Shown here one piece after another: positions 1-32,238 of a DNA stretch of 32,238 nucleotides. Numbering within the stretch: the first letter of the stretch is position 1; every line of letters begins with the position of its first letter. Position numbers and translations under genes: made by a program. The DNA is from Deltaproteobacteria bacterium (GTDB taxonomy: Bacteria; Desulfobacterota; Desulfobaccia; Desulfobaccales; 0-14-0-80-60-11). The stretch spans positions 1 to 32,238 of the forward strand of contig JAKAKP010000162.1 of assembly GCA_021813445.1 (NCBI GenBank). The letters run 5' to 3'. Under the pieces are notes generated by a model. That model was given only the letters and a program-made list of their open reading frames with translations. It was not told the origin of the DNA and did no database searches.

Positions 1-125
1 AAACCGGCCACCGATGGAGGAAACAGCCCAGATTTTTTCGAGAATTTGCCCGTCATAAAAGTACCAAATCGTCTACAAAGAGGACGATACAACATAATTG
101 CTGGGGTTTTTCAACAGCCTGCTAG
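1..125. mobile_element. Possible insertion-sequence end abutting traN
   Basis: The segment TTTTTCAACAGCCTGCTAG at 107-125 resembles, from memory, terminal sequences of IS elements; I could not search for it. The traN-like reading frame loses its family character here and stops within the motif (TGA at 111-113). Outside it, a minus-strand frame opens with ATG at 54-56 and runs off the window edge; a transposase start about 60 bp inside an IS end would look like this, but the 18 visible residues identify nothing. Alternatively this is native DNA after a frameshifted traN. Confidence 0.35.
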
Positions 126-1529
126 AACGTTCTGGCCGCAATCGTAGACGACGTTAAAGGCATAGCAGACTCCGGATTCCGGATCCTGGGCGCCGTCAAT
201 GCAATCGCTGCTGGAGTAGATGCAAGCCGGATTATCCTCCAACGGCTTGCAGGTGTCAGTCTGGTCGCCATTAGAAGTGGGACAGTGCACCTCCCCCTGG
301 GGGTCGGTCCAGCACTTCATTTGCCCGGTGTTGAAGCTGTTATCCAACGTCACCGTCACTTCTTCGCAAAGATTGCTGATACCCTTGGAAGAAAAAATGT
401 TGGTGGAGGTAAGGTCTCCCTGGCAAAACTGGGAGCCTGAGAACATCTCGCAATTGTCGTTGGTGCCCAGAGTGCAGGAATAAGACTTGGGCTTAATGAA
501 GTTGTCGCCGTCGGGGTTAGTGAGAAAAATTTCGCACCCGGGATCACATTTCCAGCCGTTGTCCTCAACGTGATACATGCCGACCACAAGAGTGCCGGTA
601 TGGAGCCATTCTGTGTTTTTGGAGGAATGCCAGATACTAAAAGAGACCAGGAAATTGTTGGAGCAGTTCGGATATTGCGAGATACTGACGCCGGCATAGG
701 GCTGGAAGTATGAAACCGCCTTGTTAACTCCTTTATCCGGGTTACTGCAGGACGCTGACGGCGGCGGGTCGGAAGCCCCGTAACCTTCTGTTTGGCAATA
801 AGAACCTCCACCGCAGCCGGTGACTTGGCCTGTTTTTAAATCTACGGTGATATTGATGCTGCCGGCCGACATGCCTTTGGCCCCGACAACGTAATACCCC
901 AGGAGCTCGACGGTATAGTCATGATGGCACTTGCAGGTGCTGCCCGGGAAGACGATGCGTTCGCAAGTTCGATAATCGGGAATATGGGTGATGGTGGTGG
1001 TTTTAGTAGTGGTGGTCACCGCCTGGCAGTCGGTGGAGGTAGCCTGCTTTATCGCGTCAGTCAGCGTTTGGTCTGTTAGGTCCCACATGCTCATGTTGCT
1101 CATGTCCATGTGAGGAAAGCCGGTCGCACCAGCCATAAGAGCCTGGAAGGCTTTGGCCGTGCCGCTTTGACTATTCTGCATGTCCTGGACTGCGGAATTG
1201 GCCTGATTCTTGAGCTCAGCGTCTTTGCCGTAAGTGCTTTGTGCCCCGGGATCGGTGGTGTTTTTAGTGTCGGGAAAGAGGTCTTGAGGGGCAATGGTGG
1301 CGGTATTGCCTTTATAATTAAGCTGGACATTGCCGTTGGGGTCCAATCCGCCTAACTTGGAGGGGTCCGGAAGAATGCCAAGGCCGAAAGTCTGGCCCTG
1401 CTTCGCCGCGTCCATGAATGGGTCGGCATGCGCCCATCGCGGGTAGGACAGATACAGGAGTGCGGCCGGCACCCAAAGCTGCAAGACGGCCAGGCAGGAT
1501 GACAAAAGTTTATGAAGTCTGTTGGCCAT
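111..1529 (-). CDS. traN: TraN-like mating-pair stabilisation protein, probably 3'-truncated
   Basis: Secreted, Cys-rich protein of 472 aa. In F-type conjugation TraN is an outer-membrane protein that stabilises donor-recipient contact. A signal peptide ends near residue 35 (AHA|DPF). The mature part has many Cys, and its C-terminal end (CIDG...SGVCYAFNVVYDCG) matches the TraN-type cysteine pattern. The start is ATG 1527-1529 because a perfect ribosome binding site (AAGGAGGAATT) sits directly upstream and the signal peptide begins there; the open frame extends further upstream only because it overlaps the Gly-rich end of traI. It starts 10 nt after the traI stop, so it is co-transcribed with traI. 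The product ends abruptly after the YDCG motif, where TraN proteins normally continue, and an IS-like sequence begins there. Family assignment rests on Cys pattern, size and context. Confidence 0.68.
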   Translation of the reverse strand: MANRLHKLLSSCLAVLQLWVPAALLYLSYPRWAHADPFMDAAKQGQTFGLGILPDPSKLGGLDPNGNVQLNYKGNTATIAPQDLFPDTKNTTDPGAQSTYGKDAELKNQANSAVQDMQNSQSGTAKAFQALMAGATGFPHMDMSNMSMWDLTDQTLTDAIKQATSTDCQAVTTTTKTTTITHIPDYRTCERIVFPGSTCKCHHDYTVELLGYYVVGAKGMSAGSINITVDLKTGQVTGCGGGSYCQTEGYGASDPPPSASCSNPDKGVNKAVSYFQPYAGVSISQYPNCSNNFLVSFSIWHSSKNTEWLHTGTLVVGMYHVEDNGWKCDPGCEIFLTNPDGDNFIKPKSYSCTLGTNDNCEMFSGSQFCQGDLTSTNIFSSKGISNLCEEVTVTLDNSFNTGQMKCWTDPQGEVHCPTSNGDQTDTCKPLEDNPACIYSSSDCIDGAQDPESGVCYAFNVVYDCGQNVLAGC

Positions 1530-1539
1530 AATTCCTCCT

Positions 1540-4503
1540 TTAGCGGCCGCGGGAGCCGCCGCCTCCTGCTCCCCCGCCAGGCCCGCTGCCGGAGCCACGG
1601 CCGCCTGAGCGGCCTCCTGGAGCTCCTGAGGGCCCTCCAGATCGTCCACTTTCAGCCCCCCTCCCTGACGAGCGTCCGGCTTCAGACCCTCGGCCGCCTT
1701 GAGGGTCGGCTGCGGTTGCTCTTTCTTGTCGTGGACGGATAGGCCTTTCTTCAGAACGCCGATGGTCAATATTTTCATCGGGAGAATCCAAACGCCTGCG
1801 GACCTCCAATGCGATTTCCTTCTCGCCGGAGCGCAGGTGAAGCCCCTCAGACAACTTACCCAAATTGTCCGTGAAAACCTGTACAGCGTTTTTGGCCCTG
1901 GAGATAGCAACGTAAAAACTTTTCTGGTTGGTCAGAATAGGGCGGTGGCTTTCGGCATGGATCAAGGCGCGGTCAGCGGTGGAGCCCTGAGCCTGGTGGG
2001 TCGTGACGGCATAGCAGTGGTTCCAGTGTTTAAAATGCGCTAAATTGACGTCAATTGTCTGGCCGTTTTTCAGGGTCACTGCCGCCTGGCCGTTTTTAGG
2101 ATCAATGCTGTTCACCCGGGCGGTCTCGCCGTTGACGATGGCGTCATGGGGAGCGTTCCTGGTGAACACGATCTTGTCCCCCTGCGCGACTTCGCGATTT
2201 ACGCCCTGGTAAACCTCCACTTTACTCATCTTGGAGGGTTGCCAGGCAAGGGTCAGCTCGCCCCGGGAGAGAAGGACGCTCTTGCCGTCCACCCGAGTAA
2301 CAGTCCAATAAGACCCCTTGGTGACGCCATGCTTGGCATAGGTGCGGGAAAACCGTACAACGTTGCCGGGCTGGTAGCTCCTGGAACTTCTTATTTGTGA
2401 TTTAGTCAAGTTCTGGCGGTTCAAGGCGGTGGCCTGGAAACCTTGTTCATGGACGGTGCCCTCGGAGACCAGGCCCTGCCGGATCATGGAATTGATGGTC
2501 TGGCGGTCATCGAGACCGGGAGCAATGACAATGGTCCCCTCGCGCTCTGCCGGCGGCAATGCGAGAAACGCCGAAGAAATGGCTTGAGCGCGCTGTTCCA
2601 GGCCGGCCAGGCGGTCGCCACCGGGGTTGGAGATTTGGATGACGCCGCCCTGGGCGCTGATATTCTGCAAGGCCTCCGCCGCCCGGCCGGCGTAGGCGCT
2701 TTCAACCGCGTCGCGCAGTTGGCTATTCTGCTGGCGCAGAATGGTCTCTAGGCGGAAGGTCTTAACATTCTCTTGAAGCTGGGCAAACGCCCGGCCCGCC
2801 TCCACGGACCCCAATTTCCGGGTATCGCCCACCAGTAGGACTCTGGCGTTTTGGCCCTCGGCGGCATGCATCAAGGAATTAAAAAGCTTGGATCCGGCCA
2901 TAGAAGCTTCGTCCACAATCCAAAGCGAATTCCCCGTTGGCTATTGCCCTTGGGCTTGAGCCTGCCGCAACTGCCCGAGAAAAGAATGGACCGTCTGGGA
3001 TTTGACATGGGCTCCATCCTCCAGTACGTGGGATGCGGCCGCGCTGGGGGCGAGACCCCGGACCTCATAGCCATTCAGTTCAGCCATGCGGGAAACTGTG
3101 CGGAGCACGGTGGTGGTTTTGGCGGACCCAGCGATACCCTGCACGACGACAAACCTATCCTTGCTGGTAAGGATGCCTTCGGCGGCCTGGCGCTGCTGGT
3201 CGTTCCAGGGAATCGTCGACTCGGCCAAGGCGATAGCAGCCCTCGCTTGATCCGGGCCGGCAATGCCCTCCTGAAAAGCTCCGCGCCCCCGATCGGCTGC
3301 GGCCAGCATCTGCCGCTCAATCTCCTGCCCCTGGGGGGTGGTGAATCCGGCCTCCCGTTGGTGGGAATTCCATAAGGTTGCAACCGGCTTGTCGATCAGC
3401 TCGCCTTGGGAGCGGAAGCGATCCACGGCCTGGTCAATCTCGCTCCGGGGAAACTCGCCGAAAAACTGGACATTCATAGCCTGGTGAAGGTCGGCGGCCC
3501 GGAACGAGGCGCTCCGTTCGGCCAGGTGGTCTACTGCGGATTTCAGGGCCTGGTCAACCACTGCCTGCCGGTCGGAGACGGGTTGGCGGGCCAAAACCGC
3601 CACGCGCTCCCGGGATTCCGATACGGCTCTCTGGGGATCGAACCCGAGAGCCTCGGCCCGGGACTGCCATTCCTGCCGAAGTTGTGCTGGGTCAGCCTGA
3701 ATCTTTGCATCCCTGGTTAAAAGACAGGCTTGCTCACGCTCTCGGGCAGAAGCGGTCTCTCTGGTTTTTCCCAAGGCTGCAAGCCGATCTTCGATGGCCG
3801 CGCTTCTATTACTGAAAGCGTCCCGAATCTCCTGTGGAACCGCGGCCAGCTCCATGCGCCCTTTTTGTCGGTCCAATGCCACCTCGTAACCCAGGGCCTG
3901 AGCGCGGACTGCAAGCTCGTTTTGATAAAATCGGGTGGCCTCTTTTTGGAGGCGCAACACCTCGCGCCCTTCGATGCTACGCCATTGACCGTCGGCCCTG
4001 AGGGTGGCGTTAGCGATAATCGCATGGGTGTGCAACTGGGGGTCCTGGGCCCGGCTCGTTTCGTGGCGGAACATTGCCACGGTGAAATTACCGGTGTGCT
4101 CTTGGTAGGTCTGCCCGTGGATTTTTACTCTGGTGACCGCGGCCTCCTGCTCCAGCCAATCGAGAGTAGTTTTCACCGACTCGGTGTGGGCCTCAATTAA
4201 CCGCTGGTCGCCTCCGGCCAGTGCGGCCAGCGAAATCGATTTAGGGGCAGAAAAGGTGACGTCATAGCCACATTTATGTTCTACTTGTCCCTCGGCGTTG
4301 ATTCTGCCCAGAACGTCGCCGGTGGATAGGCGGCCCTCCAGGACCGCGGCGAAATCGTTGTGGTCTACGGCACCGGAAAGCCCCAGAGGCTGCGCCCCGC
4401 GACCGTACCACTCGGAGACCACTTCGCTGCGGGCGTAATAGTCATCGCGCTCGTAATACTTGGCGGCCTGTCCTGGGCTGGATATGGGGGAACAGGAAAT
4501 CAC
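1540..4503 (-). pseudogene. traI: MobF relaxase-helicase TraI, interrupted by an in-frame amber codon
   Basis: MobF/TrwC-type conjugative relaxase fused to a helicase; it would nick oriT, bind the strand covalently through tyrosine and unwind the plasmid. The reading frame spans 987 codons in one phase. Residues 15-24 carry the double tyrosine pairs (YY at 16-17 and 22-23), His147/His158/His160 form the metal-binding HxH triad, and GIAGSAKT at about 457-463 is Walker A. Codon 521 is TAG (2941-2943). The frame resumes at once with the Walker B segment LWIVDEASM and helicase motifs to the end, so both halves are conserved in the same phase. The C-terminal ~60 residues are Gly/Arg/Ser-rich. The start is GTG 4501-4503, overlapping the traD stop by four bases (GTGA). 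A GTG at 2914-2916 could restart but lacks a good ribosome site. Most likely a nonsense mutation (CAG to TAG) or a sequencing error. Confidence 0.9.
2941..2943 (-). other. In-frame TAG codon inside traI
   Basis: Plus-strand bases cta at 2941-2943 read TAG between Gln520 and the Pro-Thr-Gly that leads into the Walker B region. Upstream and downstream frames have the same phase, so this is a substitution and not an indel. One transition from CAG (Gln) would explain it, and the preceding residues are Gln-rich. TAG is the natural stop of hybO, hybD, livM and the histidine kinase in this window. Confidence 0.95.
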
Positions 4504-6218
4504 GGTTGATTACTCAGCTTCCAGGCAACCGTTTGATCGTCGGGAAGCGGAACAAATTCGGGGATTAGCGGGTCGCGTTTAACTAGGGGGATCCGGACGC
4601 TGGCAACGGGATAGCGGCCCCGAACCCGGATAAAACCCTCGAGGTCATTGAGCTGCATTATCTCGGTTGGACTGACCGCAGGCTGGGTGCGGCGGGATTC
4701 GGCTAGATGGCGTCCATCCCTCATATCTGAGGCACCGTAATTGAGAGACTCCTGGGGCAAATTGATGTCAAGCTCAGTCAAATTTTTGCTGGCCCAGGTA
4801 GCGGAATCAGGATCGCCCAGCCGAAACGTAAGAAACGTGCTGCATAATCCGGCCATTTCGGAAGCGCCAGCCGGCCCATAGACCCGAACGAGCTGGGAAT
4901 AGTTTTGCAGGCCAAGCACGCTGCAAACGCCATATTTTCGTCCCTGGGAAAGCAATTTGGGAACGGCCTCGAGTTTCCCGAGTGTGGGCAACTCATCAAT
5001 AATAAGGAAGGTTTTGCGGCGGCGGTGGCTAGATGGTAGGCTGAGGAACGAATTCGCGCAGATTTCCAGCATTACGCGCATCAAGGGCAAAATGGCATCG
5101 ATATCCCTGCCCTTAGCGCCCAAAAACAAAAAGGAATTAGAATCCTCCTCAAGAAACCTATGGAGAGAAAAATCGCCTGGGCCTGGTCGCAGATTTCCGA
5201 GATCATGAGCATAAGTGACGACGGTTGACAGGAGGTTACTAATGGTACGAGGGTCATCCGACTTCAAATGGCGTTCCGCCGGAGTTCCCCGGGTGAGATC
5301 GATTAAATCGGGTAAATCCACGCTATAAAGGAAGTTAAGCAGAGATTCGGTTGTTCGCTCAGGGCATTTATCAAGAAAGACAGATAGAACCGATCGGGGG
5401 GCATCGGTCCAGTATGGCTCCCTACCCTCAGGAATAAGCGCTTTTGCGAATGCCTTTGAGTCGGCGGGGCCATCAATGTCCAGAAAAGGGTTCCAGTTCT
5501 GACCCCTCGCGTCCTGAGGATTGGGGAAGCCATCGCCGGGCCGATATGAAAAAGAGAAGAAACTAAGCGTTGGGTCATAGATAATAGCGCGGTCGCCGCG
5601 GGACCGAATCTGGTCAATGAGATCCAAAATGGTCAATGATTTTCCCGTGCCGGGTGTCCCTATGATAATGGTGTTCTGAAACTCGCTATTCCGCAAATAA
5701 GGGACATGGGCGATTGTGTACGGGCTCCGCTCCCGCCACGGAATCCTCCGACGAAGTTCTGATTGGGAGACAATTTCGAGGCCGCGATGCAGTTTGAGGC
5801 GGGTGCGCCATTGACCGTAAAAATGAGTCAGCAGCAAGATGAGGCCATTGCAAGCGGCCCACAGGACCGCAGCCCCTTTCCAGTAATGGGAAAAAAATTC
5901 TATGACATTTGGCCAGAGACAGGGTTCCAGCTGGGTGGGCTCCCAAACCTGACCGTTAGCAGCAATCACTTGATGCCAGTCCGGCGATTTGCCCAACAGG
6001 AGTAGCGGTGCCCCCGCCCATGATTTCCACCAGGCCTGAAACCACAGCCTCAGGATGTCGTAGGTATCGGGTTCGAAGTGGTGGAGAAAAAAGGCAATGA
6101 TGATAATGGCCAGGGCCAGAGAGGGGATGATGGACCTGAGCACGCTACGGGACGTTCGCCTGGAATTTTGGTGGAGAATGTCGGAACCTCGATTAAGATG
6201 ATCGAATAAGGGCGTCAT
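4500..6218 (-). CDS. traD: Type IV coupling protein (TraD/TrwB family)
   Basis: Inner-membrane ATPase that links the relaxosome to the type IV secretion channel. The protein is 572 aa, between TrwB and F TraD in length. Two membrane segments lie at about 29-46 and 113-133 with a periplasmic loop between them. Walker A is GTPGTGKS at 187-194 and Walker B is TFLIIDELPTLGKL at about 403-416, followed by the usual Q-rich motif (GLQNYSQL). The start is ATG 6216-6218 with GGAGG about five bases upstream. It overlaps traI by four bases, giving the order T4CP then relaxase, as trwB-trwC in R388. No long acidic C-terminal tail of the F TraD type is present. The gene appears intact. Confidence 0.93.
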   Translation of the reverse strand: MTPLFDHLNRGSDILHQNSRRTSRSVLRSIIPSLALAIIIIAFFLHHFEPDTYDILRLWFQAWWKSWAGAPLLLLGKSPDWHQVIAANGQVWEPTQLEPCLWPNVIEFFSHYWKGAAVLWAACNGLILLLTHFYGQWRTRLKLHRGLEIVSQSELRRRIPWRERSPYTIAHVPYLRNSEFQNTIIIGTPGTGKSLTILDLIDQIRSRGDRAIIYDPTLSFFSFSYRPGDGFPNPQDARGQNWNPFLDIDGPADSKAFAKALIPEGREPYWTDAPRSVLSVFLDKCPERTTESLLNFLYSVDLPDLIDLTRGTPAERHLKSDDPRTISNLLSTVVTYAHDLGNLRPGPGDFSLHRFLEEDSNSFLFLGAKGRDIDAILPLMRVMLEICANSFLSLPSSHRRRKTFLIIDELPTLGKLEAVPKLLSQGRKYGVCSVLGLQNYSQLVRVYGPAGASEMAGLCSTFLTFRLGDPDSATWASKNLTELDINLPQESLNYGASDMRDGRHLAESRRTQPAVSPTEIMQLNDLEGFIRVRGRYPVASVRIPLVKRDPLIPEFVPLPDDQTVAWKLSNQP

Positions 6219-6311
6219 GGTTGCCTCCGTTGGGTTGCACCAATGGTGCGTGGAGTGTGAAACTTTTTTTGCGGGTCCCAGCGTAGCTGGGGCCGTATGT
6301 GGCTGAAAATA

Positions 6312-6410
6312 TTAATGTAGTCATTGATGTAGTCAATGACTACGGAATTGACTAGCATTTTGCTGACAAACATAACCAACGGAAATTATTGGTGTAGTCA
6401 ATGTAGTCCG
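6312..6410. repeat. TGTAGTC repeats and palindrome upstream of traD (oriT or operator candidate)
   Basis: Four direct copies of TGTAGTC lie at 6316-6322, 6328-6334, 6393-6399 and 6402-6408. The first pair is part of a perfect 10-bp inverted repeat, GTAGTCATTG at 6317-6326 and CAATGACTAC at 6334-6343. The segment is AT-rich and non-coding, between the membrane protein gene and traD. In MobF systems oriT and the accessory-protein sites commonly lie next to the coupling-protein gene, so an oriT or an autoregulatory operator are both reasonable. No nic site was recognised. Confidence 0.5.
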
Positions 6411-6433
6411 GCAACTTCGTGTAAATAATTTAG

Positions 6434-7204
6434 TCATGGCAACCTGTAAAAATTTCCGTCAAGATCAAAAATCAACTTATCTTCGGAAACTAGGCTGTTG
6501 ATGACCGTATGCCAGTCTGGATGCCGCCGTTTGTTGAGGTTCTGTTCTAACGAACGTTTGGACATAATTTTGTTTGGGTTATCCCTCACGGCCGCCAAAA
6601 TTTTCTGCGCAAGGGGGGACTGTGCCTGCTGGTCCCCCGCCTGGTCGAACTCCTCCGGTGACTCTGTCGCCTGGTCGGCATGATCGACCTGGTGCTCTAT
6701 ATCGTGCGTGACGGCCGAAGTATCTGGCTGAGGAGGTTTTCGGGTCACCTGCCAGAGTATGGCGGCCACCAGCAGCAGCGCGGTAACCGCGATCGCTGCA
6801 AACTCAGACCAATCCCAAACGTAAGAAAATGCGCAAAGCGCTGAAATTCCCGCCAAAAAGCCTATCCAAAATGGGTGGATAATGGGGGGCGAGGGCGCGG
6901 CCTGGGTGTTGGGGTTAGGAGCGCTCTGGCCAAGGGGGATTTCGGTACTTTGAAGGCGGGCTTTCTCGGCCTTGAGGTGCGCTTCGAGGTCCACCAAATA
7001 TTTGTTTCGGCGGTAGGCCAACCGGGGGCCTAACCAGGCCGTAACCGCGGACCCAACGACATAGAGCAGCGGAACTAGCCCCAAAGCCAGTATGGAGGGA
7101 TCGCGTAGGAAATTATGCCAGGGGACATGTGCGTTGTTCCGGAACCACCAGAGCGCGGATACAGTCGCCGCGGTGATGGCCGTGTTCCAAAGATGAATTC
7201 TCAT
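6434..7204 (-). CDS. Membrane protein with C-terminal winged-helix-like domain
   Basis: A 256-aa protein of no recognised family. Four probable membrane segments lie at about 6-20, 36-58, 111-130 and 134-153, with a basic, charged loop (63-85) between the second and third. An acidic linker (160-195) leads to a soluble C-terminal domain (196-256) whose pattern (AAVRDNPNKIMSKRSLEQNL, then a paired helix and a short hairpin ending YRLP) suggests a winged helix. It lies directly upstream of traD, where R388 encodes the oriT-binding TrwA. It could therefore tether element DNA to the membrane near the coupling protein; this is inference. The start ATG overlaps the end of the preceding frame (ATGA). 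The stop is TGA at 6434-6436. An unrelated type IV secretion accessory role is equally possible. Confidence 0.7.
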   Translation of the reverse strand: MRIHLWNTAITAATVSALWWFRNNAHVPWHNFLRDPSILALGLVPLLYVVGSAVTAWLGPRLAYRRNKYLVDLEAHLKAEKARLQSTEIPLGQSAPNPNTQAAPSPPIIHPFWIGFLAGISALCAFSYVWDWSEFAAIAVTALLLVAAILWQVTRKPPQPDTSAVTHDIEHQVDHADQATESPEEFDQAGDQQAQSPLAQKILAAVRDNPNKIMSKRSLEQNLNKRRHPDWHTVINSLVSEDKLIFDLDGNFYRLP

Positions 7205-7524
7205 ATTCTCTCCTGTGAAATATCGACCGCATATCTCTGAAAATAAATTACGCGAAGCAATTCTATGATCAATTTGTCACCAGGTTGATGTCTCTTTTTA
7301 CTGAATGGAGGAAGCTTATCGTAACAATATTGGTATTCCTCGCAATCAGGATTTTCTAACATAGATTGAAACCCTTTCTCTAACTGTATTCTCAGTTGTG
7401 CTAATTGTTGCTTGCGTTTATCGTCGAGAATTGTGGCTTCAATTTCAATTTGATCTTGCTCATAACTCGTGTAGTCTAATGGTTTACGATAATATCCGCT
7501 ATCACTTATTGGGGTATGGAATCA
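7201..7524 (-). pseudogene. Open frame continuing past the TGA of the winged-helix gene
   Basis: Immediately after the TGA at 7522-7524 the same reading frame stays open for 106 codons and ends at TGA 7201-7203, overlapping the start of the membrane protein gene by four bases. There is no ATG, GTG or TTG in frame before ATG 7360-7362, so most of it cannot be translated independently. The peptide looks coding: hydrophilic and mixed (YYRKPLDYTSYEQDQ), then a helical stretch (KRKQQLAQLRIQLEKGFQSM) and a Tyr/Cys-containing segment. The simplest reading is that this is the C-terminal part of the upstream protein, cut off by a nonsense mutation. Readthrough, or translation of a short 53-aa product from 7362, are alternatives. 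Confidence 0.6.
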
Positions 7525-8439
7525 ATCAATAGGCTTTTTTACCAATTTAGCGTCCCAATCATTGTCCCCTTTGGTCTTTTTTTCTTGGGCTTCTTTTTTC
7601 CTTTTGCGTAAATCAAAATCAGCATGCTTTAATGATTCCAGCATCAGGGCTGGTTTTATTTGGTATTTTGTGATCCAGGCCTGCACTATTGAAGCGCGCA
7701 GGCCATTACGCCGCCAGAATCTCAAATCCATGTCGTTTTCGAGAACCTCTTCCCAGTTTATGGGAGATTGGGGTTCCTCCCTGTTAATAGCAGTCAGGCT
7801 TTTTTTACTAGTACTAGACTGGCTACTACTAGAGGGGTTCGGACGGCAGGTCGGACGGTCGTCAGTTTGGTCAACGGTTCGGACACCAGTTCGGTCGCCA
7901 GTTCGGACGGGGAGCAAGGCCGCGAAAGAGGTTCCGCGAGCACTAAAAAATATGCGGCACTTGGTGCGGTTGATCTCATACTGGATGCCCTGGAAAAGGC
8001 CTTTTCTGTATTGCCTGCGCTTCTCTAAAAACCCTTCCTTCAAAAGAAGGGTTGTTATTTTCCTTACTGATTCGGGGGGGATGCCCGTCATCAAGGAAAT
8101 GTTCTGGTAACTCGCAATGCCAGATGGGTCCTCCATGAGGAGGAGGAGAACTAGGGCTTGTCTATCATTCAGCCAATAAATTTCTGATGGAGAAAGTTGC
8201 GACAGAGAATTTGCAGGCTGGCCGTCAGTTCGGACACCAGTTCGGCCGTCAGTTCGACCGGGAGCTTGGACGGGAGGTAGGTCGGGCGGACAGCCGCCAG
8301 GTCGGGAGGTAGGTCGGCAGGTCGGACGGGAGGTAGGGAGGTAGGTCGGGCGGACGGCCTCCAGGTAGGGCGCCAGGTCAGGCGGCAAACTGAGAGGATT
8401 CTCGAGGTCCGTTGTGGCCATGGTCTCTGACTCAGCCAT
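7522..8439 (-). CDS. Winged-helix protein with Arg/Thr/Pro repeat tracts (replication or regulatory candidate)
   Basis: A 305-aa DNA-binding protein candidate. Residues 88-157 form a MarR-like winged helix (LNDRQALVLLLL, then a recognition-helix region IPPESVRKITTLLLKEGFL). It is flanked by two low-complexity tracts: 29-73 (PTYLP, PTSRP, RTDGRT) and 178-200 (RTGDRTGVRT, DRPTCRP), followed by a Ser-rich linker and a Trp-containing C-terminal region. The two tracts correspond to clusters of repeated DNA motifs. The start is ATG 8437-8439 with AGGA seven bases upstream; an internal ATG at residue 7 is possible. The frame ends at TGA 7522-7524 but continues beyond it, so the original protein was probably about 412 aa. 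Position between a regulator block and the transfer genes fits a replication initiator or transfer regulator, but no catalytic motif was seen. Confidence 0.72.
   Translation of the reverse strand: MAESETMATTDLENPLSLPPDLAPYLEAVRPTYLPTSRPTCRPTSRPGGCPPDLPPVQAPGRTDGRTGVRTDGQPANSLSQLSPSEIYWLNDRQALVLLLLMEDPSGIASYQNISLMTGIPPESVRKITTLLLKEGFLEKRRQYRKGLFQGIQYEINRTKCRIFFSARGTSFAALLPVRTGDRTGVRTVDQTDDRPTCRPNPSSSSQSSTSKKSLTAINREEPQSPINWEEVLENDMDLRFWRRNGLRASIVQAWITKYQIKPALMLESLKHADFDLRKRKKEAQEKKTKGDNDWDAKLVKKPID
7836..7912. repeat. Iteron-like repeat cluster 1 (GTTCGG/GGTCGG units)
   Basis: Short units of GTTCGG, GGTCGG and CAGTTCGG recur at about 10-12 bp spacing inside the winged-helix gene. The 18-mer GTTCGGACACCAGTTCGG at 7877-7894 is repeated exactly in cluster 2 (8228-8245). 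The spacing is close to one helical turn. Confidence 0.55.
8221..8385. repeat. Iteron-like repeat cluster 2 (GGTCGG/GGTAGG units)
   Basis: A dense run of GGTAGG, GGTCGG and GTTCGG units encodes the N-terminal Pro/Thr/Arg tract. It contains the exact 18-mer of cluster 1 at 8228-8245 and two copies of a 34-bp unit, 8273-8306 and 8337-8370, that match at 31 of 34 positions by my reading. Confidence 0.6.
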
Positions 8440-8450
8440 GTCATTCCTAT

Positions 8451-8699
8451 CTAAAGAGAATCAATAAAAGCATCAAGTAGCTCGATCTTAAACAAAGGTT
8501 TGCCCCCAACTCGCACGGGCCGGACCGGGAAAGGGTTTTTGGCTCCTCTGCAGAGCATGTTCCTAAGAGTTTTTGGGGAAATACCTACGTATCGAGCCGC
8601 TTCGTCTACGGAATATAAACGTTTTGGCGATGTTTTTTGGATGATCTTTCTAAGTTCGGAAAGTATTTTATTTAGATCAGTTGGTTGCGAAGATTTCAT
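8451..8699 (-). CDS. AlpA/excisionase-like small HTH protein
   Basis: An 82-aa DNA-binding protein. A short helical N-terminus (1-30) leads to a MerR/AlpA-type helix-turn-helix (YSVDEAARYVGISPKTLRNML) and a wing (FPVRPVRVGGKPLFKIELLDAFI), the usual layout of excisionase or AlpA-like proteins of integrated elements. The start ATG at 8697-8699 lies inside the end of the XRE gene in another frame and has a GGGGGC purine stretch upstream; a longer frame reaching 8792 only overlaps the XRE gene. The likely role is recombination directionality or activation of element genes, inferred from family and context. Confidence 0.78.
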   Translation of the reverse strand: MKSSQPTDLNKILSELRKIIQKTSPKRLYSVDEAARYVGISPKTLRNMLCRGAKNPFPVRPVRVGGKPLFKIELLDAFIDSL

Positions 8700-8874
8700 C
8701 TTCTTTTGCCCCCAGTTTCTCACAAATACGTCTACGAAGATTTTCATCGGGTTGCCGCCAACCCCGCACAATTTTCGAAAGTAGCGCCTCATGAATTTTT
8801 AAATGATAAGCAAAGTTGACTTGAGAACCGTATTTAATGAAAATGAGTGATTTTAGTTTGTAGTTGGTACCCAT
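8677..8874 (-). CDS. XRE-family (Cro/CI-like) repressor
   Basis: A 65-aa single-domain helix-turn-helix protein. The pattern GSQVNFAYHLKIHEALLSKIVRGWRQP followed by LRRRICEKLGAKEDEIF is the classical HTH_3 fold. A strong ribosome site (GGAGGAAGTAAC) precedes ATG 8872-8874. It overlaps the downstream AlpA-like gene by 23 nt, so the two are translationally coupled. A short inverted repeat (8894-8900/8933-8939) just upstream is a candidate operator. The role is probably control of element excision or transfer. Confidence 0.8.
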   Translation of the reverse strand: MGTNYKLKSLIFIKYGSQVNFAYHLKIHEALLSKIVRGWRQPDENLRRRICEKLGAKEDEIFATN

Positions 8875-8893
8875 GTTACTTCCTCCTCTTTTT

Positions 8894-8939
8894 GCACCTC
8901 ATAATGGCCTGAATGTGTGGTAATGTTTATTCGAGGTGC
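8894..8939. promoter_or_regulatory. Inverted repeat upstream of XRE repressor (operator candidate)
   Basis: GCACCTC at 8894-8900 and its reverse complement GAGGTGC at 8933-8939 are separated by 32 bp. They lie 20-65 bp upstream of the repressor start, a common position for autoregulatory operators. Confidence 0.35.
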
Positions 8940-9025
8940 CTTTTTTCTTCGTGTAGTTGTATCGTTTTGCTATAAGATTCTCATTGTTCCCTAGCAGTTT
9001 CCCGAAAGACGATGTACTGCCGTGG

Positions 9026-9060
9026 CCATTGTGCATACGGCTCTGACGTATGCACAATGG
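9026..9060. repeat. Perfect 14-7-14 palindrome, recombinase-site-like
   Basis: CCATTGTGCATACG (9026-9039), a 7-bp asymmetric spacer (9040-9046) and CGTATGCACAATGG (9047-9060). No T-run follows on either strand, so it is not a Rho-independent terminator. Two arms of 14 bp around a 7-bp spacer resemble core sites of tyrosine recombinases (lox and FRT are 13-8-13). It could also be an operator for the neighbouring HTH proteins. Confidence 0.55.
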
Positions 9061-9168
9061 ATAGCACAGTTGCCGGCCTAAGTCAAAAACTATTTAGTGC
9101 AGATTAATAGATAGGGAAATCAATTAGATAAGGTATTATTGGGGGAAGGTTGGATTACTTCTCAAATG

Positions 9169-10233
9169 TTATGCTTCTTTTTTCTCTAAAAACTTCGACA
9201 AACGTTCTGCTAGGCGGGCCGCCAACCGCTGAGATGCAAGACTCTCAACACGCCAAAGATTTTTCATAGAAATCAGCGCCTCTTTTTCATTCCACATGGC
9301 CAACAGAACGTTGTAATGAAGAAGATTTGCAATATCTTGGCGGGCAAATAGATACGTAAATGGGCTCATCGCACCTGGTGAAGGGTTGGAAAAAGCCTCA
9401 AGCACTTGAAGGATATTATGCAATGGAGGGGGCAACCGGCGGATGGTCTTAAAAACGGTTTCAACATTGATCTTTTGGAGTGTCGATTGGACGACTCGTT
9501 CCTGTTCTGCTTCGACTTCTTCTCCTTCCGAAAAAACAAGTAACATCCGGCGTGCAAGAGATGCAGCCAATCTCTTGGTAGCATTATCAATAATTTTACC
9601 TTGATCTGCCCCACTGAATCCAAGTAGGACTTCAGGCGAGATCCGTTCCAGCAAGAAAGTAGCTTTGAAAATATGGTTATTAATTGACTGACTGACTTTT
9701 TGCAATAATTCTGGCGGAAATGACCCTAATATTCCCGGAAGTGTGTATGCAAGTGAGATTAAGATATGGTAAGTTTGATAATTATTTGGAAAATCTTCGG
9801 CCGCGTCAGGCTCTGCAATTAATGAGAGACGGTCAATTGCTGTAAGCATGCGACCTTCATAACTTTGCATGAAAAAAATATAAAAATTAATCAAAGAATC
9901 GTAATCAACCTCAAACTCTGCGAATATGGATCGAACAGACAATGTTCCAAGCGAGACGGCTTCAGAAATTGTGTCATGGGTTAATCCTAACTTAAAAGGC
10001 AACTCGGTAAGCGAATATATTGTGCCTGCACTATAGCCTCCCCTGAAGCGGGAAGTAATACTTGCACCCCAAAGTGCTATCCTAAGCCACCCGGGGATAG
10101 GGTTAAGTCCCTGCTCCCAAGATTCAATGGTTCGCGGGGAAACGTTTAAAGCTTCAGCCAACTTGCGCCTAGAGTCAAATCCCATAAGTAGCCTGATTCT
10201 GGCTAATTCTTCAGGAGTAAGCTTTGGTAACAT
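9169..10233 (-). CDS. HTH-domain protein of unknown family (354 aa)
   Basis: The N-terminus (about 8-50) is a helix-turn-helix of the XRE/antitoxin type (IRLLMGFDSRRKLAEALNVSPRTIESWEQG). The remaining 300 residues are largely helical with no motif I recognise: hydrophobic segments (INFYIFFM; ILISLAYTLPGILGSF) and a Glu-rich stretch (SEGEEVEAEQERVV). The start is ATG 10231-10233 with GGAG at the right spacing. Base composition is AT-rich compared with the chromosomal genes in the window. It sits alone between the toxin-antitoxin remnants and the XRE/AlpA pair. A sensor-type regulator of the element is plausible but not shown. Confidence 0.65.
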   Translation of the reverse strand: MLPKLTPEELARIRLLMGFDSRRKLAEALNVSPRTIESWEQGLNPIPGWLRIALWGASITSRFRGGYSAGTIYSLTELPFKLGLTHDTISEAVSLGTLSVRSIFAEFEVDYDSLINFYIFFMQSYEGRMLTAIDRLSLIAEPDAAEDFPNNYQTYHILISLAYTLPGILGSFPPELLQKVSQSINNHIFKATFLLERISPEVLLGFSGADQGKIIDNATKRLAASLARRMLLVFSEGEEVEAEQERVVQSTLQKINVETVFKTIRRLPPPLHNILQVLEAFSNPSPGAMSPFTYLFARQDIANLLHYNVLLAMWNEKEALISMKNLWRVESLASQRLAARLAERLSKFLEKKEA

Positions 10234-10270
10234 TCATTCTCCATCTGAAAATTCAACGATAACCTTTAAC

Positions 10271-10437
10271 TAAACCAATTCAAGCCGAAGCTCTCGGCCG
10301 ACAAGGGCGGCAGCGCGTTGCAGAGTTTCCATCATTCGCTCGGCCATTTGGATTTTGGTGATCCCCTGCTTGCGCATTTCTTCGCCAATCTGCCAGGTGA
10401 TCACGCATATAGCCGCTTCCACCAGGTCGGCCAGATA
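10271..10437 (-). pseudogene. Remnant of HTH antitoxin with internal deletion
   Basis: An open frame without a start, ending at TAG 10271-10273, reads YLADLVEAAICVITWQIGEE, then KQGITKIQMAERM followed at once by METLQRAAALVGRELRLELV. These are the two ends of HigA-like antitoxins (ADLxEAA..., GxTKAELAxRM..., TLxRAAxALGRxLRLEL). The middle, containing the recognition helix, is missing, and the preceding codon is TAA. A small in-frame deletion plus loss of the start explains this. Confidence 0.6.
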
Positions 10438-10441
10438 TTAC

Positions 10442-10782
10442 TTATCGCGCCTCTTCCTGGACATCTGTCATTGAATCCTGAATGCTCACTGCGATGTCAC
10501 GATGTCGCGGCGAGTTCATGCTGCGCCTTAATGTTTCAAAGGTTGCCAAATCCACTTTTCGCCCAAGCTTCCGTTCGAGATACTGTACCAAAGCCACGAA
10601 TTGCAACCCCAAGGGCGGGAAAGTTCCACCAGCAGGTCGATGTCGCTGTCCGCATTGGTCAGGTCTCTGGCAAAGGAGCCGTAAAGGGTTATGCGCACCA
10701 CTCCGAAGCGCCGCCGCAAATGGGGCAGGGTCTGGCGCAAAACATTAATAACCGCTTCCCGGGATAAGGATGGCTTTTTCAT
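10442..10782 (-). pseudogene. MNT-type nucleotidyltransferase (antitoxin), frameshifted
   Basis: The first 50 residues match the minimal nucleotidyltransferase fold, with motif GSFARDLTNADSDIDLLVEL (GSxxR and DxD metal ligands). In HEPN/MNT modules such proteins modify and silence the HEPN toxin. Near 10604-10619 the frame shifts by one base: the +1 frame continues convincingly as GLQFVALVQYLERKLGRKVD then LATFETLRRSM and ends at TAA 10442-10444, about 113 codons in all. As read, translation ends in a nonsense tail at 10528. No HEPN toxin gene follows; only an unrelated HTH antitoxin remnant does. The start ATG 10780-10782 lacks a clear ribosome site. Confidence 0.75.
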
Positions 10783-10808
10783 AGGAGATAGCCATGTACT
10801 TCATTGTG

Positions 10809-11075
10809 TTAGCGATATATCTCTGAGCGTTTTCCAAGGCGCAAGACCAGGATACGTGAGTCATTATCCTGAATATCGCAGATCAATCGAAAGTCTCCAA
10901 CCCTATAGCTCCAAAACGTTCCCAGGGGACCGCTGAGGGCCTTACCCAAATCCCGAGGGTCTTCACGGATAGAAAGACGACCATCGGTGAAATCAAGAAT
11001 TCGCCTGGCCGTCTGCCTGTCTAACTTCCGCAATTGCTGCCTGGCGGTATTTGAATACTCAATCGTCCAGGCCAA
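10809..11075 (-). CDS. relE: RelE/ParE-family toxin
   Basis: An 88-aa protein of the RelE/ParE superfamily. Typical landmarks are the N-terminal strand-helix (WTIEYSNTARQQLRKLDRQT), the central RDLGKALSGPLGTFWSYRVGDFRLICDI and the C-terminal VLRLGKRSEIYR. RelE toxins cleave mRNA on the ribosome; ParE toxins inhibit gyrase. The Arg and Tyr positions fit RelE better. The start overlaps the end of the antitoxin frame by 17 nt, as usual for the pair. It appears intact, unlike the two neighbouring toxin-antitoxin remnants, and would stabilise the element. Confidence 0.9.
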   Translation of the reverse strand: MAWTIEYSNTARQQLRKLDRQTARRILDFTDGRLSIREDPRDLGKALSGPLGTFWSYRVGDFRLICDIQDNDSRILVLRLGKRSEIYR

Positions 11076-11286
11076 GATCTTTTCTCACCTCGGCAGAGGA
11101 ATAAGCGGCCTCTTCCCCCTTGCGGATGCGCTCCAGGACGTCGGCAGCGAGGTAATAGTCCTCAAGGTCGTCAATCTTTTCATTAAGAGCCTCCCGGATA
11201 TAAAATGCCTTGGTACGGCCAGTCTGTCGCGCTAAAAATTCCAGGCGCTTGTCGATATCCTCAGGTAAACGGATGGAGATGGGCAT
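11059..11286 (-). CDS. relB: Ribbon-helix-helix antitoxin (RelB/CopG type)
   Basis: A 75-aa antitoxin. The N-terminal RHH DNA-binding motif (PISIRLPEDIDKRLEFLARQTGRTKAFYIREAL) is followed by an acidic toxin-binding tail (DDLEDYYLAADVLERI...). It precedes the RelE-type toxin with a 17-nt overlap. ATG 11284-11286 has GAGGGG upstream. Such pairs repress their own promoter. It is the gene nearest the element boundary, separated from the tRNA fragment by about 370 bp. Confidence 0.9.
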   Translation of the reverse strand: MPISIRLPEDIDKRLEFLARQTGRTKAFYIREALNEKIDDLEDYYLAADVLERIRKGEEAAYSSAEVRKDLGLDD

Positions 11287-11414
11287 GGGTCCCCTCTAAT
11301 CTAAGGTTTCCAAATTCTTATGCATGTATTTTAAACGATACAAGTATTCAATGTAATTTTCAAGATTTATAAAGACAAAGCGTCTTGCCGGGTCCGGGGA
11401 AATTGGCTATGAAA

Positions 11415-11530
11415 TTTGGCTAGCATTTGCAGAAATAATTTAAAGAAAATGGGAAAAAACAAAGCCACGCGTAATGAGGGGTGCGCGGCTTTTAGGGGGA
11501 AATATTTGGCTAGCGTTTGGCTAGCAAATG
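11415..11530. repeat. Three TTTGGCTAGC repeats near att (integrase arm-site candidates)
   Basis: TTTGGCTAGC occurs at 11415-11424, 11505-11514 and 11516-11525; the last two are 11 bp apart. Copies one and three are followed by ATTTGC and AAATGC. They lie 130-240 bp from the tRNA fragment, the distance and arrangement expected of arm-type integrase or excisionase sites. The segment 11287-11654 holds no gene; besides these repeats and a terminator I see nothing else in it. Confidence 0.5.
11461..11493. terminator. Bidirectional terminator-like hairpin inside the element end
   Basis: AAAGCCACGCG and TGCGCGGCTTT pair over 11 positions with one mismatch and one wobble. The minus strand continues with TTTGTTTTTT and the plus strand ends in TTTT, so it could stop transcription in both directions. 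Confidence 0.6.
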
Positions 11531-11654
11531 CCTAAAATTAACCCCCAAAATCCTGGGTTTTCCCCGGTCGTCCCGAAATGGGAAAGCCAGAATAAGCCAT
11601 TAATATTATTATATCATTAGCTATCCCGTGAAATCCCGGAGAGGAGTTTGAAAA

Positions 11655-11702
11655 GGACTGAAAATCCGCGTGTCCGCAGTTCGATTCTGCGCCCCGCCAC
11701 CA
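11655..11702 (+). other. 3' fragment of tRNA-Phe (GAA) forming an attachment site
   Basis: The segment reads as the 3' half of a tRNA: anticodon loop CTGAAAA (anticodon GAA), 3' anticodon stem TCCGC, a 5-nt variable loop, T arm CGCAG-TTCGATT-CTGCG, 3' acceptor strand CCCCGCC, discriminator A and encoded CCA (11700-11702). The 5' half is absent: no D arm or GGCGGGG acceptor strand precedes it, and the upstream bases pair with only three of five anticodon-stem positions. Integrases commonly use tRNA 3' ends as att sites, leaving a fragment at one junction and an intact tRNA at the other. The terminator just downstream shows that this is the original chromosomal 3' end, so the element lies to the left. 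Confidence 0.82.
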
Positions 11703-11740
11703 ATTATTTCCAGGCTTGCCGTTGTGGAAAAAAATAAGCT

Positions 11741-11772
11741 GGGGCCGCTGATTGGGCGGCCCCTAATTTTTT
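11741..11772 (+). terminator. Rho-independent terminator of the former tRNA gene
   Basis: GGGGCCGC (11741-11748) pairs perfectly with GCGGCCCC (11756-11763) around a 7-nt loop and is followed by a T-rich tract (TAATTTTTT). It lies 39 bp after the tRNA fragment on the same strand. Confidence 0.85.
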
Positions 11773-11896
11773 GCACACGTGGCAAGGAGATGAATTTGCT
11801 CTCTAACTAGGAACTGGGCTAATTTACGAGAAGAAGCAGCCCGGGGAAATCGGCCCCGGCTGCACCGCAGGCCAGCTATAGGCACCTACGCTCCCC

Positions 11897-12661
11897 TCAT
11901 GGGCCATCACCGCTGGATACCAGCCGGGCCTGAAACCTTTCTTCCTTGGGCAGGTAGCGGACCTCGTAGGCATCCAGAGAACCTGCCCTACCCCGGTAAT
12001 CCACGCGATAGCGCCAGAATCCCGGCCGCTGCGGCTTCTTGCTGAAGAGATAATCCACCCAAAAGACCGTGGCCGTGGATGATTTATCTCCGGAAACCGT
12101 GGTGAGCTCCACCGGATATTGGATCACCCGGTCCTGGAATTCGCTGTAGCCGATCAGGGTGGTGGGCAGCCCCATACAGGCAACGGCGTCGAACAGGGCA
12201 AATTCCCAGGCGCGGCCATCGCCGTTATAGTCTTGGAGCCACATAATGGCGGGCTTGCCTTCCTGGCCTTGGGGCACCCCTTCCACGTGGTAATACAGGC
12301 CTTGCCGGATTTGATAGGGGATGTCGAAGGAGTCCGAGCCCTCCTGGTATTCGGGAATGATTCTCACGGTATTGATGAGGCGGTGGGACACGGTGTCCAC
12401 CAGGGACACCCGGGTGGGGCCTCGATAGTAACTGCCCCGGGTATATTCCGGGCAGGAATAGGGCTCAGCGGGGTTGTCCCGGGGCACCTTGATGGGGTTT
12501 AACATCCACAGGATCAGGGCGCGGCCGGGATGCCGGGGGGAATTAATACCTTGGGTTTCAATCACCTGGGCCCCGGCCGGCAGCCCATAAGCCGAGGTTT
12601 GGGCGGCAGCAGGCAGAGCCAACCAGAGCAGTAATACCAGGTTGATAATAACCGTTTTCAT
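11897..12661 (-). CDS. Secreted hypothetical protein
   Basis: A 254-aa protein with a clear Sec signal peptide (about 1-20, ending PAAAQ). The mature part is rich in aromatic residues and beta-type segments (GLYYHVEGVPQGQEGKPAIMWLQDYNG; FWRYRVDYRGRAG) and has two Cys. No known family is recognised. The region DYNGDGRAWEFALFDA resembles descriptions of environmental beta-sandwich proteins but carries no catalytic motif that I can name. ATG 12659-12661 is preceded by AGGAGAGAGGGG. It is the first gene after the element boundary and points towards it. It may be co-transcribed with the DUF3786-type gene 42 bp upstream. Confidence 0.75.
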   Translation of the reverse strand: MKTVIINLVLLLWLALPAAAQTSAYGLPAGAQVIETQGINSPRHPGRALILWMLNPIKVPRDNPAEPYSCPEYTRGSYYRGPTRVSLVDTVSHRLINTVRIIPEYQEGSDSFDIPYQIRQGLYYHVEGVPQGQEGKPAIMWLQDYNGDGRAWEFALFDAVACMGLPTTLIGYSEFQDRVIQYPVELTTVSGDKSSTATVFWVDYLFSKKPQRPGFWRYRVDYRGRAGSLDAYEVRYLPKEERFQARLVSSGDGP

Positions 12662-12703
12662 CCCCTCTCTCCTGGCGGCCGCATTGGTAATGCGGCTAGG
12701 TTA

Positions 12704-13525
12704 TTAATTAGCCGTCTCTTCACCCAGCAACCGGTCGATCAATTGCTCCACCAAAAACAGCAGGGATTCCAGGTCCAGGAAATCCATGACGGTGGAGTCG
12801 AAGAGGAAGTGGACCTGGGCCTGGAAGTTCTCCTCCGGCTCGGCATCCCAAAAGAGCAGGAGCACCGGCACCCGGGGCAGGGGCCGGAAAATCCCCTGAA
12901 AATCGGCGTCTTCCGCGGCCTGGGTTGGCTCCCCACCCAGGGCCGCGGCCCGGTGTTGCAGCTGGCTTTTGCGGCCGGCAAAATGCGAGGCCAGTTCCTT
13001 CTCCAGGCGGGCTAAAGTCTTGGCCTTGGACACGGAGTTGGGCAGGCTCTGATAGGTGATCCAAGCGCCCGTGGGCAATGCCTGCCCCCGGGAGGCGATG
13101 TAGTTGTAGAGCAAGATGGCATCCCAGGGGTTCGACGCGGCGCCAGGGGAATAACGGACTTCGTCTTTGAAGACCGTGATCGCTTGTCCGAAATAGGCAA
13201 ATTGCAGGTAAGGCCGGCCGTTCTCTGCCCCATAGACCGCGCCCAAGCCCCCGGCCAGGTTCTGAAAATCCAGGTCGGCCATCTTGGCGTGCATCACCTC
13301 CAGGGAGATGGCCAGGGATTCCCGGCGGCGTCCTTCGCCCTTCTCCTGCTGGCGGCTGATGGCCGCGGCCAGCTCCGGCGCGGCTGCCGACAGATAGGGG
13401 CACCGGGACAGATTCGCCCCTTCCTTAATGACCTGGGTGGCAAAGGCCATGCAGGTGCCTTGGCCGCACTCCCCGCAATTGGTGCGGGGCAGCGCCTTCA
13501 ACAATTCCAAAACCGTATGGGCCAT
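12704..13525 (-). CDS. DUF3786-type protein with N-terminal 4Fe-4S domain
   Basis: A 273-aa protein. The first 45 residues carry a four-Cys iron-sulfur motif of the CO dehydrogenase/acetyl-CoA synthase corrinoid-protein type (LPRTNCGECGQGTCMAFA, then LSRCPYL). The remainder, with YSPGAASNPWDAILLYNYI and LPLLLFWDAEPEENFQAQV-like segments, matches my knowledge of DUF3786, which is frequent in Desulfobacterota and acetogens. The function is unknown. It lies downstream of hybD, beyond a repeat element of about 200 bp, on the same strand, so it could be a late member of the hydrogenase transcript or an independent gene. The ribosome site is weak. The Trp-Asp-Ala core and the Fe-S motif are complete. 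Confidence 0.78.
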   Translation of the reverse strand: MAHTVLELLKALPRTNCGECGQGTCMAFATQVIKEGANLSRCPYLSAAAPELAAAISRQQEKGEGRRRESLAISLEVMHAKMADLDFQNLAGGLGAVYGAENGRPYLQFAYFGQAITVFKDEVRYSPGAASNPWDAILLYNYIASRGQALPTGAWITYQSLPNSVSKAKTLARLEKELASHFAGRKSQLQHRAAALGGEPTQAAEDADFQGIFRPLPRVPVLLLFWDAEPEENFQAQVHFLFDSTVMDFLDLESLLFLVEQLIDRLLGEETAN

Positions 13526-13735
13526 AATGATTTTAGGTTAGCAGCAACCAAGGTGATACTCGCCAAGGCTCTGTCTTTGCAAGCGAATTTTTCAACCTAT
13601 TCCCGAATTGCTGGGTTTTTGAGTAAGCATGAATTTTGCCAAAGTCAACACTCCGGAGGCTTCGGCTTAGCGATCCACCTCAGTAAACACCCAGGTATTG
13701 ATACCGAGTTGCATTCCAACGGCGTGGGTTTGTAG

Positions 13736-13757
13736 GGGGGCACCCATGTGTGCCCCC
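13736..13757. repeat. REP-like palindrome 1
   Basis: GGGGGCAC (13736-13743) and GTGCCCCC (13750-13757) with a 6-nt loop, inside the MITE-like element. It shares a consensus of the form GGGGGCxxAC-loop-GTxxGCCCC with the next two palindromes. Confidence 0.6.
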
Positions 13758-13838
13758 GGGACGGTCGCAAAAACGCAATCCTTCGGTCAAAAAATAAATA
13801 TGATCATGGAATTTGCGCAGGGGTATTTGCAGCCGCCA

Positions 13839-13860
13839 GGGCGGACACACGGGTCCGCCC
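13839..13860. repeat. REP-like palindrome 2
   Basis: GGGCGGAC (13839-13846) and GTCCGCCC (13853-13860) with a 6-nt loop, oriented opposite to palindrome 1 with respect to the flanking GTAGGGG/CCCCTAC blocks. Confidence 0.6.
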
Positions 13861-13904
13861 CTACAAAAAATTGCGGTTATATTGCAACTCGGTATTAGGG
13901 ATGG

Positions 13905-14435
13905 CTAAAGCTGCCGGGAGTCAGGCCGGGGCGTTACCGTCAGGCCCCAGGCCTTTAACTTGGCGATAATCTGCTCCAGGAGCAGTCCCATTTTGCCGCG
14001 CAGCAAGGGGGAGAGTTCCAGGCCGGTTTCCAGGCTCGAGGGCTGGATGCCGATGAGGCAGGTCTCCCGGGGCGTGACTTCCAGGAGTTGGGCCGCGGCC
14101 AGGACATCCATCAATCCCAGGTGGTGGAGGGAATCCTTGGTGGCGAACAGGGCCGGAATCTCCTGGTTCTCCAGAACGCCGATATAGCCGGGCTCCTTGC
14201 CGAAATTCACCGCATCCACAAACATGGCCCGGTCCTGGTTCTCAATGTAGGCCAGGAGGTCCAGGCCGATGGTGCCGCCGTCCAGCACCACCAATTCCGG
14301 GGGCAGCTCAAAGCCCGCCTCCAGGGCCCGCACCGCGTGCACGCCCGCGCCTTCATCCTGCATCAGGATGTTACCGAGCCCGACCACGGTGATCTTCTTC
14401 TCCAACGTCTCAGCCTCCCCTGCGGAACTTATCAT
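13905..14435 (-). CDS. hybD: [NiFe]-hydrogenase maturation endopeptidase HybD
   Basis: A 176-aa M52-family protease that removes the C-terminal peptide of the hydrogenase large subunit after nickel insertion. Conserved features are GLGNILMQDEGAGVHAVRAL with the first Ni-binding acidic residue, FVDAVNFG with the second, and LHHLGLMDVL with the His ligand. It is the last gene of the hyb operon, in the same order as E. coli hybOABCD. The start is uncertain: ATG 14433-14435 gives the normal family length, and the upstream extension to 14513 runs through a hairpin and looks non-coding. The ribosome site is weak (GAAAGAAAT). The stop is TAG. It is separated from hybC by about 200 bp full of repeats, unusual within this otherwise tight operon. 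Confidence 0.92.
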   Translation of the reverse strand: MISSAGEAETLEKKITVVGLGNILMQDEGAGVHAVRALEAGFELPPELVVLDGGTIGLDLLAYIENQDRAMFVDAVNFGKEPGYIGVLENQEIPALFATKDSLHHLGLMDVLAAAQLLEVTPRETCLIGIQPSSLETGLELSPLLRGKMGLLLEQIIAKLKAWGLTVTPRPDSRQL

Positions 14436-14490
14436 ATTTCTTTCAATAATTTCACCATAAAGGCACCATGGTTCACCAGGAAATAAAATT

Positions 14491-14518
14491 ATGGTTTGGC
14501 GCCGCCGCGCCAAACCAT
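14491..14518. terminator. 12-bp hairpin between hybC and hybD
   Basis: ATGGTTTGGCGC (14491-14502) and GCGCCAAACCAT (14507-14518) pair perfectly over a 4-nt loop. On the minus strand AATTTTATTT follows, so the structure may attenuate transcription from hybC into hybD or stabilise the upstream mRNA. Confidence 0.5.
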
Positions 14519-14592
14519 AAAGCCTTTGCTTAGTGCTTCTTGGTATCTTTGCGTCTTAGTGGTGAAAAATCTTTTCCCTCCAGGCCCTGGCC

Positions 14593-14619
14593 AGGGGGCG
14601 AACACCGGGTTCGCCCCCT
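14593..14619. repeat. REP-like palindrome 3
   Basis: AGGGGGCGAAC and GTTCGCCCCCT flank a 5-nt loop just after the hybC stop codon. It has the same pattern as the two palindromes in the MITE-like element. Between it and the hairpin above is a GC-poor stretch (about 14530-14575, CTTTGCGTCTTAGTGGTGAA) that resembles a dispersed intergenic repeat I have seen in other genomes. Confidence 0.55.
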
Positions 14620-14633
14620 CGGGGTTTGCAGGG

Positions 14634-16334
14634 TTATAAGACTTTCACCTGGGTGAGGGGACGGCCCTGCGCGTCGGTCAGGTGGATGGCGCAGGCCAGG
14701 CAGGGATCGAAGGAGTGGACGGTGCGCACCGCCTCCAGGGGCCTTTCGGGGTCGGCAATGGGGTTGCCCACCAGGGAGGCCTCGTAGGGACCCTGGGCGT
14801 CGCTCTGGTTGCGGGGACCGGCGTTCCAGGTGGATGGCACTACGCACTGGTAGTTCTTGATCTTATTGGAGTCGATCACCACCCAATGGGACAGGACTCC
14901 CCGGGGCGCTTCGTGGAAGCCGAAGCCCCGGCTTTCCCCCGGGGTCATGGGGTAATGGCTGCAGATAGCGAGATCGCCCTTGGCGATGTTGTTCATCAGG
15001 GCAGTCCACTGGGTGTTCAGTTCGTCATAGAGCACCGCGCAGCGGATGGCCCTGGCCGCGTGCCGGCCGATGGTGGAATGGAGGATTTCCGGCCCCACCT
15101 TGGCCCCCGCCAGTTTGCTGACCGTGGCCAGGACCAAAGTGGCATACTTCTTGGTGGGCGCATGACCCGCGGCGAACATGCAGAGGACATTGGCCAAAGG
15201 CCCCACCTGGGCCGGCTTGTCGTAGAAGCTGGGGGCCTTGACCCAGGAATATTTGCCAGCGTCCTTAAAGCCCGTGTAATTGGGCTCGGTAGCTTCGTCA
15301 TAGGGATGCTTGGTCCAGTCTCCCTTATACCAGGAATGCTTGATGGACTCCTTGACGCCTTCCTTGAAATAATCGTCATGATAAGAAGTGATGGGTTTGA
15401 AGGTCTTCAGGTCGGCGTTCTGGATATAGCCGCCGGGGAGGCTGAAGACCGTGCCCTTGGTGTCCATGGGCATATCGGGCACCGACAGGTAGTTGGTAAC
15501 CCCGGCCCCGTACTTAGTCCAGTCGGCGTACATGGCGCCCACCGCACAGACGTCCGGCACATAGACGTTTTTGACGAAATCGCCCACTTCATCAATCAGG
15601 GTCTTGATGTAATACAGCCGCTCCAGGTTGAGGGCCGAAGGAGAATCCAGGTTGATGGCCGTGGAGACGCCGCCCGGCACCAGGTTTTGGACGTGGGGGG
15701 TTTTACTCCCCAGGATGGAGACGATCATGTTGGCCTTGCGCTGGGCCTCCAGGGACTGGAGGTAATGGGCTACGGCCAGCAGGTTGACCTCCGGGGGCAG
15801 CTTCATGGCCGGATGGCCCCAATAGCCGTTGGCGAAGATGCCCAACTGGCCCGAGGCGACGATGGCCTTGAGCTTGTCCTGGACCGCCTTCATTATCTTA
15901 TGATCGTTCTGAGTCCAGGAAGAGAGGCTTTCTCCCAGTTGGGCCGCTTTTTTGGGGTCGGCTTTGAGGGCCGAAGTGATATCCACCCAGTCCAGGGCCG
16001 AGAGGATGTAGAAATGGACAATATGGTCGTGGACGCCGTGGGCGGCCATGATGAGGTTGCGGATATACTGGGCGTTGAGGGGCACCTCCATCTTTAGGGC
16101 GTTTTCCACCGCCCGCACCGAGGTCAGGGCGTGCACCGTGGTACAGACGCCGCAGATCCGCTGGGTGAAGGTAGGAGCATCCCGGGGGTCGCGTCCTTGG
16201 AGAATGACCTCGATGCCGCGCCACATCTGTCCCGACGACCAGGCATTGGTGACCTTGCCGCCGTCGATTTCACAGTCTATGCGTAAATGTCCTTCGATCC
16301 GGGTAATGGGGTCGATGGTAATTCTTTTGGCCAT
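14634..16334 (-). CDS. hybC: [NiFe]-hydrogenase large subunit (HybC type)
   Basis: The catalytic subunit of 566 aa that oxidises or produces H2. The N-terminal L1 motif (RICGVCTTVH, Cys61/Cys64) and C-terminal L2 motif (DPCLACAIH, Cys545/Cys548) supply the four Ni-Fe ligands. All are Cys, so this is not a [NiFeSe] enzyme. TRIEGHLRI near the N-terminus is a further family signature. After His551 a 15-residue tail (LTDAQGRPLTQVKVL) remains for cleavage by the HybD protease encoded next. It has no signal peptide, so it would be carried to the periplasm with the Tat-bearing small subunit. ATG 16332-16334 has AAGGAGAGG upstream. Subunit order and partners point to group 1 (Hyb-type) respiratory uptake hydrogenase. 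Confidence 0.97.
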   Translation of the reverse strand: MAKRITIDPITRIEGHLRIDCEIDGGKVTNAWSSGQMWRGIEVILQGRDPRDAPTFTQRICGVCTTVHALTSVRAVENALKMEVPLNAQYIRNLIMAAHGVHDHIVHFYILSALDWVDITSALKADPKKAAQLGESLSSWTQNDHKIMKAVQDKLKAIVASGQLGIFANGYWGHPAMKLPPEVNLLAVAHYLQSLEAQRKANMIVSILGSKTPHVQNLVPGGVSTAINLDSPSALNLERLYYIKTLIDEVGDFVKNVYVPDVCAVGAMYADWTKYGAGVTNYLSVPDMPMDTKGTVFSLPGGYIQNADLKTFKPITSYHDDYFKEGVKESIKHSWYKGDWTKHPYDEATEPNYTGFKDAGKYSWVKAPSFYDKPAQVGPLANVLCMFAAGHAPTKKYATLVLATVSKLAGAKVGPEILHSTIGRHAARAIRCAVLYDELNTQWTALMNNIAKGDLAICSHYPMTPGESRGFGFHEAPRGVLSHWVVIDSNKIKNYQCVVPSTWNAGPRNQSDAQGPYEASLVGNPIADPERPLEAVRTVHSFDPCLACAIHLTDAQGRPLTQVKVL

Positions 16335-16359
16335 GTTTTACCTCTCCTTAAAGGCAATA

Positions 16360-17574
16360 TTAGGCATGCTCAGTGGGCAGCACCGGGAATCTCTTGACAA
16401 AATAGAGATAGGCCATGAGCTCGATGGCTATGATTCCCAAGGTGATGAAAATTTCTCCGGGGGACGGGAAATAGCTCCAGTTGGCCCCGGGGTTATAGCC
16501 GATGAGAAACGCATTAAAACGGTAAAGGGATCCCGCCAAAAGCATGGAGATGGCTGCCAGGAAGAGAAAGCGGAGGTCCTGGCGTAGGCCCGGGCTCACC
16601 AGCAACAGCACTGGCACCAAGAACAGGAGGGTTTCCAGGATGAACATGACGCTCTGGAAACCGCTGGTGAAGACCGGGGCGCCCCGGAAGAGGAGGTCGG
16701 CAAAACGGACCACCAGGTAGACAACGATGAGCCAGGCCATGCCCACGGAGATGCGCCCCAGCATGGGGGTCTCAAAGGGCCGCTTGAAGGCCATGGAGGA
16801 GAGTACGGATTCGAAGACGGTCACCGCAAACCCCATAGTGATGGCCGAAATCAGAAAAAAGAAGGGCAACAGGCCGGTCTGCCAGATAGGTGAGAGCTTA
16901 TAGCCGGCGATAATCATCAAGGTCCCCAGGGAGGACTGATGCATGGTGGGCAGCAGGATGCCCACCGCGGCGATAACCGGCAGCCAACGCTCCAGACGAT
17001 GGAGCCAGAGTGCGGCCTTTTTATTCTCGGGGTATTTTTCCAGGATGGTGGGCAGCAGTTCAATCCACAGCACCACCACATAGGCGGCGATGCACAGGGC
17101 CACTTCCACCAGGACGGAGTTGAAATTGACCGTCCAGGGCAGGAAAAGTTTATAGCCGTTCCAGTAGCGCCCGATATCCAGGAAAATGGCCAGGCCCGCC
17201 AGGCTGTAACCGAAAACGCTGGTGAGCACCGCGGACCGCACCACCGGATGGTACTCCCAGCGGTTAAAGGCATAGACCAGGATGGCCGTGGCGTAACCAC
17301 CACAGCCCAGGGCGGTGCCCACCAGGACATCGTAAGTGATCCAGATGCCCCAGGGATAGCCGTCACTCAGGTTAGTGACCGCACCCAGGCCCGCGGCGTA
17401 TCGATAAAGCATAAGAATAATACCGATTATGGCCAGGGCCGCCAGGACCAGAAACGGCTTGGTGATCAGGTTGCCGCCTACCGGTCGCCATTCGTGCTGG
17501 GAACGGGCCTGCGCCGCGGCCAGGGCCGACTTGCTGACCGTTCTATTACTTGCAGATCTATCAAATTCAGTCAT
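16360..17574 (-). CDS. hybB: Hydrogenase membrane subunit HybB (NrfD/PsrC family)
   Basis: A 404-aa integral membrane protein with about nine to ten hydrophobic segments, the first after a basic N-terminal stretch (residues 1-45). In Hyd-2 HybB passes electrons between HybA and the quinone pool and couples H2 turnover to the proton gradient. Recognisable features are the glycine-rich GYPWGIWITYDVLVGTALGCGGYATAI segment and conserved charged residues in helices, typical of the NrfD/HybB family. ATG 17572-17574 has GGGGAG upstream. It lies between hybA and hybC with gaps of 15 and 25 nt, so it is part of one operon. Confidence 0.95.
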   Translation of the reverse strand: MTEFDRSASNRTVSKSALAAAQARSQHEWRPVGGNLITKPFLVLAALAIIGIILMLYRYAAGLGAVTNLSDGYPWGIWITYDVLVGTALGCGGYATAILVYAFNRWEYHPVVRSAVLTSVFGYSLAGLAIFLDIGRYWNGYKLFLPWTVNFNSVLVEVALCIAAYVVVLWIELLPTILEKYPENKKAALWLHRLERWLPVIAAVGILLPTMHQSSLGTLMIIAGYKLSPIWQTGLLPFFFLISAITMGFAVTVFESVLSSMAFKRPFETPMLGRISVGMAWLIVVYLVVRFADLLFRGAPVFTSGFQSVMFILETLLFLVPVLLLVSPGLRQDLRFLFLAAISMLLAGSLYRFNAFLIGYNPGANWSYFPSPGEIFITLGIIAIELMAYLYFVKRFPVLPTEHA

Positions 17575-17589
17575 CGTCGTCTCCCCAGT

Positions 17590-18555
17590 TTAGGGCAACT
17601 CATGGCCGGTAGTGTTTTTATAGATAATGTAAAAGAGGCCGCCTAGGACAACATAGGGAACGATCATGCCCTTATAAAGGGTATGATACAGAGTCTCGGC
17701 GTGGCTGGCCTGAGAGGTTGGCGGCAATTGGGGCAAACCCAGTTTGTTGAAGGGCACGTTGGCCAGCATCAATACCTGGGCGCCGCCGCCTTCCGTTTCC
17801 CCGTAGACATGATTCAGATAAGGGGTTACCTGGCGGCTGACTTTGTGGTGCGAATCCACCCGCTGCAAAGGGTATTCGGCGAATGTCCCCGGCTTGAGGG
17901 ACAGGCGCCTTCTGGCCTCTTTCCGGAGGTCCTGGACGTTGCCGAAAATGGAGGCGCCGGTGGGGCAGAACTCGCAGCAGGCAGAATAACTCCCCTGGGC
18001 GATGCGATGGTCGCAGAGCTGGCACTTGACGATCTGAGGGAAGGCCTGATCCCACTGAAATTTGGGAATCAAATAAGGACAGGCCACCTGACAGTACCGG
18101 CAGCCGATGCAGTTATCTTTGTTATAGTGGACCACGCCGGTTTTCGGGTCTTTGGTAAGGGCCGACACCGGGCAGGCGGAGACGCAGGAAGGATCAACGC
18201 AGTGCATGCAAAAGCGCCTGACAAAGGAGTAGCCGTTGATCTCCTGGTCCTTGGCCAGGCCCGTGCCGTTTTTATAAAGCTTGACGATATTCACGGTCTT
18301 GGCGGACAGATCCACGGGATCGTCCCAAAGGCTGTTGGGAGTGCAAAGATCCGGCGGCAGATTATTGAATTTCTTGCACGCGGCCATGCAGGCCTTGCAA
18401 CCGATACACAGCGTGGCGTCGTAAAGAATACCCAAGGCGTCGGGAAGACGCGTCACCGTCGCCCGGGCCAGGACCGGCGCGGGGCTCAAGTTTGACGCCA
18501 GCGCCAGACCACCGCCCGCGGCAGCTTTTAGAAAATCTCTACGGTTGAGTCCCAT
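17590..18555 (-). CDS. hybA: Hydrogenase iron-sulfur subunit HybA
   Basis: A 321-aa periplasmic ferredoxin-like protein that relays electrons from the small subunit to HybB. A Tat signal (NRRDFLK, residues 4-11, then a hydrophobic stretch ending near Ala31) precedes four Cys groups for 4Fe-4S clusters: CIGCKACMAAC, CMHCVDPSCVSAC, CIGCRYCQVAC and CQLCDHR...CCEFCPTGA. A C-terminal hydrophobic helix (about 293-311, IVPYVVLGGLFYIIY) anchors it in the membrane. It begins 3 nt after hybO. ATG 18553-18555 has AAGGA upstream. Complete by all visible motifs. Confidence 0.96.
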   Translation of the reverse strand: MGLNRRDFLKAAAGGGLALASNLSPAPVLARATVTRLPDALGILYDATLCIGCKACMAACKKFNNLPPDLCTPNSLWDDPVDLSAKTVNIVKLYKNGTGLAKDQEINGYSFVRRFCMHCVDPSCVSACPVSALTKDPKTGVVHYNKDNCIGCRYCQVACPYLIPKFQWDQAFPQIVKCQLCDHRIAQGSYSACCEFCPTGASIFGNVQDLRKEARRRLSLKPGTFAEYPLQRVDSHHKVSRQVTPYLNHVYGETEGGGAQVLMLANVPFNKLGLPQLPPTSQASHAETLYHTLYKGMIVPYVVLGGLFYIIYKNTTGHELP

Positions 18556-18558
18556 AGG

Positions 18559-19758
18559 CTATTCCTTCTTGGTCTCAGCGCCTTCGGGCGATTCTTTTTT
18601 ACCAATTTTCATGGCGGCGACCGCACCCGCACCCGCGGCCGCGCCGGCTAAACCTGCGGCTACCGCCACGGCGGCAGTGGTGGCCCCGTGTCCTTCCGGG
18701 ACTGATATGGGAGGATAAGCAGTGGAAGGGGTCAGACAAAGGGCTCCGCCTCCCGGCTTGACGCCCTCAGTCCCTTGAAAGGGCACGCCCGCGGGGGTGA
18801 AATACTTCAGGTTGGCCTGTTCCGGGATAGCCTTGGTAAAGCCCACGCCTTTCTCGGAGCAACCGAAGCAAGGGCAGCCGGTGCCCACCGGCCAGCTCCG
18901 GGGGCCGACATCCCCAAAGAGCTGTTCAGGGCAGTTGTTAAAGGTCTCCGGCCCCTTGCAGCCCATTTTAAAAAGGCACCAGCCCCGGCGGTGGCCTTCG
19001 TCGCCGAATTCCAGGACAAAGCGGCCGGCGTCGAAATGGGCCCGGCGCTCGCAGCCCTCGTGGATGAGACGGCGGTAGGCAAACTTGGGCCGGGCTTTGT
19101 CGTCCAGGTCCGGCAGCTTCTTGAAGGTCAGGACATAGAGCACGGTAGACAGGAAATTATAGGGATTCGGCGGGCAGCCGGGGATGTTGATCACCTTGAA
19201 TTTATCCCCCAGGGCTTCCTGAGTGGATACTGCCCCGGTGGGGTTGGGAGAAGCCGAGGGGATGCCGCCCCAAGAAGCGCAGGAGCCGATGCTGATCACG
19301 GCCATGGCCTTGGGTGCAGTCTCTCTTAAAATTTGCAGCACCGGCTTGCCGCCGACCTGGCAGTAAATGCCGCCATCCTTGGTGGGAATGGAGCCGTCCA
19401 CCACCAGGATGAATTTGCCTTTGTTTTCCGCAATGGATTTCTTTCTGGCCGCTTCCGCCAATTCACCCGATGGCGTGCTCAGGGTCTCATGGTAATCTAG
19501 GGAGATGAGATCGAGAATGAGCTTTTCCACGGTAGGGTGAGTGGAACGGAGTAGGGTTTCGGAGCAGCCGGTACACTCCTGACCTGAGAGCCAGATGACC
19601 GGTGGCTTCTTGAGGTTTGCCACCGCCTCCGCGATCTTGAGTCCCGAGCCCAGGGGCAGTCCCATGCCGGCTGCCGCCACCGCACAGAACTTCAAGAAAT
19701 CCCGGCGGGAGACCATGCCAAAATGGTCCGGCAAATGCCGATGCTTCTTCTCCTTCAT
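18559..19758 (-). CDS. hybO: [NiFe]-hydrogenase small subunit (HybO type)
   Basis: A 399-aa electron-transfer subunit. A Tat signal (SRRDFLKFCAVAAAG, from residue 17) is followed by the proximal-cluster motif (ECTGCSETLL with SIGSCASWGG and IPGCPPNP), then medial and distal cluster Cys (GCERRAHF, GWCLFKMGCKGPETFNNCP, GTGCPCFGCSE). The proximal motif has Gly between the two Cys (CTGC), not the extra Cys of oxygen-tolerant enzymes, so a standard oxygen-sensitive 4Fe-4S cluster is expected. The C-terminal Ala/Gly-rich segment (about 355-382) is a membrane anchor. A near-perfect ribosome site (AGGAGAGTAT) fixes ATG 19756-19758. It is the first gene of the operon. Stop TAG. Confidence 0.97.
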   Translation of the reverse strand: MKEKKHRHLPDHFGMVSRRDFLKFCAVAAAGMGLPLGSGLKIAEAVANLKKPPVIWLSGQECTGCSETLLRSTHPTVEKLILDLISLDYHETLSTPSGELAEAARKKSIAENKGKFILVVDGSIPTKDGGIYCQVGGKPVLQILRETAPKAMAVISIGSCASWGGIPSASPNPTGAVSTQEALGDKFKVINIPGCPPNPYNFLSTVLYVLTFKKLPDLDDKARPKFAYRRLIHEGCERRAHFDAGRFVLEFGDEGHRRGWCLFKMGCKGPETFNNCPEQLFGDVGPRSWPVGTGCPCFGCSEKGVGFTKAIPEQANLKYFTPAGVPFQGTEGVKPGGGALCLTPSTAYPPISVPEGHGATTAAVAVAAGLAGAAAGAGAVAAMKIGKKESPEGAETKKE

Positions 19759-20400
19759 ATACTCTCCTGATTTTATTGGGAAGTGGTTAGAAAATAATGA
19801 AAATATAACAGTTAATAATCATGACCCCATTTGGGGACAATCACCGCCAAACATATTAGGGTATAACCGTTGCCTCGTGCAACAGTTAATTTAAGAGAAA
19901 ACTGCCATAAACCAATTTTTTTGACAATCGGTCGAAATGCTCGTTAGTCATTGATAATTTGGGGAAATAAGATCTTTTTGATAATTTAAAAATGCTGGTT
20001 TTCGCTAGTTTGACGCGAAAATCAGGAAAGTACCAAGTAGTATTGCGGTGTTCCGCCATAAGTTCTCATGCGCCGTCTCCCCTCTGCCGCGGCGCACCAA
20101 GTTTTTTCCCCGGACCAGGAACAAGCCTTACTACTGACTCAGAGCCTGATAATCCCTTGCACTTGGCCCTCAGTCCCCAGAGTTACAGGGGTTATTTGTA
20201 GTTACCTTTAGCGCAACCTACATGGGGTCAATCTCTTTCCATAAAAGTTGGGGATGGCCTAGATTGTGAACTTAAACAGAGGAAATAATGCAAAATTTCT
20301 TTGGATTGTCCGGCGTCTGATTATATGCTGAAAAAGGTTTGGTCCTTGCCAGGCTGCGGGAAGCCGGCAAATTACAGGCCAGTCCAGGGACAGCATTCTT
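19759..20400. other. Intergenic region between divergent hyb and liv operons
   Basis: About 640 bp without a gene between two divergent operons; the region near 19780-20010 is AT-rich and must hold both promoters. Visible elements are an imperfect hairpin (19995-20025), a short palindrome TTGC-CTCGTGC-CAA-type at 19870-19884, and a TTGACA at 19921-19926 with no good -10 at the right distance. No -24/-12 promoter and no riboswitch were recognised. Confidence 0.5.
19995..20025. promoter_or_regulatory. Inverted repeat in the divergent promoter region
   Basis: CTGGTTTTCGC (19995-20005) and GCGAAAATCAG (20015-20025) pair over 11 positions with one G-T, around a 9-nt spacer. It could be an operator for one or both divergent operons or a weak hairpin. 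Confidence 0.4.
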
Positions 20401-21615
20401 ATGAAGCCGAACATATCCCTTGCAGGCGTCTGGCTCCGGAAGATTGCCTGCCTCCTGGCCCTTTTCATCTTGGGGACAACCTTGCCCCTGGCAGCGGCTG
20501 AGAAAATCCGGCTGGGGGAGATCGACCCCCTTTCCGGCCATCTGGCCAAACCTGGCCAGGAAATTCACCAGGGCATCCTCTACGCGGTGGAGGAGGCCAA
20601 CGCCCGGGGCGGAGTGGCGGGGCGCCCGGTGGAACTCATCAGCAGGGATGATCAGAGCAAGCCGGAGGTGGCGGTCAACCAGGCCCAGGACTTGATCTTC
20701 CGGCAAAAAGTTACGGGTTTGGTGGGAGGTTATGTAGATTCTCTGGTAGGACCCATCAGCCAGCAGGCTGCCAGGAACCGGGTGCCTTACGTGGCTTCGG
20801 CCAGCCTCCAGCAGTCCATTGCCGGCAATAAAAACCCCTACTTTTTCCGCGTTTCCCGCCTGGAAGGCGTGGTGGAGCCCCTATGCCGCTTTCTCACCCA
20901 GACCTTGAAGACCAGGCGGGTGGCTATATTGCATGCAGCTACTCCGGGGTCCAGCGAATTTTCGGATAGTGTCCAGGCCCATCTGCGGCAAGCGGGTAGT
21001 GAAGTGGTGCTGGAAGATAAGTTTCGCCCCGGCTCCCCGGATTTCTCCGTATTTCTCCTGAAATTGCCTCCGGCTAGGGTGGAGGCTCTGATCAGCGGCG
21101 GCTTTTATGCGGACAACCTGATTCTGGTGCGGCAGTTGCGGGAGCGGCCCCTGGGGCTCAAAGCCTTTATCGCCCCTTGGGGAGTGGCCTACCAGAGTTT
21201 TATCGACGAAGTGGGACCAGCCTCTGAAGGACTTTTTGGCGCCTGCGCCTGGGACCCCGGCATCACTCGGCCCGGGACCGAAAAAGCGTCCCAGGCCTTT
21301 GTGGCCGGGTTTCGGAAAAAATTCCGCAAAGAGCCCAACACTACCACCATGCACGGTTACACCTCCGCCCGGGCCCTGTTGGCCGCCATAGAACAGGTTC
21401 TCCAAGGCGCGGGGCAGCTCACCGGCGAGGCCGTCAGCCGGGCCCTGGCCCACCTGGACCTGCAGTTGCCCATGGAGAGGCTGGCCTTTGACGCGCATGG
21501 CGATCCCCGGTATTATCAACAGGTAATCGTCCAGATTCAAAAGCAGCGGCTGGTGGTGGTCTATCCCCCGGAGCGGGCTAGGGGCCGGGTGGATTTCAGC
21601 CTGGCGGCGCGCTGA
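20401..21615 (+). CDS. livK: Branched-chain amino acid ABC transporter, substrate-binding protein LivK-like
   Basis: A 404-aa periplasmic binding protein. A signal peptide ends near residue 32 (LPLAAA|EK). The mature protein starts with the family pattern (IRLGEIDPLSGHLAKPGQEI, GILYAVEEANARGGVAGRPVEL), and YVASASLQQSI and GYTSARALL are typical of type I periplasmic binding proteins of the Leu/Ile/Val group. These bind branched-chain amino acids, amides or urea; the exact ligand cannot be read from the sequence. It is first of five co-directional genes. ATG 20401 is the first in frame; the ribosome site is weak (CAGGGACAG). Confidence 0.9.
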   Translation: MKPNISLAGVWLRKIACLLALFILGTTLPLAAAEKIRLGEIDPLSGHLAKPGQEIHQGILYAVEEANARGGVAGRPVELISRDDQSKPEVAVNQAQDLIFRQKVTGLVGGYVDSLVGPISQQAARNRVPYVASASLQQSIAGNKNPYFFRVSRLEGVVEPLCRFLTQTLKTRRVAILHAATPGSSEFSDSVQAHLRQAGSEVVLEDKFRPGSPDFSVFLLKLPPARVEALISGGFYADNLILVRQLRERPLGLKAFIAPWGVAYQSFIDEVGPASEGLFGACAWDPGITRPGTEKASQAFVAGFRKKFRKEPNTTTMHGYTSARALLAAIEQVLQGAGQLTGEAVSRALAHLDLQLPMERLAFDAHGDPRYYQQVIVQIQKQRLVVVYPPERARGRVDFSLAAR

Positions 21616-21641
21616 CGGGGGAATCTGGAGGACCTGACAGC

Positions 21642-21731
21642 ATGGCCGCACCTGCGGCTTTTATCCCCCGCTCTGCCGGTGATTCGACCTGTCCCGCCAG
21701 GAAGTCAGCCGCTTTCTCAAGGAGCTTGTGA
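21642..21731 (+). CDS. Possible 29-aa leader peptide between livK and livH
   Basis: ATG 21642-21644 follows GGAGGACCTGACAGC, a better ribosome site than that of livK. It codes for 29 residues ending at TGA 21729-21731, three bases before the livH ATG. Translation of such a frame could couple to livH. No family is known and codon use is unremarkable; it may be chance. Confidence 0.25.
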   Translation: MAAPAAFIPRSAGDSTCPARKSAAFSRSL

Positions 21732-21734
21732 CCC

Positions 21735-22598
21735 ATGTGGGTAGGCACCCCCGTTATCTTTACCGGGCTTTCCCTGGGTTCCTTTTATGCCCTCATCGCC
21801 CTGGGCTTTTCTTTGATCCTGGGCATCGCCCGGGCTTTCAACCTGGCCCACGGGGAGATGATCCTGCTCTCTGGCTACCTGGCCTTTGTCCTGTGGCATT
21901 ATTTCCAGGTTCCCTTTGTCTTTATCCTGCTGATCTGCTCTCTGGTCCTGGTGTGGGTGACGATTCCCTTGAACTACTTGCTGCGGCGGCTGCCGGAGCC
22001 CTACGGCTTAAACACCTTGATAGTGACCCTGGGGCTGGCTTTATTGCTGCAAAATCTCTTTCTTGCCTGGTTTTCCGCGGACTATCGCCTGATGACCCCG
22101 GCCTGGCCCATGGTGAACGTGCCCTGGCTGAACTTCAGCTTTCCTCTGCATCAAGGAGTGCTGATTGTTCTGGCCCTTCTGGTCACCGGCGCGGTCCACC
22201 TGTTGCTGCAAGGCACCTTTTTGGGCAAGGCCCTGCGGGCCACCATCCAGGACCGGGAAGCAGCCCAGATGGCTGGAATCAATGTCCAGCGTCTGTCTCT
22301 GGCCGCGTTTGGCCTGGGGGGGCTGCTCATCGGTCTGGCCGGCCCGCTCTTTGCCCAAAATATGTACCTCTATCCGGCAGCCGGTGTGGAAGCGACCATG
22401 ATTGCCATCGTCGTCACCATCTTTGCGGGCCTGGGCCGGATCCGGAACATCCTCTTGGGGGGCTGGCTTCTGGGCCTGACGCAATCGGCCACCATCTTTG
22501 CCCTGGGCAGCAGGTGGCGGGAACTGGTCAGCGCCGTGCTTCTCCTCCTGCTGCTCTATTTCCGGCCGCAGGGATTTTCCTTAAAGAAAGAAGGTTGA
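21735..22598 (+). CDS. livH: Branched-chain amino acid ABC transporter permease LivH
   Basis: A 287-aa inner-membrane protein with about eight hydrophobic segments and the LivH signature (GLSLGSFYALIALGFSLILGIARAFNLAHGE near the N-terminus, and a coupling-helix region ALRATIQDREAAQMAGINVQR). It forms the channel with LivM and imports the substrate delivered by LivK. AAGGAG lies ten bases before ATG 21735. The frame ends at TGA 22596-22598, 12 bp before livM. Intact. Confidence 0.94.
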   Translation: MWVGTPVIFTGLSLGSFYALIALGFSLILGIARAFNLAHGEMILLSGYLAFVLWHYFQVPFVFILLICSLVLVWVTIPLNYLLRRLPEPYGLNTLIVTLGLALLLQNLFLAWFSADYRLMTPAWPMVNVPWLNFSFPLHQGVLIVLALLVTGAVHLLLQGTFLGKALRATIQDREAAQMAGINVQRLSLAAFGLGGLLIGLAGPLFAQNMYLYPAAGVEATMIAIVVTIFAGLGRIRNILLGGWLLGLTQSATIFALGSRWRELVSAVLLLLLLYFRPQGFSLKKEG

Positions 22599-22610
22599 GT
22601 CACAGCCGTT

Positions 22611-23606
22611 TTGATTAAAACGACCCGTCTGCCAAATTTCATGGGTAAAATTAATTCTTCACAGCTTGCAGCCGCGGCCGGGGTTCTACTTCTGGCCGTC
22701 TGGCCCCTCATCTTCCGGAATCAAGTGCAGTTCCACCAGGTGCTGGGGATGACCTGTCTTTATGCCATCCTGGCCCTGGCCTGGAACATTTATGCCCTTT
22801 CCGGGGCTATTTCCCTGGGGCACACGGCTTTTTTCGGGCTGGGGGCCTATGCTTCGGCTCTTCTCAACCACCATTACCACTGGTCGCCCCTGTGCACCAT
22901 GCCTTTGGGGGCCTTGGCCGCCGTCGTTTTCGCGGTTTTCTGGAGTCTCGGTTTCCGGCGGCTCCGGGGCGTCTATCTGGGCTTGGCGTCTTTGGCGGCC
23001 GTGGAGATTCCCAAAACCATCGTGGACAATTGGGACCAACTCACCTACGGCTCCATGGGCATCGTGGGCCTGGACCGCCTGCCTACCTTGACCATAGGGG
23101 GGGTGGAGATGGATTTCGGCTTGAATGTCACGGCCCAATATTACCTGTTGCTGGGTATTATGCTGCTGGCCCTGCTGCTCCACTGGAAGTGCATCCGCTC
23201 CAGGTGGGGCTGGACTTTACGGGTCATCCGGGAAAACGAAACCGCCGCGGCCGCCCTCGGTATCGACAGCAACCGGGAAAGGGCCAAGGCCCTGATGCTC
23301 AGCTCTTATCTGGCGGGGATCGCCGGCGCGCTTTATGCCCATATCATGGGTCTGGTGGAGCCGGCCCTGGTCTTTAACCTGCACCTGTCGGTCCTGCCGC
23401 TGGTTTTCAGCATCTTCGGCGGCTCCACCATGGTCTTCGGCCCGGTCCTGGGAGCGCTCATCCTCTATCCTTTGGAGCAGCTCTTCCTGATGCCGTTATT
23501 CCCCATGGGCCACTCCGCGCTGTACGGATTGGTCATCATTCTGACGATTTTCTTTTTTCCCAAGGGAATTGCCGCATGGCTGCCAGCGCCGCCCAAGTCT
23601 GTCTAG
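22611..23606 (+). CDS. livM: Branched-chain amino acid ABC transporter permease LivM
   Basis: Second permease, 331 aa. The motifs ISLGHTAFFGLGAYASALL and RVIRENETAAAALGIDSNRERAKALMLSSYLAGIAG are characteristic of LivM. The start is uncertain: TTG 22611 gives ten extra polar residues, whereas ATG 22641 is also reasonable; neither has a strong ribosome site. Stop TAG 23604-23606. Its end overlaps the livG start by 31 nt, showing tight operon packing. Confidence 0.92.
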   Translation: MIKTTRLPNFMGKINSSQLAAAAGVLLLAVWPLIFRNQVQFHQVLGMTCLYAILALAWNIYALSGAISLGHTAFFGLGAYASALLNHHYHWSPLCTMPLGALAAVVFAVFWSLGFRRLRGVYLGLASLAAVEIPKTIVDNWDQLTYGSMGIVGLDRLPTLTIGGVEMDFGLNVTAQYYLLLGIMLLALLLHWKCIRSRWGWTLRVIRENETAAAALGIDSNRERAKALMLSSYLAGIAGALYAHIMGLVEPALVFNLHLSVLPLVFSIFGGSTMVFGPVLGALILYPLEQLFLMPLFPMGHSALYGLVIILTIFFFPKGIAAWLPAPPKSV

Positions 23607-24343
23607 AACTGAGGCAGAACAAGAAATTCTTCGGAGACCGCACCATTCTCCGGGGTATCTCTTTTTGCCTGGAGGTAGGCGAGATTCTGGGCCTCATCGG
23701 CCCCAACGGCGCCGGCAAAACCACTCTGTTTAATATCATCAGCGGTTGGCAGAAACCCGCGGCCGGCAGCGTGATCTTTTTGGGTCAAGAAACAAATACC
23801 TGGCCCCCGGAGCGCCTGAGCCGCGCCGGTCTGGCCAGGACTTTCCAATCCCCGCAAATCTTTCCGGAAATGTGCGCCCTGGAGAACGTCCTCATGGGGG
23901 CCTGGTTGCGCCAGGAGCACCCTCCTCTTCCCGAGGCCCAGGAAGAGGCCGCGTATTGCCTCTCCCTGGTGGGACTGATGGATAAGGGGCAGACCCCGGT
24001 CCGGGAATTGCCCTTGCCCCAGCAACGTCTGGTGGAATTGGCCCGGGCCCTGGCCACCCGGCCCCGGCTGTTGCTCCTGGACGAAATCGCGGCCGGCTTC
24101 AGCCAGGCGGCTCTGAACCGTCTGGCCGCAGGGCTGCTCAAATTGCGGGATCAGGGGCTGACGCTGCTGCTCACCGACCACCTGTTTACCCTCCTGGAGG
24201 CGGTGACCGACCGGGTCCTGGCCCTGGACCATGGGGAGATCATCGCCCAGGGACCGCCGGCGGATTTGATCCGCCACCCGGAAGTGATTTCGGCCTACCT
24301 GGGTACCCGGTATTGCTCCAACGCCAACAACGGAGGCGCCTGA
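23576..24343 (+). CDS. livG: Branched-chain amino acid ABC transporter ATPase LivG
   Basis: A 255-aa ATP-binding protein. Walker A (GPNGAGKTT at about 41-49), Q-loop (RTFQSPQIFPEM), Walker B (RLLLLDE) and the switch His (LLTDHLF) are present. The signature is unusual: ELPLPQQRLVELARAL, where LivG proteins have LPYGQQR or LSGGQ; the conserved Gly is replaced by Pro. The D-loop side also differs (DEIAAGFSQ in place of DEPxAGL). The protein may hydrolyse ATP slowly, with LivF supplying the better site. It overlaps livM by 31 nt and is followed by livF (GATG overlap). Confidence 0.93.
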   Translation: MAASAAQVCLELRQNKKFFGDRTILRGISFCLEVGEILGLIGPNGAGKTTLFNIISGWQKPAAGSVIFLGQETNTWPPERLSRAGLARTFQSPQIFPEMCALENVLMGAWLRQEHPPLPEAQEEAAYCLSLVGLMDKGQTPVRELPLPQQRLVELARALATRPRLLLLDEIAAGFSQAALNRLAAGLLKLRDQGLTLLLTDHLFTLLEAVTDRVLALDHGEIIAQGPPADLIRHPEVISAYLGTRYCSNANNGGA

Positions 24344-25068
24344 TGTCCACGGACGCGCCCCCCCAGCCCCTTCTCGAAGCCCAGAACCTCTCGGTCTTTC
24401 TGCAGGGGCAACGGGTGCTGACGGATTTGAACTTTTCCTTCCTGCCCCATCAGATCGTGGCCATCATCGGCATCGAAGGCGCCGGCAAATCCACCCTGCT
24501 CAAGGCTCTGGAGGGCTTGCAGCGGCCGGTGACCGGGCGCATTATCTTCGCCGGGGAGACCGTGGAAACCTTGCCTGCCTGGGAAATGGTGCGGCGGGGT
24601 GCGGTCTATGTGCCGGAGGGGATGCGCGTCTTTCCGGGGATGAGCGTCTTGGAAAACCTGGAAGTGGGGGCCTATCTGGTGCGCCGGCAGCTTAAGGCCA
24701 ATCTGGATAAGGTGTGCCACATCTTTCCGGAACTCCGGGACCGGCTGCATTCCCCGGCCGGTATCTTAAGCGGCGGCCAGCAACGCATGGTCACCCTGGG
24801 CCGGGGGCTCATGTCCGCGCCCCGTCTCCTCATGCTGGACGAACCCTTCATGGGCTTGAGCCCCAAGCTGGTGCAAAGGTTTTGCGACTCTTTCCGGGAC
24901 CTGCGGCAAAGCGGCATCACCTTGCTGATTTCGGGGCAAATCATGCAGCGGGTGTTGAACGTGGCCGAGAAGGCCTATATTTTGGAGAAAGGGGGAATCA
25001 CCTTCGCGGGGACCGGCCCCCATCTCTTGCAGGACCCCCACCTGCAGGAAATCATCCTACCGGTGTAA
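24343..25068 (+). CDS. livF: Branched-chain amino acid ABC transporter ATPase LivF
   Basis: The second ATPase, 241 aa. Walker A (GIEGAGKST), signature LSGGQQRMVTLGRGL and Walker B (RLLMLDEPFMGLSP) are intact. In place of the usual EQN at the switch position it has SGQ. ATG 24343 overlaps the livG stop (TGATG) and is preceded by GGAGGCG, so a longer upstream frame is rejected. It closes the livKHMGF operon. Confidence 0.94.
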   Translation: MSTDAPPQPLLEAQNLSVFLQGQRVLTDLNFSFLPHQIVAIIGIEGAGKSTLLKALEGLQRPVTGRIIFAGETVETLPAWEMVRRGAVYVPEGMRVFPGMSVLENLEVGAYLVRRQLKANLDKVCHIFPELRDRLHSPAGILSGGQQRMVTLGRGLMSAPRLLMLDEPFMGLSPKLVQRFCDSFRDLRQSGITLLISGQIMQRVLNVAEKAYILEKGGITFAGTGPHLLQDPHLQEIILPV

Positions 25069-25260
25069 TACCAGGTTCCCTTTTTAAGCCACAAATTTAG
25101 TGGACCGGCGTTATCACCGCCACCCGCGAGCAATAATTAACTGCGGCTAAACGCCTTCGCTTCTGCCCCTCCCCCGGCCTGCATCGCCCCGGCTTGCAAA
25201 TCTCCAAGAAGGCCTTAACTTCTAATTAGCTACGTGATCTCCCTGGCGGGGGTGTAAATC

Positions 25261-25698
25261 ATGATGAGAAAGTCTAGCGGCTGCGGGCGGAACGAGTCCC
25301 TCCGGCCGGGAATAGTGACTGCTCAAGGCTGGCAGCACAGGGCCTGGCGGAGCCTGCGATTGCTCCCGTTTTGTCTGCTCCTCCCCCTGTCTGCGTGCGC
25401 ACCCTATGGCTACGTGGGCTACGACACCTACGGCTCTGACTACTATTATCCCTATGATTACTCCTACCCATACTATTACTATGATTATTACTACTATCCA
25501 TCGGGTTACTACTACAGTCCCTATGTCTATCCGCGCCATCACTACGGCGGGCACTATTACCGGGGCGGGGGCACCGGCACTCGCGGCGGGGGCGTCGGCA
25601 CTCGTGGCAGAGGCGGCCCCATTGGCGGCGGTGGCCGTCCCGGTGGGGGCGGCGGTAGCAGCGGCGGCCGCGGTGGGGCTGGCAGCGGCCATCGCTAA
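25261..25698 (+). CDS. Tyr- and Gly-rich putative lipoprotein
   Basis: A 145-aa protein. After a basic N-terminus and a hydrophobic stretch (about 32-45) comes a lipobox LSAC with Cys46. Then follow a tract with roughly 24 Tyr (about 49-94) and a Gly/Arg-rich tail (101-145). No domain is recognised. Tyr-rich plus Gly-rich tracts suggest a surface or matrix-associated component, but this is inference. GGGGGT lies before ATG 25261; ATG 25264 is equally possible. A small hairpin (25705-25720) follows the stop. Confidence 0.6.
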   Translation: MMRKSSGCGRNESLRPGIVTAQGWQHRAWRSLRLLPFCLLLPLSACAPYGYVGYDTYGSDYYYPYDYSYPYYYYDYYYYPSGYYYSPYVYPRHHYGGHYYRGGGTGTRGGGVGTRGRGGPIGGGGRPGGGGGSSGGRGGAGSGHR

Positions 25699-25704
25699 CT
25701 AAGC

Positions 25705-25720
25705 ACGGCCACTAGGCCGT
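25705..25720 (+). terminator. Weak terminator-like hairpin after the Tyr-rich lipoprotein
   Basis: ACGGCC-ACTA-GGCCGT followed by TTCC. A perfect 6-bp stem but only a short T-run. Confidence 0.35.
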
Positions 25721-25808
25721 TTCCTATCTTGGTTAAAATTCCGGTTAAGGCCAGGCCTGTAGGGGCCAGAAAAAGGATGTAGACCATTATTCCCGAAGGA
25801 GAAACAAC

Positions 25809-26258
25809 ATGCGTGGGAAAGTGCATTTCTTGCTGGCAGGGTTATCATTTTTCTTGGCGGCGGCACTCCTTGCCGCCATCCCGGTCCTGGCCCAGGAGAA
25901 GGGCGGGCCCAATGAAAAGATAGTTAAAGAGTTGAACCTCACTCCGGAGAAAGCCAAAGAATTCCAGGCAGTGGATGCCAGATACGCCCAGAGCCGGGAA
26001 GAGCTCATCAACCGGATCAAGAAAGACGAAAGCGCCCTGGAACAGGCCCTGGCCGCTCCCAAGCCTGATGAACCCAAGATCAAAGATTTGGCCGCTTCCA
26101 TCAGCAGCGATCATGCCAAGCTCTTTGAAACCTTCAAGGCTCAGCGCCAGGAGGAATTGCAGCTCCTGACCCCGATCCAGCAGGGAAAATTTATCCTGGC
26201 CCTGAAACGGTGGCATGAAGAGATGTGCAAGAAAGAGGCACATCCAGAGAAGAAATAA
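25809..26258 (+). CDS. Spy/CpxP-like periplasmic protein
   Basis: A 149-aa exported protein, signal peptide to about residue 28 (AIPVLAQ). The mature region is helical and charged, with KELNLTPEKAKEFQAVDARY and LTPIQQGKFILALKRW, matching the LTxxQ repeat pattern of Spy/CpxP and related proteins, including metal-responsive ones. Members act as periplasmic chaperones or envelope-stress modulators. GAAGGAGAAACAAC precedes ATG 25809. It is preceded by a hairpin after the lipoprotein gene, so it is probably transcribed alone. Confidence 0.75.
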   Translation: MRGKVHFLLAGLSFFLAAALLAAIPVLAQEKGGPNEKIVKELNLTPEKAKEFQAVDARYAQSREELINRIKKDESALEQALAAPKPDEPKIKDLAASISSDHAKLFETFKAQRQEELQLLTPIQQGKFILALKRWHEEMCKKEAHPEKK

Positions 26259-26404
26259 CGCCAAATTCATATCGCCATGTAACAAACCGGCAGAATCAGC
26301 GGCGTTCATCTGCGTTTAGCGGCGGTAAAATATAAGCCGCCGATGCACGCCGGTCTTTAGGATTTGTTGCAGGCAAAAGCGAACTTGATATAACCGGCAG
26401 GCCG

Positions 26405-26421
26405 GACCGCGGCCCGCGGTC
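26405..26421. repeat. GC-rich perfect palindrome
   Basis: GACCGCGG-C-CCGCGGTC between the Spy-like gene and the lytic transglycosylase. Meaning unknown; it lies just before a terminator. Confidence 0.35.
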
Positions 26422-26430
26422 TGGAACGAC

Positions 26431-26472
26431 AAGGGCGGGCTCCCGGCGGTCAAAGATCCGGGGCCCGCCCTT
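26431..26472. terminator. Terminator between convergent genes
   Basis: AAGGGCGGGC (26431-26440) and GCCCGCCCTT (26463-26472) form a perfect 10-bp stem between the convergent Spy-like and lytic transglycosylase genes, and could serve both. Confidence 0.7.
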
Positions 26473-26513
26473 GATTTAATTCCTCAGAACAGTTAACGCT
26501 CCCCGCACCTTCT

Positions 26514-28259
26514 TCAGATTCGGGGCAGCAGGCCTTTTTTCTCTTCAGCCAGATAATACCCCATTACCTGGGTCAGGAAATCCCGGGTCTCCTTGATGTC
26601 TGGCACCCGGTAACCGCAATCCACCACCCGCTGGAAACCGGCATTATAACCCGCCAGGGCCAGGGGCAGAGAGCCTCCGAAGGCATCGATCAGAAGCCGC
26701 AAGTAGCGACAACCGCCGAAGATATTCTCCCTGGGGTTAAAGGGTTCCTGCACTCCCAGGAAGGTCGCGGTCCCGGGCATCAATTGCATCAGCCCCATGG
26801 CCCCTTTGGGGGACACGGCCCAGGACGCGAAGTTCGACTCCGCCTTGATCACGGCCCGAATCAGGGAGGGCGGCAGGGCGTAAGTCCTGCCAGCTTCCTG
26901 AATGATCGGTTCCAACTGGGCCCGGGCCTCCATCACTGGCGCACCTTTCTCCAAGTTGAGTGCCGGCGGGGCATTGGTGATGGTCAACCTGCCCCGGCTG
27001 TCCCGGGACACGCTGATCCCGCCGTAATTGCGGCCCGGAGAGGGAACGCTCCGCGGGAGGGTCCCAGGACTTCTGAAGGCCGCGGCATATGCTGCTTCGG
27101 GGTTAATACTGACCATCCTCAGTTTCCGGCCCAGTTCCGAGAGACTGGGCAATAGCGGCGGCCCCGGGAGGCCCGGAGCAGGCGCGGTTTCCACATGCCA
27201 GACCCCCTGCCGGTCCCGGTAGCGCCGGATGCCCCCCAAAAGTGCGGCCTGCGGCCCGCAAAAAGGTGCGGATATCAAGGCCGTGGGCGGCATGGGTGCT
27301 GCTTCGCCCTTATGGGTCCCGGCTTGCCGAACCGCAGGGGCTGCGGTTCCTGCCACAGGAGGAGGCCTGCCCTCCGGCGGCGGCGCTCTGCCTTCCTCCG
27401 GCCCGGCCCGGGCTTGCACCGAGGACGGCTGCTTTCCGGCCAGGGCTTTGGAGCCCGCGTCATTCCCCAGATTACTAATATGGATCACTCCCCGGCCGTC
27501 CCGGTAGCACCGGATGCCAGGCACCGCGGTGAATTCCTTGATTCCGGCGGCTGCGGTCAGGGCCGGGGGCACTATGCTGTCCGGATCATCCCCATTCCAG
27601 GATACGGTTTGCAGGGGCCAGGCCCCGGGCCGGGCTGCGCTCCGGTTAGCCAGTTCCTCCAGAAATTCTTTCTTGAAATCCGGGTTATTCTCCGCCTGCA
27701 GCACTCCGGGACCGGCATCTTCAGGGCCGGGAGCGACATTGGTGATGTGCAGGGTGCCGTGGCGATCCCGAAAGCGCCGGATACCGCCTCCCTGGATAGC
27801 TTCAGGCTGCCGGGGAACCGCCATTTGCTGGGCAATTGCCGCGGCCCCGGATTCCTCTCCCCTAAACGCCGCCTTTTGCACCGGCAGTGCTCCGGCATCG
27901 CCCCCCATCTCCGGCACTACAGTGATTCCCGGTCTTGCAAGTCCATGCTGCTGGTTTGGACCGCCGGGGACTTGTGCGGTGTTTTGCGGCCTGGCCGCAA
28001 CCGGGGTCGGGATCTGGGGGCTGTGGTTTTCCCCCGCGGTCACGGGGGGTGCGGAGAAGTCGGGCTGCTTCACCGGGTCCAGGCCCCCGGTGGTGCTGCC
28101 TGGATTTTCTGGGGATTTTTGAGCTGACGCGGCGGGACCTTTATTGCTGATATGGATGATGCCCTGGCTGTCGGTATGGCGCTGGATATCCGCGGCTCCC
28201 GGAGCAGCCAGGAGCAGCCAGGCCAGAAGCATGGTGGGAATGCCGACTCGCCAGAACAT
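26514..28259 (-). CDS. Lytic transglycosylase with five DUF4124-like repeats
   Basis: A 581-aa exported protein. The C-terminal domain (about 455-565) is an SLT lytic transglycosylase: catalytic Glu474 in AESNF, then SPKGAMGLMQLMPGTATFLGV and LALAGYNAG. It cleaves peptidoglycan between MurNAc and GlcNAc. Before it lie five copies of a short motif, xRxRDxxGxxHIxN, at about 25-39, 160-174, 249-263, 344-358 and 415-429, separated by Pro/Ala-rich linkers; they resemble DUF4124. The start is set at ATG 28257-28259 because GGGGGTG precedes it and the hydrophobic signal (MLLAWLLLAAPGAA) follows; an upstream extension to 28304 is possible. The substrate of the repeats is unknown, possibly cell-wall or protein binding. 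Confidence 0.88.
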   Translation of the reverse strand: MFWRVGIPTMLLAWLLLAAPGAADIQRHTDSQGIIHISNKGPAASAQKSPENPGSTTGGLDPVKQPDFSAPPVTAGENHSPQIPTPVAARPQNTAQVPGGPNQQHGLARPGITVVPEMGGDAGALPVQKAAFRGEESGAAAIAQQMAVPRQPEAIQGGGIRRFRDRHGTLHITNVAPGPEDAGPGVLQAENNPDFKKEFLEELANRSAARPGAWPLQTVSWNGDDPDSIVPPALTAAAGIKEFTAVPGIRCYRDGRGVIHISNLGNDAGSKALAGKQPSSVQARAGPEEGRAPPPEGRPPPVAGTAAPAVRQAGTHKGEAAPMPPTALISAPFCGPQAALLGGIRRYRDRQGVWHVETAPAPGLPGPPLLPSLSELGRKLRMVSINPEAAYAAAFRSPGTLPRSVPSPGRNYGGISVSRDSRGRLTITNAPPALNLEKGAPVMEARAQLEPIIQEAGRTYALPPSLIRAVIKAESNFASWAVSPKGAMGLMQLMPGTATFLGVQEPFNPRENIFGGCRYLRLLIDAFGGSLPLALAGYNAGFQRVVDCGYRVPDIKETRDFLTQVMGYYLAEEKKGLLPRI

Positions 28260-28516
28260 AAGCACCCCCATGATCAATAAAGATTTTATGGCCGGACTGT
28301 GCACAAATTATTGTTTAGGAATATTAAATTTCTTACCAACAAAAGTCAAGTTTCGGCGGCTGGCCCGGCCTTACTTATTCGGCGTCTCTTGTTGTCGGCA
28401 ATTGCAGGGGCTAAATTTTCCTGGCCCCCCTCCCCTTTTTTGTTGCATGATATTCTCCAATTTTAAACAACTGGCGGCGGCAGCGGATGTCTGCGCCTCG
28501 AGAGGAAGGCGGGAAA

Positions 28517-29032
28517 ATGGATCTTTCGCTGATTGACAGCCTGGAAACCCCGGCGCTGCGGGAGTATATTAAATTTTTGCTCTGGCATTACCGGGTGATG
28601 GATTCCTTCTGGTACCTCTACATCACGGAACTATTTGACGAAGCCACCGCGGACCGGCTGAACGAAAAGGTCTGGGGGAAAATCCCGGCCCTGGGCGCCC
28701 GGGACCTGATCAAGAGATTTCATCTCCACGAGAAGGGGTTAACCGGCCTGGTCCAAGCCATGCGCTACTGGCCTTGGCATATCCTGGTGGGCTACCGGAT
28801 TGAGGAAAACCCGGACGAAGTCATGATTTCGGTCCCTTCCTGCCCCACCCAGGAAGCCCGCTTAAAGCGCGGCCTCAAGGAATATCACTGCAAAGAAATG
28901 CACCGGCGGGAGTTCGAGAGCTTCGCCCGGGAGATCGATCCCCGGATTCAGACGGAGTGTCTTTTTGCCCCGCCCGATGCCCATCCCCCGGAGATGACGT
29001 GTCAGTGGCGTTTTACTTTGGCGGGTAGTTAA
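28517..29032 (+). CDS. Hypothetical protein (DUF6125-like)
   Basis: A 171-aa cytoplasmic protein without signal or membrane segments. The core has conserved Trp/Tyr/His (FLLWHYRVMDSFWYLYITE; AMRYWPWHILVGYRIE) and a Cys/His-rich C-terminal half (SVPSCPTQEARLKRGL, EYHCKEMH, TECLFAPPDAHPPEMTCQW). This reminds me of DUF6125 and of L-2-amino-thiazoline-4-carboxylic acid hydrolase-like proteins, but I cannot confirm it. Cys and His positions might bind metal. ATG 28517 is preferred over 28487 because of GGAAGGCGGGAAA before it. Divergent from the transglycosylase. Confidence 0.6.
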   Translation: MDLSLIDSLETPALREYIKFLLWHYRVMDSFWYLYITELFDEATADRLNEKVWGKIPALGARDLIKRFHLHEKGLTGLVQAMRYWPWHILVGYRIEENPDEVMISVPSCPTQEARLKRGLKEYHCKEMHRREFESFAREIDPRIQTECLFAPPDAHPPEMTCQWRFTLAGS

Positions 29033-29098
29033 TAGAGTACATGGGCTTCCCAGTCCCCTCCCCTCCTGGCAAAAGCCCGGGTCCTTAGGTTCCGTTGC

Positions 29099-29386
29099 TT
29101 AGCGGTAATCACGCCCGCGGCCGCCGAAGCCCCGTTTCTGCTGGGGCCTGGCTTCGTTGACCACCAGGGTACGGCCTTCAATATTTTTGCCGTTGAACAT
29201 GGAGATCGCTTTTTGGCCTTCTAATTTGCTTTCCATCTCCACAAATGCGAAGCCCCGGGGCTGGCCCGTTTGCCGGTCGTGGATGATTTTGGCGGAGGCC
29301 ACGTGACCAGCTTCCGCAAATAAACCCCTTAGCTGCTCTTCGGTCATTTGGTGGGGCAGGTTACCCACATACAATTTGATGCTCAT
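29099..29386 (-). CDS. RRM-domain RNA-binding protein
   Basis: A 95-aa single RRM protein of the bacterial glycine-rich RNA-binding type. RNP2 (KLYVGNLP, residues 4-11) and RNP1 (RGFAFVEM, about 44-51) are both present, followed by a short Arg/Gly-rich tail (RGFGGRGRDYR). Such proteins are RNA chaperones, often cold-induced. GGAGGAGCA immediately precedes ATG 29384-29386. It lies 26 bp after the 52-aa basic protein and close to a cold-shock gene on the same strand. Confidence 0.93.
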   Translation of the reverse strand: MSIKLYVGNLPHQMTEEQLRGLFAEAGHVASAKIIHDRQTGQPRGFAFVEMESKLEGQKAISMFNGKNIEGRTLVVNEARPQQKRGFGGRGRDYR

Positions 29387-29412
29387 TGCTCCTCCTCAAC
29401 CGCTTAGATGGT

Positions 29413-29571
29413 CTAATCCGGAATTTGAGAGCTATCTTCAGATGCCTGGGGTGCCTCTTCTGCGGGTGCGTTGGTGATTTTTCCCTGGCGGCGTTTCATT
29501 TTTTCTTCGTTTTTCTGTTTCCGGGCCATTTCTTTGGCCCGTTTTTCCCAGCCATAACGGTTTCTTGCCAT
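29413..29571 (-). CDS. Small basic protein (52 aa) upstream of RRM gene
   Basis: A short frame with ATG 29569-29571, a good ribosome site (GAGGTGTGAAG) and TAG at 29413-29415. The peptide begins MARNRYGWEKRAKEMARKQK, is strongly basic in its first 34 residues and acidic afterwards. Similar short K/R-rich proteins occur in Desulfobacterota near RNA-binding genes, as far as I recall. Located between cold-shock and RRM genes, it may be a small RNA-associated factor. Confidence 0.7.
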   Translation of the reverse strand: MARNRYGWEKRAKEMARKQKNEEKMKRRQGKITNAPAEEAPQASEDSSQIPD

Positions 29572-29597
29572 CTTCACACCTCATAGGCCTTAAAAGC

Positions 29598-29632
29598 CAG
29601 AACTCCGGGGCCATGGGACCGCCGGAGTTCTG
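29598..29632. terminator. Terminator after the cold-shock gene
   Basis: CAGAACTCCGG (29598-29608) pairs with CCGGAGTTCTG (29622-29632) and is followed on the minus strand by GGCTTTTAAGG. It separates csp from the 52-aa/RRM pair, so only some transcripts read through. Confidence 0.7.
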
Positions 29633-29650
29633 AGCCTCAAGCCTGGCAGC

Positions 29651-29854
29651 TTACAGTTTAACCACGTTCTGGGCCTGGGCACCCTTGGGGCCCTGAACCA
29701 CCTCGAACTCCACTTCCTGGTCTTCGGCCAGGGAGCGAAAGCCTTCGCCGATGATGGCGCTATGATGCACGAATACATCAGGACCGCTTGCCCGGGAGAT
29801 GAAGCCGTAGCCCTTGGAGTCGTTAAACCATTTTACCTTACCAGTTTCCTTCAT
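29651..29854 (-). CDS. csp: Cold-shock protein
   Basis: A 67-aa CspA-type OB-fold protein. RNP1 (SKGYGFIS) and RNP2 (DVFVHHSAI) are intact. It binds single-stranded RNA and unwinds secondary structures. GGAGG, followed by TTTTTC, precedes ATG 29852-29854. Upstream on the minus strand lies a T/A-rich leader of about 150 bases, typical of csp mRNAs, and a hairpin (CTGCAG-CTT-CTGCAG) directly next to the ribosome site. It leads the small RNA-chaperone cluster that includes the RRM protein. Confidence 0.95.
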
Positions 29855-29859
29855 GAAAA

Positions 29860-29880
29860 ACCTCCTGCAGAAGCTGCAGT
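29860..29880 (-). promoter_or_regulatory. Hairpin next to the csp ribosome site
   Basis: On the minus strand CTGCAG-CTT-CTGCAG forms a 6-bp stem just before GGAGG, and flanking AAAAC/GTTTT extend it imperfectly. Folding could hide the ribosome site and respond to temperature. Confidence 0.35.
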
Positions 29881-30044
29881 TTTTATCCTGCCAAAAAAGC
29901 AGGGCGCACAGCAGTCAGGCAAAAAAAAACCGGCGAAGGATTTTTAGCATCCCCGTCCGATTAATGTCCAGGACTCGCGGGCCCTGCCTTCAGTCTGACA
30001 TGCTAAACTGCATTTAATAATACATCCCAGATGGCCCATTGTCA

Positions 30045-30082
30045 AGCCATTCAGCCAATTAACAGCCATTCAGCCAATTAAC
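30045..30082. repeat. Tandem 19-bp repeat
   Basis: AGCCATTCAGCCAATTAAC occurs twice, head to tail, at 30045-30063 and 30064-30082, both copies identical. It is in the intergenic region between csp and the histidine kinase. Purpose unknown; perhaps a recent slippage or a regulator site. Apart from this and the csp leader, I see nothing else in 29881-30302. Confidence 0.75.
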
Positions 30083-30302
30083 TCTATTCTTGAAACTTTT
30101 CCAGTTATATTCCAGGATATCCCTAGCCACTTAATTCCCCCGGCCAGCCCCCACGCAATCGCGGCAGGGGTCAGCGACAATTCGGATGCTTTTGTTAGCG
30201 CCAACCCCGCTCTTATCTTCTTATTTTTAAAAGCAAAGATGGAGATTATTTTCTTTATTCATTTTTGAACCTATGGCATCATAAATTCCACCTGTAAACT
30301 AT

Positions 30303-31766
30303 ATGGGCTCCATGGTTCAACAGATGATTGCTTCGGCATTGCTGCAAGGCCTCGCGGTGGTGCTGCAGTTGGCCGCCGCGTTTCTGGCCTTGAGGCTGAT
30401 CCGCATTACCGGCTGTAAGTTTGCGTGGCTGCTGATCTCCGGGGCCTTCTGCTTCATGGCGGTGCGCCGCTTTTACGGCCTCTGGCTGCTGATGTGGGAA
30501 GGGGCCAAACCTGAAGTCCCCGATGCTGCCGCAGCCGCAGCCATTTCCTTGCTGCTGCTGGTAAGCGTGGCCAGCATCAAACCCCTCTTGCAAGGCACCA
30601 AGTCGCCAAAAAATAATTTGCGCCAGAGCGGCAAGGCCTTGAAGGAAGAGGAGGCCAGCCGCCGCGGGGAAGTGCAGACCGCCAAGGAACAGTTGGAAGT
30701 TGACGTGCAGGAGCGCCGCCGCGCCGAAACTGCTCTGGCGGCCGAGCACCAACGCCTCTATGCCCTGCTGGAGGCCTTGCCCGCCCTGGTTTATGTGAAG
30801 GCTCCAGATTATACCATACGCTTTGCCAATCGCCAGTTCCGGGAGAACTATGGCGACCCTAAGGGCCGGCGCTGTTACGAGGTCTTCGGCAGGACCGAGG
30901 TCTGCCAGCAGTGCAGTTCTTTGCAGGTCCTGAAGACCGGGGTCCCGAAAAAAGAAGAGTGGGTCAAGTTCGAAGGGGACCGGGTCTACGAGCTGATTCA
31001 TTACCCCTTCAGCGACCTGGACGGCTCCCCGCTGGTGCTGACTCTGGGCATAGATATTACCGAACGTAAGCACATGGAAGAGGCTTTGCGGCTGAGTGAA
31101 AGCAACCTGCGCCATTTGACTTCCCAACTTCTGGCGATCCAAGAAACGGAAAGGGAGAGGATTGCCAGGGAGCTCCACGACGAGCTGGGCCAATCCTTAC
31201 TGGTCCTCAAGATGCAAATTAGCGCCCTACAGCGCCAGCCCCAGGGAGAGAAACCCCTGGCGCCCGACTGCAGCGAAATGCTCCAGACCCTGGACGAGAT
31301 CATAGGAAATGTGCGCCGCCTGTCCCGGGACTTGAGCCCTTATATCCTGGCCGACCTGGGCCTGGAGGCCGCACTCCAGCGTCTTTTCCAGGAATTCAGC
31401 AAATATCACCCCATCAACCTAGAGCTCTCCGGGGATTTTGCCGGTCTTAACCGCGCCTTTCCCGTCCAGGAACAGATCCACATCTACCGCATCTTTCAGG
31501 AATGCCTCACCAACATCGGCAAACACTCTGACGCCACCCACCTGCGGGTGATCGCTACCCGGAGAGAGGCAGAAATATCTTTTCTGCTGGAAGATAACGG
31601 CCGCGGTTTTGACGTGGAAGAGCTCCAGGACGCTTCTGCTCCTGGCAGAGGAATCGGTCTGGCCACCCTAAGGGAACGGGCCCGGCTGTTGGGTGGGAGG
31701 TTGTCCATCTCCAGCTCCCCGGGCCAGGGCACTCGGGTGTCTGTGGTTCTTCCCCTAAAAGCTTAG
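30303..31766 (+). CDS. NarX/DegS-type sensor histidine kinase with PAS domain
   Basis: A 487-aa kinase. Three hydrophobic segments (about 9-32, 41-63, 76-96) are followed by a coiled coil (110-150), a PAS domain (151-259) and a HisKA_3 region with His292 (RERIARELHDELGQS). The ATPase domain has N box QECLTNIGKHSDA, G1 LLEDNGRGFDVEE and G2 GRGIGLATLRERARLLGG. The PAS domain has three Cys (191, 201, 204, as CYEVFGRTEVCQQC), possibly a redox or metal site. HisKA_3 kinases usually phosphorylate LuxR/NarL-type regulators; none is in view, so it is an orphan or its partner is beyond the edge. Start ATG 30303 lacks a strong ribosome site; ATG 30312 is possible. Stop TAG. Confidence 0.92.
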   Translation: MGSMVQQMIASALLQGLAVVLQLAAAFLALRLIRITGCKFAWLLISGAFCFMAVRRFYGLWLLMWEGAKPEVPDAAAAAAISLLLLVSVASIKPLLQGTKSPKNNLRQSGKALKEEEASRRGEVQTAKEQLEVDVQERRRAETALAAEHQRLYALLEALPALVYVKAPDYTIRFANRQFRENYGDPKGRRCYEVFGRTEVCQQCSSLQVLKTGVPKKEEWVKFEGDRVYELIHYPFSDLDGSPLVLTLGIDITERKHMEEALRLSESNLRHLTSQLLAIQETERERIARELHDELGQSLLVLKMQISALQRQPQGEKPLAPDCSEMLQTLDEIIGNVRRLSRDLSPYILADLGLEAALQRLFQEFSKYHPINLELSGDFAGLNRAFPVQEQIHIYRIFQECLTNIGKHSDATHLRVIATRREAEISFLLEDNGRGFDVEELQDASAPGRGIGLATLRERARLLGGRLSISSSPGQGTRVSVVLPLKA

Positions 31767-32185
31767 GATAAGGAAAATCTGTAGTGCACGGCTGAGCGCC
31801 TGGATATCTCGCCTCCTTAATTCCTCTGTGCTTTCACACCAATCTCGTCTTCCCCGCGGCAGCTCCTAAACAGCCTCAGATAGGACATAGGTGAACAACT
31901 ATCCTGAAATTTATTCATTGATATTTTGGAGTCTATAAGCTATCTTAGACATGCCCAAATAGAACTAAAAACCGCCGTTTTGCCTTCCTGTTAACTGATC
32001 GCCATTGAACTTAATTTTTTATAATTTCCGATGTAACAATAGCCATTCCAGGTGCAACCTGATGATCAATAACTATCTAAAAAGCCCAATAATGCGGATA
32101 CTCTCCCATGACTAGTACCATGTAACATTGTTTTTTTCGTATAATGCGGTATAATAGGGCAAAATCCACGGGGGAGGGATTTGCC
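31767..32185. other. Intergenic region before the IS630-like element
   Basis: About 420 bp with no gene that I can support; AT-rich after 31890. Two TATAAT boxes (32140-32145 and 32150-32155) preceded by TTGTTT (32129-32134) may be the transposase promoter. The IS left end probably lies in its last 100 bases, but no terminal repeat can be proved without the other end. Confidence 0.4.
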
Positions 32186-32238
32186 GTGAAACCGCGCTAT
32201 CGTGTGACGTTAACAGAGCAAGAACGTCAGGAACTCGA
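32186..32238 (+). CDS. IS630-like transposase, N-terminal fragment cut by window edge
   Basis: Starting at GTG 32186 with GGAGGG upstream, the first 17 codons read MKPRYRVTLTEQERQEL, the typical opening of IS630-family transposases (helix-turn-helix preceding a DDE domain). The rest lies outside the window. Confidence 0.65.
   Translation, partial: MKPRYRVTLTEQERQEL

What the first reader, a model, noticed from the sequence alone, without database searches (positions are those of the whole stretch)
7836..8385. Iteron-like DNA clusters inside a winged-helix gene
Two clusters of GGTCGG/GGTAGG/GTTCGG units, sharing an exact 18-mer and a near-identical 34-bp unit, flank the DNA-binding domain coding region. 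They give the protein its Arg/Thr/Pro tracts. Initiator genes with origins inside them are known (lambda O), so this may be an origin embedded in its own initiator gene.
Basis: inference. Interest (0 to 1): 0.65.

Follow-up and report, generated by a model that had tools for sequence, protein, structure and literature searches.

The report
Plasmid origin hidden in initiator gene
The repeats are real DNA signals written through a gene for a DNA-binding protein, and relatives on many plasmids of sulphate-reducing bacteria suggest that this gene carries inside itself the site where its own protein starts plasmid copying; the copy in this window looks broken.

Summary
The repeats are real: an exact 18-mer joins the two clusters, and a 34-bp unit recurs in another reading frame. 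They flank a winged-helix (WH) domain on both sides.

Thirty-seven other members of the family were collected, nearly all from Desulfobacterota, including complete plasmids (pDMC2, pDRET01 and others), where the gene is annotated as hypothetical or merely helix-turn-helix. Most sit directly behind parA. The arrays are DNA signals: one unit is often read in two or three frames, periods are 11, 12 or 13 bp, and array type follows the WH and not the C-terminal domain. An inverted repeat, usually with an AT-rich loop, follows array 2 in many. GC-skew minima fall in or near the gene on 8 of 12 plasmids. The smaller plasmids show no other recognised initiator.

Best reading: a plasmid replication initiator with its iteron origin inside its own gene, working like pSK41 RepA_N or lambda O but matching neither family. 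A centromere role, alone or in addition, is not excluded. The window copy is probably a relic: in-frame TGA, degraded inverted repeat, no parA.

New variant of a known kind. No binding or replication assay exists.

The parts
7201..8439 (-). Whole reading frame of the WH initiator-like gene; ORF as listed is 7522-8439 (305 aa), homologous frame continues to about 7204 behind an in-frame TGA
   Evidence: profile match through one TGA
8214..8386 (.). Array 1: GGTCGG/GGTAGG-type units, upstream (N-terminal) of the WH codons
7960..8187 (-). Winged-helix domain, about aa 85-160
   Evidence: AlphaFold2 model; weak MarR/Rrf2/IclR HTH hits
7836..7911 (.). Array 2: GTTCGG-type units, downstream of the WH codons
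7800..7833 (.). Degraded remnant at the place where many homologues have the (TAG)n / AT / (CTA)n inverted repeat
   Evidence: score 6, p=0.48 here
7465..7704 (-). Helical C-terminal domain, about aa 246-325, cut by the TGA
   Evidence: (CTD profile E=2e-21)
7522..7524 (-). In-frame TGA
8451..8792 (-). HTH_17 / Tn916-Xis-like gene directly upstream, where plasmid members have parA

Best explanation
The gene belongs to a family of plasmid replication initiators, mainly of Desulfobacterota, that carry their own origin inside the coding sequence. The winged helix binds the 11-13-bp iterons that flank its own codons; an inverted repeat, usually with an AT-rich loop, just after array 2 is the likely unwinding site; the helical C-terminal domain probably recruits the replication machinery. 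Most members form a pair with parA. Shown by sequence analysis: the repeats are kept as DNA and not as amino acids, array type goes with WH type, the inverted repeat recurs at the same place, and GC-skew minima lie at or near the gene on most plasmids tested. Inferred: binding, melting and initiation. The window copy, probably in an integrated element, is probably inactive.
For: One unit read in two or three frames; 13-bp and 11-bp periods; array type tracks WH and not CTD, 0.52 against 0.016 shared, p=5e-5; inverted repeat with sequence-divergent arms, combined p=2e-17 against synonymous shuffles; GC-skew minimum inside the gene on 5 of 12 plasmids and within 3 kb on 3 more, Fisher p=2e-5, maxima 0.98; no other initiator recognised on the 8.9-kb pDMC2 (annotation) or 21-kb G523:C3 (Pfam); WH related to DnaD_N (5e-7 for L010) and to DnaD-like/O-like phage families; pDRET01 has a separate ParA/ParG pair.
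Against: No experiment. parA next door and the link between parA and arrays (p=4e-8) point to partition as well. GC-skew minimum is not at the gene on BuS5, pDMC1, G523:C2 and G523:C3; several tested plasmids are related. No DnaA boxes beside it. Parts of the family show no strong inverted repeat. D. sulfoxidireducens p1 also carries another annotated replication initiation protein.
Confidence: 0.66

Rival explanations
1. The protein is only a centromere-binding partner of ParA and the arrays are the plasmid centromere; replication is started by something not recognised here.
For: parA directly upstream in 26 of 35 loci; members without parA lack arrays; WH fold resembles the pNOB8 centromere-binding protein AspA.
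Against: No other initiator recognised on pDMC2 and G523:C3; parA-less members keep WH and CTD; pDRET01 already has a ParA/ParG pair; WH family hits to DnaD-like and O-like replication proteins.
Confidence: 0.18
2. The arrays are operators: the protein represses its own (and parA's) expression by binding inside the gene, without an origin there.
For: Sites inside the gene and WH-array matching would also fit an autorepressor; WH fold is that of many repressors.
Against: Arrays lie hundreds of bases inside the coding sequence on both sides of the WH; GC-skew minima and inverted repeat are not explained.
Confidence: 0.07
3. The arrays are slippage-made minisatellites that code for disordered linkers and have no DNA function.
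For: Spacings in the 12-bp class are mostly multiples of 4, as slippage of a tetranucleotide would give; the linkers are predicted with low confidence, as disordered regions are.
Against: One unit in three frames in both arrays of one gene; array type tracks the WH and not the CTD; arrays persist in a decayed second copy on BuS5 and matching blocks lie in non-coding DNA on D. ovata.
Confidence: 0.04

Closest known systems
RepA_N initiators of Gram-positive plasmids (pSK41 Rep; PMC5703833)
   Same: WH N-terminal domain, binding sites centrally inside the rep gene, linker encoded by the origin, helical C-terminal domain, DnaD resemblance
   Different: No RepA_N Pfam match; arrays on both sides of the WH; iterons read in several frames; inverted repeat; paired with parA; Desulfobacterota
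Lambda O protein and ori-lambda (PMC7466680)
   Same: Iterons plus AT-rich tract in the middle of the initiator gene
   Different: Plasmids and not phages (no phage relatives); many short 11-13-bp units on both sides of the WH; only weak O-like matches
RepC of repABC plasmids (PMC3155836)
   Same: Origin inside the initiator gene, ParA gene upstream, no DnaA boxes
   Different: No iterons in RepC origin; no ParB gene between parA and this gene; no RepC Pfam match
AspA of plasmid pNOB8 (centromere-binding WH)
   Same: Winged helix encoded with a ParA system; similar fold
   Different: The family here has a long helical CTD and sites inside its own gene

Membership tests
RepA_N plasmid initiators | RepA_N domain (PF06970) at the N-terminus | tested here: not met
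   not among Pfam matches of window and homologues
RepA_N plasmid initiators | Binding-site repeats inside the rep gene between N- and C-terminal domains | tested here: met
   array 2 in window and homologues; binding itself not tested
RepA_N plasmid initiators | DnaD-like N- and C-terminal domains | tested here: inconclusive
   DnaD_N 5e-7 for one member; DnaD 9a5c_B among structure hits; CTD not searched alone
Lambda O-type initiators | Phage_rep_O domain | tested here: inconclusive
   PF04492 E=0.083 in L011; PHROG O-like 9e-5 in L047
repABC RepC | RepC Pfam domains and parA-parB-repC order | tested here: not met
   no RepC match; gene follows parA directly
Type Ib ParA partition operon | ParA followed by its DNA-binding partner | tested here: met
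   parA directly upstream in 26 of 35 loci; the partner is a WH plus CTD protein, and its partition role is not tested
DnaA-dependent origin with DnaA-trios | DnaA boxes next to (TAG)n-type repeats | tested here: not met
   (TAG)n present in some lineages but DnaA-box-like sites near the gene on only 2 of 10 plasmids, one each
Any iteron origin | Initiator binds the iterons and replication starts there | not testable with these tools
   needs binding and replication assays

The most novel reading that the evidence does not exclude
One gene does four jobs: initiator, origin, centromere-binding protein and centromere. ParA's only partner would be the initiator itself, so that copying and segregation of the plasmid share one DNA array, written through the coding sequence in whatever frame is free, and WH-iteron pairs diversify together into incompatibility groups.
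Probability: 0.22. Interest if true: 0.88.

Novelty: new variant of a known kind. Interest (0 to 1): 0.72.

Why it matters
It offers a replication system, with its origin located to a few hundred bases, for plasmids of sulphate-reducing bacteria that carry no annotated initiator, including pDMC2 at only 8.9 kb. It could give shuttle vectors for hosts that are hard to manipulate. It also makes testable how an initiator and its binding sites diverge together when both sit in one reading frame: the same array is tolerated in all three frames, so the protein linkers appear free to change while the DNA is held.

Tried and rejected
Amino-acid selection on Arg/Thr/Pro tracts: rejected, because one DNA unit is read in two or three frames. 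Viral contigs and phage records: no relatives. DnaA-trio element as such: not held, since DnaA boxes do not lie beside it and other lineages use AGAT-type arms. Iterons elsewhere in the window: chance level. Structural search: the WH fills the list (MarR, ArsR, AspA, DnaD); the CTD was not searched alone, so nothing is claimed about its fold. The synonymous-shuffle test for sharing between arrays is not informative where both arrays have the same peptide repeat or few shared units (L010, L011, L012, L030, L043, L044, L047). Element boundaries in the window: the hydrogenase side is conserved in related genomes but their contigs are too short to show an empty site. A partial correlation failed numerically and is not used.

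Full report
OBSERVATION. The minus-strand ORF 7522-8439 holds two clusters of GGTCGG/GGTAGG/GTTCGG units, at about 7836-7911 and 8214-8386. They share the exact 18-mer GTTCGGACACCAGTTCGG (7877, 8228; longest match in 300 shuffles 14), and a 34-bp unit recurs 31/34 at 8272 and 8336, 64 bp apart, that is in another reading frame. Sixteen of 36 repeated 10-mers in the arrays are read in two or more frames, and the arrays share 20 distinct 9-mers against 4.0 after synonymous shuffling, 0/1000. The units do not occur elsewhere in the window above chance. Between the clusters lies a winged helix, predicted with pLDDT about 84-91 per block.

THE WINDOW COPY. The ORF stops at TGA 7522-7524, but the same frame continues with clear homology to about 7204 (the profile match runs through one TGA). 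The relaxase gene of the same element also has one in-frame stop, TAG at 2941-2943. The gene has no parA beside it but an HTH_17/Xis-like gene upstream, and the inverted repeat that follows array 2 in many homologues is degraded here (score 6, p=0.48). I read this copy as part of an integrated, decaying mobile element; that is inference, and assembly error has not been excluded.

THE FAMILY. Direct searches with the window protein found few relatives; alignment searches found many. Five paralogues lie on separate contigs of one Desulfobacca MAG, with read coverages of 3.8 to 16.1 in the contig names. Others lie on a lake contig binned as Chloroflexi (L030), on plasmids of Desulfosarcina sp. 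BuS5 and D. ovata, in 32 of 297 genomes of one order sample, and on complete plasmids of S. magneticus (pDMC2, pDMC1), S. carbinolicus, D. retbaense, D. bizertense, Desulfolutivibrio and N. vulgaris. The features under the matches are named hypothetical protein, or in one case helix-turn-helix domain-containing protein. parA is directly upstream in 26 of 35 loci with enough sequence.

THE ARRAYS ARE DNA SIGNALS. In L007 the 12-mer GAACACCCAAGC is read as EHPS, NTQA and TPKR. In L047 one 12-mer is read as STRP, LPDR and VYPT; 12 of its 15 repeated 10-mers occur in all three frames. Several Desulfovibrionales members use a 13-bp period and the second BuS5 copy an 11-bp period, which shift the frame at each unit. 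Not every gene mixes frames: L011, L012 and L030 keep one frame in their arrays. On BuS5 a decayed second copy of the gene keeps the arrays and the inverted repeat, and on D. ovata blocks matching array 2 lie in non-coding DNA upstream. On pDMC2 and most other replicons the units are not enriched close to the gene outside it.

ARRAY TYPE FOLLOWS THE WINGED HELIX. Gene pairs with CTD identity of at least 0.75 share 1.6% of repeated 8-mers when the WH is under 45% identical (14 pairs) and 52% when it is at least 60% identical (7 pairs), p=5e-5. L081 and L082 have CTD 88%, WH 15% and share nothing. Pairs are not independent, and close linkage of arrays and WH could contribute; L010 and L030, whose array 2 is built differently (12-bp against 24-bp units) but which share repeated 8-mers, argue for selection on the core.

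INVERTED REPEAT. After array 2 and mostly 55-110 nt before the CTD many members have an inverted repeat, usually with an AT-rich loop. The arms differ in sequence between lineages: (TAG)n/(CTA)n, AGTAAGTAG, TAGATGATGATTT, TAGAGAGAGAT, AGATAGATAGA, AGAAAGAT, AGGAAGGA. Against synonymous shuffles the combined p is 2e-17; members are related, so this overstates the independent evidence, and several members show no significant repeat. It may act as unwinding element, cruciform or RNA hairpin; which is not known.

ORIGIN SIGNAL. On 12 plasmid-size replicons the cumulative GC-skew minimum lies inside the gene on five (G403:C2, G505:C2, G449:C2, pDMC2, D. sulfoxidireducens p1), 359 bp away on D. ovata, 1.8 kb on D. 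bizertense and 3.0 kb on G531:C4; Fisher p 2e-5, against 0.98 for maxima. Some of these plasmids are related to each other. The test gives no support on BuS5, pDMC1, G523:C2 and G523:C3. No other initiator was recognised on the 21-kb G523:C3 (Pfam) or in the annotation of the 8.9-kb pDMC2 or BuS5; D. ovata has a RepB-primase-domain protein close by, and D. sulfoxidireducens p1 another annotated replication initiation protein. Unknown types cannot be excluded.

PROTEIN. WH best hits: DnaD_N E=5e-7 for L010, DnaD-like helicase loader and O-like PHROGs; structurally a general MarR/ArsR winged helix with AspA and DnaD among the matches. The CTD is helical in the model and conserved.

REPLICATION OR PARTITION. 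For partition: parA next door, and members without parA lack arrays (0-24 against 31-259 repeated 9-mer positions per kb, p=4e-8). The window gene is the exception, with arrays (83 per kb) but no parA. For replication: no other initiator recognised on the smaller plasmids, a separate ParA/ParG pair on pDRET01, parA-less members keep WH and CTD, GC-skew minima. Both at once would fit everything; it is the novel case.

KNOWN SYSTEMS. Origins inside initiator genes are established for lambda O (PMC7466680), pSK41 RepA_N (PMC5703833) and RepC of repABC plasmids (PMC3155836). The family works like these but does not match the RepA_N or RepC Pfam domains and matches O-type families only weakly. Searches of the held library found no description of it; that library is incomplete.

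Noticed in passing
window 2941-2943: The TrwC-type relaxase gene (2941-4503 and 1540-2916, same frame) is cut by one in-frame TAG, a second sign of decay of the element.
   Followed up: partly
NZ_CP087953.1 100338-100960 (in L043): A decayed second copy of the gene on the BuS5 plasmid keeps tandem 11-bp iterons and a (TAG)n/(CTA)n inverted repeat while its coding part has broken down.
   Followed up: partly
NZ_AP021877.1 88900-90600: Three similar non-coding blocks upstream of parA on the D. ovata plasmid carry array-2-like units in the opposite orientation.
   Followed up: partly
L079, L080, L083, L089-L093: Members without parA in loci read as chromosomal lack arrays; those whose neighbours were read (L079, L080, L083, L089, L091) have a small Xis/HTH-like gene upstream, and L089, L092 and L093 keep the inverted repeat AGTAAGTAG/CTACTTACT.
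   Followed up: partly
G000:C143:6457-6744 (L039): A CTD-only relative of the initiator lies in the same genome near a recombinase-like gene.
   Followed up: no
12-bp-class genes, incl. window 8272-8385: Repeat spacings are mostly multiples of 4 (8, 12, 20, 24, 32, 56), as if the basic quantum were a tetranucleotide.
   Followed up: no
NC_012795.1 3057-3941 and 4363-5169: pDMC2 also encodes two DnaB-like helicase C-terminal-domain proteins.
   Followed up: no
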